Part shown: piece after piece, positions 1-64,000 of the stretch
Numbering within the stretch: the first letter of the stretch is position 1
Layout of the letters: the number at the start of each line of letters is the position of its first letter
Source: Haloferula sp. BvORR071
GTDB lineage: Bacteria > Verrucomicrobiota > Verrucomicrobiia > Verrucomicrobiales > Akkermansiaceae
Direction: 5' to 3'
Assembly (NCBI RefSeq): GCF_000739615.1
Contig: NZ_BATP01000022.1
Location: 1-64,000, forward strand
Length of the DNA stretch: 64,000 nt
Translations under genes and position numbers: made by a program
The notes under the pieces: generated by a model
Database searches by the model: none
What the model was told of the DNA's origin: nothing
The model's input: the letters and a program-made list of their open reading frames with translations, nothing else

Positions 1-552
1 TCGAATACCACCTCCGGCGGCTCCTGCACCGGCACCGGCCTGCCGCCGACAGCCATCCAGGAAGTCATCGGCGTCTGCAAGGCCTACACTACCCGTGTTG
101 GCTCAGGCCCCTTCCCCAGCGCGGATGAAGGATTGTCGCAGTATCTGCACGATCTTGGCCGCGAGTTCGGTGCCACCACCGGCCGCCCGCGCGGCTGCGG
201 CTGGCTGGATGCCGTGCTGCTCCGCCACGGCTGCATGGTCAATGGCGCCACCGGCCTGGCCGTGACCAACGTCGACGGGCTCGACAACTACGAGAGTCTT
301 CGTATTTGCACCGGTTACGACATCGACGGCACGATCCACGAGTTGCCGCCCGCCGACCGCCACGCTTGGGACCGCGCCACGGCGGTCTACGAAGAGCTCC
401 CCGGCTGGCAGCAGGACACCACTGCCTGCACCGAATACGCCCAGCTCCCCGCGAATGCGAAGGCCTACCTCCAGCGCCTGAGCGAACTCTGCGGCACGCC
501 GGTGAAATTCGTCGGAGTCGGCCCGGATCGCGCTCAAACTCTCGTCGTTTGA
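1..552 (+). CDS. purA: Adenylosuccinate synthetase, C-terminal part (5' end outside window)
   Basis: This is the last 183 residues of an open frame running in from the left edge. PurA joins IMP and aspartate using GTP to make adenylosuccinate, the first committed step to AMP, in the cytoplasm. Visible family motifs are YTTRVGSGPFPS near residue 34, GATTGRPRGCGWLD near residue 58 (the substrate-binding arginine loop) and VNGATGLAVTNVDGLDN near residue 80. Most bacterial sequences read TTGRPRRCGW, so one arginine of the loop is glycine here, while the two arginines flanking the proline are kept. The C-terminal VKFVGVGPDR stretch and the stop match the normal end of the family, so only the N-terminal half is missing. 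Identification is firm. Confidence 0.95.
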   Translation, partial: SNTTSGGSCTGTGLPPTAIQEVIGVCKAYTTRVGSGPFPSADEGLSQYLHDLGREFGATTGRPRGCGWLDAVLLRHGCMVNGATGLAVTNVDGLDNYESLRICTGYDIDGTIHELPPADRHAWDRATAVYEELPGWQQDTTACTEYAQLPANAKAYLQRLSELCGTPVKFVGVGPDRAQTLVV

Positions 553-598
553 TCTCATGGCCATGACAGCGGAGAACGAGACCGCGCATTTTCCCGGA

Positions 599-618
599 AC
601 GGAGGCACCCGCCTCCGT
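599..618 (+). terminator. Hairpin between purA and uppS, possible terminator
   Basis: ACGGAGGC and its exact complement GCCTCCGT form an 8-bp stem around the loop ACCC, 46 bases after the purA stop. No T tract follows, so it is either a weak terminator or only an RNA structure. Confidence 0.4.
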
Positions 619-702
619 CACGGAAATTTCGCGGAATCCTTCTCCGTTTTCAACGGGCCCTCATTGGAGTTTCATCCCCCCCAAGTTCCATCGGGCCTCA
701 AC

Positions 703-1449
703 ATGATTCCCTTTCTCTCACCGAAGTCCACGCCGGTCATGTCCCCGTCCTCCGATGTCCCTCGTCACATTGCCATCATCATGGATGGCAATGGCCGCTG
801 GGCCAAGGAGCGCGGCCTGCCCCGCCGTGAGGGCCACCGCGCCGGTGCCGAATCCGTGCGCGAATGCGTCGAAGCCTGCAAGGAACTCGGCGTGAAATAC
901 CTCACGCTCTACGCCTTCTCTTCCGAGAACTGGAACCGCCCGGCTGCCGAGGTCACCGCCCTCATGGTCTTGCTCGAGCGCTTTCTGGACGAGAAGGCCG
1001 AGGAGATGATGAAGCAGAATGTTCGTCTCACCGCCATCGGTCACCTCGACCGCCTTCCGGAGAAGACCCGCCGTAAATTGGACAAGGCAATCGAGCGCAC
1101 CTCCGGCAACACCTCGCTCACCCTGGTCCTGGCCCTCTCCTACGGCTCGCGCGAGGAGATCGTCGAAGCAGCGCGCTCGCTGGCTGCCGACGCCGCCGCC
1201 GGCAAGCTTGATCCCGCCAAGATCGACTGCGCGACCTTTGCCTCCCGCCTCTACACTGCGGACATTCCGGATCCCGACCTGCTGGTCCGCACCTCCGGCG
1301 AACTCCGCATCTCGAACTTCCTCCTCTGGCAGATCAGCTACGCGGAGATCGTGATCTTCAAGAAATTCTGGCCCGACTTCCGCCAGGCCGACCTCTTCGA
1401 GGCCGCGCAGGAGTATGCGCGGCGGCACCGCCGCTTCGGTGGGCTGTAG
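703..1449 (+). CDS. uppS: Isoprenyl transferase (undecaprenyl diphosphate synthase)
   Basis: This cis-prenyltransferase condenses isopentenyl diphosphate onto farnesyl diphosphate to build the C55 lipid carrier for peptidoglycan and other surface glycans. The N-terminal HIAIIMDGNGRWA block holds the catalytic aspartate. YAFSSENWNRP near residue 73 and RTSGELRISNFLLWQ near residue 203 are the substrate-binding and C-terminal signature blocks. From the ATG at 703 the product is 248 residues, normal for the family. A TTG at 664 and an ATG at 739 are alternative starts, and none has a convincing Shine-Dalgarno. The usual downstream partner cdsA is absent; a membrane protein follows instead. Confidence 0.93.
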   Translation: MIPFLSPKSTPVMSPSSDVPRHIAIIMDGNGRWAKERGLPRREGHRAGAESVRECVEACKELGVKYLTLYAFSSENWNRPAAEVTALMVLLERFLDEKAEEMMKQNVRLTAIGHLDRLPEKTRRKLDKAIERTSGNTSLTLVLALSYGSREEIVEAARSLAADAAAGKLDPAKIDCATFASRLYTADIPDPDLLVRTSGELRISNFLLWQISYAEIVIFKKFWPDFRQADLFEAAQEYARRHRRFGGL

Positions 1450-1522
1450 CTAGCCGCTTCCCGCGCAAGGCAGGGCAAGTCGGCGCTTGAAGCCACCTTC
1501 TGCATCCACGCAGGATGCTGCG

Positions 1523-2230
1523 ATGAGTTCTCCCTTGTACCGCCAGTGGAGTCTTGGCTTCATCCTGTTCCGGTGGCGGTATCTGTTCTGGGGTCTCCCG
1601 CTCGCCGGATTCCTGATCGGGGCGGCGATCGAGTGGCGGAAGCATGAAAGGGCTTTGCGCGCGCGGGCGATTCTCGTACCCAGCCGGGTTTTTCCTCCGG
1701 GATACCCCAGCCCGCCCTCCCCTCACTATTTCTTTCCAAACAGAATCGAGGATGAAATCCGTGAGCATGTGAAATCGGATGAAGTTCTGGAGGCCGTCAG
1801 CCGCGACACCGGACTAGCGGATATCCGGAAACTGCGGTCCATGCTGGAGTTCAACTCCGTAAGGGGCACCATCACCTCGGAGCTAACCGTAACAGGAAGA
1901 AGATCTGCGCAAACCGAAGCGATCCTAAATGCGGCACTGACGCGAACCCAGGAGCGGATGTGGAGAATCTGTGAGCAAGCGGCTCGGGACGCCCAGCTGG
2001 GGCATTCAACGACCCCCATGCCGAGGGTCCCCGGATTGACGCGGGTTTTCCTTGGCGCGCCGCCCCCACCTCCGACGGCTTGGGAGCGGATCAAGCAATC
2101 GGCGCCGATGATCGCCGGTATGACTGGCACCGGGATGCTCGGGGCGCTGGCAATGGCATATGGTTTGGAGTGCCTCCTCCATGGCTGGCGGGAAAGGTAT
2201 GATGGGGATGAAGAGGCGATGCCCGGATGA
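1523..2230 (+). CDS. Two-helix membrane protein, possibly Wzz/chain-length-determinant-like
   Basis: The 235-residue product has one hydrophobic segment near the N-terminus (about residues 9-35, FRWRYLFWGLPLAGFLIGAA) and one near the C-terminus (about 195-220, GMTGTGMLGALAMAYG), with a charged middle part between them. A proline-rich patch (APPPPPTAWE) lies just before the second helix. This layout is that of polysaccharide co-polymerases of the Wzz type, which set glycan chain length from the periplasmic side, and the position after uppS would suit an envelope role. No diagnostic catalytic motif exists for that family, so this is inference from topology. A TTG at 1487 would add 12 residues. 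Confidence 0.5.
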   Translation: MSSPLYRQWSLGFILFRWRYLFWGLPLAGFLIGAAIEWRKHERALRARAILVPSRVFPPGYPSPPSPHYFFPNRIEDEIREHVKSDEVLEAVSRDTGLADIRKLRSMLEFNSVRGTITSELTVTGRRSAQTEAILNAALTRTQERMWRICEQAARDAQLGHSTTPMPRVPGLTRVFLGAPPPPPTAWERIKQSAPMIAGMTGTGMLGALAMAYGLECLLHGWRERYDGDEEAMPG

Positions 2231-2293
2231 ACTCTCCGCAAATAATTGTCCCCTCCTCCCGCTAGCCCGGTGTTCAACTCTGAACACAGCCCC

Positions 2294-4300
2294 ATGCAGG
2301 ATCAGGACAGTGACGGCCAGCTTCTCCAATCGTTCGCAACGACCCGCGACGAGGAGGCCTTCCGTCGGCTCACACAACGTCACCTCGGCCTCGTCTTCCA
2401 CACCGCCCTGCGCCGCACCGGCAATCGCGCGCTCTCCGAAGACATCAGCCAGAACGTCTTGCTCGCCCTCGCTCGCAAAGCCGGAGGCTTGGCCAAGGAA
2501 CCCGAGCGCCTCCCCGGCTGGCTGCACCGCGCCACCCTCTACGAAGCCTCCAAAGCCATGCGTGCGGAATCCTCCTACCAGCGTCGCAAGCAGCAGAGCC
2601 AGGAAGAGGCCACCGCTGCCACTGCCGCCAGCGAGATCGATCCAACATGGCACGAGGTCCTGCCGCACCTCGATCTAGCCCTCGACAAGCTCCCCGAGTC
2701 CGACCGCCGCGTCCTCCTCCTCCACTACTTCGAAGACCACCCCTTCGCGCAAATCGCGGAGCATCTCGGCAAGAACTCCGCCGCGGTGCGGAAGCAATCG
2801 CAGCGCGCCCTCGAAAAGCTCTCCCGCATCCTGCGCACCAAGGGCATCGCCCTCTCCGTCACCGCACTTGGCGCCGGCCTCGCCACCCAGACCGCGAAGG
2901 CGGTTCCGGAAGCCCTCATTCACTCGGCCAGCAGCTTTGCCCTCGCCGGCTCCAGCAGCCCTCTTGCTTTCTCCATCAGCGCCATGATCGCCTCGAAACC
3001 CAAAGTGGTCATCCCTCTTGCCTTGTTGCTCCTCGTCACGCCACTGGTCCTCCAACAGCTGGCCATTGCCAAGGAGCGGGACCGGATCCAATCGCTGCAC
3101 GACTCGCTGGCAAGCTCCGCCAAAGCAGACACTATCACCGCCCGTCGCGCCCCCGCGAACGCATCGAACCACACCACCTCAAACAGCATCGACATCATGG
3201 TGCTGGCGAAGGAGAAGGCCGATGCCTCGCGGGCCGGCGGCGAAACCCGGCGCCGTTTCGAGGCAAAGCTCGCGGGCCTGGACACCGACACGCTGGCCGA
3301 CTTGATCCGCAAGGCAGGTGCCGCACCGCTGGGCTTTGACAAGAAAATCGATTTGCTCCGTTCCCTGGTCGACACAATTTCCAAGACCGACCCCGAGCGT
3401 GGCCTTACCGCGGCAGTCGAGGGCTTTCCGGAAGGTGCTTCGGTGGGAAGCTTTATCTCCGGCGCAGGTGTGGACACCACCCTGTCCGCATGGGTGGAAA
3501 AGGATCCCAAGGCCGCCATGGCCTGGTTCCGCAAAAACAAGGATCTGCCTAAACTCAATGTGAGTTCCCCGCCGACAGGCGACGGGGAATCCCCGCTCAC
3601 CCAGAGCAAGGGCCTGGAAAGCAATCTCATCTACGGCTTGATCAAATCTTCAAGGCCCGACGCGGCATCCTACCTGACAGGACTTCCCGAAACCGAGCGA
3701 TTGGAACTCCTCAGCCTGACCATGAATGCGGTGTGGGACGCTGAAATGAGAGGTGATCTTCGGCACGATTGGTTGCCTCCCTTCCTGCAGATCATGCGTG
3801 AGACCGTTCCTCCATCCAAACAGGAGGAGATGGTCGCCAAGCTTGCCAGGGGCGCCGATTCCAGGAACCTGCGGCAGGTGCTGGCGGGTGCCGGTGCGAC
3901 ACAGGAGGAAACCGCGGCTCTCGCCCGCGCAGTCGCCCAACAGCATTTCGATGCGGCACACATGAATCGCTGGCAATATGGCGAGGACCTCACCCCCCTC
4001 GATCCCGACCTCCTCGAATGCGTGGAGGGACTCTTACCCGGACGCGGGCAGGAAATCCTGCGCGAAGCCGAAGCGGCCACAGAACAAGCCGCCCTTCAAA
4101 AGGCCACGAGGATTCTGGCCCAAGTGCGTGCGGGCTCCCTCCTGTCGGACAATCTGACCTTCTCAGCACTCACCAGGAACGATCTATCCAAGCATATCCC
4201 CGAGGCTCTCGAACTCACGAGCCGGATCAAGGATCCCGGGCTCCGGCAAAGGGCGGTCGATTTCCTCAACTCCAAAGCCAACACCCCTTCGGCTCCGTGA
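2294..4300 (+). CDS. ECF-type sigma factor fused via a membrane helix to an extracytoplasmic domain
   Basis: The first 180 residues or so form an ECF sigma factor: region 2 around residues 10-80 (DEEAFRRLTQRHLG, SEDISQNVLLALARK) and region 4 around 129-179 (LPESDRRVLLLHYFEDHP, then the helix-turn-helix FAQIAEHLGKNSAAVRKQS). A small-residue linker leads to a membrane helix at about 237-257 (VVIPLALLLLVTPLVL), then a coiled stretch and some 400 residues of predicted helical repeats. One repeat reads WVEKDPKAAMAWF and recurs in the next gene. The product is 668 residues from ATG 2294; a TTG at 2246 is also open. The stop overlaps the GTG of the next gene. Sigma factors with large extensions are known in Planctomycetes and Verrucomicrobia; their signals are mostly unknown. 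Confidence 0.85.
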   Translation: MQDQDSDGQLLQSFATTRDEEAFRRLTQRHLGLVFHTALRRTGNRALSEDISQNVLLALARKAGGLAKEPERLPGWLHRATLYEASKAMRAESSYQRRKQQSQEEATAATAASEIDPTWHEVLPHLDLALDKLPESDRRVLLLHYFEDHPFAQIAEHLGKNSAAVRKQSQRALEKLSRILRTKGIALSVTALGAGLATQTAKAVPEALIHSASSFALAGSSSPLAFSISAMIASKPKVVIPLALLLLVTPLVLQQLAIAKERDRIQSLHDSLASSAKADTITARRAPANASNHTTSNSIDIMVLAKEKADASRAGGETRRRFEAKLAGLDTDTLADLIRKAGAAPLGFDKKIDLLRSLVDTISKTDPERGLTAAVEGFPEGASVGSFISGAGVDTTLSAWVEKDPKAAMAWFRKNKDLPKLNVSSPPTGDGESPLTQSKGLESNLIYGLIKSSRPDAASYLTGLPETERLELLSLTMNAVWDAEMRGDLRHDWLPPFLQIMRETVPPSKQEEMVAKLARGADSRNLRQVLAGAGATQEETAALARAVAQQHFDAAHMNRWQYGEDLTPLDPDLLECVEGLLPGRGQEILREAEAATEQAALQKATRILAQVRAGSLLSDNLTFSALTRNDLSKHIPEALELTSRIKDPGLRQRAVDFLNSKANTPSAP

Positions 4301-5559
4301 GAAGCAAGCAGCTCATCCTTCCGCTTGCGGCCATCGCCCTGGTCACCGGCATCGCCATCTATCAGCAGCGGACACTCACCGGGCTGAAAGAGCAAACCCG
4401 CTCCTTGGAAAAGTCGCTCGCCAACCCGCCGGCGGCGGCCGCCCCCACGACAGGAACCTCGGCGCTCCTGAGTCCCGAGCAAAGCGAGAGCTTGTTTCCA
4501 GAAGCTGAAGCCGCCTTCTTCGCCATCCTTCGCTCCGAGGGTGTTAGCCCCGAGCAGCGGGAGCGGCTTTCCATGGCCCTTCTCCCGATGGACGTCCCCA
4601 CTCTGATCCGCTTGATGGCAGCACTGAAGGCGCACCCCGAGCTTCCACCGGAGCAGCAGCAAGACTTCGAGCTCCACTTCGCCTACGCGATTGCAGAGGA
4701 GCAGCCTGAAAAGGCCTTCGCGATCCTCGCTGACCTGCCTGGGGTGGAGGGATCGAAGCTATACTATTCCCTCCGGCAATGGTCGGCCATCGATCCAGCG
4801 GCAGCCGCCGCATGGTTCGAGCAGCAACTGCGAGCAGGCAACCCGGCCACCAATGATCCGGATCTCCGGCGACAGGCACTTGAAGCCCTGTTCCGGGCCG
4901 ACCCCGATCGAGGACTCCACCTCGCGCTCAACCTGCTGCCCGAAGTTCCAGATGCGATGGAGATCAACAAGCTGGCCGCCGAGACCCTTGAATCCCTGGC
5001 CGATGAACGCGAGCACGCCAGCTACCTCGCCGCGCTGCGCCGGGTCGCGGAAAAGTCTCCCGGCAATCTGGTGCTGGAGCAGATCCGCGCGGCCTACCTC
5101 AATGAGCTGCCCAGACGGCTCAAGCTCTGGACCTTCGATGAGGTCACCCCCCTGTTAGACGATGAATTGACCGCCGAAGAAAAGCTCGTGACCGCGCGCA
5201 ACCTCTCGACCTTCTCGGACCTCGATTCTCCGGAACGATGGGCCGGCTGGTTTGCCAAGATCGGCGGCGAGATGGACAAGCAACATCCGCTCCGCAAATA
5301 CCTCCGTTCTTGGTCGATCGCGGACTACCACGCCGTCGGTCAATGGCTTGACCAGTATCCGGACGGCCCGGTCCACAACGAACTCGTCCTCGAGCACGCC
5401 GACCGCATCCGCGATCCACTCTCCCCGAGGAGGCCGCCCGCCGTGCCTTGGCCCTGCCTGCCAGCCCCCAGCGGGAGGAAGTCCTCAAAGCCATCCATAG
5501 CTCATGGCAGGCGAAGGACCCCGAAGCCGCCGCGCGCTTCGCCCGGGAAAACGGCTTAG
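4297..5559 (+). CDS. Membrane-anchored helical-repeat protein, partner of the sigma fusion; apparent C-terminal frameshift
   Basis: Translation should start at the GTG at 4297, which overlaps the stop of the sigma-fusion gene as GTGA, so the two are translationally coupled. The protein begins with a membrane anchor (LILPLAAIALVTGIAIY), then a coiled segment and an alanine-rich helical domain with a WSAIDPAAAAAWFEQQ repeat like that of its neighbour. Reading stays sensible to about 5422, then becomes proline/arginine-rich. Adding one C to the run at 5423-5426 restores a frame that ends at 5567 and supplies another repeat, SWQAKDPEAAARFAREN. The true C-terminus is therefore probably at 5567. 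No known enzyme motif is seen. It may sense or transmit a signal with the sigma fusion. Confidence 0.75.
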   Translation: MRSKQLILPLAAIALVTGIAIYQQRTLTGLKEQTRSLEKSLANPPAAAAPTTGTSALLSPEQSESLFPEAEAAFFAILRSEGVSPEQRERLSMALLPMDVPTLIRLMAALKAHPELPPEQQQDFELHFAYAIAEEQPEKAFAILADLPGVEGSKLYYSLRQWSAIDPAAAAAWFEQQLRAGNPATNDPDLRRQALEALFRADPDRGLHLALNLLPEVPDAMEINKLAAETLESLADEREHASYLAALRRVAEKSPGNLVLEQIRAAYLNELPRRLKLWTFDEVTPLLDDELTAEEKLVTARNLSTFSDLDSPERWAGWFAKIGGEMDKQHPLRKYLRSWSIADYHAVGQWLDQYPDGPVHNELVLEHADRIRDPLSPRRPPAVPWPCLPAPSGRKSSKPSIAHGRRRTPKPPRASPGKTA

Positions 5560-5709
5560 AGCCCTAAGACGGTTTTTCCCCGCATTTTTCTGCTTTTACA
5601 GGCGTGAATCCATGAAGCCCCTTCATGGCATGCGCAAATACCCTGACATACCCGCTGCTTGCGCTTGCCGCCCGCGGCACCCATGATTGGCCTTGCCGCA
5701 AGCAAACCC

Positions 5710-7123
5710 ATGGCCGACGCCCCGCCGGAGCAAACGATCCTTATCGTCGATCAAGACCACGACTTCCTGGAGTGGGCGACGAAACATTTGACGGCGAATG
5801 GTCTCCGGATCCTTCGCTGCGATAATGCCGATAACGCCGTCAAGGTGGTCGAGAAGACCGCCGTCGACGTGGTGGTCGCTGACATCCAGCTCCAGCCCTT
5901 TGATGGCTTGGAGCTGCTCTCCCGCATCCGTCAGACTTCGCCCGGCACTCTGGTGATCCTGACCGCAGGTTTCCCCAGTACCGGCCAAGTGATCGAGGCC
6001 ACCCAACGCGGGGCCCACGACGTGCTGGGCAAGGAGGCCCTGCCCTTCGAGCTGCGCCCGGTGGTGGAAAGCGCGCTCCAGACCGCGGACGACCGCAAGA
6101 CCGCCCACCAGCCGGCGGCCGAAATGCCCACGCTGGATGGCCGAGTGAAGATCATCGGCATTTCGCGCGCCTTGCAGGATGTTTTCAAGATCGTCGGTCG
6201 TGTCGCGCGTTCGGACGCACCTGTTCTCGTCACCGGCGAGAGCGGCACCGGCAAGGAACTCGTCGCCAAGGCAATCCACGAGTATTCGCCACGCCGCCAA
6301 CAGGAACTGATCGCCATCAACTGCGGCGCAATCCCGGAGAATCTTCTGGAAAGCGAACTCTTCGGCCACGAGAAGGGCTCCTTCACCGGGGCTATCGCTC
6401 GCCGCGCCGGCCGCTTCGAGCAGGCAGATGGCGGCACGCTCTTCCTCGATGAGATCGGTGACATGCCCCTCTCCGTGCAGGTCAAGCTGCTGCGCGTGCT
6501 GCAGGATGGCACCTTCTCCCGCGTCGGCTCAAATGAGACCCTCAGCGGGGACGTGCGGATCGTCACCGCCACCAACAAGGTCCTTTCCAACGAAGTCGCC
6601 GCCGGCCGCTTCCGCGAGGACCTCTACTACCGCTTGAATGTGGTGGAGATCCGTCTGCCCCCTGCGCGAGCGCGCGGAGGACATCCCGCTGCTCGCGGAG
6701 TTTTTCCTGCAGCGCATCACCCGCAAGAACGGCATGGCCCGCATCCGCCTCTCTGCAGAGGCCATCGCCGCCCTGCAAGTGCACCGCTGGCCGGGCAATG
6801 TCCGCGAGCTGGAAAATACCATCGCCCGCGCCTGCGCGTTGGCCTCCTCCACCGTACTGCTGCCCAGCGATATACCGCTGGCCGCCGCCCCGGGCTCGGA
6901 GAAAGGTGCCCTCCGCCAATCGCTTTCGCGGATTCTAGATTCCGTGCCCGCCGGTGAGAATGCCATCCTTTGGCTCACCCGCGAGCTGGCAAATTCCGCC
7001 CTCGAACGCCACGACGGCGACGTTAAGGAAGCCGCCTCCGAGCTCGGCGTCGGCCCCGCCGAGCTGAAGCGCATCCTCGCCTCCGGCAGCTCGCCGTCCT
7101 TGGCTTCTGCAGGAGAGCTCTGA
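5710..7123 (+). CDS. NtrC-type sigma-54-dependent response regulator (frameshifted at 6658-6662)
   Basis: The N-terminal receiver domain has [10 protein letters not shown] and the likely phosphorylated Asp58 in [13 protein letters not shown]. The AAA+ sigma-54 interaction domain follows with Walker A GESGTGKE, the loop GSFTGA (a common variant of GAFTGA), and Walker [11 protein letters not shown]-terminal Fis-like helix-turn-helix is recognisable but degenerate ([20 protein letters not shown]). The open frame breaks after VVEIRLPP: continuing in frame gives ARARGGHP, whereas one extra C in the five-C run 6658-6662 gives the canonical [18 protein letters not shown] and continues to the stop at 7123. 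The first frame alone runs to 6957. Either a real mutation or a homopolymer error explains this. No histidine kinase is adjacent. Confidence 0.85.
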
Positions 7124-7186
7124 GGCTTGATCTGCCGGATCGGATTGGAAGATTGATGATTGGCGATTCGGCCTCTACCCTCCCGC

Positions 7187-9799
7187 ATGCCCGCCCGTCG
7201 CCCGGTGAACGCGAAACTCCTGCCGCTCCTAGTCGCGCTGGCAGCAAGCGCCACCGCCGCGCCAGACCCTGACAGCATCCCCGCCTACAAGGACGGCCTC
7301 GATGCGATGGCCTCCAATCTCTGGGACTTCGCTGCCACTCGCTTCGAAACGGCGCTGCGCACCCCGGATCTCGATGCTGCTGGCCGCCGTACCCTGCTCC
7401 TGCGTCTCGCGGAGACTCGCATCCGTGCCGACCAGAGCGAGGCCGCGCTCGCCATTCTCAGCAGCCCTGCCTTGGATGGCGATCCCGAGCTGCCCTTCTG
7501 GAGGGCCCAGGCACACGCCGCGGCCGGCCAGTTCGGCCCCGCGCTCGAGTTCCTGGATGAAAAGGCCACCGCTCCCGGCGCACCGCATCGCAGTGAGGCG
7601 CTCTTCACCCGTGCCGCCCTCCAGCAGGCACTGGGCGACCCCTCCGGCGCGGGACAAGCGCTGGAGATCCTCGAAAAATCGGAAGATCCCGCCACCGTCC
7701 TGCGGGCGAAGATGGAGCAGGCCGAGATCCAGCTCTCCCAAGGCAAGCCCGATGTGGCGCTCAGCAAGCTGCCGCTGTTCAACGACCCGAACATGTCGTC
7801 CCAGGACAAGGCCCGCTCCGAAGTCCTGCGTGCCCGGGCCGAGCTCGGCCGCGGGGAAAACGCCGCTGCGATCTCCCTGTTCACCGCGGTCTTGGAAAAG
7901 ACCGATGATCCGGCCTTCCGCTTCTACCGCCCGGATGCCGCCGCTGGCCTCGCCCGGGCCCAGCTCGCCGCGGGCAATCCCGGCGCCGCCACGGATGGCC
8001 TCCTGGCCTTCATCCAGGGGGAGCGCGATGCCCCGAGGTTCGGCGAGATCTTCACCATCCTGCTCGAGTGCCTGCCCAAGTCGCCGCAGGTGGATGACAT
8101 CATCCTGATCCGCTTGCGCGAATGGTGCCCCATCGCGCCACGTGCCGTGGCACCCAACTACATCGGGGGCGGCTCCGGCACGCCCCTTGCCGATTCCACC
8201 AATTCGGCCGCAGAGATCTGGACGCTCGGGCCCTCGAAGGCGAACGAGCTCGGCACCCAGGCACTCTTCCATCTCGCGCTCGGCCTGCGGCGGCTGGAAG
8301 ATACCCCTGATGCCAAGGCCAGCGCCCGCCGGCTGATGCTGCGCGTGCGCACCGAATATCCCGAGCATCCGCTGGCCAACCGTGCCTTGCTGGAGACGAT
8401 TCGCTGGGACATCGAGGACAATCGTCGTGATCAGGCGATGGCCGCCTTGACCGCGTTGGAAAGCAGTGGCGCCCTTCCGCCGATGCGCGCCGGTGCAGCA
8501 TTGGCGGTCGCATCCTCGGCCTTCGCCAGCAAGGACTACGCCCTCGCGAATGAAGAATTGGACAAGGCTGCCAAGCTGCTGGAGGGCGATGCCCTGCGCG
8601 CCAATACCGTAAACTCCGCGGTCACCCTGCTCGCCGCAGGGAATCTCCGCAACTTCGACAAGCTGGTAGCCGACCGTGGCAAGGACCCGCGCATCTCCGA
8701 TGACCTCGCGCTCGAGCGCGCGCTCTTCCTCACTGCCCAGAAAGATCCCGGCGCCCTGGAAGCGCTCGATGCCTTCATCATCGCTCACCCGGAACACCCG
8801 CGCCTGCCGGAAGCCCGTCTCGCCGCTGCCCATGCCGCGCTGAATGCCAATCCGCCGGACCTTCGCTTCGCCAAGGCCCTGTTGGAGGACATTCCTGCGG
8901 ACAAGCTCGCCGGGCTGCCACCCGCAGACCTCGCCCTTGCCAAGATCGGCATCGCCTGCCGCGAGAAGCGCCTGAATGATGCCGTCGCCATCGCCGAGAC
9001 CTTTCTCAAGGATCACCCCGATGCACCCGGGGCGACTGCGGTAAGCTTCGAACTCGGCAATGCCTGCTGGGATAACAAGGACTACAATCAGGCGCTCCTC
9101 ACCTACGCCGAACTGGCCAAGAAACACCCGACCGATCCGCAGGCACCCTGGGCGCAGTTCCGGGCCGCCCGCGCTGCGGCGCTCGGTGGCACTAGCAAGT
9201 CCCAGGAAGAAAGCCTCACGCTGTTCGACGAGGTGATCGCGGCCAAGAATGATTTCTCCGTAGCCGCCCGACTCGAAAAGGCCCGTGTATTAACCACCCT
9301 CAAGCGACTCGATGAGGTGGAGGCCGGGTTGCTGCCATGGTTCCAAAGCATGAAAAAGGATGAGCCGGTGCGCGTCACCGCCGGCCTCCTGTTAGGTGAC
9401 GCTCTTACCGCCAAGGCTGGCAGCGATGTCGCCAAGCTGCAGCGCACCATCGACCTCTACGAGGAACTCCTCGCCAGCCTCCCGAAGACCAGCGAAAGAC
9501 GCTTCGAGATCGAATATCGCCGCGGCCTCACCATCGAGCATCTCCCCGCCAGCCCGGAGAACAGCCGCAAGGCCCTGGAGGTTTATTACTCAGTGCTGCA
9601 GGCTGCCGCCAAATCGCCGCCCTCCGATTGGCAGTGGGTGGACAAGTGCGGCGTGCGTGCCCGCAACTTGTTAGAGACTCAGCAGGACTGGAAAGGTGCC
9701 ATCGGCGTTGCCAAGAAACACGCCATGCTCGGCAGCCCCGGTTCCAAGGAAGCGGCCACCCGCGCCGCGAAGCTCCAGCAGGAGCACTGGGAGTGGTGA
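7187..9799 (+). CDS. Long exported tetratricopeptide-repeat protein
   Basis: The 870-residue product opens with a basic start and hydrophobic core (LLPLLVALAASATAA), a likely Sec signal peptide with cleavage after ATAA. The rest is a near-continuous array of helical repeats with alanine at TPR-like positions, for example SNLWDFAATRFETAL and NKDYNQALLTYAELAKKHP. Such proteins act as periplasmic or outer-membrane-associated scaffolds; no enzyme motif was seen. It starts 64 bases after the NtrC gene and may be co-transcribed with it. A TTG at 7160 would add nine residues, but the ATG at 7187 gives the better signal peptide. Confidence 0.8.
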   Translation: MPARRPVNAKLLPLLVALAASATAAPDPDSIPAYKDGLDAMASNLWDFAATRFETALRTPDLDAAGRRTLLLRLAETRIRADQSEAALAILSSPALDGDPELPFWRAQAHAAAGQFGPALEFLDEKATAPGAPHRSEALFTRAALQQALGDPSGAGQALEILEKSEDPATVLRAKMEQAEIQLSQGKPDVALSKLPLFNDPNMSSQDKARSEVLRARAELGRGENAAAISLFTAVLEKTDDPAFRFYRPDAAAGLARAQLAAGNPGAATDGLLAFIQGERDAPRFGEIFTILLECLPKSPQVDDIILIRLREWCPIAPRAVAPNYIGGGSGTPLADSTNSAAEIWTLGPSKANELGTQALFHLALGLRRLEDTPDAKASARRLMLRVRTEYPEHPLANRALLETIRWDIEDNRRDQAMAALTALESSGALPPMRAGAALAVASSAFASKDYALANEELDKAAKLLEGDALRANTVNSAVTLLAAGNLRNFDKLVADRGKDPRISDDLALERALFLTAQKDPGALEALDAFIIAHPEHPRLPEARLAAAHAALNANPPDLRFAKALLEDIPADKLAGLPPADLALAKIGIACREKRLNDAVAIAETFLKDHPDAPGATAVSFELGNACWDNKDYNQALLTYAELAKKHPTDPQAPWAQFRAARAAALGGTSKSQEESLTLFDEVIAAKNDFSVAARLEKARVLTTLKRLDEVEAGLLPWFQSMKKDEPVRVTAGLLLGDALTAKAGSDVAKLQRTIDLYEELLASLPKTSERRFEIEYRRGLTIEHLPASPENSRKALEVYYSVLQAAAKSPPSDWQWVDKCGVRARNLLETQQDWKGAIGVAKKHAMLGSPGSKEAATRAAKLQQEHWEW

Positions 9800-10033
9800 G
9801 GCTAATCGGAAGGCGCGAGGTGCCGGCAGAAAGCATATCGCCGCGCTCTGGAGCCCAATAAGGACGGCTCGGTGTAGCCCTAATGGCGCTCGTTCAACGC
9901 CAGGGCAAGCCACGGCAGGGCTGTTTCCGGCAGAGCGCGCTGGCCTCAGCGCGCCGCGAGCGATGCGGATATCATCCGAGAGTTTAGAAAACCGTTGAAG
10001 TCCCCGCGGTTAATCACCCCAAACATCCGCCGG

Positions 10034-11947
10034 TCACTCCGCACTATCTCCCTTCCTCCCGAACAAGCGGAACGGCAACTTGATCCCCTCGACCAGCACC
10101 CCGCCGGCGATCTTCCCCGCTTCCTCAATGGTCTCCACCGGGGTCCCAACCGTCCCGGAGACTGTGTTCGAGACCAGCTTCGCCGGCCCCAAGGGCTTGA
10201 CGCGGATATCATCGTAAGGCCCGCCTACTTCCATCTCCAGCAAGCGCCCAAGCGGCTTCGTCACTAAACCGGGCAGTCCCGTGAGCTTTCCACGCGCCAC
10301 GCCGTCCACCCGCTCCTTCTTCAAGTCCACCTTGCCCTTTGCGCTCACGTTCAGGCTTCCGCCCGTCGCTTCGAACCGCGGCACTTCCACCACTCCTGGT
10401 TCCGCCACGAACACCGCCTCGAACTTTCCGGTCCTCGGCCGCTCCACACCGGGTATTATTGAAAGGAACAGCTGATAGGTCTCATCCAGCAGGGGCACCG
10501 AGAACAGAGGCGCGTTCTCCACACGCATCGTCCCCTTGCCCCGCGCAGTCCGCTCCGCGAAATCTAACATGCCATTGAAGCGGAAGGACAGGACTCCCTT
10601 GCTGCCGCCGCTATCCTTGCCTGCCGCTTCCTTCACCTCGGCGAGCTTGAGGTCGTCCCCGCTTACCACCGCCTCGCTCAGCCGTTGATCCTGCAGCTTG
10701 CCCCGCACCAAGACCTGCCCCCCCAGCAGTCCCCCGCTCGCCTCGCGGATCCGCCACATCTTGCCATCAGACGAAACCTGCCCCTTCACTTCATTCACCA
10801 CCAGCTCACCGCTCTCCTTCGTCTGCACTCGGACCTTACCCTTCTCAAAGGCCAAACTATTGGCCTTCCACGCTCCTTCCGGCTTCCACACGGCCTCGCG
10901 CACGGTGATCTTCGGGAAGGTCTCCCAAGCGAGAGTCTTTTCCTCTGGCATCCGCTTGGCCAGCTCCGGAATATCCCGCGCCAGAGCCCAAAGGTCTGCA
11001 TCGCCCTCCACCCGCTCGATCGTCCACTGGCGCTCTCCCGGCTGATAGTTGCCCGCGAAGCGATCACTGCGCCTCGGGGCATCGGCCAGCGTGCCGGAGA
11101 AATGGAACGGAGCGGCGGCCCAGCCCTCGCGCTCCACCGTGAAGTCCGCAGTCCCACGTGGCAGCACAAGATTTGCCGCAATCTTCGATGATCCCTGGCT
11201 CAACTTTGCGCGAGCGCTCGCCCGCTCAAGCGGAACTCCGTGCCAGACCACCGCATCGCTCGCGCCTTCCAGATCTGCAGTCCACCTGGGTTCCCTCTGC
11301 CGGGTATCCGCCTGGAACGTGCCAGCCACCCGGAAGGGCTTGCCTTCGCTCTCCATCTTCAAGGCAGCCAAGGTCCCGCGAACGGCCTTGAAGTTCGGCT
11401 GCCACTGCCATGGCGCGGGCGGCGCCTCCGTTTTCTTGCCATCTCCCGGCTGGATCAGCACTTCGCCGCTCACCTCGACCAGCAGCCCTTCATGCCGTGC
11501 CTTGACGTGCGAGAAGCTCCACCGGTCGCGATGGCTTTCCGCCTCCAGCGACACATCCTCCAGGTGGATCTCGCCGCGCTCATCCCGAAGCACCAAGGCC
11601 GAATGACGGGTTTTGAACTGGTTGCCTTCCTCGCCTCTGCCGGTGAGCCTCGCCCACAAGGAAAACTGCACCTCCGCCGCATCCACTTCTACCATGGGCG
11701 CTTGTCCACTGTAGCCGAGCTTCACGCCCGTCATCCGCAGGCCCCGCACGAGATCCCACGAAGTGGAAGTTCGCTGCAGTAACAAGCCCCGGGCCGATAG
11801 CGCCTCATCAATCTTTTTCTGCGCGAAACCGCTCACCCAAACATTGCCAAAGACCGAGACCAGCGCTGCACCCGTAAGGATCACCAGCAGGACCAAGCAA
11901 AGTCCCTTCACCCGGCGCCCCCGCAGCCGCTCCATCAATCCATGCAT
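10034..11947 (-). CDS. AsmA-like envelope protein
   Basis: The 637-residue product has an N-terminal membrane anchor (GLCLVLLVILTGAALVSVFG) followed by a long beta-rich body without catalytic motifs. Its C-terminal third has the pattern of AsmA/TamB-type proteins: alternating short beta strands, SGDDLKLAEVKEA, then GGPYDDIRVKPLGPAKLVSN at the end. Proteins of this superfamily span the periplasm and are implicated in lipid transport to, or assembly of, the outer membrane. The gene stands alone on the minus strand, so context gives no more. The family call rests on architecture, not on a single motif. Confidence 0.7.
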   Translation of the reverse strand: MHGLMERLRGRRVKGLCLVLLVILTGAALVSVFGNVWVSGFAQKKIDEALSARGLLLQRTSTSWDLVRGLRMTGVKLGYSGQAPMVEVDAAEVQFSLWARLTGRGEEGNQFKTRHSALVLRDERGEIHLEDVSLEAESHRDRWSFSHVKARHEGLLVEVSGEVLIQPGDGKKTEAPPAPWQWQPNFKAVRGTLAALKMESEGKPFRVAGTFQADTRQREPRWTADLEGASDAVVWHGVPLERASARAKLSQGSSKIAANLVLPRGTADFTVEREGWAAAPFHFSGTLADAPRRSDRFAGNYQPGERQWTIERVEGDADLWALARDIPELAKRMPEEKTLAWETFPKITVREAVWKPEGAWKANSLAFEKGKVRVQTKESGELVVNEVKGQVSSDGKMWRIREASGGLLGGQVLVRGKLQDQRLSEAVVSGDDLKLAEVKEAAGKDSGGSKGVLSFRFNGMLDFAERTARGKGTMRVENAPLFSVPLLDETYQLFLSIIPGVERPRTGKFEAVFVAEPGVVEVPRFEATGGSLNVSAKGKVDLKKERVDGVARGKLTGLPGLVTKPLGRLLEMEVGGPYDDIRVKPLGPAKLVSNTVSGTVGTPVETIEEAGKIAGGVLVEGIKLPFRLFGRKGDSAE

Positions 11948-12191
11948 GGCCTAACAAGCCCGCAGCACCTGTGCCATGCGGGAACCCCGGAATCGCAGCG
12001 GTCCCGGCGCTTGGAACATGCAAAAGTCGTCTTCTGGCTAGCCACCCCGTTGCACAACGCGCCCCGTTCCATCTCATCCAGCTTGTCCAGTTTTCGCTGG
12101 GGTTCCCGTAACACTTGCGCCCGCTTGCGAGATTCTTCCGGCGGCGGCACGATCGCCGTGCTAGTCCACCCGCATCCCGACATCACTTTCC

Positions 12192-13898
12192 GTGAAGCCA
12201 TTCCTTCTCAGCCTTGCGCTCGCTCTCTCCTCCCTCGCACTTGGCGACGAAGCCGCAGACTTCCGGCCGCAGGTCGCAGCTGCCTTGAAGCGGGGTGAGA
12301 CCAGGATCGTGATTCCTCCCGGCACCTATCGCCTCGCCCCTGTCGGCGGGGACAAGACAGTATGGTCATTGGTGGATCTTCACGATGTGGAGATCGAAGC
12401 CGAGGGTGTCACCCTGCTCGCCACCAAGCTCACCCGCGCCCTAGGTCTCCACGCTTGCCGCAATCTGAAGATCCACGGCCTGACTATCGATTACGATCCC
12501 CTCCCCTTTACCCAAGGCACCGTCGCCGCCGTGGCTGAAGACAAAAGCTGGATCGAGGTGAAGCTGCACGCCGGCTATCCCCGCCAAGCTTACTCGCGGA
12601 TCGATGTGGTCGATCCAGCCACGCGTTATCGGAAGAAAGGCATGCCCTTTCTCTGGGGCACGCGCGCGGAGATGAAGGGCGAGGACACCGTGCGGGTCAC
12701 GCTCAAGGACATCGGCAAGGCAGCATCTGTCGGTGACCTTGCCTCCCTCAACACCGGCCCCGGTGATGGCGGCATTCCCCATGCGGTCGGCATGGACCGT
12801 TGCTCAGACATCGAGCTCAATGCCGTGACCGTCCACAGCGCCCCCGGCATGGGCATTCTGGAAGCGGATGGCGAGGGCAAGACCCGCTACATCGGCTGCC
12901 GTGTCGTACCAGGGCCTCGTCCCGCCGGGGCGACCGAAGAACGGCTGCTCAGTACTTCATGGGATGCCATGCAAACCAAGACCGTGCGCTACGGACCATG
13001 GCTCGAAGGCTGCGAGATCACCGAAGCCGGCGACGACTCGTGGAGCGTGCAGTCCTGCGACTTCATGGTGCTCAAGAAGAGTCCCCTCATCGTTGCCTGC
13101 CGTGATGAATACACCATCGGCGTGGAAAAGGGCGATCACCTGACATCGCGACTCGGTGGCCCGCTCGCCACCATCACCGCGCACCGCGAACTTACGCGTG
13201 ACGCCGCCCAGCTTGCTCCCGAGATTCTCGCCAAGCTCAAAGACGCGCCCGGCTGGTCCGAATGGAAGGTCGGCAACAAGTGCCTCGAACTCGGCATCGA
13301 AGGTGAGGTCCCTTTCGAAGTCGGCGATTCCGTCTTCTCGCCCGACCGCATGGGCAATGGCTTCGTGTTCATCAAGAACCGCCTGCACAGCTCCGGCCGA
13401 CTCCTCATCAAGGCTTCCGGGCGCATTGAGGACAATATCCTCGATACCCCGCACGCCCTCACCGTCTGCCCCGAGCTTCCGGCCAAAGGTGCCGCGGGCA
13501 TTGATGGCTTGATCATCCGCCGCAACAAGATCCTGCGCGCCGGCTGGTTCTGCCCCGCGCCATGGTCCGCCTCCGCCGGAGCCCTCTCCATCACCGCCAG
13601 CGGCGATGCCCAAAAGCTCCGCGGCCCCGGCATCTTCCAGAACCTTGTGATCGAGGACAATACCTTCGAAGACTGCTCCGGCCCGAACCTCGTCATGTCC
13701 TCCGTCCGCGGTGCCAACGTGAAGGGCAACCGCTTCGTCCGTGCCCAGCACGACAGCCCGCCTGCCACCGGCGCGAGCTACGGCATCGCCAGTAATTCCG
13801 TCATCTGGACCGCCCAATGCGAAGACGTGACCTTGGAAAGCAACGAGATGATCGAGGTTGGCGAATTTGCCAAAGAGACTCAGGTCCAAAAACCCTGA
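12192..13898 (+). CDS. Secreted right-handed parallel beta-helix protein
   Basis: The start is a GTG giving a typical Sec signal peptide (KPFLLSLALALSSLALG). The 568-residue mature protein starts with a pectate-lyase-superfamily entry region (RIVIPPGTYRLAP) and then has repeated rungs of the form N-hydrophobic-x-I-x-N, such as CRNLKIHGLTIDYDP, GLIIRRNKILRAGWF and NLVIEDNTFEDCSG. Beta-helix proteins of this kind are often polysaccharide lyases or glycoside hydrolases, but no conserved catalytic triad could be assigned by eye. A polysaccharide-acting or surface-binding role is likely. Confidence 0.75.
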   Translation: MKPFLLSLALALSSLALGDEAADFRPQVAAALKRGETRIVIPPGTYRLAPVGGDKTVWSLVDLHDVEIEAEGVTLLATKLTRALGLHACRNLKIHGLTIDYDPLPFTQGTVAAVAEDKSWIEVKLHAGYPRQAYSRIDVVDPATRYRKKGMPFLWGTRAEMKGEDTVRVTLKDIGKAASVGDLASLNTGPGDGGIPHAVGMDRCSDIELNAVTVHSAPGMGILEADGEGKTRYIGCRVVPGPRPAGATEERLLSTSWDAMQTKTVRYGPWLEGCEITEAGDDSWSVQSCDFMVLKKSPLIVACRDEYTIGVEKGDHLTSRLGGPLATITAHRELTRDAAQLAPEILAKLKDAPGWSEWKVGNKCLELGIEGEVPFEVGDSVFSPDRMGNGFVFIKNRLHSSGRLLIKASGRIEDNILDTPHALTVCPELPAKGAAGIDGLIIRRNKILRAGWFCPAPWSASAGALSITASGDAQKLRGPGIFQNLVIEDNTFEDCSGPNLVMSSVRGANVKGNRFVRAQHDSPPATGASYGIASNSVIWTAQCEDVTLESNEMIEVGEFAKETQVQKP

Positions 13899-13949
13899 CA
13901 GATCAAAGCCAGCGAAGCTGAATCCTTATTCGTGTTGATTCGGGTTCAT

Positions 13950-14840
13950 TCATGGTTCCCGACGACCTCCCGTCACCGCTGCCACAAACTCCCGCGTTGT
14001 CGCTGCGCCATCATCCTTCCGCCACGCGACCCCGAAGGAAAACGCAGCCGCATCGTCATCCACCGGCCGCAGCACCAAGCGCGCTCCCGCCAGCGTCTCG
14101 AAGCCGTCCTGCACCATCGCCACACCACATCCGGATTCGATCGCGGCGATCAAGCTGGTGGAGCCGTCATACTCCGCCGCGATCCGTGGCTGTCGGGTGC
14201 CCTTGAAAACCAGCTCCAACCACGTGTGATACTCGGGGTAGTCCGCACGCGAATAGGCCAAGAGCGATTCCTCTGCCAACTCTGCCAAAGGTACTTCCTC
14301 CAATGCTGCAAGCCGGTGCCCCATCGGCAGGGCCACGCGCGGACGGAAGCGGAAGATTTCCTCATACGCCATCCCCTCCAGCGCCGCGGCTGAAGGCTTC
14401 ACCAGCAGCGCCGCGCCCAGCACTCCATCGCGCAAGCCTGCCAGCATGCCCTCCGTGGAAAGATCATGCAGGCGCGCATGCACAGCCGGGCAACGCTCCT
14501 GGAAAGTCCGCAAAGCTGCAGGGAGGATCCGCGTCGTCAGCGAAGGAGCAAAGCCCACATGGATCTCGCCGCGGTTGCCATGCGCGAACTCGCGGACTGA
14601 ACGGATTGCATCCTCGACCTTCGCCATCGCTTCGCGCGCTTCCTTCAAGAAGTGCCGCCCCGCATCGGTGAGCCGCACGGTGCGAGCCGCATGCTCGAAC
14701 AGCGGCACACCCAGCTCATCCTCCAGGTCGCGGATCTGGCGGCTCAGCGATGGCTGCGCCACATGCAGCCGGGCCGCCGCGCGGGTCACGTTCTCCTCCT
14801 CCGCAACGGCGACGAAATACCTCAGGTGACGCAACTCCAT
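13950..14840 (-). CDS. LysR-family transcriptional regulator
   Basis: The 296-residue product starts [20 protein letters not shown] and contains the classic N-terminal winged helix-turn-helix ([20 protein letters not shown]), followed by a periplasmic-binding-protein-like effector domain ([18 protein letters not shown] onward). The frame is open further upstream, but this methionine is the family-typical start. It is divergent from the hydrolase gene beginning at 14973, with 132 bases between them holding an operator-like palindrome. LysR regulators usually control the gene they face, so the hydrolase and perhaps the pirin gene after it are the likely targets. The effector is unknown. Confidence 0.92.
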
Positions 14841-14926
14841 GGGGAAGCATCCATACCCGCCAGGCATGGTGAGGGGAACCACGAAGTATTTCCGGCGAGG
14901 TCTCCGGCTCGCTATGGTGCAAAACC

Positions 14927-14942
14927 TCCATCCGAGGATGGA
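14927..14942. promoter_or_regulatory. Operator-like palindrome between lysR-type gene and hydrolase
   Basis: TCCATC and GATGGA form a perfect 6-4-6 dyad in the divergent intergenic region, 30 bases before the hydrolase ATG. This is where a LysR-type regulator would bind. Binding is inferred, not shown. Confidence 0.45.
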
Positions 14943-14972
14943 AGCACCAATCCAACCACTAGAACCACGACC

Positions 14973-15650
14973 ATGAAAACGATCCCTTCCACCATGATTG
15001 ATCCGGACGACGCCGTGATGCTGCTGATCGACCACCAGAGCGGCCTCTTCCAGCTCGTCCGCGATATCGACCAGCCGGTGCTGCGCGCCCACGCCACTGC
15101 CCTCGCGAAAGTCGCGCGCCTCGCCAAGGTTCCCACCTTCACCACCGCCTCGGTGCCGGACGGCCCGAATGGCCCACTGATCCCGGATATCCATGAAGCG
15201 AATCCGGATGCGGTCTATATCCCCCGCACCGGCCAGATCAACGCTTGGGACAATCCGGCATGGGTCGAGGCCATCGAGAAGACCGGCCGCAAGACCCTGC
15301 TCATCGCCGGCACCCTGACCAGCGTCTGCATGGCCTTTCCCACGCTCAGCGCACTGGCAGTGGGCTACAAGGTCTTCTGCATCGTGGATGCTTCCGGCAA
15401 TTGGTCACAGATGGCCACCGACCTGACCATCGCGCGCATCACCCAAGCGGGCGCCCATCCGATCGATACCTACGCGGTGCTCGCGGAACTGATGGCCACT
15501 TGGAACCGCCCCGACGCCTTCGACTTCGCCGATGTCATGGTCGAGCACGTGGTGCCTCCTTACCGCGCGCTGATGGAAAGCTACAACAAAGCCCAAAAGG
15601 TCGGGAAGGACGGCCCCGAGACCATTATGGACCAGCAGAAAAAGGCATGA
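14973..15650 (+). CDS. Isochorismatase-fold cysteine hydrolase (YcaC-like)
   Basis: The 225-residue product has the isochorismatase-like hydrolase fold: the catalytic aspartate in [10 protein letters not shown] near residue 17, and the nucleophilic cysteine in [20 protein letters not shown] near residue 119, followed by the VDASG strand. Members cleave amide or ester bonds in small molecules; without the substrate-specific residues the substrate cannot be named, though the spacing resembles YcaC-type hydrolases. It is divergent from a LysR regulator and is followed 152 bases later by a pirin gene in the same direction. Such a regulator, hydrolase and pirin set suggests an inducible response to a small aromatic or electrophilic compound. 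Confidence 0.85.
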
Positions 15651-15802
15651 GCCTAACAGACGAATGATCCGCCCAGGGGAGCAGCCGCCATCATGCGTCT
15701 GCTCCCTTCTGTCTTTTGCCACCTGGGCCATGCTCCATAGGCATGCTGAGCGGATCAAAGGGGTATTTTTCACCCGCGGCTTTCTCTGCGACGATCACCG
15801 TC

Positions 15803-16663
15803 ATGAAGAAATTGAAGTTCATTCACCAGAGCTCCGGAATGCATTGGGTGGGCGATGGTTTCCCCGTCCGCTCGGTCTTCTCCTACGACAATCTCGGCCG
15901 CGAGCTCGATCCCTTCCTTTTGCTCGACTATGCCGCGCCGCATGAATTCGCGCCGACCACCCGGCGTCGCGGCGTGGGAGCGCACCCGCACCGCGGCTTC
16001 GAGACCGTCACCTTCAGCTTCCAGGGTGAGGTCGAGCACCGCGACTCCAGTGGCGGCGGTGGCAAGATTGGCCCCGGTGACGTGCAGTGGATGACCGCCG
16101 CCAGCGGCCTGCTTCATGAGGAGTTCCACTCCGAGGACTTCGCCCGCCGCGGTGGCGTCTTCGAGATGGCCCAGCTCTGGGTGAATCTCCCGGCCCGCGA
16201 CAAGAGCGCGGCCCCGCGCTACCAGACCCTGCTCAAGCAGGACATCCCGGTGGTCGATCTGCCCGATGGTGCAGGCACCCTGCGCGTGGTCGCCGGTGAG
16301 TTCGGTGGCCACAAGGGTCCGGCACAGACCTTCACGCCCATCAACGCCTGGGACCTGCAACTCAAGGTCGGCAAGTTCGCGCAGCTGCTGGTGCCTGAGG
16401 GACACACCACCGCGCTGCTGGTGTTGCGCGGCTCGCTGCTGATCGACGGTGACACTGCTGCCAAGGAAGGTGCGCTGGCGGTCTTCGAACGCGAGGGCAA
16501 GGACCTTGTCTTCCAAGCTACGGAAGACTCCCACGTCCTGCTCTTGGGCGGCCAGCCCCTGAACGAACCGATCGTCGGCCAAGGCCCCTTCGTAATGAAC
16601 AGCCAGCAGGAGATCCTTGAGGCCTTCCACGATTTCCAGAAAGGAAAGATGGGAGCGCTTTGA
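15803..16663 (+). CDS. Pirin family protein
   Basis: The 286-residue bicupin has the pirin metal-site block HPHRGFETVTF near residue 58 and a downstream DVQWMTAASGLLHEEF block, both diagnostic. Pirins bind Fe(II) or similar metals; some have quercetin 2,3-dioxygenase activity and others act as redox-responsive cofactors, so the precise role stays open. The ATG at 15803 gives MKKLKFIHQSSG, the usual family start, although the frame is open upstream. It follows the LysR-controlled hydrolase in the same orientation. Confidence 0.92.
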   Translation: MKKLKFIHQSSGMHWVGDGFPVRSVFSYDNLGRELDPFLLLDYAAPHEFAPTTRRRGVGAHPHRGFETVTFSFQGEVEHRDSSGGGGKIGPGDVQWMTAASGLLHEEFHSEDFARRGGVFEMAQLWVNLPARDKSAAPRYQTLLKQDIPVVDLPDGAGTLRVVAGEFGGHKGPAQTFTPINAWDLQLKVGKFAQLLVPEGHTTALLVLRGSLLIDGDTAAKEGALAVFEREGKDLVFQATEDSHVLLLGGQPLNEPIVGQGPFVMNSQQEILEAFHDFQKGKMGAL

Positions 16664-16797
16664 GTGACCGAGAAGGATACTGGCGGTGTTGCCTGCGGGG
16701 GCAACGCCGCTTCCTTGTACTGCGACCGTGGATTTTTCCCGGGATTTTCCGTAACGTTCCTGCCGGACCGCGAAATCCCTACGGGAACCCACCAGCC

Positions 16798-17331
16798 ATG
16801 CCCGAGATCAACGAATTCGCCGCTGTGGTGCGCGAGCACCATGCGAGCCTGCGCTACTTCATCCGCTCGCTCGGAGTGCAGCAGGCGTGGGTCGATGACA
16901 TTGCCCAAGAGGCCTTCCTGCTCGCCTACCGGAAGTGGGACGAACTCGACGAGACCGGCAACGCCGGTCTCTGGCTCTGTGCGATCGCGCGCAATCTCGT
17001 GATGAATGAACTCAGCAAGAACAGCCGCCGCCAGCGCCTGCTCGATGAGAACATGACGACTCTCCTACTCGCTGCAGAAAGTGGCGAGGACACTCCACCC
17101 GGCGGCGCCGCGGATCGCGGGATCCACCACCAAGCTCTACGCGATTGTCTCGCCAAGCTACCCGAGCGCTCCCGCCAAGTAGTGCATGCGCGCTACTTCC
17201 AGGATCAGAATTCCAGCGAGATCGGCAGCGAACTGAAACTCAGCACCACTGCGGTCCGGCAAATCCTCTTCCGCTCCCGCAATCTGCTGGCGGAATGCTT
17301 GCAGCGCAAAGCCATCCACGAAGCCCCCTGA
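16798..17331 (+). CDS. ECF RNA polymerase sigma factor
   Basis: The 177-residue product is a minimal ECF sigma factor. Region 2 includes LGVQQAWVDDIAQEAFLLAY near residue 25 and the region 2.3-2.4 sequence NAGLWLCAIARNLVMNELSK. Region 4 includes LPERSRQVVHARYFQDQNSS followed by the helix-turn-helix EIGSELKLSTTAVRQIL. It ends in TGATG, where its stop overlaps the start of the FecR gene, so both are made together. This is the usual arrangement of a sigma factor with its FecR-type membrane regulator. No TonB-dependent receptor is adjacent, unlike the classical iron-citrate system. Confidence 0.92.
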   Translation: MPEINEFAAVVREHHASLRYFIRSLGVQQAWVDDIAQEAFLLAYRKWDELDETGNAGLWLCAIARNLVMNELSKNSRRQRLLDENMTTLLLAAESGEDTPPGGAADRGIHHQALRDCLAKLPERSRQVVHARYFQDQNSSEIGSELKLSTTAVRQILFRSRNLLAECLQRKAIHEAP

Positions 17332-18725
17332 TGCAAGAATCAGGTCCAGAGCCGTTTGAGCAGCTATTCGAGCAGATGCTTGAAGGTGGGATGGACGATG
17401 CTGCGCGGGCGGAATTGATCGCGATGCTCAAGGCGGATCCAGTTCTGAGGAAGGAAGCGATCCAGCAGCTCCGGCTGAGTGCGGCACTGGAGCACCTACC
17501 CGGCGCTGCTGACGACGAACGATTCGTGCGGGTAGTGACCGAACATGTCTTCCAGTTGGGCAACGAGAAGGAGGACGCATTTGTGGCGAAAGTCATCGCC
17601 CAAGTACCAGCACGCCGGAAGAACCACCGCCGGCCTCTGGCGGTAGCGGCGCTGGTGCTTGTATCGGCCGTAGCGGGCCTTTTGATCGCAAAACCGGGCC
17701 AAAAAAGCCCGGTTCTGGCCCGGCTCGTGGCCATCGACAACCAAGGCCGCATCATCTCGACCCAAGAGGTCCACCAAGGCTTCAAGCAGGACGCCAAGGA
17801 GGGACTCTACCGGCTCGACTTCAATAATGGCGCCGTCGTCGCGATCGAAGGTCCCGCCAAGTTCGAGGTGGTCTCCGCTGCGGTCATGCGGCTGGCGAGT
17901 GGCAAGCTGAACGCATGGTGCCCCGAGACCGCCCACGGCTTCCAAGTGCTCACGGCGAATGCCAAGGTCACGGATCTGGGAACTTCCTTCGGCGTCTCGA
18001 CCAGCGCGGATGGACATACGGACTTTGTCGTACTTGATGGCTTGATCGACGTCAGCCAGGGCAGCGTCACGCGCCGCGTAGCCAAGGGCGAGGCGCTGCG
18101 CACTGCTGGCAGCGGACTCCATCCCGTGGCCTTCCAGACGAATACATTCTCGCGGACTTGGCCGCTGGCGTCCGGCATCCTGTCGTCCAGCGGCTCCGTA
18201 AAGCCGGCACCGCCGGGCACAGCGGAGCAACTCGCGCTGCTGGAGGACGACAGCTCGGTGCTGGTGATTCCAGAAAGGCGCAGTGTGCCTTTCAAAAAGC
18301 CGCTGGAGGTGGAACTGGCAGCCCCGGGGGATATCTCGCTGGAGCACATGCCCCGGCGCCAGACCTTGCCCGCCCAGCCGGGGCTCAGGCTGAGAAGTTT
18401 CCTGATCCGCTACAATCCTGTGGGCCGCCCCACCGACGGCTTCCGCCGCTTCGAGGGCGAAGTCACCTTCGATCGCCCGGTCCTGGCGATTTGCGCCAGC
18501 GGGGCGGTGCTCGAGGCCAGTGATCCTACCTTTGCCACCGGCCCGTGGAGCCCCGCCGATGGTGAGATCGAATACCGGGGCATCGATCTCGACCAACCCG
18601 AAAGCCGCGCCGACCGGGTGACTCTTTCGGAAGACCGCAAAACGGTCAGCATCATCTTCAACGCCGGGGCATCCACGGACGACCTGCGGGTGATCGTGAC
18701 GGAAGGCGACGGAGCGGCCCTCTGA
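17331..18725 (+). CDS. FecR-domain membrane regulator
   Basis: The 464-residue protein starts at the ATG overlapping the sigma-factor stop. A cytoplasmic N-terminal part (about residues 1-95) is followed by a membrane helix near 102-121 (RPLAVAALVLVSAVAGLLIA), then a FecR domain (GIDV-type strands seen as LDFNNGAVVAIEGPAKFEV and VTDLGTSFGVSTSADG). A further C-terminal domain of about 110 residues contains RFEGEVTFDRPVLAI and RGIDLDQPES, which resembles a module seen in some exported PEP-CTERM-type proteins; that comparison is from memory. FecR proteins hold or activate their sigma factor in response to an extracellular signal. The extra C-terminal domain is a candidate sensor. Confidence 0.85.
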   Translation: MQESGPEPFEQLFEQMLEGGMDDAARAELIAMLKADPVLRKEAIQQLRLSAALEHLPGAADDERFVRVVTEHVFQLGNEKEDAFVAKVIAQVPARRKNHRRPLAVAALVLVSAVAGLLIAKPGQKSPVLARLVAIDNQGRIISTQEVHQGFKQDAKEGLYRLDFNNGAVVAIEGPAKFEVVSAAVMRLASGKLNAWCPETAHGFQVLTANAKVTDLGTSFGVSTSADGHTDFVVLDGLIDVSQGSVTRRVAKGEALRTAGSGLHPVAFQTNTFSRTWPLASGILSSSGSVKPAPPGTAEQLALLEDDSSVLVIPERRSVPFKKPLEVELAAPGDISLEHMPRRQTLPAQPGLRLRSFLIRYNPVGRPTDGFRRFEGEVTFDRPVLAICASGAVLEASDPTFATGPWSPADGEIEYRGIDLDQPESRADRVTLSEDRKTVSIIFNAGASTDDLRVIVTEGDGAAL

Positions 18726-18886
18726 TTGCTGTTTTTTTGAATGCGGGGGTTGCCATTGTCCCCGGGGAGATTTCACAAGGTCGCCACAAGAATAAGACAA
18801 TGAAGGTCTCTGACTTGTCTTGAGCAGATGAACAGCAAAAGGACAATTGCACAATGCACATTATCTTTCCGGGAAAATTTAACAAT

Positions 18887-18970
18887 CCCGCCAAAAATAA
18901 TTAATGGAAATTGGAAAATATAATTCTTGCGGCGAGTGAAAACCACAGCACCTTGAGCCCGCCAAAAATA
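18887..18970 (+). repeat. Pair of 13-base direct repeats upstream of the orphan gene
   Basis: CCCGCCAAAAATA occurs at 18887-18899 and again at 18958-18970, the second copy ending on the A of the downstream start codon. The stretch 18770-18969 between fecR and the next gene is clearly richer in A and T than its surroundings. It holds no gene and probably carries the promoter of the orphan gene. Confidence 0.6.
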
Positions 18971-19506
18971 TGGACAAGATCCCATCCGAAACCATGGCCG
19001 AAGTTCTTGAACTCCGGAAAAAGAACGGCCTCGAAGCGACTGAAGCCGCTGTTTATTCCGACCTCGAGAAGTCGAAGTGCAAATGGACATTGAGCGACAC
19101 GCCGCGCTATCGCCGTGCAGGGGCCTCTCCGATCTGGGTGTCCGGCAAGTATCTTTCCTCCTATGGAACCTGTCCCGCGAGCGGCGAGTCCGACGAAAAG
19201 GGCAGTAAGTCGCCGAAGGTCGCCAAGAGCTCTGCCCCCAAGGCAAGCGCCCCGGCAGCCGGCAAGCTGGACGAGAGTGTCTTCTACAAGGTGCTGCACG
19301 GCAAAGGATTCTCGGTGAAGATCACCCAAGACATGCTAACCGGCGAAATCCAGACCCAGATCCCCGAAGCGATTAAAAAGCTGGACTTGCAGTTTGGGAC
19401 GATCCCGGGAAATGCCTCTGGAATTCATGTGACGCAGACTTCTCCCCAGATCCAAGTGGCGATGCCCTTGGACAAGTTCTTGGAAGTCACCGGGATTCGC
19501 GCCTGA
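18970..19506 (+). CDS. Uncharacterised 178-residue protein
   Basis: No family is recognised. The N-terminal 75 residues are compact and charged (MDKIPSETMAEVLELRKKNG) with two cysteines. A lysine/serine/alanine-rich linker follows at about 80-97 (SPKVAKSSAPKASAPAAG), then a second small domain with FYKVLHGKGFSVKITQDMLT and an end at DKFLEVTGIRA. There is no signal peptide or membrane helix, so it is probably cytoplasmic. It stands as its own unit: an AT-rich upstream region with a direct repeat and a strong terminator just after the stop suggest a well-expressed monocistronic gene. Confidence 0.7.
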   Translation: MDKIPSETMAEVLELRKKNGLEATEAAVYSDLEKSKCKWTLSDTPRYRRAGASPIWVSGKYLSSYGTCPASGESDEKGSKSPKVAKSSAPKASAPAAGKLDESVFYKVLHGKGFSVKITQDMLTGEIQTQIPEAIKKLDLQFGTIPGNASGIHVTQTSPQIQVAMPLDKFLEVTGIRA

Positions 19507-19523
19507 GAATAGATTTGTCATAC

Positions 19524-19560
19524 ACGGGTGTGGGGCACAGCCCCACACCCGTATTTTTTT
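19524..19560 (+). terminator. Strong intrinsic terminator
   Basis: A perfect 12-bp stem (ACGGGTGTGGGG at 19524-19535 with its complement at 19541-19552) encloses the loop CACAG and is followed by A and seven T. It lies 18 bases after the stop of the orphan gene. This is the clearest rho-independent terminator in the window. Confidence 0.92.
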
Positions 19561-19927
19561 ATCGTAGAGCGATGTTCCTGAGGTGCATTTGAACATATTG
19601 ATAACTTCACCCCACCCATGACATGTCTTCAGAGAAATCCGTTATTGTCCGAATTTGGGAAAGTTGAGATGATCCAGTCCCAAAGGGAAGTGATTTAGAT
19701 TCAGTGGAAGTTTGACAGGAGGCCGATATCCGGCCGGGGGGAGTGATTTTCCATAGAGGCGAAAGCGGTCTGGAAAACCAAGCCAAACCCGAGTGCTTCA
19801 GCTCCGGCAGTTTCTTTAGAATTGCCCGGTCTGCACCAAGGTCCGTGCGGACGACCTTGCTGTCCCGATTGTGGATTGCCCGCGGGGGCGGCCCGCCCTA
19901 GCTTCCGCGCCCCGCCACCCATTCAAG
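19561..19927. other. Gene-free stretch before citramalate synthase
   Basis: No supportable coding region is seen in these 367 bases. The first 150 bases are relatively AT-rich and could hold the cimA promoter. A leader regulated by branched-chain amino acids would be plausible here, but no leader peptide or terminator/antiterminator pair was found. Confidence 0.4.
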
Positions 19928-21505
19928 ATGAGCGTTCTTTCCGACAAGCCGGTCCACCTTTACGACACCACCCTGCGCGATGGCACGCAGGGCGAGGGTT
20001 TCCAACTCTCCGTCTTCGACAAGCTTCGGATCGCCGAGCGGCTGGATGGCTTCGGGATCGATTACATCGAGGGCGGCTGGCCGGGCTCGAATCCGAAGGA
20101 CGTGGAGTTCTTCCAGGAAGCTAAGAAGCTGAAGCTGGGCCACGCCAAGCTCGCGGCCTTCGGTTCGACGCGGCGGATGAACACGCCGGTGGAAGAGGAT
20201 GCCCAGGTGCGCCTGCTGCTGGAAGCGGAGACACCGGTGGTGACGATCTTCGGCAAAAGCTGGGAGCTGCACGTGACCGAGGTGCTGCGGACCACGGTGG
20301 AGGAGAATATCGCGATGATCTACGACACCGTGGCTCATCTGAAGAAGAATGGCCGTGAGGTGATCTACGACGCCGAGCACTTCTTCGATGGCTACAAGGA
20401 CGCCCCACAACACGCACTGAACACGCTGAAGGCAGCGGCGGAAGGCGGTGCCTCCTGCCTCGTGCTATGTGACACCAATGGCGGCACGCTGCCAGCGGAG
20501 GTGATGGAGATCTGCGCCGAGGTGCAGAAGGCGATCCCCGGGGTGCCGGTGGGCATCCACACCCACAATGACTGCGAGCTGGGCGTGGCAAACGCGGTGG
20601 CCGCAGTGCAGGCCGGCGCGGTGCAAGTCCAAGGAACGATCAACGGCTACGGCGAGCGCACGGGCAACTGCAACCTGACCTCGGTGATCCCGATCCTACA
20701 GCTCAAGATGGGCCTGAAGGTGATCGGCGAGCTGGAGAAGCTACAGGATCTGTCGTATTTCGTGGATGACGTCTCGAACAACCCGCACTTTGCACGCGCC
20801 GCTTTCGTCGGCCGCACGGCCTTCGCCCACAAGGGCGGGATGCACGTGAATGCGGTGCAGAAGCTGGCGCGCAGCTATGAGCACATCGAGCCGGGTGCGG
20901 TGGGCAACGAGCAGAACATCCTCGTGTCCGAGCTCAGCGGGCAATCGAACATTTTGATGAAGGCCGAGCAGGTGGGGCTGGCGCTGGAAAAGGGCTCCGC
21001 CGAAGCGAAAGCGGTGCTGCAGACGGTCAAGGACCGTGAGAACGAAGGCTATTCCTATGAGGCAGCTGGCGGCTCGCTGGAACTGCTGATCCGGCGCGAG
21101 TTGGGGAACTACGAGAAGCCTTTCGAGCTGAAGGAGTATCACACGTCCTTCCGCCAGTATCGCGACGGCCACAACCCGGTGTGCGAGGCGACCGTGAAGC
21201 TGTACGTCGGCGAGGTGCCAGAATACACCGTGGCCGAAGGCCATGGGGTGGTGAACGCCTTGGACAAGGCCCTGCGAGCGGCGCTGCGGCCCTTCTACCC
21301 GGAGATCTCGGATGTGACGCTGGTGGACTACAAGGTGCGGATCATCGATGGCCATGATGCCACCGCGGCGAAGACGCGGGTGCTGATCGTTTCCAGCGAT
21401 GGCAAGGAGAACTGGGGCACCGTCGGCGTTTCGGAGAACATCATCGAGGCGTCGTGGATTGCCTTGGTGGATGGAATCGACTTGTTCCTGCAGCGGAGGA
21501 AGTAA
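19928..21505 (+). CDS. cimA: (R)-citramalate synthase
   Basis: The 525-residue enzyme condenses pyruvate and acetyl-CoA to citramalate, entering the threonine-independent route to 2-oxobutyrate and isoleucine. The catalytic TIM barrel opens with LYDTTLRDGTQGEGFQLS. The metal-binding HTHNDCELGVANAVAA lies near residue 215 and GTINGYGERTGNCNL near 237. The barrel start (HLYDTTLRDG with DKLRIAERLDGFGIDYIEGG) and the length match the citramalate synthase branch rather than 2-isopropylmalate synthase. The C-terminal regulatory domain (from about residue 410) is complete, so feedback control by isoleucine is likely. A TTG at 19871 is open but the ATG at 19928 is preferred. Confidence 0.92.
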   Translation: MSVLSDKPVHLYDTTLRDGTQGEGFQLSVFDKLRIAERLDGFGIDYIEGGWPGSNPKDVEFFQEAKKLKLGHAKLAAFGSTRRMNTPVEEDAQVRLLLEAETPVVTIFGKSWELHVTEVLRTTVEENIAMIYDTVAHLKKNGREVIYDAEHFFDGYKDAPQHALNTLKAAAEGGASCLVLCDTNGGTLPAEVMEICAEVQKAIPGVPVGIHTHNDCELGVANAVAAVQAGAVQVQGTINGYGERTGNCNLTSVIPILQLKMGLKVIGELEKLQDLSYFVDDVSNNPHFARAAFVGRTAFAHKGGMHVNAVQKLARSYEHIEPGAVGNEQNILVSELSGQSNILMKAEQVGLALEKGSAEAKAVLQTVKDRENEGYSYEAAGGSLELLIRRELGNYEKPFELKEYHTSFRQYRDGHNPVCEATVKLYVGEVPEYTVAEGHGVVNALDKALRAALRPFYPEISDVTLVDYKVRIIDGHDATAAKTRVLIVSSDGKENWGTVGVSENIIEASWIALVDGIDLFLQRRK

Positions 21506-21621
21506 GGGACCTTCCCTCTGGTGCTTCACCGCAGCGAGCCCGCTCGCACAAGCGGCAGATGCCTGTGCGGCGTCGGCCATGCGGGCTGTTAGAGAAGCCG
21601 GCGCGATCCGAGCGGCCCCAG

Positions 21622-22854
21622 TCAGTTGCCGTCGGGCTTGGCGGCGTCTTTGTTCGGGCTGGCAGGGACTTTGAAGTCCTCGGGCTTGTCCGGCTTGGCA
21701 GGATTGAAAGGCTTGGCGTCCGGACGGATGTGGGAAGCCAGTTCGGGACACTCCTTGCGCAGGCCTTCGACGACGCAGCGGGCAAGTTCGTAGCTGCCGT
21801 AGTTGTTGTGATGGGTGCCGTCCTGGAAGGCGAGGTCGAGCTTCGGGCCAAGGGCCTGATAGAGGACGCGGCTCATGGCGTGGAGGTCGATAAGGGGCAC
21901 CTTGAGTTCCTTGGCAACGGAGCGCACAGCATCGGGGTAGCCACCGAGGGTGTCCTTCTCGACGCCGCCCTTCCGCTCCATGGAAGTGACGAGCACCGGG
22001 GTCGCACCGGCCTTGCGGACATCGGCGGCGATGGTGAGGAGGTTCTTGCGGTAGGTCTCCAGGGCATCGGGCGCCTTGTCCTTCATGTCGTTGTGGCCGA
22101 ACTGGACCAGGACGTAGTCGCCCTTCTTGAGATTGCGTTCGACCTTGGCGATGCGCTTGGCAGAGAGGGAGCTCTTGATCGACTCGCCGGACTCGGCGTA
22201 GTTCGCGACGCTGACCCCGGCATCAAGGAAGCGGGTCAGCATCTGGCCCCAGGAGTTCCAGGGCTCATTCGGTTGATCGGTGACAGTGGAGTCGCCGATC
22301 ACATAGATCACTGGCACGGTGACCGCGCGAATCTGCATGGAGTCGATGCCAGGCTGCGGGCCATTGAACTCAAGGGTTAGCTTGTTGTCCCAATGGAGGT
22401 AGGGCTTCTCGCGGTCCTTGAGGCGCACGCTATCGCTGCCGGAGATAAGAGGACGGCGGACGTTCACCGTGAACTTCTCGGTGCGGGTCTTGCCCGCGGG
22501 CACCTGGATGCCTTCAAGCATCAGGCGGCGGCACTCGGCTTTCACGGTGGTATCGGTGGCGCGGTCCTTCGCGCCGAGCGTGAGGGTGATCTCGTAGTCG
22601 CCTTCCGGGACTTCGAGGGAGAAGTGGCAGCCACCACTGCTGGTGATGGCGTCGACCAAGTCATCGGGCTTGCCTGCCAGCTCGAAGCCGTAGGGCTGGG
22701 CCGCGGTGAAGCGGGTGGCGGCGGTAACCTGGGTGTGGCCGGCGGCCGGAGGATTGGTGCCGAAGTCGAATTGCCAAGGGCCGCTGCCAGTCTCCGCGAA
22801 ACCGAGTGAGGGAAGGAGGCAGATCGAGAGGGGCAGCAGGCGGCGCAGGCGCAT
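21622..22854 (-). CDS. Secreted rhamnogalacturonan-acetylesterase-like SGNH hydrolase with N-terminal extra domain
   Basis: The 410-residue product has a Sec signal peptide (RRLLPLSICLLPSLGFA). A beta-rich N-terminal domain of about 150 residues (FDFGTNPPAAGHTQVTAATR) is followed by an SGNH/GDSL esterase domain: nucleophile serine in VIGDSTVTDQPNEPWNSWGQ near residue 185, oxyanion residues in VQFGHND, and the DxxH pair in QDGTHHNNYGSYELA. This arrangement is that of rhamnogalacturonan acetylesterases, which remove acetyl groups from pectin backbones. The C-terminal tail is proline- and lysine-rich. It is divergent from a second esterase of the same family, 85 bases away, which suggests shared control and a role in plant or algal polysaccharide use. 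Confidence 0.88.
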   Translation of the reverse strand: MRLRRLLPLSICLLPSLGFAETGSGPWQFDFGTNPPAAGHTQVTAATRFTAAQPYGFELAGKPDDLVDAITSSGGCHFSLEVPEGDYEITLTLGAKDRATDTTVKAECRRLMLEGIQVPAGKTRTEKFTVNVRRPLISGSDSVRLKDREKPYLHWDNKLTLEFNGPQPGIDSMQIRAVTVPVIYVIGDSTVTDQPNEPWNSWGQMLTRFLDAGVSVANYAESGESIKSSLSAKRIAKVERNLKKGDYVLVQFGHNDMKDKAPDALETYRKNLLTIAADVRKAGATPVLVTSMERKGGVEKDTLGGYPDAVRSVAKELKVPLIDLHAMSRVLYQALGPKLDLAFQDGTHHNNYGSYELARCVVEGLRKECPELASHIRPDAKPFNPAKPDKPEDFKVPASPNKDAAKPDGN

Positions 22855-22939
22855 GGCGGGAGGATGCCACAGGATCGCCGCTTGTCGCTCACCCGAACGG
22901 GGCATCGGGTTGCGACCCCGCTTGCGATAGTATAGACGC

Positions 22940-23764
22940 ATGTTCATGGCTCGTGGATCTTCGCTCCGGGTGGGTGTGGCTTTCGCCGCACTGATGTTCT
23001 CGCCGCTATGTTTCGCCCAGGATGATCGGCCGGTGGTGAAGGATAACGAGCTGCCAGCGGATGCGACGGCGAGCAAGAGCCTGCCGGTGCTTTGGATCGC
23101 GGGAGACTCGACGGTGCGCAACAACAGCGGCGAGATGCGCGGCTGGGGCGACGAGATCGGCGCCTTGATGGATCCGAAGAAAATCCAGGTGATGAACCGC
23201 GCGATCGGCGGACGCTCATCGCGGACTTTCTACAACGAAGGACGCTGGGAGAAGATGCTGGCGGAGATGAAGAAGGGCGACATCGTGCTGGTCCAGTTCG
23301 GACACAACGATGTGGGGGCACTGGATGCACCGGGAAAGTTCCGTGGCTCAATCAAGGGCCTGGGCGAGGAGACGCAGCAGGTGAAGAAGCCCGATGGCAG
23401 CACAGAGACGGTGCATAGCTACGGCTGGTATCTGCGGCAGTATGCGAAGAGCGCGAAGGCAAAAGGCACGACGGTGGTGCTGTGCTCGCCGGTCCCGCAC
23501 AAGAAATTCGACCGCGAGGGCAAGTTCGTCCCGGATTGGGCAGAGTGGCGTGGCTGGGTGAAGGCCACCGCGGAGGCCGAGGGCGTGGAGTATCTGGATC
23601 TAGCGGAGGCCGTGGGTAAGAAGTATGCGGCGATGCCCGCGACGGAGGTGGAGGGATTCTTCGCCGACAAGGGGACGCACACCAATCCAGAGGGCGCGAA
23701 GTTCAATGCGAAGTGCGTGGTGGAAGGTTTGGGAGGAGTGCTGGGGAAGTATGAGGTGAAGTGA
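22940..23764 (+). CDS. Secreted rhamnogalacturonan-acetylesterase-like SGNH hydrolase
   Basis: The 274-residue product has a signal peptide (GVAFAALMFSPLCFA) and a single SGNH domain: WIAGDSTVRNNSGEMRGWGD with the nucleophile, NRAIGGRSSRTF, VQFGHNDVGALD, and FFADKGTHTNPEGA with the catalytic Asp/His. It lacks the extra N-terminal domain of its divergent neighbour. The predicted reaction is deacetylation of a pectin-like or other acetylated polysaccharide outside the cell. A second ATG at 22946 is equally possible. Confidence 0.9.
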   Translation: MFMARGSSLRVGVAFAALMFSPLCFAQDDRPVVKDNELPADATASKSLPVLWIAGDSTVRNNSGEMRGWGDEIGALMDPKKIQVMNRAIGGRSSRTFYNEGRWEKMLAEMKKGDIVLVQFGHNDVGALDAPGKFRGSIKGLGEETQQVKKPDGSTETVHSYGWYLRQYAKSAKAKGTTVVLCSPVPHKKFDREGKFVPDWAEWRGWVKATAEAEGVEYLDLAEAVGKKYAAMPATEVEGFFADKGTHTNPEGAKFNAKCVVEGLGGVLGKYEVK

Positions 23765-23794
23765 GATCGGGGCGCACTCCGATCAACTTCGGCC

Positions 23795-24244
23795 TTGAGC
23801 GCGAAGCGGAAGTTTCGATTGTTTGAAGCCGTGGCTTCCTGGCGTCTGTTCCTTGGACTGATACTACCGCTCTCTCTTGCGGGGTGCGCCGCCGGAACAG
23901 GTGGCGATAAACGCCCGATCTTGCGTTTCTACGAGCAGGCATTGAAGCGTTCCCGCATCGGGGACAGGCGTACGCCGGTGGACTTCTCGGGCTTGCAGGT
24001 CGAGTCGGGCTCCCTGCCGGGGTGCCCGCGGTACCCTGATTTTGAGGAGAGCAGCCTGGTGATCAGCGATTCGGATCCAGCCGAGCGCGAGGCCGTGGTA
24101 GTGATTGTGAACCCGCGGGTGAGTGGCTCGTTCTTGGATCCGTCGGTCAAGGACGAGGAGTATCTGAGGGAGATGAAGGAAGAAGAGGAGAAGGCGCTAC
24201 GCAACAGCCGCTATACCGGGGTGTATCTGCTACCGAGGAAGTGA
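23795..24244 (+). CDS. Putative lipoprotein of unknown function
   Basis: The product of about 149 residues has a hydrophobic N-terminal stretch ending in the lipobox LAGC (LFLGLILPLSLAGCAAG), so it is probably lipid-anchored to a membrane. The rest is short, with a run of acidic and lysine residues near the C-terminus (REMKEEEEKALRNSRY). No family is recognised. It starts at TTG 23795 or possibly GTG 23831, 30 bases or more after the esterase gene, and could belong to the same transcript. Confidence 0.6.
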   Translation: MSAKRKFRLFEAVASWRLFLGLILPLSLAGCAAGTGGDKRPILRFYEQALKRSRIGDRRTPVDFSGLQVESGSLPGCPRYPDFEESSLVISDSDPAEREAVVVIVNPRVSGSFLDPSVKDEEYLREMKEEEEKALRNSRYTGVYLLPRK

Positions 24245-24266
24245 CTGGACGGGGTGGCAAGGCGAG

Positions 24267-25169
24267 CTACGGCACCTCCCGTACTTCGATGCGGCGGGCC
24301 TTGTAGATCATCTCGCCCTTGAGCTGGAGCTTGGATTCCGGCTCGAGGAAGTGGAGTTCATCAGTCCACCATTGCTTCTCGCTGGCCTGAATGAACATCA
24401 GCCGCCCGGGGGTGACGGGTTCGGTGCATTTGACCAGCTTGTGGTCGCCGAGGTCGGGATCGGGGCGGAATTCCTTTTTGTCGCGGTCGAAGCGCCAGAC
24501 GTGGGAGTCGGTGCCGAGGATGAGATCAGCGCCGCCGGGGACGGGACGGAGGTCGTGGCCGTCCTTGTCCGGCAATGGATAGCGGGCCTTCACCTCGAGG
24601 CTAGCGGGCACGCTGGGCTCGATGCCACAGGCGAGCAGCTCCTCGTAGCCCATCGCCCAGAGGGTCTTGCGGGAGTCATCCCAGACTAAGCCGTGGGCGG
24701 ATGGGAGTTCGATCGCGGCGAGCGGAGTCTCCGGCGTCTTCGAATCGAAGATCAGGAGCTTGTTGCCGTCCTTGCCAGTCGAGGAGGCGACCGCGATCAG
24801 GCCTCCGGGCAGGCTTTCGATAGTGTGGGCATTCGGGACCCGCGCCCACCAGAGAGCCTTGCCAGAAGGTATCTCGAGCAGCGCACAGCCTCCGGAGGAG
24901 GCGGAGACCAGCAGGCGGGTGCCGCCATCGATGGGCTTGCAGTCGTCGGTAGTTGCGAAGGCCGTCTTGAGTTTTTCGGGCAGGCCCTCGCAGTCTTTGG
25001 CGCGCCAAGACCAAACCTTTTTGGTTGCCCCCTCCCCTGCTCCGGCGGCGGCGGTGGGATCGATGCGATACACTTCAGCCCCACCACAGACGATGAGATG
25101 CTGTTGTTCGGCAGCGAGGACCGAACCGAAGGAGAAGAGCAGGCAGGCAAGAGTGGAGAAGGCGCGCAT
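24267..25169 (-). CDS. Exported beta-propeller-like protein, possibly DUF6528
   Basis: The 300-residue product has a signal peptide (STLACLLFSFGSVLAA) and repeats of the form aromatic-xx-hydrophobic with ASSTGKDGNKLLIFDSKT, which suggests a WD40/YVTN-like beta propeller. AEVYRIDPTA and HGLVWDDSRKTLWAMGYEEL are typical blade segments. It resembles proteins annotated as DUF6528, whose function is unknown; this match is from memory. It sits on the minus strand between a lipoprotein gene and a DUF1287 gene and converges on the lipoprotein gene. Confidence 0.65.
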   Translation of the reverse strand: MRAFSTLACLLFSFGSVLAAEQQHLIVCGGAEVYRIDPTAAAGAGEGATKKVWSWRAKDCEGLPEKLKTAFATTDDCKPIDGGTRLLVSASSGGCALLEIPSGKALWWARVPNAHTIESLPGGLIAVASSTGKDGNKLLIFDSKTPETPLAAIELPSAHGLVWDDSRKTLWAMGYEELLACGIEPSVPASLEVKARYPLPDKDGHDLRPVPGGADLILGTDSHVWRFDRDKKEFRPDPDLGDHKLVKCTEPVTPGRLMFIQASEKQWWTDELHFLEPESKLQLKGEMIYKARRIEVREVP

Positions 25170-25230
25170 GGCTTGCCGGGGGATACGTGGCGGAGCGGCA
25201 GGATGTTCAAGAGCGAAGCCGATGATTGAG

Positions 25231-25250
25231 ATTTCAAATCTGAAATTTGA
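25231..25250. repeat. Overlapping short palindromes upstream of the DUF1287 gene
   Basis: ATTTCA-AATC-TGAAAT is a perfect 6-4-6 dyad at 25231-25246. A second dyad, TCAAAT with ATTTGA at 25234-25250, shares its bases, so only one can form at a time. It is strongly AT-rich against its surroundings and lies about 40 bases before the coding start, so it may be an operator or a short dispersed intergenic repeat. Confidence 0.5.
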
Positions 25251-25290
25251 GGCTAGGAGCTTGAGGCACTATCGCACTCGATTCATCGCC

Positions 25291-25878
25291 ATGATGTCGC
25301 GACTCCTTCTCTTGTTGCCCTTGGTACTTTCGCTTTCACCGCTGCGCGCACAAGAGGCGACCAGCGGTGAGAAGATCGTAAGTGCCGCACGGAAGCAGGT
25401 GGGCGTGACCCTTATCTACGACGGCACTTACGTGACGCTTGACTATCCCGGCGGGGATGTTCCGCGCGAGCGCGGGGTCTGCACGGACGTGGTGATCCGT
25501 GCCCTGCGCGACGGACTGAGGCTGGATCTACAGAAGCTGGTGCATGAGGACATGCGGTCAAACTTCAGCGTGTATCCACGGAACTGGGGACTCTCCAAAC
25601 CGGACAAGAACATCGACCACCGGCGGGTGCCGAACTTGCAGGCTTTCTTCAAGCGACGCGGCTATGCCCTGCCCGTGACCAAAGAGGCGACCGACTTCAA
25701 GGCCGGCGACCTGGTGACCTGCACGGTGGCTGAGACTCAGCCGCACGTGATGATCGTGAGCGACAAGAAGACCGATGGCGGGGTGCCGCTGGTGATCCAC
25801 AACATCGGCTCCGGGGCGAAGGAAGAGGATGTCCTTTTCACCTTTCCTCTGACCGGACACTACCGCTGGAAAGATTAG
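25291..25878 (+). CDS. DUF1287 family exported protein
   Basis: From ATG 25291 (or 25294) the product has about 195 residues, with a signal peptide (RLLLLLPLVLSLSPLRAQ). The body carries the DUF1287 signature: RKQVGVTLIYDGTYV, RGVCTDVVIRALR, NFSVYPRNWGLSKPDKNIDH and RRVPNLQAFFKRRG. The cysteine of RGVCTDV and later histidines (HVMIVSDK, IHNIG) recall NlpC/P60-like folds, to which DUF1287 has been compared, but activity is unproven. Probably periplasmic, possibly acting on cell-wall material. Confidence 0.88.
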   Translation: MMSRLLLLLPLVLSLSPLRAQEATSGEKIVSAARKQVGVTLIYDGTYVTLDYPGGDVPRERGVCTDVVIRALRDGLRLDLQKLVHEDMRSNFSVYPRNWGLSKPDKNIDHRRVPNLQAFFKRRGYALPVTKEATDFKAGDLVTCTVAETQPHVMIVSDKKTDGGVPLVIHNIGSGAKEEDVLFTFPLTGHYRWKD

Positions 25879-26064
25879 GTAATGGAGGAAAGAAGACCTT
25901 GAAGACAGGCGTGCGCGGCGGAGCTTATCCGATCCGATATTGTCACCTGTAGATATTACTCATCTCTTGACCTTCAGGGGATAACAGCGCACAAAACGAG
26001 CGCTTCACTCACCTACCCGGCCTCGCCTTCACCCTTTATCTGCGCGGCCCTACTTCTCCCAGCC

Positions 26065-28842
26065 ATGAAAAAGAAGACCCTCGCGGCGTTTTTCTTGTAT
26101 TCGCTTTTGGTCCCGGGCTCCGCCTGGGCCGCGCTTGATCCGAATGCCCCGGAACTCCTCTCGATCGCCATCAGCCCGAATCCGGTGGATGTCAGCAGCG
26201 GCCAAGAGACCATCACCGTCACGGTGCGGATCACCGACAACGAGGACGGCTTTTCCAATGGGAATCTGGATATCTACAATCCAGATGGAAATTTTGTGCG
26301 AACCGGATTCTTCGCCGCCAGCTCGCGGATCAGCGGCACTGCGGCGGACGGGATTTATCAGGTGGGGGTGGAGATCCCGGGGCATGTGATCCCGGGGACA
26401 TGGCGGGTGGATGCCACCTTGCGCGACGGCACTTCCCACGTGCAGAACTACGGACCGGATAACCAAGAGTTTCCGGTGCCCGCCGCCCGTTACTTCCAGG
26501 TGGTAAACAACGGCACGGTGGATGCCGATGAGCCGGCACTGCTCGACTGCGCACTCAGCCCGAGTGCACCACCGGGAGGCACAGTGAAAATGGACCTTCA
26601 CGTGAGCGACCCGGTCTCCGGGTTCAGCTACGGCTTCCCCTATTTCTACGGTCCTGGTGGAGTGTATATCCCGGAGATGACGCTCCAATTCGACGAGTTC
26701 GAGCGGACCTCGGGCGACGAGAATGATGGCAACTACCACCTGGAAGTGGCAGTTCCGGAGGATGCGCCGACCGGGCCTTATAGCCTGCTCTTTTACTTCG
26801 TGGACCAAGCCGGTAATTCAGGCTTCGCCAACGCGGGCAATCTCACCGTGAGTGCTGGCGGCACCCAGCCCTACTCGCTGGGCAACGCTACGGATGCGGT
26901 GCACCTGCCCTGGACCAGCAGCGCCCCGGCCTGGATCTATCAGACGGATGTGAGCCATGACGGAGCGGACGCGGCGCGGAGCGGCCCGACGACGCACAAT
27001 GGCGAGAGCGTGATGGAAACCTTCCTCCCGAATGCCGGCACACTGAGCTTCTGGTGGCGTACGGATTCGGAAGCGGGCCTCGACTGGCTGAGCCTGGATG
27101 TGCTGGGCACCGGCCAGCATCTGGCGATCAGCGGAGACAGCGGCTGGACTCAACAGACGGTCACCATCCCGGCAGGCGGCCGCACGGTGCGCTGGACTTA
27201 CAAGAAGAGCACTTCCGGTTCAGCCGGACAGGACTGCGGCTGGGTGGATGAGATTCGCTTCATCGCGGATGAAGACGCGGAACTCCCCTCACTGCAGAAC
27301 CTGATCATCTCGCCAAGGCTGGCGGACATCTCGGCGGGTTCCCAGCAGATGACCTTCAAGATCGTGGCCACGGACGACAACAAGGGCGTGGCCGGTGGCA
27401 ACCTGCGGGTCTACGATCCCTTCTCGAACGAGTTCCTCTCCTTCTCCTTCGACGAAGGCAGCCGCACGAGCGGCGATGCCCAGCAAGGGACCTACACTCT
27501 GAATGCGATGATTCCCTTCGGCGTCTCGCCTGGCATCTGGCGGGTGGAAGTCGATCTGATCGAGGCGGATACCGCGGCCTTCAACAACTACGGGCCACGG
27601 GCCAATAGTTTCCCGAATCCGGGCGAGGAGAGCTTCCAAGTCTCCGACGGCTCGGTAGGCGATACCAACGCTCCTGCGATCATTTCATCCGCACTGAATC
27701 CAAGTGTCGTGGACATCACCGCGGGCGCGGGCAATATCACGCTCACCCTTGAGATCACGGACGAGGGCTCGGGCTTCAGGCAAGGCAACATCGGGGTGTA
27801 TACCTCCGGGCCGGACAACTGGACGGGTGCGACTTTCTTCGACTCGGGAAGCCGCATCTCCGGTGATGAGCTTGATGGCATCTATCAGATCACTCTGCCG
27901 GTGGCGGCCTTCGGCCCGGCTGGCACTTGGCGGATCGGAGCCTCGCTGGTGGACTGGGATGGCAACCAACGCGACTATGCCCCGACGGTGGACCTGCCCG
28001 GCGACGAAAGCTTCACGGTGATCAACGATGGCCAGCAGGACACGACCAAGCCGATCGTCGAATCGATCGATATCACGCCGGTAGGTGTGGACATCACGAA
28101 TGGTCCCGCGCAGATCACGATCACAGCGACGATCAAAGATGAGCTCAGCGGGATCCGCGATGCTATCCTCTTCTTCTACAACCCCAACGGACTGCTGGTG
28201 GACAGCTTCACCAAGAGCCTGGACGCAAGCAATCGTGTCAGCGGCGATGACCATACCGGCACCTACCAGCTTACGGTGATAATCCCACAGGGTGCGGTCA
28301 CCGGCCAATGGGAGGTAACCACTTTCCTCCGGGATCATGTCGGCGAAACGCGCTCCCACGGTAGCGGAGCAGATGCCTACCCGCAGGTCGGCGACGGGAA
28401 GTTCTCAGTCGGCACCGGCGGTGGGGGCGGAGGTTCGACCTATGCGAATTTCATCAACCTCTATCACCTCAGCGGCGACCAAGCCCTGCCCGCCGCCGAC
28501 CCGGATGGGGACGGCCTGAACAATGCGACGGAACTGATGCTGGGCACCGATCCCACCAGCAGCGCCGGCAACGCCCGGAACCTGATCACGGTGACCAGGG
28601 ATGCGACCCACCTGCACCTGTTTTTCACCATCGATCCATCCCTGGACGTGGACGAGGATGGCAACTACCTGAAGATCGGGGGCGGCAGCCTGCCTCTCCG
28701 CATGACGGGGCAGACCGCGAGCTCGCCGAATGGGCCGTGGACCGAAGTCCTGCCAGTCCAGATCAATGGCAGCACCTACCGGATCAGCCGGGCCATCAAC
28801 AGCTCGTCCAAGGGTTGCCTGCGGCTGTATTTCCCGGATTGA
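26065..28842 (+). CDS. Large secreted protein with five Ig-like repeats, a carbohydrate-binding-like insert and a calcium-site tail
   Basis: The 925-residue product has a signal peptide ending SAWA near residue 22. Five repeats of roughly 115-125 residues each begin with a line like LSIAISPNPVDVSSG, followed by VRITDNEDGFSNGNL, with counterparts starting near residues 27, 153, 408, 535 and 663. A jelly-roll-like insert with TLSFWWRTDSEAGLDWLSLD sits between repeats two and three. Near the C-terminus, after a glycine run, ADPDGDGLNNATELMLGTDP looks like a type-3 repeat calcium site, common at the end of secreted verrucomicrobial proteins. It is probably a cell-surface or extracellular adhesive or polysaccharide-binding protein. 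Neighbours give no further clue. Confidence 0.8.
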   Translation: MKKKTLAAFFLYSLLVPGSAWAALDPNAPELLSIAISPNPVDVSSGQETITVTVRITDNEDGFSNGNLDIYNPDGNFVRTGFFAASSRISGTAADGIYQVGVEIPGHVIPGTWRVDATLRDGTSHVQNYGPDNQEFPVPAARYFQVVNNGTVDADEPALLDCALSPSAPPGGTVKMDLHVSDPVSGFSYGFPYFYGPGGVYIPEMTLQFDEFERTSGDENDGNYHLEVAVPEDAPTGPYSLLFYFVDQAGNSGFANAGNLTVSAGGTQPYSLGNATDAVHLPWTSSAPAWIYQTDVSHDGADAARSGPTTHNGESVMETFLPNAGTLSFWWRTDSEAGLDWLSLDVLGTGQHLAISGDSGWTQQTVTIPAGGRTVRWTYKKSTSGSAGQDCGWVDEIRFIADEDAELPSLQNLIISPRLADISAGSQQMTFKIVATDDNKGVAGGNLRVYDPFSNEFLSFSFDEGSRTSGDAQQGTYTLNAMIPFGVSPGIWRVEVDLIEADTAAFNNYGPRANSFPNPGEESFQVSDGSVGDTNAPAIISSALNPSVVDITAGAGNITLTLEITDEGSGFRQGNIGVYTSGPDNWTGATFFDSGSRISGDELDGIYQITLPVAAFGPAGTWRIGASLVDWDGNQRDYAPTVDLPGDESFTVINDGQQDTTKPIVESIDITPVGVDITNGPAQITITATIKDELSGIRDAILFFYNPNGLLVDSFTKSLDASNRVSGDDHTGTYQLTVIIPQGAVTGQWEVTTFLRDHVGETRSHGSGADAYPQVGDGKFSVGTGGGGGGSTYANFINLYHLSGDQALPAADPDGDGLNNATELMLGTDPTSSAGNARNLITVTRDATHLHLFFTIDPSLDVDEDGNYLKIGGGSLPLRMTGQTASSPNGPWTEVLPVQINGSTYRISRAINSSSKGCLRLYFPD

Positions 28843-28961
28843 GACCAACATAAGTTCCCCGCAGGCAGCAAGGTGTGCGGGTGCGGTGAATTCGCCGTGA
28901 AGCTACTGGCCCTGGTTGCCATCGAGGCACAGGGACGGCTATAAGGCGGGGAAACCCACCC

Positions 28962-29447
28962 ATGCTGCTCGGCACCCACATCCTGTTGCCCGTCTGCGGC
29001 GGCCTCGCCTTGGACAATGCGTCCCTGCGCCAAGGTCGTGGCTACTTCCTCCCGCTGTGGTCACTGGCGGTGATCGGGCTTTTCGGCGCGCTGCCGGACC
29101 TGTGTTGTCCTCACTTGGAACTGGATGCCCGCTATACCAGCTGGTCGCACACGGTGTGGTTCATGGCGGGGCTGATCCCGGTGTGTGCGATGGTCGCCAG
29201 CTTTTTCCCGAAGCAGGGTCGCTGGTGGGTTGCCCTTTTCTGTTGGCTTGCCGCAGCCCTGCACCTCGCCGGGGATGCCGTCGCGGGTGGCATCGCCTGG
29301 CTCTATCCGTGGCGGTCGGACGTGATTGGGAAATACTATATTCCCGCCGGCCTGTGGTGGTTCGTCTCGGACATCATCTTCGTCTTGCTGACTTGGTTCT
29401 TGATCCGCTTGCGCCCGCACTCCGAGGCGCGGGGCATCAAGGCCTGA
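28962..29447 (+). CDS. DUF457-type membrane-bound metal-dependent hydrolase-like protein
   Basis: The 161-residue product has four or so membrane helices. Conserved histidine motifs of the YdjM/DUF457 group are visible: THILLPV at residue 5, GALPDL near 43, SWSHTVWF near 61, and LHLAGDAVAGGIAWLYPW near 104. The family has a phosphatase-like metal site, but the substrate is unknown. Its 3' end overlaps the end of the convergent minus-strand gene by 112 bases, a large overlap for two real genes. Confidence 0.8.
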   Translation: MLLGTHILLPVCGGLALDNASLRQGRGYFLPLWSLAVIGLFGALPDLCCPHLELDARYTSWSHTVWFMAGLIPVCAMVASFFPKQGRWWVALFCWLAAALHLAGDAVAGGIAWLYPWRSDVIGKYYIPAGLWWFVSDIIFVLLTWFLIRLRPHSEARGIKA

Positions 29448-29935
29448 TCGATGCCGAGGATCCGCTGGACCCAGGCATCGAGCGCGCGCTTCACGGCGAC
29501 AGGCATCCGTCTGGAGGTCCAGGCGGCCTTCAGGAGCTTGCCGACGCGCTGCTCCTCGCTGCCTGAAAGACCGGTGAAGGACATGCCCTGTTCTCCGCGC
29601 AGCCAGCGGGCAAAGGGAGTATTTTTCGCGGCGGCAGCTGCCCCGAAATGGGCCGTCAGGTAGTCGCGGGGAATGATCAGGATTTCCGCCTCATGGTGGC
29701 CGGGCAGGCGGGTCCACTTCCAGGGCTCGCCCTCCTGCCCGCCGAAGCAGCCGAAGAGGCCCTCCTTCAGGAAGATGCGGTGGTCTTTGCCCCAAATCAC
29801 GCCCTCGCCCGAGGCATTCACCCAGAGCCAAAGCTCGTCGTGGAGGCGGTGCTGCCAACGCCGCGAGGCCCCACGGAGGTCCCCCCGCAGACTCCACGCC
29901 TCAAAGCCATCTCCTTGCCACCAGCAGTCGAACAT
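29336..29935 (-). CDS. Probable AraC-type sensor domain without DNA-binding part
   Basis: The product is about 199 residues from the ATG at 29935 (an in-frame GTG lies at 29941, and AAGG precedes both). The first 150 residues resemble the cupin-like ligand domain of AraC-family regulators: ELWLWVNASGEGVIWGK, then LIIPRDYLTAHFGAA, and VGKLLKAAWTSRRMPVAVK near the point where the helix-turn-helix normally follows. Instead it ends within 50 residues in a lysine/arginine-rich tail that is antisense to the DUF457 gene. Either the gene was truncated, a frameshift was introduced, or it is a natural stand-alone sensor. The match to AraC is by pattern only. Confidence 0.45.
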   Translation of the reverse strand: MFDCWWQGDGFEAWSLRGDLRGASRRWQHRLHDELWLWVNASGEGVIWGKDHRIFLKEGLFGCFGGQEGEPWKWTRLPGHHEAEILIIPRDYLTAHFGAAAAAKNTPFARWLRGEQGMSFTGLSGSEEQRVGKLLKAAWTSRRMPVAVKRALDAWVQRILGIDQALMPRASECGRKRIKNQVSKTKMMSETNHHRPAGI

Positions 29936-30034
29936 GGCCACACCTTATTGAGAATCGATCGCAACAGCAAGAGGAATGACTGGGCCCTGTTTCTCATTGC
30001 CTGCGCGTCTCCTGCCCATTCCAAACACGCAAAA

Positions 30035-30056
30035 GGCCGGAGCAAACGCCCCGGCC
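30035..30056 (-). terminator. Intrinsic terminator of trxA
   Basis: Read on the minus strand, GGCCGGGG, loop CGTTTG, then CTCCGGCC (one G-T pair) is followed by TTTT. It lies 35 bases past the trxA stop. Confidence 0.8.
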
Positions 30057-30090
30057 TCTTGAAAATTCTCACTGACAGTCAGCAAGTCGC

Positions 30091-30411
30091 TCAGGCCAGT
30101 GCCAGCAGCTTCTGCTTGAGCATGTCCTTGGTGACATTTGCGCCGACGATCTGGTCCTTGACCTCGCCGCCCTTGAAGAAGAGCAGCAGCGGGATCGAGC
30201 GGACGCCGTACTTCACTGCCAGGTCACGGGCTTCGTCGACATTCACTTTGCCGACCTTGGCCTGGCCTTCGACTTCACCGGAAAGCTGGTCGATGACCGG
30301 GCCGATCATCTTGCAAGGTCCGCACCACTCCGCCCAGAAGTCCACCAGGACAGGTTGGTCAGAATCGATGACTTCGGACTGGAAATTGCTTTCGTTGAAT
30401 TGCTGAGCCAT
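30091..30411 (-). CDS. trxA: Thioredoxin
   Basis: The 106-residue cytoplasmic redox protein has the active site WAEWCGPCKMIGP near residue 27 and the cis-proline loop RSIPLLLFFKGG near residue 71. It reduces disulfides in ribonucleotide reductase, peroxiredoxins and other targets, using thioredoxin reductase (not in this window). The length and motif order match standard TrxA. It is followed by a good terminator and preceded on the same strand by a micropeptide gene and a proline-rich membrane protein. Confidence 0.96.
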   Translation of the reverse strand: MAQQFNESNFQSEVIDSDQPVLVDFWAEWCGPCKMIGPVIDQLSGEVEGQAKVGKVNVDEARDLAVKYGVRSIPLLLFFKGGEVKDQIVGANVTKDMLKQKLLALA

Positions 30412-30504
30412 GCGCGGAAGGTGGAGGCCAAGCCGTAAAAGTCAAGGGCCGCCCTGCCGCGGATTGCGACGGGACGGCCCTGAAAGGAATCGTAAAACTA
30501 ATCT

Positions 30505-30585
30505 TCAGACCGGCAGGTTGCCAGCCATGATCGCGAGAGCGAGAACGGCGGCACCCAGCAGGAAGGTGATGATTGGATAGATCAT
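30505..30585 (-). CDS. Putative 26-residue membrane micropeptide
   Basis: An ATG-to-TGA frame encodes MIYPIITFLLGAAVLALAIM and six more residues, nearly all one membrane helix. It lies 31 bases after the stop of the proline-rich membrane gene and 93 bases before trxA. Its sequence resembles the C-terminal anchor of that upstream protein (MVLSIVGFLGAAAVVIFQIM), so it could be a small duplicated or split-off anchor. No Shine-Dalgarno is visible. Similarity to its neighbour is the main support. Confidence 0.4.
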   Translation of the reverse strand: MIYPIITFLLGAAVLALAIMAGNLPV

Positions 30586-30616
30586 GATCGTGTCGTGAAA
30601 GGCGTTGATGCCGGAA

Positions 30617-31249
30617 TTATTCGCCGAAGATTTTGGAGATTTCCCCACCCGTCCAGATGTTGGACGTCATGATTTGGAAGATCACCACAGCGGCGGCACC
30701 GAGGAAGCCGACGATGGAAAGGACCATCGGGACGGTCTCGTTGCCCTCTTCCTCGTCATCATCCATGGTGCGGATGGTGGCGGCCTGACTCAGCGAAGCG
30801 CCGGCGGTGCCGAGCGGCTGGGTCGGCGGCTGAAGTTGCACGGTGGCCTTCGGCAGGGAAACGGTGCCAGCAGGGCCGCCAAGCGGCACGGTGCGGGCCG
30901 GAGCTGCGGCAGGAGCGCCGGGAGTATTGATGCGGATCGTCGGGGCCGGGGCACCGGGAGCGGTCGGAGCACCCGCGGGGCGCAGCGCGATCGTCGGGGC
31001 CGGGGCAGGAGCCTTCGGAGCACCACCCACGGTCGGCGGGCCGACGCTAGGAGCCGGGGGAGCACCGAGGCCGGAAGGCATCGGCGGCTTGGTCGCGGCG
31101 ACCACCGGAGCGTTCGGCGTGGCCGGCGGGGCATCGGAAGCCTTGAGAGTCACGCGGACGGTTTCCTTCTTCAGAGGAATCGAGGAAGTCTGCTTGGGTG
31201 CCGGGATCGAGGACGTCTGCCTCGGTGGCGGGATTTCGTTTTCGCTCAT
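30617..31249 (-). CDS. Proline/alanine-rich protein with C-terminal membrane anchor
   Basis: The 210-residue product starts MSENEIPPPRQTSSIPAPK. Most of it is low-complexity, proline-, alanine- and threonine-rich sequence (TPGAPAAAPARTVPLGGP is typical), predicted to be disordered. An acidic patch DDDEEEGNE near residue 164 precedes a single C-terminal membrane helix (MVLSIVGFLGAAAVVIFQIM). There is no signal peptide, so it would be tail-anchored with the disordered part in the cytoplasm. No family is recognised. Two short repeats of the form RQTSSIPAPKQTSSIPLKK lie at the start. Confidence 0.7.
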   Translation of the reverse strand: MSENEIPPPRQTSSIPAPKQTSSIPLKKETVRVTLKASDAPPATPNAPVVAATKPPMPSGLGAPPAPSVGPPTVGGAPKAPAPAPTIALRPAGAPTAPGAPAPTIRINTPGAPAAAPARTVPLGGPAGTVSLPKATVQLQPPTQPLGTAGASLSQAATIRTMDDDEEEGNETVPMVLSIVGFLGAAAVVIFQIMTSNIWTGGEISKIFGE

Positions 31250-31542
31250 TGCTAGGCTTTTTGGGATTGCAGGTTGGGAAAACCAACCAATCCGGCGAGG
31301 GGCTGTCAAATAGACTTCGCGCGAGTGGGACGATTTCGACAGCGCCGCGGGACAAATTGCGGATCTTGTATTTACGGGGTCTTCGGAACCGGGGGCTACG
31401 TGAAGGAAGCGCGGCGACAAGACCGGAAAGTTAGGTGCCAAGGCGGGCTCCGGAAATTCAGGATTCGTGAAGCACGGCAACGCTTCCGTCACCTGTCCTT
31501 CGTGAGCTTGACCGGCCACGGGAGGGGTTTTCACTTGGCTCA

Positions 31543-32901
31543 ATGCCCTCGCGACGCGCTTTCCTCGGGACCACCGGTCTCGCCTTCCTTGGCCTCCAAC
31601 GCTACACGCTCGCCCATGATGGCGGGGCGGGTCGACTGATCGAACCCTTCGGGCCGCTGATCCCGGATCCGGATGGTATCCTCGATCTGCCGCAGGGCTT
31701 TTCCTACAAGGTTCTCGCCCGTCGCGGCGAGCCGATGAGCGATGGCTTCAAGGTGCCGGGCCAGCCGGACGGGATGGCGGCCTTCGCCGGGCCGGATGGC
31801 AAGGTGGTGCTGGTCTGCAATCACGAGCTGGGTCTGACGCAAGCGGACTGGGGTCCCTTCGCGGACAACACGCGTCTGCCCGCCGGCTTCGATCCGGCGC
31901 TGGCCTACAATCCGGGGGATGCCGGGGTGAACCCTGCCATGGGCGGCACCTCGAACCTGGTCTTCGATCCGGCCAAGGGTGAGAAGATTTCGCACTTCCT
32001 CTCGCTCTTCGGCACGGACCGCAACTGCGCCGGCGGGAAGGTGGGCGACCACTGGATCACCTGCGAGGAGCCGGACGATATGCTGACCACCCGCGGCAAA
32101 CTCCACGGCTGGTGCTACGCCGTGAAGGCGACCGCCACTCCCGGCCTGCAGAAGCCAGTGCCGCTCAAGGCCCTCGGCCGCTTCCGCCATGAGGCGGTGG
32201 CACTCGATCCGAAGACCGGGATCCTCTACCTGACCGAAGACCGCGACGATGGTTTGCTCTACCGCTTCGTCCCGAAGACCGCGGGCAGTCTCACCGAGGG
32301 CAAGCTCCAGGCGCTGGCAGTGGTGAACCGCCCGTCCGTGCACCTGCGGAATTACCGTGCTGACTCCGCATGGCCGGTGCCGGGCGAGGAGATCGTGGCC
32401 ACGTGGATCGATCTGGATGACATCGAATCGGCGAAGGATGACCTGCGGGTGCGCGGCAACGATGCCGGAGCCGCGCGCTTCCCGCGCTCCGAGGGGATCC
32501 ATCTTGCCGACGGAGCCTTCTACATCTGCTGCACCAACGGCGGCCCTAACAAGCGCGGGCAGATCTTCCGCCTGACGCCTTCCGGGCACCCGGACCAACC
32601 GGACCACCTGACGCTCTTCCTGCAACCGGAGGCAAACGACCTTCTCACCAACGGCGACAATCTCTGCCCCGCGCCCTGGGGTGGCATCGTGATCTGCGAG
32701 GACCTGGTCGATGAGCCGAAGCCGGCCGCCCATGTCCGCTGCGTGACCCCGGAAGGGAAGATCATGACCTTGGCCCGGAATCCGGCTGATGGAGAATTTG
32801 CCGGCTGCTGCTTCGCGCCGGATGGGAAGTGGTTCTTCGTGAATCTCCAGACGCGGGGGATGACAGTGGCTGTGACGGGGCCTTGGGAGAAGGCGGTGTG
32901 A
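31543..32901 (+). CDS. PhoX-family (DUF839) exported phosphatase-like protein
   Basis: The 452-residue product begins with a twin-arginine signal (SRRAFLGTTGLAFLGL), so it is folded in the cytoplasm and exported by Tat. The body has PhoX-type blocks: PQGFSYKVLARRGEPMSDG, VLVCNHELG, WITCEEPDD, FRHEAVALDPKTGILYLTED, RSEGIHLADGAFYIC, and GDNLCPAPWGGIVICEDLVD. PhoX proteins are calcium/iron-dependent alkaline phosphatases that free phosphate from organic esters. The residues that bind metal appear present, but some DUF839 proteins are not phosphatases. No phosphate-regulon genes are adjacent. Confidence 0.85.
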   Translation: MPSRRAFLGTTGLAFLGLQRYTLAHDGGAGRLIEPFGPLIPDPDGILDLPQGFSYKVLARRGEPMSDGFKVPGQPDGMAAFAGPDGKVVLVCNHELGLTQADWGPFADNTRLPAGFDPALAYNPGDAGVNPAMGGTSNLVFDPAKGEKISHFLSLFGTDRNCAGGKVGDHWITCEEPDDMLTTRGKLHGWCYAVKATATPGLQKPVPLKALGRFRHEAVALDPKTGILYLTEDRDDGLLYRFVPKTAGSLTEGKLQALAVVNRPSVHLRNYRADSAWPVPGEEIVATWIDLDDIESAKDDLRVRGNDAGAARFPRSEGIHLADGAFYICCTNGGPNKRGQIFRLTPSGHPDQPDHLTLFLQPEANDLLTNGDNLCPAPWGGIVICEDLVDEPKPAAHVRCVTPEGKIMTLARNPADGEFAGCCFAPDGKWFFVNLQTRGMTVAVTGPWEKAV

Positions 32902-32995
32902 CCCCCTGCGAATCGCCGGGCTTGAAAGCGACTTTGAATGGAATGTCGGGGGTGGGGCCTTGCCCTACCCCCCGGGGTCTGCTAAACAAGCTCCG

Positions 32996-33721
32996 ATGTT
33001 CGCAGGGCGGAAGCTGATCTTTGTTTCCTACAGCCGGAAGGATCGCAGGGTGGTGAACAAGCTGCAAAAGGTCTTGGGAATCGGGAGCGCCAAGCCACGG
33101 CAGGGCCTCAACTCCAGCATGCCCGGCAACGACTGGGGCAACGAAATCACCCCCTACCTCGGAGAGGCGGATGTCGTGTTGCTATGCTGGTCGCGCCATG
33201 CCGCCGGAGACGATTCGGTGAGGAAGGATTATCTGGGGGCGATCGGCATGGGTAAACAGGTCGTCCCCCTGTGCTTGGACGATCTCGCGCTGCCGGAAGA
33301 GCTTGCAGGCTTCGAGTCCATTTCCCGCGAAACTTCCCCCTACGAGGAGCTCGTGCGCGTTTCCCGCGGAGCCTTCTCCCCTGAGAAACTCTTGCGCGCG
33401 GTTTGTGGCTACATCACGGTCGCGCTCGGAGCGGTGTTATTGCTAGCGCTGGGTTTCCAAGCGCTAATGCTGGGTCTTCAGGCCTTATACCTGCTGCTGG
33501 GCCTCACGGAATACCACCTTAAAGCGGCTGGCTGTGGAGATGAGTTCATCACCCTGATCTTTGCGGCGGAACTGGCAGCCATTGTGATTGCAGCCAGTTG
33601 GGTCCCCCGGGCTTGGAAGAGGCTGAAAATGAAAGCAAGCCCGGCGGGTGTTCTGCGCCTGAGCCAGACTGAACTGGACCTCCGCAGTGAGTTCCGAAGG
33701 CTGGTAGTGGCGGAACCGTGA
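32996..33721 (+). CDS. TIR-domain membrane protein
   Basis: The 241-residue product opens with a TIR fold: LIFVSYSRKDRRVVNKLQKV (beta-A and box 1), a NDWGNEITPYLGEADVVLLC segment, then CWSRHAAGDDSVRKDYLGAI and GKQVVPLCLDD. After about 140 residues come two membrane helices (VALGAVLLLALGFQALMLGL and LIFAAELAAIVIAASW). The glutamate that catalyses NAD cleavage in active bacterial TIRs normally lies in the SxxV/WxxxE stretch; here the matching sequence SVRKDYLGA has aspartate or tyrosine at that place. The TIR may therefore be a protein-interaction module. It is followed after 10 bases by a DUF1444 lipoprotein gene. An upstream start at 32960 is less likely. Confidence 0.82.
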   Translation: MFAGRKLIFVSYSRKDRRVVNKLQKVLGIGSAKPRQGLNSSMPGNDWGNEITPYLGEADVVLLCWSRHAAGDDSVRKDYLGAIGMGKQVVPLCLDDLALPEELAGFESISRETSPYEELVRVSRGAFSPEKLLRAVCGYITVALGAVLLLALGFQALMLGLQALYLLLGLTEYHLKAAGCGDEFITLIFAAELAAIVIAASWVPRAWKRLKMKASPAGVLRLSQTELDLRSEFRRLVVAEP

Positions 33722-33731
33722 GTGGAGAGCG

Positions 33732-34655
33732 ATGATACCGTCCGCCCGCCTAGCACTTCTCCTCACCTCGCTACTGATGTTGGCGGGCTGCGACAAGCAG
33801 CAGGCACCGGGAGCGGCGGAGCTGCAGCCGCGGCCGGTGCAAACGTCCTCGCATCAAGCGGCGATCTTGGATCCCACCGAGTTCACCCAAGAGGTGGTCA
33901 AGGCATACCGCAAAAAAGACTCCTCGCTGACGGTGGAGGTCACGGGCGAATTTGAACTCAAGGTCTCCATGCCGGGCAGCAAGGAACTCCGGACCTACCT
34001 CGACAATACCTATGCCCTCTACAAGCAGGATCCGGCCGCCAAGGACGAGTTCGTGGGTAAGCTGATTGATGGCGGCTTGCAGGCACTCCGCGAGCAAGAC
34101 AAGCCGCTGGAAAAGAGCCGCATCGTCCCGGTGATCAAGGACAAGGCTTGGCTGGGAGAGATGCGGAAGCTTTCGGGTGAACGCGGAGACAAGAAACCCT
34201 TGGATCTGTACCATGAGGACCTCAACGACGAACTGGTGATCGCTTTCGCGGAAGACAGCGATACCGGCGTCCGCTATCTGGAGAAAGAGGCCTTTGTGGA
34301 AGCCGGGCTCGACCTCAAGGAACTGCGGAAGCTGGCAGTGGAAAACTTGAATCAACTGCTACCAGAGATCGAACGCACGGGAGCGGACGGCTACTACATG
34401 CTCACCGCAGGTGGCACCTATGAAGCCAGCCTGCTGCTCTTCGAGAACATCTGGAAACCCGATCAGCTGCCGGTGAAGGGAGAGATCGTAGTGGCAATTC
34501 CGGCCCGCGATACTCTGCTTGTCACAGGCAGCGACGACGCGGAGGGCCTCGTCAAGATGAAGGCGGCCGTGGCCAAGATCACCGATGCAGAAACCTACCG
34601 CCTCACGACGACCTTGTTCGTCTATCGCGAGGGCAAGTTCGTGAAGTTCGAGTGA
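33732..34655 (+). CDS. DUF1444-family lipoprotein
   Basis: The 307-residue protein has a lipobox (LLMLAGCDK) and so is probably exported and lipid-modified. From about residue 45 it follows the DUF1444 pattern: DPTEFTQEVVKAYRKKDSSL, RIVPVIKDKAWLGEMRKL, ELVIAFAEDSDTGVRYLEKE and GEIVVAIPARDTLLVTGS. DUF1444 proteins (YtpQ in Bacillus) are of unknown function and are normally cytoplasmic, so a lipoprotein form is unusual. It starts 10 bases after the TIR gene and is paralogous to the gene at 35297. A cotranscribed unit is likely. Confidence 0.85.
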   Translation: MIPSARLALLLTSLLMLAGCDKQQAPGAAELQPRPVQTSSHQAAILDPTEFTQEVVKAYRKKDSSLTVEVTGEFELKVSMPGSKELRTYLDNTYALYKQDPAAKDEFVGKLIDGGLQALREQDKPLEKSRIVPVIKDKAWLGEMRKLSGERGDKKPLDLYHEDLNDELVIAFAEDSDTGVRYLEKEAFVEAGLDLKELRKLAVENLNQLLPEIERTGADGYYMLTAGGTYEASLLLFENIWKPDQLPVKGEIVVAIPARDTLLVTGSDDAEGLVKMKAAVAKITDAETYRLTTTLFVYREGKFVKFE

Positions 34656-34714
34656 AGGAGGAAGGGACCTTTCGCGCCTGGAGAGATGGCGCATGCCGCC
34701 CACGTAGCTCGAGC

Positions 34715-35209
34715 ATGAAGCTGCTCCAACTAGTCGCCTTACTCACGCTCAACGCTCTGCCGGTCTTCGCCGCCGAGCAGGCCACCGAAACCGCCAGCAC
34801 CGAACTCGATGGTGCGCGACTGGAATTCCAAGCCCGCAAGATCGAGACCCCGGATCGGAAGCTCGCGTATGGCTATGCGGTCTTCGAAGGCCAGCTCTAC
34901 TGGGCCATCGGCAATCCGCCCTCGCGGGTGATGACGGCGGGGAAGATCCGGATCGGGGAGCAGGAGATCGCCCTTGATGTCTCCGGCCTCGGCGATCCCT
35001 GGGTGGAGGCGAAGCTGGACAAGCGCTTCGTCCAGTTCAAGCGGAAGGACTTTCCCTCCGGACCGATCTACGAGCTGCTCGTCTGCTTCGAGAAGGGCGG
35101 AGCGGAGGACTACATGGTGGAGTGGGTGATCAAGGATGGCAAGTCGCTGCGACTGGCCATCACAAGCTTGGGGGACACGCTGCCGGAGTGGGTGATGCCG
35201 CCGAAGTAG
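34715..35209 (+). CDS. Exported protein of unknown function in the TIR/DUF1444 cluster
   Basis: From ATG 34715 the product has 164 residues with a signal peptide (LQLVALLTLNALPVFAAEQ). The mature part looks beta-rich (YGYAVFEGQLYWAIGNPPSR, GEQEIALDVSGLGDPWVEAK) and ends LGDTLPEWVMPPK. No family is recognised. It lies between the two DUF1444 genes, 59 bases after the first, and runs in the same direction. Confidence 0.65.
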   Translation: MKLLQLVALLTLNALPVFAAEQATETASTELDGARLEFQARKIETPDRKLAYGYAVFEGQLYWAIGNPPSRVMTAGKIRIGEQEIALDVSGLGDPWVEAKLDKRFVQFKRKDFPSGPIYELLVCFEKGGAEDYMVEWVIKDGKSLRLAITSLGDTLPEWVMPPK

Positions 35210-35296
35210 GCTGTTAGCCACTTGATCGGCGAGGAACCGCGGCAGCAATCAGGATTGCTTCCGCCCTCACAAAAGGCATAACCATCCCACTAACAG

Positions 35297-36130
35297 ATGA
35301 ATCAACTCTTCGGGAAACTGCTTTCGCTCTTCGGGGGAGGTCCGGGGCCAATTCTGACTCCGGATCAATTCACACAGGAGGTGGCCACGGCTTTCCGGAA
35401 GAAACGCCCGCAGGTGGCGCTGGAGATCGTGAAGGAACTGGAGATCAAGTTCGGTGATCATTTCACATCCTTCCTCAACAACGCCTACGATCTTTACCGG
35501 CACAACCCAACCGCGAAGAAGCAGATCGTGGGTGACGTGCTGGCGACCGGCCTGGAGGTAATCGATCGCTCGGGCCAACAGGTGAACCGCAAGCGGATCG
35601 TGCCGGTGATCAAGGATAACGGCTGGCTGGAGGAAGGACGCAAGGCGATGGCCGAACGCGGGCGGGGGGAGTTCCCCGTGCCGGTGCATGAGGCCTACAA
35701 TCCGGAGCTGATCCTCTGCTATGCCGAGGACTCCGCGCGAGGCATCCGCTATCTCCAGGACAAGGATCTGGAGGAGATTGGCCTCGCACGGGAGGAACTG
35801 CGCGAACTCGCCATCGCGAATTTGAAAGAACTCCTGACCGACGTGAGATGCCAGGGTGGCGAAGGGCTCTACATGATGACGGCGGACGGCACCTACGAAT
35901 CTAGCCTGATCCTCTTCGAGGACCTGTGGACCGACGGGAGGCTGGATCTGCGGGGCGAGATCGTGGTGGCGATTCCCGCCCGGAATCTGCTGTTCGTCAC
36001 CGGGACGGGAAATACCGAGGCGCTGGCGAGGCTGCAGGAAGTGCTGGCAGAGTCGGAGCAGGAGGAAATGCCCTACCGCCTGACCTCGACCTTGTTCGTC
36101 TATCGCGGCGGGAAGTTCGAGATTCTCTAG
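35297..36130 (+). CDS. DUF1444-family protein, cytoplasmic form
   Basis: The 277-residue product is clearly related to the lipoprotein at 33732: TPDQFTQEVATAFRKKRPQV, RIVPVIKDNGWLEEGRKAM, PELILCYAEDSARGIRYLQ, ADGTYESSLILFEDLW and GEIVVAIPARNLLFVTGT line up along the whole length. It has no signal peptide or lipobox, only a short N-terminal segment (MNQLFGKLLSLFGGGPGP). So the cluster holds a cytoplasmic and an exported version of the same domain. Its stop overlaps by four bases the stop of the convergent ClC gene. Confidence 0.85.
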   Translation: MNQLFGKLLSLFGGGPGPILTPDQFTQEVATAFRKKRPQVALEIVKELEIKFGDHFTSFLNNAYDLYRHNPTAKKQIVGDVLATGLEVIDRSGQQVNRKRIVPVIKDNGWLEEGRKAMAERGRGEFPVPVHEAYNPELILCYAEDSARGIRYLQDKDLEEIGLAREELRELAIANLKELLTDVRCQGGEGLYMMTADGTYESSLILFEDLWTDGRLDLRGEIVVAIPARNLLFVTGTGNTEALARLQEVLAESEQEEMPYRLTSTLFVYRGGKFEIL

Positions 36131-37926
36131 CCCTCCACCGCATTCTGCTGACGGGCGATGTCGTTCAAGGTGAGCCAACCCAGAAGTTTTCGGGGATCAA
36201 CAGGACTGACGACCGGAGCCTGGCGGACCCCGGCGGAAAGCATGCGCTGCGCAGCATCGCGGATGGGCGTCTCAGGTGTCACGGATATCACCTCGCGGTG
36301 GTCCAGTATCGCCTCGATCCCGGTCGCCTCGCGGTGCGTTTCCAGATCGTGGCGGGAGATCACAGCGACCAGCTCACCTTCCGCATTTACGACCGGATAG
36401 GCGCGGAAGCTGAGGTCTTCCACGTCCGTACGCTTGAGCGCCGCGGCGGGCGCTTCGCAGCCCTGCAAGGCGATGACCTCATGGGTCATGATCACTTGCA
36501 CGGGCAGCTTGCGGTAATCCTGCGCGCCACGATAGCTGGGGAGCTTGCGCAGGGAGACGCCGTCCTGGAGGAGCAGGGCATTGTAGATCGGGACCGGCTG
36601 CAGGCGGCGGGCGATTTGCCAGGACAGCATATTGCCGGCCATGAGCGGTAGGATCAGCGAGTAGTTGCCCGTCATCTCAAAGATGATGATGAGGGAGGTG
36701 AAGGGACAGCGGACTACCGCGGCGAACATCGAACCCATGCCGAGCAGCACGCAAGCACCGATCACATTGGCATCTCCGGGAAACTCCGGGATCCATGGAT
36801 GCACATGCTGGAGCGCCGAGAAGGCCGCACCCACCAGACCGCCGAGCATCCCCCCAAGGAATAGCGTGGGAGAGAACAGCCCGCCCGAGCCGCCCGAGGC
36901 GTAGTTGACCACCACGGCGGCAAACTTTGCGATGAGCAGGGTGCCGAGAATGCCGGTCGTGAGTTGGTTCGCGAAAGCAGCTTCCAGGCTATCGTAGCCG
37001 ATGCTGAACACGGAGTTCCGGTCATTTCCCAGGAAGCCGGTCAGGTAGTAGGCGCCGAGAGCAAGGATGCCGCAGGCCAGGCCGCCGCCGGCAGGGGCCA
37101 GCCAGGTGGCAGTCGCGGCGCGGCGCTTGAACCAGCTTCTCAAACCCAGGGTACTCCACACGAAGAGATGGCCGATCAAACCGGAGGCGACACCCAGGGG
37201 GATGGCCACCAGCATCCACGCGGAGGTTTTGTATTCTGCCGCGATCCGCGCGGAGAGCACCGGCTCCTCACCCAGGATGGTGCGCGAAACCGCCGCGGCA
37301 ATCACCACTGCGACCACCATGCCGCCGAGCGCGCGCATCGAGAAATTATCCAACAGTTCCTCGAAGACGAAGGTCAGTGCCGACAAGGGAGCATTGAATG
37401 CCGCCGCGATTCCCGCGGCCACGCCTACCGGCAGCATCGACTGCACGCGGCTGGGATCACGGAAGGCCCAGCGCCCGATCCGGGACGAGATCGCAGCACT
37501 GAGATGAACTGTGGGACCTTCGCGGCCGAGGCTATTGCCGAGTCCCACGTAGAGCGAGCCGAGGATGAATCGCCAGGCGCCGGCCCTGATGGAGACCTTG
37601 CCCCCGTGATTATAATACGCGGCCTTCGTCTGAGGAATTCCGCTGCCCGCAGCCTCCGGGGAGAGGTGGCGAACCACCAGGCCGACCAACAAGCCGGCAA
37701 GCGTCGGTGCAAGGAGCAGAATAGCCGCAAACCCGGCCGGTGGACGCGAGGAAGCCGTCTTCCACAGCCACTCGAACAGATGCCGGATCGACCAATGGAA
37801 GGCGACCGCTGCCAAGCCGCAGACGAGGCCGGCGAGAAGACAGAGTAAGAAGAAACGCTGGCCATCGCTGAAGCGGCGGCGCAGCCAGTCCGGTAGTGTC
37901 GTGCGATCGGTGCTTGTCTCGGGCAT
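36127..37926 (-). CDS. ClC-type chloride channel/antiporter with CBS domains
   Basis: The 599-residue protein has the ClC membrane core followed by a pair of CBS domains. Conserved filter sequences are EAAGSGIPQTKAAYY near residue 94, the gating glutamate in GNSLGREGPTVHLSAA near 137, the internal proton-path glutamate in FVFEELLDNFS near 195, and SGGSGGLFSPTLFLGG near 345. The gate and inner glutamates are both present, which favours a Cl-/H+ antiporter over a channel. The CBS pair (from about residue 465, RKLPVQVIMTHEVIALQG and LDHREVISVTPETPIRDAAQ) may sense adenine nucleotides. The ATG at 37926 is preferred over an open frame from 37947. Confidence 0.9.
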   Translation of the reverse strand: MPETSTDRTTLPDWLRRRFSDGQRFFLLCLLAGLVCGLAAVAFHWSIRHLFEWLWKTASSRPPAGFAAILLLAPTLAGLLVGLVVRHLSPEAAGSGIPQTKAAYYNHGGKVSIRAGAWRFILGSLYVGLGNSLGREGPTVHLSAAISSRIGRWAFRDPSRVQSMLPVGVAAGIAAAFNAPLSALTFVFEELLDNFSMRALGGMVVAVVIAAAVSRTILGEEPVLSARIAAEYKTSAWMLVAIPLGVASGLIGHLFVWSTLGLRSWFKRRAATATWLAPAGGGLACGILALGAYYLTGFLGNDRNSVFSIGYDSLEAAFANQLTTGILGTLLIAKFAAVVVNYASGGSGGLFSPTLFLGGMLGGLVGAAFSALQHVHPWIPEFPGDANVIGACVLLGMGSMFAAVVRCPFTSLIIIFEMTGNYSLILPLMAGNMLSWQIARRLQPVPIYNALLLQDGVSLRKLPSYRGAQDYRKLPVQVIMTHEVIALQGCEAPAAALKRTDVEDLSFRAYPVVNAEGELVAVISRHDLETHREATGIEAILDHREVISVTPETPIRDAAQRMLSAGVRQAPVVSPVDPRKLLGWLTLNDIARQQNAVEG

Positions 37927-38080
37927 CGTGGAGGGGCCCCGTAACACGGATGGCGGAAGCGGGCCAGAGGTGAGCGAAACGGGTTTTATAAAGGCTCCTC
38001 ACCGGCCAGCGAGCGGTAATCGACTGATCTTGGGCACCCAGCAGAAGGTTTCGCCCCGCACTTTTCCCGATTCGAAGTCC

Positions 38081-39772
38081 TCATATGGAAAGCACGGCTC
38101 CTGACTCAGCACCTGTGACCAGTGCCGCATAGCGGGCCAGGTAGCCGCTGCGATCTTTCGGGCTCGGGCGCTGCCACGCGCTGCGGCGCGCCGCCAAGAC
38201 ATCATCCGACACGACAATCCGGATGCTGCGCTGCGGGATATCGATCTCGATCAAATCACCGGCTTCCACTAGCGCGATCGGCCCACCGGCTGCCGCTTCC
38301 GGAGAGACGTGGCCAATCGCACCGCCGCGGGTGGCACCGGAGAAACGGCCATCCGTGATCAGGGCCACGGTTTCGGAGAGACCCCGCCCGACAATCGCGG
38401 AAGTCGGGGCCAGCATCTCCGGCATGCCGGGGCCGCCCTTCGGGCCCTCATAGCGGATCACCACCACGTCACCCGCCTTCACCCGGCCGGTGAGGATGCC
38501 GGTGGTGGCTTCCTCGCCGGACTCGAAGACCACCGCGGGACCGGTGAACTTCATCATCGCCGGGCTCACCCCGGCGGACTTCACCACACAGCCGGCAGGG
38601 GCGATATTGCCGTGCAGCACCGCCAGCCCGCCCTGCGCGGCGTAGGCACGATCCAGCGGACGGATCACCTCCTCGTCTTTCACGATCGCAGTCGAGATGG
38701 TCTCGCCAATGGTGAGACCGCTGACAGTCATCGCATCAAGGTAAAGGACTCCCGGCTTCTCTGCGAGGGTCTTTAAGATCGCAAAGATCCCGCCCGCGCG
38801 GTCGATGTCTTCCATGTAGTGTTTACCGGAGGGCGCGACCTTGCAGAGGTGGGGCACGCGGAGCGCCATCGCGTTGAAGTCCTCCATGCCCAGGGGCACG
38901 CCGGCTTCCCTTGCGACGGCGAGGGTGTGGAGCACGGTGTTCGACGAGCCGCCCATCGCCATGTCGAGGGCGACGGCATTGCCGAAAGCTTCCCGCGTGA
39001 GAAGGTCGGAGGGCTTCACGCCATCCCTTACCAAGCGGACGATCGCCTTGCCTGCGCGTGCAAAGAGCGCATCGCGGGCGGGATCGGTCGCTAGGATGGA
39101 ACCATTCCCCGGCAGCGCGAGGCCGAGGGCTTCGCAGAGGCAGTTCATGGAATTCGCAGTGAACATGCCTGAGCAGGATCCGCAGGTCGGGCAGGCATTG
39201 CGCTCGATCACACCGAGCTGCTCCTCCGTGATCGCTTGGGTGGAAAGCTGACCCACCGCCTCGAAGACCGTAGCGAGGTCGAGCGAAGCACCGGTGACGG
39301 GATTCTTGCCGGAACGCATGGGTCCACCGGAGACGAAGATCGCCGGGATATTCACCCGCGCCGCCCCCATCATCATGCCTGGCACGATCTTGTCGCAGTT
39401 CGGGATGCAAACCACGCCATCGAAGCAATGGGCGCGCAGCATGACCTCCACGCTATCCGCGATGATCTCGCGCGAGGCCAGCGAGTAACGCATGCCGCCG
39501 TGGCCCATCGCGATGCCATCGTCCACGCCGATGCAGTTGAACTCGAAGGGCACGCCACCCGCCGCCCGGATGGCCTCGCGAACCTTGCGGCCCACCACAT
39601 CCAGATGGACGTGCCCGGGGATGATCTGCACGAAGGAATTTGCCACCGCGATGAAGGGCTTGCCCCAATCGTCCTCCGACTGGATGGCTCCGGTGGCGCG
39701 CAGGAGGCTGCGGTGGGGTGCCCGGATCGCGCCCTTCTTGATCGTGTCGCTGATGGCCATGCCCGGCATCAT
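38081..39772 (-). CDS. ilvD: Dihydroxy-acid dehydratase
   Basis: The 563-residue enzyme dehydrates 2,3-dihydroxy-isovalerate and -methylvalerate to the 2-oxo acids leading to valine, leucine and isoleucine. Iron-sulfur cysteines are in [14 protein letters not shown] near residue 124 and [17 protein letters not shown] near 194. Other signatures are [35 protein letters not shown], and [19 protein letters not shown]. Length and motif order are normal. It is divergent from a LysR regulator across 59 bases that carry two operator-like palindromes. Together with cimA in this window it supports isoleucine synthesis from citramalate. Confidence 0.96.
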
Positions 39773-39792
39773 CAGGGCCGAACTGCCATATT

Positions 39793-39815
39793 GGAATGAC
39801 TCGCTCGGTCGTTCC
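39793..39815. promoter_or_regulatory. Operator-like dyad in ilvD/lysR intergenic region
   Basis: GGAATGAC at 39793-39800 and GTCGTTCC at 39808-39815 form an 8-bp dyad with one mismatch around seven bases. It lies 21 bases from the ilvD start and is probably a binding site for the LysR regulator. Confidence 0.5.
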
Positions 39816-39818
39816 GTG

Positions 39819-39833
39819 ATACCGTTTCGGTAT
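39819..39833. promoter_or_regulatory. Perfect LysR-type box ATAC-N7-GTAT
   Basis: The 15-base sequence is ATACCG-TTT-CGGTAT, a perfect 6-3-6 dyad that matches the ATAC-N7-GTAT form of LysR boxes known from BenM and CatM. It overlaps the start codon of the LysR gene by two bases (ATG at 39832), so occupancy could repress the regulator's own synthesis. Confidence 0.7.
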
Positions 39834-40731
39834 GGATTGTTCGTTTCGAGAACTGGAATGCTTCCTCGCCGTGGCGGAGGAGCTGTCCTTCACCCGGGCC
39901 GCGCGGCGGCTGAATCTGGCCCAGCCGCCGCTATCCCGGCATATCCGCACGCTTGAGGAAAAGCTGGGGGCGCGGCTCTTCGATCGCGGCACGCGGGGTG
40001 TTTCGCTGACCGCCGCGGGGGATTTGTTCTATGAGGAAACCCGGACCATCCCGGCGCGGATGTCGCGGGCGGGTGAGGTGGCGAAACGAATGGCCGCGGG
40101 AGAGATCGCACGACTCCGCATCGGCTTCGTCAGCGCGGTGATGAGCGATGAATTGCTCGGCGTGCTGCGGCGCTTCCGGGCGGGTAGCCCGCAGGTGCAG
40201 ATCCTGCTGCAGGACGCCCCGCCGAACCAGCAGATGCGCGAGATCGCAGAAGGCAAGCTGGACGGCGGATTCGTGGGAATCGAGGAGCCGCGCGAGTCCG
40301 GAGGAATCGAGATGATCCCATGGTATCGCGAACCCCTGCAATGCTTCGTCGCGGCGGATCATCCCTTGGCCGGGCGCAGCCGGATCGGGCTGAGGGAACT
40401 GGCGGCGGAGTCCTTTGTGGCGGTGGGCCACGAGGCCGCGCCGGCCTTCGCCAATCTGGTGCGACGGCTCTGCGGGGACGCGGGATTCCGGCCGCGGGTG
40501 ATCCTGGAATCCCCACGGGCCCAGGCGGTGGTCGCCATGGTGGCAGCGGGCTCGGGAGTGGCCATCCTGCCCTCCGCCTTGGCGCGGGTCGCGGGCGGAG
40601 GGGTGACGGCGATCCCCCTCAAGGAGCGGCCGACGATCACCCACCTCTTCGCGCGGCGGGCGGGAAAAGCCCAAGGGTCGATGCGGGATTTCGCCGCGGC
40701 GCTGAAACCGGGGCGGCAGGCGGCGGATTGA
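39832..40731 (+). CDS. LysR-family regulator divergent from ilvD
   Basis: The 299-residue product has the N-terminal helix-turn-helix ([38 protein letters not shown]) and a C-terminal effector domain beginning [20 protein letters not shown]. The position opposite ilvD, with two palindromes between, makes control of ilvD and of itself likely. The role resembles that of IlvY, though sequence placement within the LysR family cannot be settled by eye. The ATG is at the end of a perfect ATAC-N7-GTAT box. DAHP synthase starts 39 bases after its stop in the same direction. Confidence 0.9.
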
Positions 40732-40770
40732 CACTTGGCACCCTTCCCCGGACGCTTTTACCTTAGCGGC

Positions 40771-41814
40771 ATGTCCGCGCGAGTCACCGATCTCCACATT
40801 GCCCGCAATATCCCCCTGCCCTCCCCTGCCCGCTTGCAGGCGGAGATCCCGCGTGGCGAGGAGCGGGCGGAGTTTGTGTCGCGGTCGCGGGCGAATTTGC
40901 GCTCGCTGCTGGGCGGCACAGACCCGCGCTTCCTCGTGATCGTCGGGCCCTGCTCGATTCATGATACCGAGGCGGGCATTGAGTATGCCCACCGCTTGGC
41001 GGCGTTGGCGGAGCGGCTGCGCGACAAGCTCTACATCGTGATGCGCGTGTATTTTGAGAAGCCACGCACGACGGTTGGCTGGAAGGGCCTGATCATGGAC
41101 CCGCACCTCGATGGCACGGATGACATCCCGGAAGGGCTGCGCCGCGCGCGGCATTTCCTTCGCAGCGTGATCGACCTCGGCCTGCCGACAGCGACGGAGC
41201 TGTTGGACCCGATCACCCCACAGTACATCGCGGACCTGATCTCCTGGTCGGCGATCGGCGCGCGCACCGCGGAGAGCCAGACGCACCGCCAGATGGCCTC
41301 GGGTCTCTCGATGCCGGTGGGGTTCAAGAACACGACTTCCGGTGATCTGGTGGCGGCGATCAATGCCGTGCGGGCAGCTTCCATGTCGCAGACCTTCCTG
41401 GGCGTGTCGGAAGAAGGCATCGCCTCCTCCGTGACCACTACCGGGAATCCGGATTGCCACGTGATCCTGCGCGGCGGCGACCATGGCCCGAACTACGACG
41501 AAGCTAGTATTGCCTCCGCCCGCGCCGCCTTGGAAGCAGCCAAGCTGCTGCCCTCACTGATCGTGGATGCCTCGCATGCGAATTGCGGCAAGGATCACGC
41601 GAAGATGCCCGGCGTCTTCCGCGAAATCGTCCGCCAGCGCGCCGCCGGCGAACGCACGATCACCGGCGCGATGCTCGAGAGCAATCTGGTGGCGGGCAAC
41701 CAGTCTTTCCCCAAGCCGGTGGACCAGCTCGTGCGCGGGCAATCGATCACGGATTCCTGCATCGATTGGGAGACCACCGAGGAACTGCTGCACGAGGCGG
41801 CGGAAATGCTGTGA
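40771..41814 (+). CDS. 3-deoxy-7-phosphoheptulonate synthase (DAHP synthase, AroF/G/H type)
   Basis: The 347-residue enzyme joins phosphoenolpyruvate and erythrose 4-phosphate in the first step of the shikimate pathway. Motifs are VIVGPCSIHDTEAGIEYA near residue 63 (metal cysteine), FEKPRTTVGWKG near 103, RTAESQTHRQMASG near 167, LRGGDHGPNYD near 232 and DASHANCGKDHAK near 269 (metal histidine). ESNLVAGNQ and SITDSCIDWE follow. Length and motif set are those of the class I AroF/G/H group, which is usually feedback-inhibited by aromatic amino acids. It may be transcribed with the LysR gene upstream. ATG 40771 is chosen; a GTG/ATG further up at 40735 is less likely. Confidence 0.95.
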   Translation: MSARVTDLHIARNIPLPSPARLQAEIPRGEERAEFVSRSRANLRSLLGGTDPRFLVIVGPCSIHDTEAGIEYAHRLAALAERLRDKLYIVMRVYFEKPRTTVGWKGLIMDPHLDGTDDIPEGLRRARHFLRSVIDLGLPTATELLDPITPQYIADLISWSAIGARTAESQTHRQMASGLSMPVGFKNTTSGDLVAAINAVRAASMSQTFLGVSEEGIASSVTTTGNPDCHVILRGGDHGPNYDEASIASARAALEAAKLLPSLIVDASHANCGKDHAKMPGVFREIVRQRAAGERTITGAMLESNLVAGNQSFPKPVDQLVRGQSITDSCIDWETTEELLHEAAEML

Positions 41815-41875
41815 GCCGCCAACGAACCATGGAGCTTCTAAGGTAGCGGAGAAATCCGTCCCCTTCGGGGACACT

Positions 41876-42436
41876 TCAATGGTCCTCGACGGCAAACTTG
41901 AAGCTCAACTTCTCGTTCAATTGCAGGCGATGGAGAGTGGTCCCGGGAGAAGTCCCGTTCACTCTCGAGCTAACCTCAATTTCCAGATTCTCATCCGTGG
42001 AATTCGTCACTCGTTCGCTGACCTTCCACATTCCCTCTGCGGTCTGCCGAATGAAAATCGGGAGGTATCGCCCCTCCTGAAGCTCAGCGAGGATAAGATA
42101 GTACCAATTGTAGTAGGATCCATCTACTTTCAGGGTCACCTGCAGGATCGACCTGCCGTGAAAGTCCGCCACATGACGAACCACTGCGGATGAAGGCTTG
42201 TGGCCGGCCTTCCGATCGATGTCGGCCTCTTCCTGACCGGCAGGGATCTGAAGAAGCCAATGCTCCAAGGGTGCAGGGGCCTCGACAATAGAGACGCCGC
42301 CACCATTTTTGTCCGATTCCCATGGAATCTTAAACGGCTCCTGCCTCGGGCCCATTCCTTGCGCTGCCGAGGACAGGACCGCAGCCACCAGCCCGACGCG
42401 GAGAAAAGCCCAAACCCGAGACTTCATCATATACAT
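41876..42436 (-). CDS. Exported protein of unknown function
   Basis: The product is up to 186 residues, starting at 42436, 42430 or 42427, with a signal peptide (WAFLRVGLVAAVLSSAAQG). The mature part includes PLEHWLLQIPAGQEEADIDR, VDGSYYNWYYLILAELQEGR and FIRQTAEGMWKVSERVTN, which looks like a small beta-rich periplasmic domain. No family is recognised. It converges on DAHP synthase, with a short GTCCCC/GGGGAC hairpin at 41858-41872 between the two stops. Confidence 0.65.
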   Translation of the reverse strand: MYMMKSRVWAFLRVGLVAAVLSSAAQGMGPRQEPFKIPWESDKNGGGVSIVEAPAPLEHWLLQIPAGQEEADIDRKAGHKPSSAVVRHVADFHGRSILQVTLKVDGSYYNWYYLILAELQEGRYLPIFIRQTAEGMWKVSERVTNSTDENLEIEVSSRVNGTSPGTTLHRLQLNEKLSFKFAVEDH

Positions 42437-42524
42437 GCCTGTTTGTGTGCCATGCCCAGGGAGAACTTTAATCTCAATGGCCCAGATGGGAAGAACCTAC
42501 AATCCAAGATCTTCTCCACTGTTT

Positions 42525-42550
42525 CTCAGCGACCTCTGCGCCTCCGCGGC
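42525..42550. repeat. Nine-base periodic intergenic repeat
   Basis: The units CTCAGCGAC, CTCTGCGCC and TCCGCGGC follow one another with a nine-base period. This fits a dispersed CTCTGCGxx-type intergenic repeat that I know from several bacterial phyla. It lies in the 129-base gap between two minus-strand genes. Confidence 0.5.
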
Positions 42551-42565
42551 TCGTTCCTTCCCAAC

Positions 42566-43285
42566 TCAATCCCCGGCGTAATAGATCCCCTCGATCTCAG
42601 CGTTGTTGGCCATCACGCTGGTGTTCATCTTCCACCAGCCGAGCAGGCCGAAGCGGGTCTTGATCAGCAAGTGCTCGCCATCGCGGAGGACGACTTCGAG
42701 GGAATCACCCTTGGGAATGGTCGCGATGGTCTCGCCGCCGTCCTTCTTCGCGAGGAGCTTGAGCTCGACCTTCGCCTTCGATTGCAGGCCGACGTAGGAG
42801 AAGGGTTGCTCGATCTCCACCAGCTTGCCATCGCGGATCGCGTATTTGAGGTGCTCCAAGTGCATCCGGTTGGCGCGGCCGGTGGCGTAGATGAAGCCGT
42901 TGCCCGGGATCGCCAGGCTCTCGGCGCCGATGCTTCCGATCAGCTTGCCGGTCTTCTGATCCGTGATGTCGAAGCCAGGGTCGGCGCTCGGGCCGGGATC
43001 GAAGTCGATGAAGTAGCGCGTTTCCGCATCGCGGCTCACGCGGGTCGAGATCATCCGGCGGATCTCGGGCGCGCCTTCCTCGAGGGGAAGCGGCTTGTCG
43101 ATCAACTCGGAGAGCTTGGCATCGTAGGCCACTTGGCCCGGAAAGGGGGTGTCCTTCTCGGGGATCGCCACGGTCGCCAGCCCGGGGAAAGCAGCGGCAG
43201 CGGGGTCCTTGGGCTTGTCCTCCGCGCGGACGGAGAGAGCAAGAGCGGCTGAGAGGGCGAAGATCGTGAGGAAGCGCGATTGCAT
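42566..43285 (-). CDS. Exported protein of unknown function, beta-rich
   Basis: The 239-residue product has a signal peptide (LTIFALSAALALSVRAED). The mature part has GKLIGSIGAESLAIPGNGFI and VRDGEHLLIKTRFGLLGWWK, the latter resembling an SH3-type or bacterial SH3-like strand pattern near the C-terminus. No catalytic motif was seen. It ends in IYYAGD. The two exported proteins upstream and downstream on the same strand are unrelated to it in sequence. Confidence 0.65.
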   Translation of the reverse strand: MQSRFLTIFALSAALALSVRAEDKPKDPAAAAFPGLATVAIPEKDTPFPGQVAYDAKLSELIDKPLPLEEGAPEIRRMISTRVSRDAETRYFIDFDPGPSADPGFDITDQKTGKLIGSIGAESLAIPGNGFIYATGRANRMHLEHLKYAIRDGKLVEIEQPFSYVGLQSKAKVELKLLAKKDGGETIATIPKGDSLEVVLRDGEHLLIKTRFGLLGWWKMNTSVMANNAEIEGIYYAGD

Positions 43286-43379
43286 GGAACGATGCCGGAT
43301 ATGGCTTTCCCTTTCTAACGCGATTCCGCTTCCGGGCTAATGAAAATCCGGGGAAGATTCCGCCAACGAAGATCACCCA

Positions 43380-44540
43380 TCATTGCCCTCCCGCCAGCCC
43401 TCGCATTGCGGGATCCTTGACCCGCTCCAGCAAGGCAGCCGCTTCATCCGGCTTGCCATGCTTCAGGTACACCTGGGCGGTGCCAGCAAGGATGGCATCC
43501 GTGGCGTGATCATTCGGATTCGCATCTGCCCAGGCGATTGCCGACTGCGGGTCGAGATTGGCCACCCACGCGGTGAAGGCGAGCGGTTCCTCCGGCCGCG
43601 GATACTTCTCCATGACCTTGCTCACATATTCCCAAGGCGAGCCGCCGTTGCGCGCGATCATCGAGGCCGCGAAGTTCTGCTCGGCAGGCCGGGCGGACCA
43701 TTCCTGGTCGAGACGGGCGAAGGCGAACTTCTCCACCGAGCCCGGGTCCGAACGGCTCAGGGCTTCCATCAGCACCCGCGCGGATTCCTTGTTGAATGCC
43801 GGGGAGTCCGCCGGGAGCTTGTCGAACCACGCCTGCGCCCCTTCGTTGCCCATCGTGTAGATGATCGACCCGGAGATATGCACCGCCGCCTCGGTCTGCT
43901 GCCCGTTCGGCAACCCGGATGCGAAGGCGACGGCGGCCGCGGGATCTGACTCCGCCAAACCGTGACCCAAGCCACTCAGCGCCGCCGCCCTCAAGGGCGA
44001 ATCACCGAGCTCCTCAAAGGCGGCCCTCGCCCCCGCCGGATCCTTGAATGCCCAGGATTTCAGCAGGGAATTAACGCCCTCTTTCCCGGCCTCCTCCGGA
44101 TGCTCCTGCACGTAAGCCCAAGCCCCCTTGGGATCAACCCGCCCCCAGGTCTGCCAAAACATCATCGTCTCGATCCCGAACAAGTGGCCGACCGCCTTCT
44201 CATCCCGCAGCATCGCGGCGACTGCGGGAGCGTCCGCCGGCTCCATCCCTGCCAACAGCGCCATCCAGCGTTCCAGCCGCTCGCTCTCCAGAGAGTGACC
44301 CAGCGACCCCTTCATCGCGGAAGCAAATCCACCCGCGGACCGGTTGGGGGAATTCCCACGCGCGGAGCCTCCGGACTTGCCTCCAGCCGCACGGTGATCG
44401 GCGGAAGCACCAGCAGCGGGTCGATCGGCCATCCCGGCGGCGCCGTCCGCCTGCTGGCCCGAGCTGGAGTCCAAACGTCCCAAAAAGAAGCCGCCGATAC
44501 CGGCCAAAACACAAGGAACCACGATGGGCAGCACTCTCAT
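43380..44540 (-). CDS. Membrane-anchored helical-repeat protein of the DPxxA family
   Basis: From ATG 44540 the product has 386 residues (an ATG at 44573 adds 11). An N-terminal anchor (LPIVVPCVLAGIGGFFLGRL) is followed by a glycine/serine-rich linker and a helical-repeat domain with at least four units: TWGRVDPKGAWAYVQEHP, SWAFKDPAGARAAFEEL, LAESDPAAAVAFASGLP and ANLDPQSAIAWADANP. The same unit is found in the extracytoplasmic domain of the sigma fusion at 2294 and its coupled partner at 4297. No enzyme motif is seen. It sits alone beside a toxin-antitoxin pair, so its partner, if any, is elsewhere. Confidence 0.7.
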   Translation of the reverse strand: MRVLPIVVPCVLAGIGGFFLGRLDSSSGQQADGAAGMADRPAAGASADHRAAGGKSGGSARGNSPNRSAGGFASAMKGSLGHSLESERLERWMALLAGMEPADAPAVAAMLRDEKAVGHLFGIETMMFWQTWGRVDPKGAWAYVQEHPEEAGKEGVNSLLKSWAFKDPAGARAAFEELGDSPLRAAALSGLGHGLAESDPAAAVAFASGLPNGQQTEAAVHISGSIIYTMGNEGAQAWFDKLPADSPAFNKESARVLMEALSRSDPGSVEKFAFARLDQEWSARPAEQNFAASMIARNGGSPWEYVSKVMEKYPRPEEPLAFTAWVANLDPQSAIAWADANPNDHATDAILAGTAQVYLKHGKPDEAAALLERVKDPAMRGLAGGQ

Positions 44541-44655
44541 ATCCGCAGGATCAGGCGGGCTTTCTGGACCCATCAAGAAGTTATGCCTTCTGCTCGGAAA
44601 ATTCACACAAGACACCTGATCGGGCGGTAGTCGACCCCTCCTTTCCCGGTCAGAA

Positions 44656-44964
44656 TCATCCCGGGCCTTCCTCACGTTCCCGTGCCCGGATCGCCGCCGG
44701 ATCCTTCCGGGAATCCAGGATCGCAACGACAAACGCTTTTCCGCTGTCCATCCGATAGTAGATCCAATACGGAAATCGTTTGCTGGTGAAGCGATGAAGG
44801 TCCCCGCGACACCGGTGGATCCCTGCGAACAGGCGAATCGAACTGATATCCGCGGAGATCGAATCCAGGAAATAGTCTCCAACCCCGGCTTCTTGCCGCT
44901 CGTAGAATCGAAAGCCGTCCCGAAGGTCGCGCCTCGCGGAAGGGAGAACGACAATCGCAATCAC
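44656..44964 (-). CDS. RelE/ParE-type toxin
   Basis: The 102-residue product has the ParE/RelE fold pattern: VVLPSARRDLRDGFRFYERQ at the start, then RFTSKRFPYWIYYRMDSGKA and VAILDSRKDP at the end. Toxins of this type inhibit gyrase (ParE) or cleave mRNA on the ribosome (RelE); which applies cannot be decided here. It starts at a GTG inside the antitoxin stop (GTGA), so both are made in tandem with antitoxin first. The arrangement is standard for type II systems. Confidence 0.85.
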   Translation of the reverse strand: MIAIVVLPSARRDLRDGFRFYERQEAGVGDYFLDSISADISSIRLFAGIHRCRGDLHRFTSKRFPYWIYYRMDSGKAFVVAILDSRKDPAAIRAREREEGPG

Positions 44965-45179
44965 ATCTGCGACCTCAGAACTTTCTTCAGCTCCTCCCAG
45001 TCTTCACCGACCTCGTTCCGCCGCTCCCATTCGTGAGCCCGGGATTCGATAACCCCGGCGTGCCAGTCGGGGGGCTGGGACAAGTCCTCATCCGCCGACA
45101 GTTCGCCCCAGAGCCGCTCCATCAGCGCAATCTTGTCCGATCGCGACAAATCGCGGGTGGAAAGTTCGGCAATGCTCAC
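44961..45179 (-). CDS. Addiction-module antitoxin
   Basis: The 72-residue protein matches the small addiction-module component family (PF09720/TIGR02574 type): SRSDKIALMERLWGELSADE near residue 13 and QPPDWHAGVIESRAHEWERR near residue 35. Such antitoxins bind and neutralise the partner RelE/ParE toxin and often repress the operon. It overlaps the toxin start by four bases and is divergent from proS. Confidence 0.88.
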   Translation of the reverse strand: MSIAELSTRDLSRSDKIALMERLWGELSADEDLSQPPDWHAGVIESRAHEWERRNEVGEDWEELKKVLRSQM

Positions 45180-45323
45180 ACCTTGGAAGTATCAGCAATT
45201 CCACCCCCAGTCAACTCTCCGACCCTCAACGAGAAGCTGCCGATTTGGCGTGCAAATCCCTTGATCCCGGCTCCAAATCCGCCCGCCGCGCCCTTCGCGG
45301 TTTTTGTTTCTCGATCCCAAGCC

Positions 45324-46841
45324 ATGTCCGACAAAACAGCCATCACCCCCACCCGGGCCCAGGATTTCCCCGAGTGGTACCAGCAGGTCATCAAAGCCGC
45401 CGACATGGCGGAAAATTCGGAGACCCGCGGCTGCATGGTGATCAAGCCGTGGGGCTACGGGATCTGGGAACTCATCCAGCAGCAGCTCGACCGCAAGTTC
45501 AAGGCGACCGGCCACCAGAACGCTTACTTCCCGCTGCTGATTCCGATTTCCTACCTGGAGAAGGAAGCCGAGCACGCCGAAGGTTTCGCGACCGAGTGCG
45601 CGGTGGTGACGCACCACCGCCTGGAGCCGCAGAAGGATCCGGTGACGGGCAAGACCAAGATGATCCCGACCGGTGAGCTGGCCGAGCCTTATATCATCCG
45701 CCCGACTTCCGAGACGATCATCGGCGCGGCCTTCTCGCGCTGGGTGCAGAGCTACCGCGACCTGCCGCTGCTGATCAACCAGTGGGCGAACGTGATGCGC
45801 TGGGAGATGCGCCCGCGTCTCTTCCTGCGTACCGCGGAGTTCCTGTGGCAGGAAGGCCACACCGCACACGAGACGCAGGAGGAAGCGATCGCCGAGACGC
45901 GCCAGATGCACCGGATCTACGAGGAGTTCCTGAAGAACCACCTCGCGATCCCGGTGATCCCCGGCGAGAAGACCGAGAACGAGCGCTTCCCCGGTGCCGA
46001 CATGACCCTAACGGTCGAAACCATGGTGCAGGACCGCAAGGCGATCCAGGCTGGCACCTCGCATTACCTCGGCCAGAACTTCTCGAAGGCGCAGGAAATC
46101 GCTTTCACCGGCCGCGATGGCGCGAAGCAATACGTGCACACCACCTCGTGGGGCGTTTCCACACGCATGATTGGCACGCTGATCATGGCACACTCGGACG
46201 ACGATGGCTTGGTGCTGCCGCCGCGCGTGGCCACCCAGCAGATCGTGATCGTGCCGGTGACGCCGAAGGAAGACACCAAGCAAGGCGTGATCGATGCCTG
46301 CCAGGCGCTGGCGGAGACCCTGCGCCGGGAAAAGAACTTCCATGGCGACGCCCTGCGCGTGCATGTGGACGTCCGCGACATCCAGGGCGGCGTGAAGAAG
46401 TGGGAGTGGATCAAGAAGGGCGTGCCGATCCGCATCGAGATCGGGCCACGTGACATCGAGACCCGCAAGGTCTGCGTGCAGCGCCGTGACAAGGGCCCAG
46501 CCGACAAGGAGTTCATGGAAAAGGAGGACTTCCTCCGCGTGGCCACGGACATCCTGCAGGAGATCCACAACACCCTGCTCGAGCGCGCCACCACCTTCCG
46601 CGACGCGAACATCCTGCCCTGCAACTCGCTGGACTCCTTCCACGCTCACTGGGGCCAGGACAATCCCGGCTGGCTGATCACTCCCTGGGCCGGCACGCCG
46701 GAGGAAGAGGACGAGCTTTCCAAGCAGCACAAGATCACCATCCGCTGCATGCCGCTGGACCAGCAGGACGGCGCGGAAGGAGCCTGTATCCTGACCGGCA
46801 AGCCGACCAAGGCGCGCGCGATCTGGGGCCGCAGCTACTAA
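45324..46841 (+). CDS. proS: Prolyl-tRNA synthetase, archaeal/eukaryotic-type
   Basis: The 505-residue class II synthetase charges tRNA-Pro with proline. Class II motifs are seen: motif 2-type IIRPTSETIIGAAFSRWVQS near residue 130 and MRWEMRPRLFLRTAEFLWQE near 157, with HTTSWGVSTRMIGTLIMAHS as motif 3 near 274. The anticodon-binding domain follows (PRVATQQIVIVPVTP), then a C-terminal domain ending in IWGRSY, as in the shorter archaeal/eukaryotic-type ProS without the editing insert. This form is common in Verrucomicrobiota. ATG 45324 (MSDKTAITPTRAQDF) is the natural start. Confidence 0.95.
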   Translation: MSDKTAITPTRAQDFPEWYQQVIKAADMAENSETRGCMVIKPWGYGIWELIQQQLDRKFKATGHQNAYFPLLIPISYLEKEAEHAEGFATECAVVTHHRLEPQKDPVTGKTKMIPTGELAEPYIIRPTSETIIGAAFSRWVQSYRDLPLLINQWANVMRWEMRPRLFLRTAEFLWQEGHTAHETQEEAIAETRQMHRIYEEFLKNHLAIPVIPGEKTENERFPGADMTLTVETMVQDRKAIQAGTSHYLGQNFSKAQEIAFTGRDGAKQYVHTTSWGVSTRMIGTLIMAHSDDDGLVLPPRVATQQIVIVPVTPKEDTKQGVIDACQALAETLRREKNFHGDALRVHVDVRDIQGGVKKWEWIKKGVPIRIEIGPRDIETRKVCVQRRDKGPADKEFMEKEDFLRVATDILQEIHNTLLERATTFRDANILPCNSLDSFHAHWGQDNPGWLITPWAGTPEEEDELSKQHKITIRCMPLDQQDGAEGACILTGKPTKARAIWGRSY

Positions 46842-46915
46842 GGCTGCCTCTATCAGCGATTCAGGGCGCGGGATTGGCTTGCCGATCCCGCGTCCCGCTT
46901 GTGTGATGGTGTTGC

Positions 46916-48043
46916 TTGAAGCCGCCCCTGAAGCACCGCTGGAGCATCTCCCACAACTACCTCACCGGCATCACCGCAGGGGACTGGTGGCGGCTGCTTG
47001 AAGAGAACAACTTCGCGGTGGACCCGGTCTACTGGCACCGGGCCGCGGTGGTCAGCGTGCTGAGCGTTGCGAACTCATTCTATCGCCTCCGCGAGGACCG
47101 CGAGTATGGCGATCAGGTCGCGGCCACGGTAATCGGGAAGGCCCCGCTCTTCATCCTCGGCCACTGGCGTAGCGGCACCACGCACCTGCACAACCTGCTT
47201 GCGCAGGATGACACCAGCTTCGCCTACGCGAACACCTATCAGGTGGTAAACCCGCACATCTTCCTGACCACGGAGGAAGTGCGCACCCGCCGCTTTGCCA
47301 AGCTGCTGCCGGACAAGCGCCCCATGGACAACATGGCGCTGAACTTCCAGTCGCCGCAGGAGGATGAGTTCGCGCCCTTGTTGATCACCCTGAAGTCGTC
47401 CTATCTCGGCGTGTCCTTCCCGCGCCGTGAGGATCACTACAACCGCTACCTGAGCTTCGATGGCGTGCCAGGGACGGAGATCGAGGAATGGAAACGCGGC
47501 CTCGAGTGGTTCCTCAAGAAACTGACCTTCAAATACGGCCCCGAGCGCCGGCTCTTGCTCAAGTCACCAACGCACACCGCGCGGGTGAAGCTGCTGCTGG
47601 AGATGTTCCCGGATGCCAAGTTCGTCCACATCCACCGGCGCCCGGAGGAAGTGCTGCAATCCTTCCGCCACTACTACGATACCGCGATGTGGCATACCTA
47701 TCTCCAGCGCCCCGACCGCAGCCGGATCGATGACGAAATCTTCCAGCGCTACCGCTCACTGATGGAGACACTTGTTAGAGACCGCCCCTCGATCCCGGAA
47801 GGCAACTTCCACGAGGTCTCCTTCGCGGATCTCGAACGTGATCCGATCGGCACCGTGGCCGGGATCTACCAAGCCCTGTCGCTCGATGGCGCGGAGCAGG
47901 CGCTGCCGAAAATCCGTAACTATACCGACACCCTGACGGATTACGAAAAGAACCGCTTCAAGCCCTTGGAAGAAGCCAGCAAGCAGCGGATCCGCGAAGA
48001 GTGGGCCCACATCTACGAACCCCTCGGCTATCGCGTGGAATGA
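46916..48043 (+). CDS. PAPS-dependent sulfotransferase family protein
   Basis: The 375-residue product has the two nucleotide-binding motifs of sulfotransferases: the 5'-phosphosulfate loop ILGHWRSGTTHLHNLLAQDD near residue 81 and the 3'-phosphate block VHIHRRPEEVLQSFRHYY near residue 236. The family transfers sulfate from PAPS to hydroxyl groups on lipids, steroids, glycans or small molecules. The only start near the conserved region is a TTG, because an in-frame stop lies at 46904. Its stop overlaps the ATG of the following P450 gene as ATGA, so the two act on one pathway. Confidence 0.85.
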   Translation: MKPPLKHRWSISHNYLTGITAGDWWRLLEENNFAVDPVYWHRAAVVSVLSVANSFYRLREDREYGDQVAATVIGKAPLFILGHWRSGTTHLHNLLAQDDTSFAYANTYQVVNPHIFLTTEEVRTRRFAKLLPDKRPMDNMALNFQSPQEDEFAPLLITLKSSYLGVSFPRREDHYNRYLSFDGVPGTEIEEWKRGLEWFLKKLTFKYGPERRLLLKSPTHTARVKLLLEMFPDAKFVHIHRRPEEVLQSFRHYYDTAMWHTYLQRPDRSRIDDEIFQRYRSLMETLVRDRPSIPEGNFHEVSFADLERDPIGTVAGIYQALSLDGAEQALPKIRNYTDTLTDYEKNRFKPLEEASKQRIREEWAHIYEPLGYRVE

Positions 48044-49380
48044 GTGACAAGCGCCGCATCGCTCCCAGCCCACGGGGTGCCCCCCTCACCGGTCATCTCA
48101 ATCGCCTGCGCAATGATGTGCTCGGCCTGATGATGGACGGCACAAGCGCCTGCGGTGATGTGGTGCGCTTCCGTGTCGGCCCTCTGGTGATGCACTTGGT
48201 CAATCACCCGGATCACGCAGCCCATGTGCTGATCCGGAATCGCAAGAACTACGACAAGGCCTCGCGCAGTTCGGACTGCCTCGCACTGATCTGCGGGGAG
48301 AGCCTGCTCACCGCCAATGGTGCGGTCTGGAAGCAACGCCGCCGCACGATCCAGCCGATGTTCCATCGTGCCGCGGTCGTAGGTTTCATCGATACCATTG
48401 CGGCCTGTACCAGCATCATGCTCGATGATTGGGCGTTGAAGGCCCGCGCCGGCGAGCCGGTGGAGATCGCATCCGAAATGATGAAGCTCACCTTCCGCAT
48501 CGTCGGGCGCTGCCTCTTCGGTGCTGATTTGGAGCAAGAGGCACACGCGGTGGAGGACGCCATGCACGTGATGGTACTACACACCTACCATCGCTGGCGC
48601 AGCATCCTGAATTCCCCATCCTCCTGGCCCACGCCCGCAAACCTGCGCTTCCGCAAGGCACTCGCGGATGTCGATGCCATCGTCGCACGACTGATCGAAC
48701 GCCAGCGCAGCAATCCACCCGCGCAGCCGAATCTACTCACGATGCTGATGGGCAGCACCGATGCCGAGACCGGTGCCAGCTTGAGCGACGAGGAGATCCG
48801 CAACGAGTCGATCGCCTTCCTCCTCGCCGGGCATGAGACCACGGCCAATGCGCTGTCATGGACGCTCTACCTGCTCGACCAGCATCCGCACTGGGCGGAT
48901 GTGATCCGGTCGGAGTACGAGAGCGCCTGTGGCAATGCACCACCCCGCATGGAGGACTTGTCCGGTCTCGCGCAGACCTTGCATGTCTTCGAGGAGAGCA
49001 CACGCCTCTACCCGCCGATCTGGGCGATGGAGCGCCACGTGATCGCCGACGACGAAATCGCCGGCTTCCACATTCCCGCGCACTCCAGCGTCATCGTCAG
49101 CCCCTACACACTGCACCGCCATCCAGACTTCTGGGAAGCACCCGGAGAGTTTCGTCCCGAGCGCTTCCTGAAGCGGGATCACGAGGCATTCATGCCCTTC
49201 GGCTCCGGGCCACGCTTTTGCATCGGCAGCGAGTTCGCCTTGGCCGAGGCTCGGATCATCCTACCGATGATCCTGCAACGTTTCGAACTGAGGGGGGAAG
49301 CAGGCCAGAACGTGGAGCCGGAACCGGCAATCACACTGCGCCTGAAGGGAGGGTTCAAAGTGCGGTTGCGCGAGCGCTAG
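48040..49380 (+). CDS. Cytochrome P450
   Basis: The 446-residue enzyme has all the P450 landmarks: the I-helix AFLLAGHETTANALSWTLYL near residue 260, the ExxR pair in FEESTRLYPPIWAMERHV near residue 317, and the haem-ligand loop AFMPFGSGPRFCIGSEFALA near residue 383. No membrane anchor is visible, so it is a soluble bacterial form that needs separate electron donors, none of which is adjacent. It is translationally coupled to the sulfotransferase, which suggests successive hydroxylation and sulfation of the same substrate. Confidence 0.92.
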   Translation: MSDKRRIAPSPRGAPLTGHLNRLRNDVLGLMMDGTSACGDVVRFRVGPLVMHLVNHPDHAAHVLIRNRKNYDKASRSSDCLALICGESLLTANGAVWKQRRRTIQPMFHRAAVVGFIDTIAACTSIMLDDWALKARAGEPVEIASEMMKLTFRIVGRCLFGADLEQEAHAVEDAMHVMVLHTYHRWRSILNSPSSWPTPANLRFRKALADVDAIVARLIERQRSNPPAQPNLLTMLMGSTDAETGASLSDEEIRNESIAFLLAGHETTANALSWTLYLLDQHPHWADVIRSEYESACGNAPPRMEDLSGLAQTLHVFEESTRLYPPIWAMERHVIADDEIAGFHIPAHSSVIVSPYTLHRHPDFWEAPGEFRPERFLKRDHEAFMPFGSGPRFCIGSEFALAEARIILPMILQRFELRGEAGQNVEPEPAITLRLKGGFKVRLRER

Positions 49381-49390
49381 CCACACTCAC

Positions 49391-49609
49391 TCACACCGCA
49401 GCCTTCGCCGGCGGCGGTGCCAAACCACCACCATTGCGTGCTGCCAACTCCGTGACGGGCTGCCGCAGGGCATGCAAATAATACACGATGTGCGGCTTGG
49501 ATCCCTCGAAATGGATTTCCTTCGGCTCGGTGTCCGTAATCCGGATGTCTTCCGCGAGGATCTCCTTCCACTTCTCCTCGCCAATCAGATGCACTTCAAA
49601 TCTTTTCAT
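49391..49609 (-). CDS. Uncharacterised 72-residue protein
   Basis: The small protein starts MKRFEVHLIGEEKWKEILAE and continues with DTEPKEIHFEGSKPHIVYYL and a proline/alanine tail. A strong AAAGGAG Shine-Dalgarno stands three bases before the ATG at 49609, one of the clearest in the window, which supports the start and expression. It is convergent with the P450 gene. No family is recognised. Confidence 0.7.
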   Translation of the reverse strand: MKRFEVHLIGEEKWKEILAEDIRITDTEPKEIHFEGSKPHIVYYLHALRQPVTELAARNGGGLAPPPAKAAV

Positions 49610-49772
49610 GGCTCCTTTATCATCAGCAGGTTTCCCGTGGCAAAGCAAGGGAATCCACCGGTTCCAAAACCGGCGTTCCGGGAGGCGACGCACACGGCAT
49701 GATATATAGAACCCCGCCGAAGGGGAAACTTAGTCAATTTTCTGTAAAAGACGAAGCAGGCTGCTGAGAGCC

Positions 49773-51119
49773 TCACGGCGACACACCCGCCTTTGGAGCA
49801 GTTGCCTCAGCACTCGCCACCGGCATCGCAATCATCTCCGCACACTTCGCGGCATGCGCAGGGTTGAAGTCTGGATTCAGGTTCAACGCCTTTGCAAAAA
49901 GCTGCCGAGCCGTGCTCTCTTCCTTCAGCGCCTGATGAATCATCGCGGCGTGGAAGATCATCTCCGCGTCTTGGGTGCGGTACCTCATCGCCTGCTTGAT
50001 GATCGGCTTCGCCTCCGCCGCTTGGCCGTTCAAGCATAGGCACCACGCCAAGGTATCGGTAGTGCCGACATTCTTGAAGCGCTCATACGCCGCCCTGGCT
50101 TCCTTAAGCGCATCTTCCAAATCCTTCCCCTGATCCGCGTAGAAGCGCGCAAGCTGGGCATTCGCTCCCAAGCTCGGGTTCGGATACATCTTTCCGTCCG
50201 CATGCGGGTGCGGCGCGGTGTGAAAGCTGACCACGGCTTCGAATTGCTTCTCGGCCTTCTCCGCATCACCGGTGGCGCGGTAGAGATCCACCAGCGGGGC
50301 CAGGGCGTCGTGCGTCGGTGTGATCGCGATCGACCTCTCATACAGCGCGATTGCCTTCGGATAGTCCTTCTTCGCCGCAGCGATGCGGGCGACCACGGCT
50401 AGCACCCGCGGATTTCCCGGCGCCGCTTCCATTGCCTTCTCCGCCTGCTGCTCAGCGGGAATCAGCGCCCCGCGATTGAAATGCATCAGCGCCAGCTCGG
50501 CACGGCACCAAGCCACATTCTCTGGGTAGGGTCCGCCCGCGCTGATCGCCTGCTGCATCAGCGCATCCGCGCGTGTTGCATCACCCGTGATCCATAGCAG
50601 ATGCGCCCCGCGGCTCAGTGAGGAAAGATCCGGCCGCTGCTTGATGGCGATCTGATAGTGCTTCGCGGCTTCCTCGTAGTTGCCCAGCTCCACCGCACCG
50701 TCACCGATCAGCGCGTGGGCATCCACCTGCTCCGGATCGGTCGCCAGCGCCTTATCCGCCCACATCTTGCCCGCGGCAAAGTCATGCTCGGAGTTCTTCA
50801 CCCATGCCATGCCGCACATGGCATCGGCGTGGTCCGGCTTCAGGGTGAGTGCGCTCCGGTAGGCGAGATAGGCCTCGCTGAAATCATGGCTCACGGAGTC
50901 GCGCGACTTCTGCATCAGCGCATTCCCCAGCTGAACCCAGGTCTCGGGACTGCAAACGGGATTGCGGCTCATGATCCGCAGCTTGGCTATCTCACGATCG
51001 GCAGGTGTCGCGGGAACCGCCGTCGGTGCAGCGGGAGTCGTCGCTTCGGTCTGCGCGAAAAGGGAAGTAGAAGCGGACGCCAGCACGAAGCAGGCGAGGA
51101 GGAAAGAAGAAGACTTCAT
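49773..51119 (-). CDS. Exported TPR protein, partner of DUF4331 gene
   Basis: The 448-residue product has a signal peptide (FLLACFVLASASTSLFAQ) and then about ten TPR-like repeats, for example YLAYRSALTLKPDHADAMCG, EEAAKHYQIAIKQRPDLSSL and AIALYERSIAITPTHDALAP. The C-terminal repeats run to LFAKALNLNPDFNPAHAAKC. It is a periplasmic scaffold or interaction protein with no enzyme signature. It follows the DUF4331 gene on the minus strand with 186 bases between that contain strong secondary structure. Confidence 0.85.
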   Translation of the reverse strand: MKSSSFLLACFVLASASTSLFAQTEATTPAAPTAVPATPADREIAKLRIMSRNPVCSPETWVQLGNALMQKSRDSVSHDFSEAYLAYRSALTLKPDHADAMCGMAWVKNSEHDFAAGKMWADKALATDPEQVDAHALIGDGAVELGNYEEAAKHYQIAIKQRPDLSSLSRGAHLLWITGDATRADALMQQAISAGGPYPENVAWCRAELALMHFNRGALIPAEQQAEKAMEAAPGNPRVLAVVARIAAAKKDYPKAIALYERSIAITPTHDALAPLVDLYRATGDAEKAEKQFEAVVSFHTAPHPHADGKMYPNPSLGANAQLARFYADQGKDLEDALKEARAAYERFKNVGTTDTLAWCLCLNGQAAEAKPIIKQAMRYRTQDAEMIFHAAMIHQALKEESTARQLFAKALNLNPDFNPAHAAKCAEMIAMPVASAEATAPKAGVSP

Positions 51120-51143
51120 CGGAACAAGGAAGAAAAGAGGGTG

Positions 51144-51167
51144 CCGGCGGACTGGGGGATCCGCCGG
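51144..51167 (-). terminator. Hairpin between DUF4331 and TPR genes
   Basis: CCGGCGG and CCGCCGG form a 7-bp GC stem. Read on the minus strand it is followed by a short purine stretch and the T-rich sequence CTCTTTTCTTCC. It could attenuate readthrough from the DUF4331 gene into the TPR gene. Confidence 0.45.
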
Positions 51168-51219
51168 CCGGGTTTTGTTGGGTTGGGAGGGGAATCCTGC
51201 TTGGGGGGCGGGAGTAAAA

Positions 51220-51277
51220 CCGCGGATGGACACCTTCAAATCAGAACCAGCCATGATGCTCCGGCATCCATCCGCGG
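51220..51277. repeat. Eleven-base inverted repeat downstream of the DUF4331 gene
   Basis: CCGCGGATGGA at 51220-51230 is exactly complementary to TCCATCCGCGG at 51267-51277, with 36 bases between. It lies in the gene-free interval between the two minus-strand genes and could fold in the shared transcript. Confidence 0.55.
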
Positions 51278-51305
51278 CAATCTCTCTAGTCCCCCATTGG
51301 ATCGT

Positions 51306-52808
51306 TCAGTTGTCCGGGCCCTGGCGCTGACTTACAGTCGGACCGGCGTGCGGCGTACCCAGGTAAGGGAAGATCTGATTGTAGATCTGGTCATTCGCCG
51401 GGACATTGTCGCCTACTACGGTAATCGTAGAATAGGCCGGACCACTCGCCACCGCGGAGAGCGCGATATCTACCACGTCGTCACCGATTCGGCGGCCATT
51501 CGGCCAGCCCTTGGTATCGCCACCGATCAAACTCAGACGATTGAAGCCCACCTGACCCGGCAGAGTCACCGGCCCGGTGGTGGTATCCACGCGCAACACA
51601 TCCGGCAGGAAGATCGCGGCCAAGTCAGCGCGCCCGGTGGTGGCCAGCGGCCCGCTGCCATCCGTGCCGAAAAGCACAGCATTCACCAAGAAGGCCACTT
51701 CGGGATTCTCGGCATAAGTCTTGAACTGGTCATCCTTCACCGGGGAAGTGCGGTTGTAGAGGTCCTTGCCGCGCAGGGCCACCAGCACCTCATTGAAGAG
51801 CGGGTTGCCCATGCGGTTCACCTGCACCCACTTGCCGGAATTCTTCGGCTCGCCCTTGCCGCTGATCCGCGTGATCGCCTGGCGGCTCACCGAGGCGTAA
51901 ACGCCTACACCGGTCCGCGCTCCGACCAGCGGCTCGGTGTAGGCGAAGGTCCGCAGCGAGGTCACGGGAATCTGCATGCCGAAAGTCAGCACGTTGAAAC
52001 CTTGGAAGCCGTCGATACCGTTGCCATCCTGGCCGAGACCATTGGCGGAGTTGCCATCGTTGTTGATGATCCGCGGGTCCAAGAAATCGAAGATTCCCGG
52101 CGTATCCGCGTAGAAACCATCCTCACGCGGCCCGGCCCAGACCACGATGCCGTTGTCCAAGGTCACAATCGCCTGCTTGGTCAGGGAGTCGAGCGCCGCC
52201 AAGCTTGCCGCCCCGGAAATCGCCTTGCCACTCACGTCATTGTACGCGGGCGTCGTGCGCTTGCCCACATTCGGCGGCGATACCGGTAGACCCGCCTCGC
52301 GGAAGTTACGCTTGAAGGTTCCGCCCTTCACCGCCCTCCAGGAGCTGAACTCATAGGTCTGCGTGTAGTTCTGCTTGCCGTCGCCGATGGTGGTGATCGG
52401 CCCCACCTCCGTGCCGCGGCCATAAGAGAGGATCGTGTCAGGGTTCTTCACGTCGGTGATCGACGAGAAGTTGAAGTCGAAACGATCCGTCACCTCACCT
52501 GTGGTCGGATCGGTGAGGTTGATGGTATAACGCGCATCGTCCGCGAAACGGTCGTAGATCACGCCATCCCCGGGCTCCGAAAAGGGCCGCACGGAGACGA
52601 GGATATTGAGGACGTTCACCGAGGGGTTGTCGTACTTCGTGCCGATGAAGGCATAGACGTCGGTGATGTTGGCCTGCGGGTCCTGCTTGATCAGCGGGGC
52701 ATCGCTATGACTCGCGCCAAAGCTCATCACCGGACAAACCAAGGCCGCAAGAAGTAGATTCCGCGATAGATGACCGAGCGTCACGGCGCGGCGAAATGAG
52801 GATTTCAT
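51306..52808 (-). CDS. DUF4331-family exported protein
   Basis: From ATG 52808 the product has 500 residues with a signal peptide (LLLAALVCPVMSFGASHSDA). Directly after it comes the family-defining start SHSDAPLIKQDPQANITDVY, with later NILVSVRPFSEPGDGV, YTINLTDPTTG and QVGFNRLSLIGGDTKGWPNG. DUF4331 proteins are exported, beta-rich and of unknown function, often found next to TPR genes, as here. An ATG at 52874 is open but lies upstream of the signal peptide. Confidence 0.9.
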   Translation of the reverse strand: MKSSFRRAVTLGHLSRNLLLAALVCPVMSFGASHSDAPLIKQDPQANITDVYAFIGTKYDNPSVNVLNILVSVRPFSEPGDGVIYDRFADDARYTINLTDPTTGEVTDRFDFNFSSITDVKNPDTILSYGRGTEVGPITTIGDGKQNYTQTYEFSSWRAVKGGTFKRNFREAGLPVSPPNVGKRTTPAYNDVSGKAISGAASLAALDSLTKQAIVTLDNGIVVWAGPREDGFYADTPGIFDFLDPRIINNDGNSANGLGQDGNGIDGFQGFNVLTFGMQIPVTSLRTFAYTEPLVGARTGVGVYASVSRQAITRISGKGEPKNSGKWVQVNRMGNPLFNEVLVALRGKDLYNRTSPVKDDQFKTYAENPEVAFLVNAVLFGTDGSGPLATTGRADLAAIFLPDVLRVDTTTGPVTLPGQVGFNRLSLIGGDTKGWPNGRRIGDDVVDIALSAVASGPAYSTITVVGDNVPANDQIYNQIFPYLGTPHAGPTVSQRQGPDN

Positions 52809-53157
52809 GGGAGTAGCGTTTGTGGATTCGATTCCGTTGTGACCTGGGCTGAGCCACACCTTGCACCCAAGCACTCCCCTCCCCGCTGGTCGACGAGGGC
52901 TCAGGACCGGAATCGAATGGGGGCATGCGGCGAGAATGCCGGATGTCGAATTCCCGATGACGGAGGAGGTTTGATTCGGAAGCAGGCGCGCTGGTGACAG
53001 CGCGGAACAGTCCAGAGATGCTCACGTCTCACGTGCCCCCCCTTTCCTCACGACTGCGCCTTTCGCTCCTTCTCTCCCACACTTCATTCGTCATTCAGGA
53101 ATTCGGAATTCGTCATTCAGCTTGAACAATTCCGTCAATTTCTGTCGTTAAACAGGC
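52809..53157. other. Gene-free divergent region between DUF4331 and metalloprotease genes
   Basis: No supportable coding region is seen in these 349 bases. It must contain promoters for two divergent genes. The right part carries a short direct repeat. Confidence 0.5.
53086..53120. repeat. Pair of 13-base direct repeats
   Basis: ATTCGTCATTCAG occurs at 53086-53098 and 53108-53120, a 22-base period close to two helical turns. The sequence type (ATTCGTCATTC) looks like a dispersed intergenic repeat rather than a chance pair. It lies 38-72 bases before the metalloprotease start. Confidence 0.5.
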
Positions 53158-54975
53158 GTGAAACTGACCATTTCAGCCTCAATCCTCTTCTCCTTTCCCC
53201 TCCTTGCCGCCACGCCGCAGGAGGAAATCGCGACCCAAGTCCCCCAAGCCAAGGCCATCCTCGAAGCCTGGCAGGCCAAGGATCCCGCGAAGGCGGAGAA
53301 GAAGGTTCACATCGTCTATTGGACTCCCGCCGACCGTGAACCGGCACCGCGCTACCGCGAGCGCCTGGACAAGATCATGGCTGACATCCGCGACTTCTAC
53401 GCGCGCGAAATGAAGGGCCTCGGCTTCGGACCCATGACCATCCACCTCGACCACGCGGAGGATGGCCTCCTGAAAGTCCATGTGGTCAAAGGGCGCAAAC
53501 CTTACGCGGAATACAAAGTCGATTCCGGCGGACCGATCCGCAACGAGTGCCTAGCCACCCTGCGCGCGGCCGGACTCGATCCGGAGAAGGAAACCATCGT
53601 GATCTTCTGCAACATGTCGAACTGGGACGCGGAGAAGGCCATCGTCTCCCAAAACAGCCCCTACTATGCCGGTGGCACCAATCGCTCCGGCACCGCGTGG
53701 CAAGTGGACTCGCCGATCCTCGATCTCGATTCGCTCGCAAAGAAGGAACCGCGCGTGAAGGATGGTCAGTATGGTAACATCTCGATCGGCCGCTACAACT
53801 CGATCTTCATCGGCGGCATCTGCCACGAGCTCGGCCACGCCCTGGGCCTGCCCCACAACCGCGCGCGCAAGGACGAGGCCGAAGCCTTCGGCACCGCACT
53901 GATGGGCGATGGCAACCGCACCTACGGCGAGAACCTGCGCGGCGAGGGCAAGGGATCCTTCCTCTCACTGGCACACGGGCTCAAGCTCGCCTCGCACCCG
54001 ATCTTCTGCGGCTCGGTGAAAGGCATCGACCGCCCTGACAACGCGCAGCTCAAGGACCTCAAGATCGAGAATCAAGGCAAGAGCTTCACCTACTCCGCCA
54101 CGGTCACCGCCGATCCCCCGCCTTACGCGGTGCTCGGTTACATGGATACGGAAGGCGGCGGCGATTACGATGCCACCACTTGCACCGCCATCCCGGATGC
54201 CAATGGTAAGTTCACCCTCGAGGCCAACGCCCTCGTGCCCGGCAAGGCCGGCGTCTTCCGCGTGGTGGTCTTGCAGGCAAATGGCGCGGCGAGTTCCTTC
54301 GCTGGCGCGAACACGCCCTTCACCTACCCCTATCTTGTCGCCAAGGACGGCAACGTCGACCTCGCCGCGACCGAAGCAAAGCTGACCCTCGCTCCCTTGT
54401 TAGAAGCAGTCGCGAAGAACAACGCTTCCGCTGCCGACGCTGAATTTGCGAAGGTCGAAGCAACCAAGCCCGCGGCCTCCGTGCTCGAAGTCGCTCGTGT
54501 GCAAGTCGCCAGCATCGGCGCCAAACCCGGCCCGACTCCCGCCACCGCCAGCGGCAATACCTGCGCGCTCTCCGAAGCCGCGACCAAATCCATGAAGGTC
54601 GGCTGGGGCCACGCCGCCATCAACCGCCTGCCGGAAGACGGCGGCCTCTTCTCCTGCGGCTCGCAGCTCTTCGCCCGCGGCATCTATGCCCATGCCAATG
54701 CCCGCCATGTCTGGGACCTCGGCGGGAAATGGCAGAGCCTCTCCGGCCACGCCGGCCTGCCCGACGGTCACGACGGCGGCTCCGTCGTCTTCGCAATCAA
54801 GGCCGATGGCAAGGAACTCTGGCGCAGCAAGAAGACCGAGGAAGGCACCCTGCGCAGCTTCAAGGTGGATGTGAGTGGCGCGAAGGAACTTGAGCTGATC
54901 GTCGAGGACGCCGGCGATGGCACTGGCTCGGACTGGGGCTGCTGGTTTGATCCCGAGCTCTCGGTGAGCCGTTAA
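53158..54975 (+). CDS. Exported zinc metalloprotease with C-terminal NPCBM-like domain
   Basis: The 605-residue protein starts at GTG 53158 and has a signal peptide (SASILFSFPLLAATPQ). Near residue 223 is the zinc-binding sequence ICHELGHALGLPHNR, of the HExxHxxGxxH metzincin type with the third histidine present, so the site looks intact. A beta-rich middle part follows, and the last 130 residues resemble an NPCBM/galactose-binding domain: AINRLPEDGGLFSCGSQLFA, GIYAHANARHVWDLGGKW and ELELIVEDAGDGTGSDWGCW. It is predicted to be a secreted protease or glycoprotease directed to a carbohydrate-bearing target. Confidence 0.82.
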   Translation: MKLTISASILFSFPLLAATPQEEIATQVPQAKAILEAWQAKDPAKAEKKVHIVYWTPADREPAPRYRERLDKIMADIRDFYAREMKGLGFGPMTIHLDHAEDGLLKVHVVKGRKPYAEYKVDSGGPIRNECLATLRAAGLDPEKETIVIFCNMSNWDAEKAIVSQNSPYYAGGTNRSGTAWQVDSPILDLDSLAKKEPRVKDGQYGNISIGRYNSIFIGGICHELGHALGLPHNRARKDEAEAFGTALMGDGNRTYGENLRGEGKGSFLSLAHGLKLASHPIFCGSVKGIDRPDNAQLKDLKIENQGKSFTYSATVTADPPPYAVLGYMDTEGGGDYDATTCTAIPDANGKFTLEANALVPGKAGVFRVVVLQANGAASSFAGANTPFTYPYLVAKDGNVDLAATEAKLTLAPLLEAVAKNNASAADAEFAKVEATKPAASVLEVARVQVASIGAKPGPTPATASGNTCALSEAATKSMKVGWGHAAINRLPEDGGLFSCGSQLFARGIYAHANARHVWDLGGKWQSLSGHAGLPDGHDGGSVVFAIKADGKELWRSKKTEEGTLRSFKVDVSGAKELELIVEDAGDGTGSDWGCWFDPELSVSR

Positions 54976-55205
54976 ACAAGCATCGCTAAAGGAGCATACT
55001 TGTCGCTGAGGAAAAGCCCGGCTCCATGCCCGCTCTTCGTCCCAGGGGGACGGCTCATAACAGCCCGGCACGAAGTGCCGGGAAATGCATCCACCCATCG
55101 TCGCGTCCTACAAGAACGCCTCATGTGGGGTGAGGCTTGAGACACAACCCGCGAGAATCCGTATCCGGATTCAGACAGTCTCGGGCATCAAACGGGGACA
55201 GAATA

Positions 55206-55231
55206 GCCCGGCCGGCTTTCACCGACCGGGC
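55206..55231 (-). terminator. Terminator-like hairpin after the 55256 gene
   Basis: GCCCGGCCGG and CCGACCGGGC form a 10-bp GC-rich stem with one mismatch around the loop CTTTCA. Read on the minus strand a short imperfect T-rich stretch (TATTCTG) follows. A second, perfect hairpin (CCCGGCAC/GTGCCGGG) lies at 55064-55082 in the same gap of 280 bases. Confidence 0.5.
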
Positions 55232-55255
55232 CACGGATCCGGCGCCAAGTTTCTG

Positions 55256-56197
55256 TTAGACCACCAGCACCTGGAATTTCACCTCCCGCTTCTGCCGTCG
55301 CGGGCGATTCTGCCAAGACGGGCACTCGGCGAACATCCGCGGGATCTCCTCCGTCTCCGCGAAGCAGAAACGCTTCGGCAGCGAGGTGTAGATCGAGCGC
55401 GGCGGCTTCTTCTTGCTGATGTGCTTGAGGACGCTGCCGCTCTCGAAGGTGTGGTAGAACACCTTCTTGATGCCCAGCTCATGTTGCAGGAAATGCAGCG
55501 CCGCAGTGAGGATGGCCTCGTCCCAGATCGCGGCGTGGCGCTTCATCTCCTGCTCCCAGTAATTGAACACCACCTCCGGCTTCAGCTCCGCTCCATAGTA
55601 ATAGAAGGTGTCCTTCGGCTGGGTACGCAGGGCGCGCTTCACCACCCAGTCCACATAGCGGATGCGGTCGCTTTGCAGCTCCTCGATCAGCGCTTCCCCT
55701 CTGTCGAGGTCGACGTCGAGCCGTGCCCAAGCGAGGGTCGGGTGATTTCCGCCTACCTCTGGATGTCCGCATGACGTGAAGGGATCTCCTCCGGTCTTTT
55801 GGCTGATCTCTTGCAGCCGCTCATGCTGCCGCTTGTTGTGATTCAGGTGCAGCACCAGACTCGCGCCGCGGCGCGACACCTGGTTGCGTTTCCATTCATC
55901 AATGTCCTCGCCCCAGGTACCCAGGGACAGCCGGTAGATCTCACCATCGGCGAGCCACTCCGGCTCCGGCACATCGCCGGCACGGATGATCCCGCTGCCG
56001 AGGCCAGCCAGCCAGGCACGTACCAGCGGCTTCTCCAACAAACACCCGAGCCCCGAGTGCCGCAAGCGCGCCACGGTCGTTCCTCCTGCCGCGGCACGGC
56101 GCAGCAAATAAAAGGCATAGTGATCCTTCCCGTAGCGGAAAATCGTCCGGCCTTGGGGAAGGCAAGCCATGATCTCATGGCATAACTCCAGTTTCAT
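55256..56197 (-). CDS. Uncharacterised 313-residue protein
   Basis: The product starts MKLELCHEIMACLPQGRTIF. It is rich in charged and aromatic residues and has no signal peptide or membrane helix, so it is cytoplasmic. Distinctive blocks are GKDHYAFYLLRRAAAGG near residue 24, HPTLAWARLDVDLDRGEALI near residue 152, EELQSDRIRYVDWVV near residue 172 and KKVFYHTFESGSVLKHIS near 247. The GEALIEELQSD block recalls a phrase seen in some phage-related and toxin-immunity-type proteins, but this is only an impression. The family is not recognised. It stands alone between two exported-protein genes. Confidence 0.65.
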   Translation of the reverse strand: MKLELCHEIMACLPQGRTIFRYGKDHYAFYLLRRAAAGGTTVARLRHSGLGCLLEKPLVRAWLAGLGSGIIRAGDVPEPEWLADGEIYRLSLGTWGEDIDEWKRNQVSRRGASLVLHLNHNKRQHERLQEISQKTGGDPFTSCGHPEVGGNHPTLAWARLDVDLDRGEALIEELQSDRIRYVDWVVKRALRTQPKDTFYYYGAELKPEVVFNYWEQEMKRHAAIWDEAILTAALHFLQHELGIKKVFYHTFESGSVLKHISKKKPPRSIYTSLPKRFCFAETEEIPRMFAECPSWQNRPRRQKREVKFQVLVV

Positions 56198-56496
56198 AAA
56201 CAATACTCTTCCTGGCCGGAGACAGCACATGCCGCCGGCAATTGATCAAAGCACGCGGGCAGCGGACCAAGCATGCGGGCACAATGCGCCCGGGACTCAA
56301 GAAGCCGCCTGCGATCCGGGCACCATTACGAGGCATCCGGCCAACGGGAGGTCCGCCATCTCCAGTGAAAAATCACCGGGAGCGGACCCGCCTCGTTAGG
56401 TATGTGGTGTCACCAGCATGTATGCCGGATATAAGAAGTGATCCACGGTGGGAAGCAAAATTTCCCGGGACCCGCTTCACGAATTCCAGGGTCCTC
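56198..56496. other. Gene-free stretch
   Basis: These 299 bases between two minus-strand genes contain no supportable gene. They presumably hold the promoter of the 55256-56197 gene and the end of the beta-helix transcript. No clear terminator was found. Confidence 0.4.
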
Positions 56497-58419
56497 TTAC
56501 TCCCTCACCAGCACGTAGTAGTAAGCTGGCCCCGGCTCCATTGGAACATCCACATACTCCATTACCGAGCCATCTCCTGACACCGTGGGTGCCACCAAGG
56601 GCCACTCGGTTTCCGGATTGCCCTCCAGCACTCCCGATCTCCGCACGGAGAATGCGACCCCGATCTCCGATTGATAGCGGATCACGATTCCAATACCATC
56701 CGGCGCCGGACTGGTGCTCACAATCTTCGGGGCAGCCAGCGCCCACTCGTGGGCCCCGACCTCACTGCCACTTCCCTGCAACGTGGGCCCGCCGAAGAAG
56801 TCCCGCGGACCGATATCGATGCCAAAGCTGGTCTTCAAGTTCAGGCCCTTGCCGATCAGCGGCGAATCCGCGCGCAGCCGGAAAGCCGCCATCCGGCCCA
56901 GCGAACTTGAAACATCGCGGGCGACAATATCCGGCGTGTCGAAATGCGGATCGAGATTCGAGCCGGTCGACTTCCCGCCAAGCTTCTCTTGCCCCTTCGA
57001 GCTCCGCCACGAGCTGAGCGAGGAATAGGTCGAGCCGTTGTCGCGGATCACGAAGCTGCCACTGCCTGACCAATAGTTGTTGCCCGCGAAGGTGACGTCC
57101 GCATCCGAGTCCTGATAGACGAGCCGGGTTCCTCCCGAGGTGACGAATATGTTGTTGGTGATCGTGACGTCATCCGGGTCATTGCCGAGCTCCCGCACCC
57201 TGATGGCGGGAACGGTGGTGTCTCCCGGCGGCGCGCTCATGAAAACGGTGTTCCCATAGACCACGAGGTCATCGACGTTATCGCAGATACAAATTCCAGA
57301 CGCTGCCGCGGATCCCGGGTCGCGGCCATCGCTATCGGAGACGTTGTAGCGGACCACGTTGTACGAGTTCCCTTTGCTCCCACTCCTCCCGTAGACGAGG
57401 AAGCCAGCCCCGGAGTTGTCGTGGCTGTAGTTGTACTGCATGACCGAGTGGCTCGTGCCAACGTCGAGATCGAAGCCGCCGCCATCGCCGAACGAAGTGG
57501 TGTTGCTGTGCGATTCGTTCTGCTGGATGACGATGCCGCTGGAGCTGTAGGCCCAGATGCCGACCGGCCCTTCGGAGAGCGGGTTGTTCGCACCATTGTG
57601 ATGGGCGAGGCAATGCTCGATCAAACCACCCGTGACCCCGGCGAGCACGATGCCGCTGCCGGTATTCACCAAACTGGCCGGATCCCCCGCCTGGTAGCTG
57701 GCGACACAGTCGCGCACGGTGACATTCGTGAGCGCGGAGACGGAGCCCGTGAAGCCGAAGGTCTCAATGCCGCAGTGGAGATTGTTGTGGGTATCCACCC
57801 GTGTGATCGTCACGTCGTCGTAGCCGGAGTTGCCGTTGTAGCCTCCCACCACGATTCCGCGGTCCCCGAAGCCACTGATCTCCATCTCATCCACGCGCAT
57901 GTGCCGGTATTTGATGTCTCCCGGAGTATCCGTGTACAAGATGATGCCACTGCCAGTGTTTGTGGTGATGCCTTCCGCAGTCACACCCGAGCCGACAAGA
58001 TTCAGCCGGCTGATTTCAATCCCACCACCATTATAGGAGACGATCCCCGAGCCATTCCCGGCAAGGATCGTCGCTCTCTCGCCCGCAGCACTGGTGAGGA
58101 CAATCGGTGCGATCAGGTTGCCTTGGGCATCGGTGCCCGAGTCCTCCGGCCCGAGGTAGAGGATGCCTGTGAAGGTAGTTCCACTCGCCAGCTCAATCCG
58201 GTCACCGGGCCCGAAGTCGACGTCATTCAGGGCCGAGTATTCCTCCTGGGTGCTCACCAGGTAATCGGCAGCCGGAGCAGCCGCTGACAGCAGTGCGGCG
58301 ACTCCATAAACCCGAAGCAGCAACGACGCTACGAGACGCCATTCGGGGACCTGTCCCGGCGTGCAAGCCGCGAACAAGCCCGGAAAGAAATTCCGGGGAC
58401 TGGCTTTGCTCCACTTCAT
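56497..58419 (-). CDS. Secreted right-handed parallel beta-helix protein
   Basis: The 640-residue product has an N-terminal export signal (VASLLLRVYGVAALLSAAAP), longer than usual because of a 28-residue positively charged start. The body shows parallel beta-helix rungs with N-x-hydrophobic spacing: GGIEISRLNLVGSGVTAEGI, DDVTITRVDTHNNLHCGIET, GIVIQQNESHSNTTSFGDGG and DVTITNNIFVTSGGTRLVYQ. A C-terminal beta domain begins near IDIGPRDFFGG. Such proteins are mostly polysaccharide lyases, hydrolases or adhesins; the catalytic residues could not be assigned. It is distinct in sequence from the beta-helix protein at 12192. Confidence 0.78.
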   Translation of the reverse strand: MKWSKASPRNFFPGLFAACTPGQVPEWRLVASLLLRVYGVAALLSAAAPAADYLVSTQEEYSALNDVDFGPGDRIELASGTTFTGILYLGPEDSGTDAQGNLIAPIVLTSAAGERATILAGNGSGIVSYNGGGIEISRLNLVGSGVTAEGITTNTGSGIILYTDTPGDIKYRHMRVDEMEISGFGDRGIVVGGYNGNSGYDDVTITRVDTHNNLHCGIETFGFTGSVSALTNVTVRDCVASYQAGDPASLVNTGSGIVLAGVTGGLIEHCLAHHNGANNPLSEGPVGIWAYSSSGIVIQQNESHSNTTSFGDGGGFDLDVGTSHSVMQYNYSHDNSGAGFLVYGRSGSKGNSYNVVRYNVSDSDGRDPGSAAASGICICDNVDDLVVYGNTVFMSAPPGDTTVPAIRVRELGNDPDDVTITNNIFVTSGGTRLVYQDSDADVTFAGNNYWSGSGSFVIRDNGSTYSSLSSWRSSKGQEKLGGKSTGSNLDPHFDTPDIVARDVSSSLGRMAAFRLRADSPLIGKGLNLKTSFGIDIGPRDFFGGPTLQGSGSEVGAHEWALAAPKIVSTSPAPDGIGIVIRYQSEIGVAFSVRRSGVLEGNPETEWPLVAPTVSGDGSVMEYVDVPMEPGPAYYYVLVRE

Positions 58420-58561
58420 GCTTCCGGAAGGAGGAAGATACTTTCTGCAATCGGCTGCCAGTCGGGTGCCCGGCAAAAGGGGGATGGGATGAAGCGAGGG
58501 AGCAGGTAACACTCCGACCTAGCCCGGTCTAGGCAAAACCCCCGGAATTCGGATAACAAAA

Positions 58562-58589
58562 CAGGAGTCTCCAGCGAAGGAGACTCCTG
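58562..58589 (-). terminator. Intrinsic terminator of the MBL-fold hydrolase gene
   Basis: A perfect 11-bp stem, CAGGAGTCTCC with GGAGACTCCTG, encloses AGCGAA. Read on the minus strand it is followed by TTTTGTT. It stands 39 bases after the stop of the metallo-beta-lactamase gene. Confidence 0.85.
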
Positions 58590-58628
58590 AAAATCAATGG
58601 ACGCTTAAGGCATCCCGCTTGCCGGGCT

Positions 58629-59666
58629 TCAGGCCCAGCTCCAGCGCTCCATCCACCAGCGATAGTGATCTCCATCCTGCATCACGTGCCCGAGACCTGG
58701 CCACGGCAGGTGGAAGGCATAGCAGCGGAGGCGCTTCTCGGCCGCCTCGCTCCAGTACTTCTTCCGCACTTCCACTGCGGTCACCGGATCGTGGTCGAAG
58801 GCGATGGTCCAATTCGGGTCCGCGAACATCAAGAGGTGATGATGGGCCAGATCCATCAAGTGCAGCAGCTCCTCATTGCCGGAGCGGATGCGGAAGCAGG
58901 CGTGGCCATCGGTATGCCCTGGAGCAGCCTCGATCTTGACCATGCCACCCAGCACTTCGGTGCCCGGCTTCACCGGCCGCAGCTTGTCTTGCAGCGTGTC
59001 GAAGTGCCCACGCACTTCCTTGATCATCCCGGGGACCTGGCTCTTGTCGCGCTTGGACTTGGAGAAGTCCGGATTCTCGCCGCGCCAGAACTTCAGCTCG
59101 TCTTCCAGCAAGTAGATCTGCGCATTCGGGAAGGTCGGCTTGCCGTCGCGCACGAAGCCGTTCAGGTGGTCGGAGTGGGCGTGGCTCAAGAAACCGGCGG
59201 TCACCTGCTCCGGCGAGATCCCCACTGCGGCCAGACCATCGTAGAGCCAGCCCATCTGCGGGTTGTTCACCTTGCCGAATCCGGCGTCGAAAAGTGCCAC
59301 TTCGTTGCCCGAGCGGATCACCAGGATGTTCACGTAAAGCGGGATGGTGTCCAGACGCTCGCCGTGGCGCTCCATCTCCTCCTTCATCTTCGGCCTCGCC
59401 TCCTCCGGCCACATCAGGCCCAGCCCTTCGCGGAAGCCTAGATTGCAATCGCTGATCGAGAAGGCCTCCAGCGAGCCGATCCGGAAACGGTAGATGTAGG
59501 GATCCCGGAAGCCGGCATCGGCACTCGTGTCGGCAGCCGCGGCCCGCGGCGCAGCGGCGGCACCCAAGGCGGCCATGCCAGCCAAGGCGGCCCCGACGAA
59601 GCCGCGGCGCGAGAACTCAGAAGAAGTGGAAGGGGCAGATGATGAAGATCCGGCGGGTGGATTCAT
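58629..59666 (-). CDS. Tat-exported metallo-beta-lactamase-fold hydrolase
   Basis: The 345-residue protein starts with a twin-arginine signal (FSRRGFVGAALAGMAALGAA) and has the MBL metal site FLSHAHSDHLNGFV near residue 159 (HxHxDH), a further histidine in AAPGHTDGHACF near 254, and aspartate in LHLMDLAHHHLLM near 275. The rest has the usual ligands, so the site is probably active. The family includes lactonases, thiol and phosphodiester hydrolases; substrate cannot be named. It is exported to the periplasm and followed by a strong terminator. Confidence 0.85.
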   Translation of the reverse strand: MNPPAGSSSSAPSTSSEFSRRGFVGAALAGMAALGAAAAPRAAAADTSADAGFRDPYIYRFRIGSLEAFSISDCNLGFREGLGLMWPEEARPKMKEEMERHGERLDTIPLYVNILVIRSGNEVALFDAGFGKVNNPQMGWLYDGLAAVGISPEQVTAGFLSHAHSDHLNGFVRDGKPTFPNAQIYLLEDELKFWRGENPDFSKSKRDKSQVPGMIKEVRGHFDTLQDKLRPVKPGTEVLGGMVKIEAAPGHTDGHACFRIRSGNEELLHLMDLAHHHLLMFADPNWTIAFDHDPVTAVEVRKKYWSEAAEKRLRCYAFHLPWPGLGHVMQDGDHYRWWMERWSWA

Positions 59667-59851
59667 GTGTGTCTGGGGCGTTTACGCGCGAATAAACCGG
59701 TTTTCATCAGTGAAACCCACTCATGACCAAGAAAAACCAACGCGGAATGAGGGATTCCCAAATCGGGGACAAAGCGTCGCCGCCCTCGGGCGACGCACCC
59801 TCAAAAATTCACTAATCACCAATGACAACCGGCAAATGACCCGAGTCCGGC

Positions 59852-60223
59852 TCAGTCCTTCTTCGCCGTGTAGTCAAACACCAGCGCCTTCTCCAGTAGG
59901 GGCTTGAGCTTGGCACCGAAGGCCTTGTGCGCCTCGTTCGGCAGGTAAGCCTCCAGATCCTTCTTATCTTTGAAGGTCACCAGGAAGCAATGGGTGAAGC
60001 CGTCGTTCAGGCCTTCCACGCTCTCGCTCGTGCCCCATTCGTAGCTCTTGATCGTGTCGATCTTCTTCGGCAGCTCGGCGAAGGCCTTCTCGATCTCTTT
60101 CACCTGCTCGGCCGTGGCCTCCGGCTTGAATTTGAACATGACGACGTGGCGGAACTCGTTCTCGGCGACGGCGGAGCTGGCAAGGGCGGCAGACATGGCG
60201 GTAATCAGGATGGCTTTGAACAT
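59852..60223 (-). CDS. Dabb (stress-responsive A/B barrel) domain protein, exported
   Basis: From ATG 60223 the product has 123 residues: a signal peptide (AILITAMSAALASSAVAEN) and a Dabb domain (EFRHVVMFKFKPEATAEQVK, DTIKSYEWGTSESVEGLNDG, THCFLVTFKDKKDLEAYLPN). Dabb domains form small ferredoxin-like dimers involved in stress or in polyketide chemistry; their function in bacteria is mostly unknown. The signal peptide implies a periplasmic site, unlike the cytoplasmic plant proteins. Confidence 0.88.
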   Translation of the reverse strand: MFKAILITAMSAALASSAVAENEFRHVVMFKFKPEATAEQVKEIEKAFAELPKKIDTIKSYEWGTSESVEGLNDGFTHCFLVTFKDKKDLEAYLPNEAHKAFGAKLKPLLEKALVFDYTAKKD

Positions 60224-60347
60224 GGCAGAGACTCCGCCGCCGGACGGGCGGATGTCAAAAGGCGATGCTGGCAGCGACCTCACCACTTCCAAATCCGCCC
60301 TCCAATTCTTATGGCGCACCCGGCCGAAAAGGCCATGATACGGGGTC

Positions 60348-60779
60348 ATGGAACGCCCCCAAACGCACAGCAAACTGATCGGCTATCTGGTCTGGATCTT
60401 CGGTTTCACCGGCGCGCACCGCTTCTACTTCGGTCGCCCGGTGAGCGGCACGATCTGGATGCTGACCTTGGGCCTCTGCGGCGTCGGATGGCTGGTCGAC
60501 CTCTTCTTGATCCCCTGGATGGAGCGCACCGCCGCGCGCAGATACACCGCCGGCCGGATCGACTATACCGTGGCTTGGCTCCTCCAGACCTTCCTCGGCG
60601 TCTTCGGCGCCCACCGCTTCTACATGGGCAAGGTCTGGACCGGCATCCTCTGGCTCGCCACCGGTGGTCTCTTCCTCATCGGCTACCTCTACGACTACTG
60701 CACACTCAACGGCCAGATCGATGAGATTAACTCCGCTGATCGCAGCTTCGCAAAGGGCTCCGCACTAGAGAACGCCTGA
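60348..60779 (+). CDS. Protein with two TM2 domains
   Basis: The 143-residue protein carries two copies of the TM2 unit: IFGFTGAHRFYFGRPVSGTI near residue 17 and FLGVFGAHRFYMGKVWTGIL near 83, each with two membrane helices and the G-x-HRFYxG motif. TM2 proteins are small inner-membrane proteins of unknown function. It ends with a charged cytoplasmic tail. Confidence 0.88.
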   Translation: MERPQTHSKLIGYLVWIFGFTGAHRFYFGRPVSGTIWMLTLGLCGVGWLVDLFLIPWMERTAARRYTAGRIDYTVAWLLQTFLGVFGAHRFYMGKVWTGILWLATGGLFLIGYLYDYCTLNGQIDEINSADRSFAKGSALENA

Positions 60780-61262
60780 ATGTATTCCATTTTGGTATCC
60801 AATCGACTAGGGATCCAGAATGACGCTCTGGATAGGTGACTAAAGAGATTTTCGGAAAATTCCTCTTGATCTCCCACCAAGTAGTCTGCATTAGTGCCGC
60901 CGTCAGCCGCAAGTCGGGTCAGCCCACAATCTGATCCGGCAAGCAAATCGAGCCACCCCGCGCCGGGGAGCAAGTTGGCATGGTGCCGCAACAGCCGGAA
61001 TGGAGGGAACACCCCTTCACCGGTGCGGCGAATCACACCGCTCTCCTGCACATGTTACTCTTCCTACTTTCCGACAAGCCGCCCGCCGGTCCGACCTCGT
61101 GTCGATGCACCACTTGGGCGGCCACCCCCGCGGATCTCGCGAGCCGATGTATCGCTCGCCCCGCGGGTTGCTGATCGCCCGATTTTCCCGGTGGTTAAAC
61201 GGATGGTCTCGCGGCCTAGGACGGCGTCTTGGGTTTCGCTGTTGAAGGCCGCAGAACAAAAG
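60780..61262. other. Gene-free region after the TM2 gene
   Basis: No gene is supportable in this part of the 630-base gap before the LamG gene. A 7-bp inverted repeat (ATCCAGA at 60813-60819, TCTGGAT at 60827-60833) lies near the TM2 stop. The first 120 bases are relatively AT-rich. Confidence 0.5.
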
Positions 61263-61308
61263 CCACGGCGGGCGCGGGACTCTTGGGTTTGTCCCGAGCC
61301 CGCCGTGG
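61263..61308 (+). promoter_or_regulatory. Long stem-loop in the LamG gene leader
   Basis: CCACGGCGGGC at 61263-61273 pairs fully with GCCCGCCGTGG at 61298-61308. Inside it, after one mismatch, CGGGAC pairs with GTCCCG around the ten-base loop TCTTGGGTTT. It could be a terminator for the minus strand (CTTTTGTT follows there) or a leader structure on the plus strand. Confidence 0.55.
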
Positions 61309-61339
61309 TAATCCGCCCCCTCCGGTAAATCAGCGCCTC

Positions 61340-61360
61340 CCCGCCACGCGGGATTTTTTT
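61340..61360 (+). terminator. Terminator-like hairpin 49 bases before the LamG gene start
   Basis: CCCGC and GCGGG form a 5-bp stem with a three-base loop, followed by A and seven T. This is the form of an intrinsic terminator on the plus strand. With the long stem-loop upstream it could form an attenuator, or it may simply end transcription from upstream. Confidence 0.6.
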
Positions 61361-61409
61361 GCCCCTGCCCTTCCTCAGGGCCCTTTGCATTCAAAACCGA
61401 TACCTTACC

Positions 61410-64000
61410 ATGTTGCTCCACAAACTTCATTTGATTACCCCCCAGAGCGCCACGCGCCGCTCCCTCACCGGCGCGCTGCAGACCGGCGCCCCCACTGACG
61501 CCCTGCTCCAAGCTCATCGCGAAGACGCCGGCCGCCGCCGCTCGCGACGCTCCTCCTACTATCTCGCGCGCCTCGCCACCGCCGCCGCGGTCATGTCCTC
61601 CATCACCGATGCCGCCGTACTGGTCGGCCTCGATCCCGCCACCGCCCTCTACGACAGCAACGTGAAGGGCATCGTCGATGACGGCGGCACCGCTGGCAGT
61701 AAGTCCGGCATCCCGATCCTCGGCGATCCGGAGCACGCCCTCGGCGCTACCTTCAACATCAGCTTCACCCCAACCGCCGCCGACCTGGAACGGGCCACAC
61801 CCACTGCGGCGCGAACGGTGCTGCTCATCGAGGTCGGCGGCACTTCAAATGGCATCGGTGTCTATCTGATCGATGGCGTGCCGACCCTGCTCTCCAAGCA
61901 GAGCTCGAACGATGTAACGGTGCCCGGCTCGCTCAATGACACCACGCTCCCGGCGATCGCGGTGCAGAACCCGATCGGCAAGCTCAACGCGGGCACCGCC
62001 TATTCGATCTCCGCTTCCTGGGATCACATCGGCACGGTCGAGCTGGTAGTCCAGCCGGATGGCGGCACCGCGGTGAAATCGCGCCACACCATCTCCGGCA
62101 CCCCGGGAAACTGGTCCGGCAATGACACGCTGTCGGTGAAGACGATCAGCAGTGTCGGCTCGGTCGGAGGCCTGGCGGGAAGCAATGCCGCGAACGTGCT
62201 GGGACCGCCCTTCGACGTGAACAACGCCTCGAACTTCAGCGGCGCAATCACACGGGCGTTCTTCTGGAATGCCTCCGCGGTCACGCCGCCGGTTCCTACG
62301 CCACCTGCCGTACTCGGCTTCGAGGTCACTCCCTTGCCAACCACCAATCAAGTGCGCCTGCACTGGCGGGTGACGGAAGGCGGCGCGCCTTCGCCCACCA
62401 GCATCCAGATTAAGACCGGCGGCACGGTGATCTACACGCCACCAGGCTTGGAAGGCTTCTACGACCTCGCCGCCAGCACTGCCACGCAATTCACCCTGAG
62501 CGCGACCAATGGCAATGGCGTGACCGACAAGAATGCCACGCTCGCCGCGGAATCTCCCTTTGCCGCCGCGGTGCGCGCAGATGGTGCGGTGGCCTGGTAT
62601 CGCTTCAATGAGGCAGCCGGCTCGCAGTTGTTCGCGGACTCCGCGGAGAATGCCCTGCCCTTCGATGGCCGCAGCTACGGCCAACCCGCCAGCGGCAGCA
62701 CCGGTTTCCTCGGGGGCGCGGCGCTCTTCGATGGCGGCAGCGGTGGCATCCTTCCTTCCATCTTCGATCCCAGCACGCTGGACACCGGCTTCACGGTCGA
62801 AGCGATCGTGAAGCGGGCCCCCGGCGTGGTGGGTGCGAATCCCGTGATCCTGGGCCAGAAAGGCAGCGGCGGCCGCATCCACCTCGCCTCCACCGCAGAC
62901 GGCAAGATCGTGACCGATATCGGTGCGGGCCAGCTCAAGCATGCCGATGCCACCTTGAGCGATGATACATGGGCTCACCTCGCAATCGTGGTCGACAAGC
63001 TGCACACTGAGATCCGCTTCTACCTCGATGGCGTACAGGTCGGCAGCAGTGCCGATGGCTTGAACCCTGACGGCAGCACCTTCGATCCGAACTTCCTCTT
63101 GGAGAGCTCCACCGAGGAATGGATCATCGGCGTTGGCAAGGCTCTCGCCGGCAATCACTGGAAGGGCAACATCGATGAGATCGCGGTCTATCGCCGCCTG
63201 CTCGATGATCCGGATGCCAATGGCGACAAGTCCGACTCGCGCGTCGCCGCCCACCGCGATGCCTGGTGGGGCCAGACCGCCGGGATCATCGGCTTCAGCG
63301 CCTCCAAGCTCACCGTCAGCTCCGGTGATCCGGTCGTTCTCTCCACCCTCGTCGGCGCCAATGTCAGCTCGGTGAGCATCGACCACGGCGTCGGCACGCT
63401 GCCACTCACCAATGGCCGTGCTTCAATCACCGTGAATCCCACGGCGACAACCACCTATCAAATCACCGCCGGCAGCGAGACCCGCAGCGTCACCGTCACC
63501 GCACTGCAATACCAAGTGCCGCAAGTGAAGGGCTTCCAAGTCACCAAGCTCGCCACCCCGGGCCGTCTGCGCCTGCACTGGAAGGTCACCGAGGGCGAAG
63601 CACCGAATCCGACCACCCTGAGCTTCAGTGCCGGTGCCACGGTATTGCACACGACCAGCACCCTGCAGGGCTTCGCCGATGTCGATGCCCCGGGAGTGAC
63701 CCAAGTCACGCTGCATGCGGCAAATGCCACCGGCCCCACCGATGTGACGGATAGTGTCGATACCGAAAACGCCTTCTCCACCGCCGTGCGCCAGGATTCA
63801 CCGGTCGCTTGGTTCCGCTTCAACGAAGCGGCGGGCACCGAGCTCTTCGTCGACTCGGCGGACAACACGGCACCGCACAATGGCCACCCTAACGGCAGCC
63901 CGGTGGGTGGCGTGACCGGCATCGTCGATGGTGTGATCACCCTGGATGCCAACGCCTCCGTCACCAGCGACTTGATCCTCAACCCGGCGCAACTCGATCC
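61410..64000 (+). CDS. LamG-domain repeat surface protein, 5' part (continues beyond window)
   Basis: An open frame from ATG 61410 reaches the right edge, 863 codons, with no stop. It starts MLLHKLHLITPQSATRRSLT, then an arginine-rich stretch and a hydrophobic segment (SYYLARLATAAAVMSS), not a clean signal peptide. After a PEP-CTERM-like anchor-free beta domain comes a linker FEVTPLPTTNQVRLHWRVTE and a LamG/concanavalin-like module (AVAWYRFNEAAGSQLFADSA, DTWAHLAIVVDKLHTEIRFY, GNIDEIAVYRRLLDDP). The pattern then repeats (RLRLHWKVTEGEAPNPTTLS, VAWFRFNEAAGTELFVDSAD). It is probably a very large extracellular or surface adhesin. Confidence 0.85.
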   Translation, partial: MLLHKLHLITPQSATRRSLTGALQTGAPTDALLQAHREDAGRRRSRRSSYYLARLATAAAVMSSITDAAVLVGLDPATALYDSNVKGIVDDGGTAGSKSGIPILGDPEHALGATFNISFTPTAADLERATPTAARTVLLIEVGGTSNGIGVYLIDGVPTLLSKQSSNDVTVPGSLNDTTLPAIAVQNPIGKLNAGTAYSISASWDHIGTVELVVQPDGGTAVKSRHTISGTPGNWSGNDTLSVKTISSVGSVGGLAGSNAANVLGPPFDVNNASNFSGAITRAFFWNASAVTPPVPTPPAVLGFEVTPLPTTNQVRLHWRVTEGGAPSPTSIQIKTGGTVIYTPPGLEGFYDLAASTATQFTLSATNGNGVTDKNATLAAESPFAAAVRADGAVAWYRFNEAAGSQLFADSAENALPFDGRSYGQPASGSTGFLGGAALFDGGSGGILPSIFDPSTLDTGFTVEAIVKRAPGVVGANPVILGQKGSGGRIHLASTADGKIVTDIGAGQLKHADATLSDDTWAHLAIVVDKLHTEIRFYLDGVQVGSSADGLNPDGSTFDPNFLLESSTEEWIIGVGKALAGNHWKGNIDEIAVYRRLLDDPDANGDKSDSRVAAHRDAWWGQTAGIIGFSASKLTVSSGDPVVLSTLVGANVSSVSIDHGVGTLPLTNGRASITVNPTATTTYQITAGSETRSVTVTALQYQVPQVKGFQVTKLATPGRLRLHWKVTEGEAPNPTTLSFSAGATVLHTTSTLQGFADVDAPGVTQVTLHAANATGPTDVTDSVDTENAFSTAVRQDSPVAWFRFNEAAGTELFVDSADNTAPHNGHPNGSPVGGVTGIVDGVITLDANASVTSDLILNPAQLD

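Follow-up and report, generated by a model that had tools for sequence, protein, structure and literature searches.

A putative membrane-tethered sigma factor with a helical-repeat extension and a coupled repeat partner in Haloferula sp. BvORR071

Most bacterial sigma switches consist of a sigma factor and a separate anti-sigma factor. A locus of Haloferula sp. BvORR071 (GCF_000739615.1) raises the question of how a sigma factor might be controlled that carries a membrane helix and a large helical-repeat domain in its own chain, and is followed by a coupled membrane protein with the same repeat. The window, by which we mean the whole stretch analysed, comprises positions 1 to 64,000 of NZ_BATP01000022.1, forward strand, and contains the following features.

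664-1449: neighbouring undecaprenyl diphosphate synthase gene
1487-2230: neighbouring membrane-type ORF of 247 aa without Pfam match
2240-2273, + strand: promoter-like site (A/T tract, -35-like TTGTCC 2246-2251, 17 bases, -10-like GGTGT 2269-2273)
2294-4300, + strand: ECF sigma factor with membrane helix and helical-repeat domain, 668 aa (ATG 2294, TGA 4298-4300)
2372-2569, + strand: sigma region 2, residues 27-92 (Pfam PF04542, Sigma70_r2)
2669-2821, + strand: sigma region 4, residues 126-176 (Pfam PF08281)
2843-3001, + strand: Ala-rich, nearly uncharged linker, residues 184-236
3005-3061, + strand: predicted sigma membrane helix, residues 238-256 (hydrophobicity scan and model)
3191-4279, + strand: predicted alpha-solenoid (helical-repeat) domain of sigma, residues 300-662 (profile and model)
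3491-3529, + strand: repeat motif WVEKDPKAAMAWF, sigma residues 400-412
4297-4300, + strand: GTGA, 4-base overlap of sigma stop and partner start
4297-5559, + strand: partner, 420-aa frame from GTG (expected C-terminus in another frame, to 5567)
4312-4362, + strand: predicted membrane helix at the partner's N-terminus, residues 6-22 (hydrophobicity scan and model)
4474-5412, + strand: predicted alpha-solenoid domain of the partner, residues 60-372 (model)
4780-4818, + strand: repeat motif WSAIDPAAAAAWF, partner residues 162-174
5405-5567, + strand: partner frame break and displaced C-terminal tail
from 5659: neighbouring response regulator with sigma-54 interaction domain

Pfam searches of the neighbour genes brought up no anti-sigma domain; the product of 1487-2230, which has no Pfam match, could still be an anti-sigma factor.

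The first-pass annotation had described a membrane-spanning ECF sigma factor, with regions 2 and 4 and a membrane helix near residues 237-257, fused in one frame to a helical-repeat domain, and our analysis agreed with all of this. Region 2 was matched by PF04542 (27.8 bits against a cut-off of 24) and region 4 by two overlapping Pfam models at residues 126-176 (PF08281, 53 bits against 25.7); beyond these, no Pfam model passed its cut-off in the sigma protein. TIGR02937 scored 72.1 against a cut-off of 42.9, as is expected of an ECF sigma factor with both regions; TIGR02989 (Rhodopirellula/Verrucomicrobium ECF family, 54.6) and TIGR02984 (specific to Planctomycetaceae, 42.4) stayed under their curated cut-offs of 124.55 and 183.75. 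Hydrophobicity peaked at residues 238-256. In the structure model (mean pLDDT 82), the sigma part is followed by the linker, by a long helix of residues 236-282, in which the membrane helix runs on as a predicted coil to residue 282, and by helices at 301-662, and the modelled extension is all helical except for two bridge residues. A chance ORF or a misread fusion was ruled out, because orthologues in other genomes retain one frame across sigma part, helix and repeats. Pro250 in the membrane helix was conserved in all 14 rows of an alignment of close relatives; it is a weak indicator of intramembrane cleavage, since Pro was present in 35 of 110 family members.

The proposed second membrane-anchored protein, coupled through GTGA, was confirmed. 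The partner starts with GTG at 4297, where GTGA also contains the sigma stop, and has only about five residues ahead of its membrane helix, which is followed by a solenoid in the model (mean pLDDT 78). Its frame stops at 5559, and the last 45 or so residues are unlike those of relatives, whereas the expected tail lies in a different frame, up to the stop at 5565-5567, and shows 43% over 47 aa to the C-terminus of a relative. The sequence therefore indicates a frame break near 5405-5430, either real or a sequencing error, and the window partner may be damaged in the present assembly. Of the locus originally given as 2294-5567, the sigma start and the pair stood, but 5567 ends the displaced tail and not the partner frame.

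A WxxxDPxAAxAWF repeat common to both proteins had also been claimed, and it held across the family well above shuffled expectation. The WxxxDPxAA repeat is present in the sigma extension (WVEKDPKAAMAWF) and in the partner (WSAIDPAAAAAWF), with 55 motif copies in 73 extensions (shuffled mean 0.06) and 53 in 55 partners (shuffled mean 0.11). A profile seeded with the window partner alone collected 73 of the 111 extensions and, among 71 downstream proteins, 55. The same profile matched none of 182 reversed and none of 182 shuffled decoys at E<=10, and profile drift as a false link between extension and partner was ruled out by these 0 of 364 matches. Another 24 of 333 other ORFs were matched, 13 of them with a hydrophobic start, and at least four of the 24 (in L039, L120, L143 and L196) belong to the sampled set but are truncated or broken. 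These sequence comparisons indicate that the repeat domains of extension and partner are kin beyond the motif. In a joint tree the two kinds stand mostly apart, with 14 label changes against a shuffled mean of 35, and the strongly supported branches require only 3; the duplication cannot be dated from this tree because its branches are too long. Fold searches with both models gave no match at E<=0.001, and the best 50 listed per model were solenoids, designed proteins and ECF sigmas. The HEAT model PF13646 reached 14.9 bits in the partner, below its cut-off of 27.7. The partner fold is, according to the model, solenoid-like but generic.

We then come to the recurrence of the pair among relatives, which are many divergent copies in this bacterial group. 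The sigma match list covered 38 genomes, 18 of which had matches, and one survey step scored no more than the top six candidates of each genome. The 80 sampled regions, 76 around sigma matches and 4 around partner-family matches, take in a minority of the G005 matches, part of those in G011 and none from G013. From 102 + 28 sigma rows, 111 were kept after removal of 15 with extensions below 250 aa, one late-starting match and three identical proteins. The window genome has 18 related sigmas, 16 with an extension of at least 250 aa. A repeat extension was found in 73 of the 111 non-identical sampled sigmas, and a repeat partner lay directly downstream of 53 of these 73, compared with 2 of 38 sigmas with other extensions. 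The overlap was exactly 4 bases in 33 of the 53 pairs, and 52 of the 53 partners have an N-terminal hydrophobic helix. The claimed two-gene pair therefore recurs widely. The two genes do not always co-occur, a point the first-pass annotation had singled out for checking: the downstream repeat partner was absent in 17 of 71 judgeable repeat-extension sigmas, and the repeat family was found also without an adjacent sigma. Sigma halves devoid of the membrane part, named there as evidence against the reading, did not turn up as a pattern, a hydrophobic window within residues 210-280 being found in 108 of 111 sigmas by a simple scan with a lenient threshold, in a sample pre-chosen for extensions of at least 250 aa. 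In the window's clade of 12 sigmas, 9 were paired by rule, the partner of a tenth was cut by a contig end, and 2 end at a contig end. Pair distances correlated for extension and partner (r 0.86), for sigma and partner (0.73), and for extension and partner given sigma (0.70). Much of this signal comes from close relatives, because restriction to the 1244 most distant pairs lowers the correlations to 0.20-0.29 and the nearest neighbours of extension and of partner were concordant in 29 of 53. A phylogenetic co-occurrence test on strongly supported branches had only 6 independent pairs, too few to reach significance (median p 0.25). Sigma-partner pairing is thus common, not universal, and extension-partner pairs have a common history.

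The promoter-like site was examined across the same family. A motif of A/T tract-TGTCCG, about 17 bases and a clade-specific -10 precedes many family sigma genes, and in the window 20 bases separate the end of GGTGT from the sigma ATG. Of the 111 upstream regions, 61 had a -35-like site (shuffled mean 5.1) and 50 had none that was scored. The canonical ECF promoter (AAC...CGT) occurred upstream of 10 of 111 sigmas, with no excess over shuffles. Similarity of the -10 part followed sigma identity (r 0.37, a value reached in none of 1000 permutations) and spacer similarity gave r 0.06. That the -10 follows sigma similarity suggests that each sigma transcribes its own operon from a motif-bearing candidate promoter. 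Exact searches of the genome gave 17 and 10 matches against 5 and 1 in the backward control; of the 20 examined among these 27, 17 were internal to other ORFs, 2 were not close to any gene start, and only the window's own site (2246-2273) stood just upstream of a gene. A relaxed search gave 27 matches against 10, and none of four contexts lay within 100 bases ahead of a same-strand gene. With the -35 part only, 21 matches were obtained against 11, two at family sigma genes, two others upstream of a same-strand ORF at distances of 44 and 53 bases (L246, L238), and a few at least 105 bases upstream of one. Among the contexts examined, no regulon of the window sigma beyond its own operon emerged, and the reading of a wider one was rejected.

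Fusions of the IutY type (ECF243) carry a FecR-type anti-sigma domain; in the window sigma no Pfam match to this domain was found at E<=1. Sigma factors carrying their own membrane control part as a fusion have precedents in IutY of Pseudomonas putida and others. As reviewed in PMC8999054, IutY serves siderophore cell-surface signalling, its extension is the anti-sigma factor of that system, it is activated by Prc and RseP cleavage, and it is the only experimentally characterised case of its kind. The window sigma resembles it in having an N-terminal ECF sigma and a C-terminal membrane-bound control part in one chain, with a membrane helix C-terminal to the sigma part by hydrophobicity scan, but differs in having no recognised anti-sigma domain and instead a predicted helical solenoid with a coupled solenoid partner. 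The actinobacterial ECF48, ECF52 and ECF53 likewise extend C-terminally, by as many as 400 residues that include one or two membrane helices, and proteolytic activation is expected (PMC8999054); unlike the window sigma, they are described with a zinc-finger anti-sigma domain, and SCO4117 also with a carbohydrate-binding domain. No zinc-finger (ZAS) match was obtained in the window sigma at E<=1, and Pfam gave no carbohydrate-binding domain there either. Planctomycete ECF sigmas with WD40 extensions are similarly lineage-expanded with large repeat extensions (PMC8567305), but these are WD40 rather than alpha-solenoid, and the passages of that source on them describe no coupled repeat partner; Pfam found no WD40 repeat in the window sigma. 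ECF42 has a TPR-domain extension, also a helical repeat, and the account of it in PMC8103513 describes no membrane helix, in contrast to the window sigma, whose extension had no Pfam TPR match.

The locus is best explained, in our view and with slightly better than even confidence, as a sigma receptor that is tethered to the membrane, regulates itself and has a co-receptor. This reading builds on the computed domain order, common repeat family, recurrent coupling, pair history and conserved promoter-like motif. The sigma part would face the cytoplasm, with the repeat domain on the other side of the membrane, and tethering would silence or restrict the sigma as long as no signal arrives at the outer domain. 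The partner, in the same membrane, may pair with the extension through like-folded repeats and set the threshold. Release would probably occur by proteolysis, most likely regulated intramembrane proteolysis as in IutY, and the released sigma would transcribe its own operon first, with positive feedback and a narrow regulon. The genome has 3 matches to M50-type proteases, which says little because M50 proteases were found in 14 of 14 control genomes.

The placement of the extension outside the membrane, as first claimed, agrees with net charge before and after the helix (+1.28/+0.10 in sigmas, n=111; +1.68/+0.64 in partners, n=53), with low Cys content (0.74% in sigma parts, 0.34% in extensions, 0.37% in partners), and with a lipobox-like start in 9 of 53 partners (by a permissive pattern; one clade shows it most clearly). 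The K+R count around the sigma helix (1.32 before, 1.50 after) alone gives no support to N-in. The repeat domain may instead be cytoplasmic, if the linker and the strong helix formed a membrane hairpin; the solenoid would then bind cytoplasmic proteins or fold back onto the sigma, with the partner domain outside. The linker is similar in composition and almost uncharged in 111 relatives, in some of which a window reaches a lenient hydrophobicity threshold, and such a weakly hydrophobic segment could enter the membrane and reverse the topology. We regard this as unlikely: Lys/Arg is enriched at 235-237, right ahead of the strong helix, the extension resembles the partner in net-charge bias and in low Cys, and the two agree in the order of helix, coil, low-complexity linker and repeats. 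From sequence features, an outside repeat domain is favoured only moderately.

Alternatively, the sigma might be active while tethered, without proteolysis, the membrane part serving placement and control being mainly transcriptional, through autoregulation and other regulators. The motif at many family sigma genes fits this, as does the presence of some ECF sigmas of one planctomycete in Triton- or SDS-soluble fractions (PMC8567305); the cleavage of IutY argues against it, and we judge it slightly less probable than the cytoplasmic placement. Least probable of the three is that the partner acts as the inhibitor, a functional membrane anti-sigma, with the sigma extension as its outer docking surface only. 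A sigma gene followed by a translationally coupled membrane protein gene does resemble the usual order of sigma then anti-sigma, but the partner, with so few residues preceding its helix, has nearly no cytoplasmic part to bind the sigma, and 17 of 71 such sigmas lack it.

Signalling in the host phylum is little studied. If the receptor reading is true, a single polypeptide would combine sensor, anchor and transcription factor throughout an expanded family, and its coupled partner would have the same fold as the sensor. The -10 elements, specific to each clade, supply sigma-promoter pairs that can be tested directly, of use both in research on the diversification of sigma specificity and in the design of insulated gene switches. 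More tentatively, and with rather less confidence than for the locus itself, we propose that repeated duplication in Verrucomicrobiota may have given rise to a large class of membrane sigma receptors with an outer alpha-solenoid and a coupled solenoid co-receptor, each acting mainly on its own operon through a private -10, so that a cell would hold about ten or more insulated, self-reinforcing sensory switches.

The sigma gene, its downstream partner and the adjoining elements are arranged in the window as follows.

2246-2273: promoter-like motif, with TTGTCC as the -35-like and GGTGT as the -10-like element
2294-4300: ECF sigma factor gene, encoding 668 aa
4297: GTG start of the partner gene, giving a 4-base overlap with the sigma stop
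5405-5567: frame break of the partner, either a real lesion or a sequencing error
5659-6957 (+ strand): adjoining response regulator with a sigma-54 interaction domain
6638-7123: overlapping ORF, where the response regulator seems to change frame near 6640

Sigma regions 2 and 4 were placed by Pfam at residues 27-92 and 126-176, followed by an Ala-rich, nearly uncharged stretch (residues 184-236) and, in a hydrophobicity scan, a strong membrane helix at residues 238-256. The roughly 400 residues C-terminal to this helix had no Pfam match above cut-off. The partner carries a hydrophobic helix at residues 6-22. A helical solenoid was modelled in both sigma and partner (mean pLDDT 82 and 78, from alignments of 22 and 9 rows), and in the sigma model the membrane helix extends as a coil up to residue 282. 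Fold searches with both models returned zero matches at E<=0.001, and the best 50 listed per model consisted of solenoids, designed proteins and ECF sigmas. The window also contains an extension-free ECF sigma of the ordinary kind (16660-17331, + strand), which overlaps a downstream 464-aa ORF by 1 base.

The partner loses its reading frame towards the C-terminus, and its tail, read in another frame to 5567, matches a relative. Since a second apparent frame change lies close by in the response regulator, sequencing errors are a likely cause of the partner frame break.

Starting from just the window partner, a repeat profile was built up by iteration across 111 sigma extensions (each at least 250 aa long) and 71 downstream proteins. 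It gathered 73/111 extensions and 55/71 downstream proteins, while 182 reversed and 182 shuffled copies gave zero matches at E<=10. The WxxxDPxAA motif occurred far above shuffled expectation in repeat extensions and in partners, and was absent from the 38 other extensions. By these sequence comparisons, the repeat domains of sigma extension and partner form one family. Of 333 other ORFs, the profile also matched 24, and 13 of these begin with a hydrophobic stretch as the partner does. In the 7.8-Mb window genome there were 53 partner-profile matches (some ORFs were hit several times), many away from any sigma, which makes the repeat family a large one. A further ORF at window 43380-44960 (- strand) matches the repeat-family profile and, weakly, TPR. 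Several repeat-family membrane proteins surround a sigma in each of two other loci, on the opposite strand in L041 and serially after the partner in L186.

A repeat partner lay directly downstream of 53/73 repeat-extension sigmas versus 2/38 with other extensions, and 33 of the 53 pairs overlapped by exactly 4 bases. The 20 unpaired sigmas included two at a contig end and one with a cut partner. Constant co-occurrence of the two genes, which the first-pass annotation suggested checking, did not hold, as 17 of 71 judgeable repeat-extension sigmas had no repeat partner. On the sigma tree the labels cluster yet switch often, with 13 changes in extension type and 15 in partner, and a co-occurrence test limited to strongly supported branches, with too few cases, gave no significance. 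Across the 53 pairs, extension and partner distances correlated at 0.86 (0.70 with the sigma's part removed), and sigma distances correlated at 0.76 with those of the extension and at 0.73 with those of the partner; none of the values 0.86, 0.76 and 0.73 was equalled in 2000 permutations. For the 1244 most distant pairs the values dropped to 0.20-0.29, and extension and partner pointed to the same nearest neighbour in just 29/53. These correlations, weak among distant pairs, indicate that the pair was largely inherited as a unit; the extension-partner value bears on joint inheritance, not on specific co-adaptation of the domains.

Sigmas at E<=1e-15 numbered 18 in the window genome. In sixteen the extension reached 250 aa or more: 10 of these combine a repeat extension with a repeat partner, 3 have the repeat extension only, 1 has the repeat partner only and 2 have neither. 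Matches were found in 18/38 close genomes, the window genome included, and, when the best six candidates per genome were scored phylum-wide, in 22/194 genomes and 16/106 genera (E<=1e-12). Organism names went with 22 loci, whose sources were MAGs of Akkermansiaceae, Haloferula, Roseibacillus, Opitutaceae and other Verrucomicrobiota, and strain IMCC26134. In L204, a sigma very close to those of Opitutaceae lies on a contig assigned to an Akkermansia muciniphila MAG, and this contig is possibly mis-binned. Related sigma domains also occur within open frames of about 2300 aa (G048:C120:11939-12547 and G153:C13:12287-12937). A different variant (L042 4992-6140 and L148 3628-4632, both - strand) has sigma, membrane helix and about 140 more residues, then an ORF of 720-741 aa. 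At L039 3576-5799, a sigma with membrane helix is followed 52 bases downstream by a separate repeat ORF without one, which reads as a split or frame-broken fusion.

Membrane-fused ECF sigmas are already known (IutY of Pseudomonas putida; ECF48, 52 and 53; some ECF36), and PMC8103513 and PMC8567305 describe TPR extensions in ECF42 and WD40 in planctomycetes. The defining domains tested for those groups (Pfam, NCBIfam) were not found in the window sigma. No account of this Verrucomicrobiota family appeared among the literature listings searched; it may already carry a group number in the 2021 ECF classification.

Upstream of the sigma genes in the window clade, TTGTCC is followed after 17-18 bases by GGTGT. 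Of 111 upstream regions, 14 contained TGTCC-N15..20-GGTGT (mean in shuffles 0.1) and 49 contained [TC]TGTCC (mean in shuffles 11.3). Other clades keep an A/T tract and TGTC with a different -10 word, e.g. GGATAT or GGACA. A scored -35-like site was found in 61/111 regions (letter-shuffle mean 5.1), a descriptive figure because the scoring was chosen after the sites were seen. The stronger point is the contrast between -10 region and spacer: among the 61, -10 similarity tracked sigma identity (r 0.37, 0/1000 permutations as high), whereas the spacer gave r 0.06 (44/1000) and the A/T flank r 0.10 (5/1000). Genome searches with the window motif gave no other convincing target. At eight own-genome sites the -10 ended 2 to 20 bases before the chosen start codon, which would leave transcripts with a very short leader or none at all. 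In one clade (L044 3344-3371; also upstream of L113, L125, L131 and L141) the promoter-like site is a near-inverted repeat, in L044 TTGTCCG...CGGACAA, and there a site for a dimeric regulator is an alternative reading.

Topology was assessed by a simple hydrophobicity scan and residue composition. Net charge fell from +1.28 before to +0.10 after the sigma helix (n=111) and from +1.68 to +0.64 across the partner helix (n=53), and Cys made up 0.74% of the sigma parts, 0.34% of the extensions and 0.37% of the partners. K+R alone, at 1.32 before and 1.50 after the sigma helix, counts against this evidence. A lipobox-like start (loose pattern) was seen in 9/53 partners, most clearly in L040, L122 and L147.

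For release, the model borrows by analogy from IutY, a fused protein described in PMC8999054 as cut by Prc and RseP. M50 proteases had 3 matches in the window genome, but were also present in 14/14 control genomes. Most likely, the sigma would be held at the membrane with an outer sensor domain, the partner would pair with it as co-receptor, and the sigma, once freed, would transcribe its own operon.
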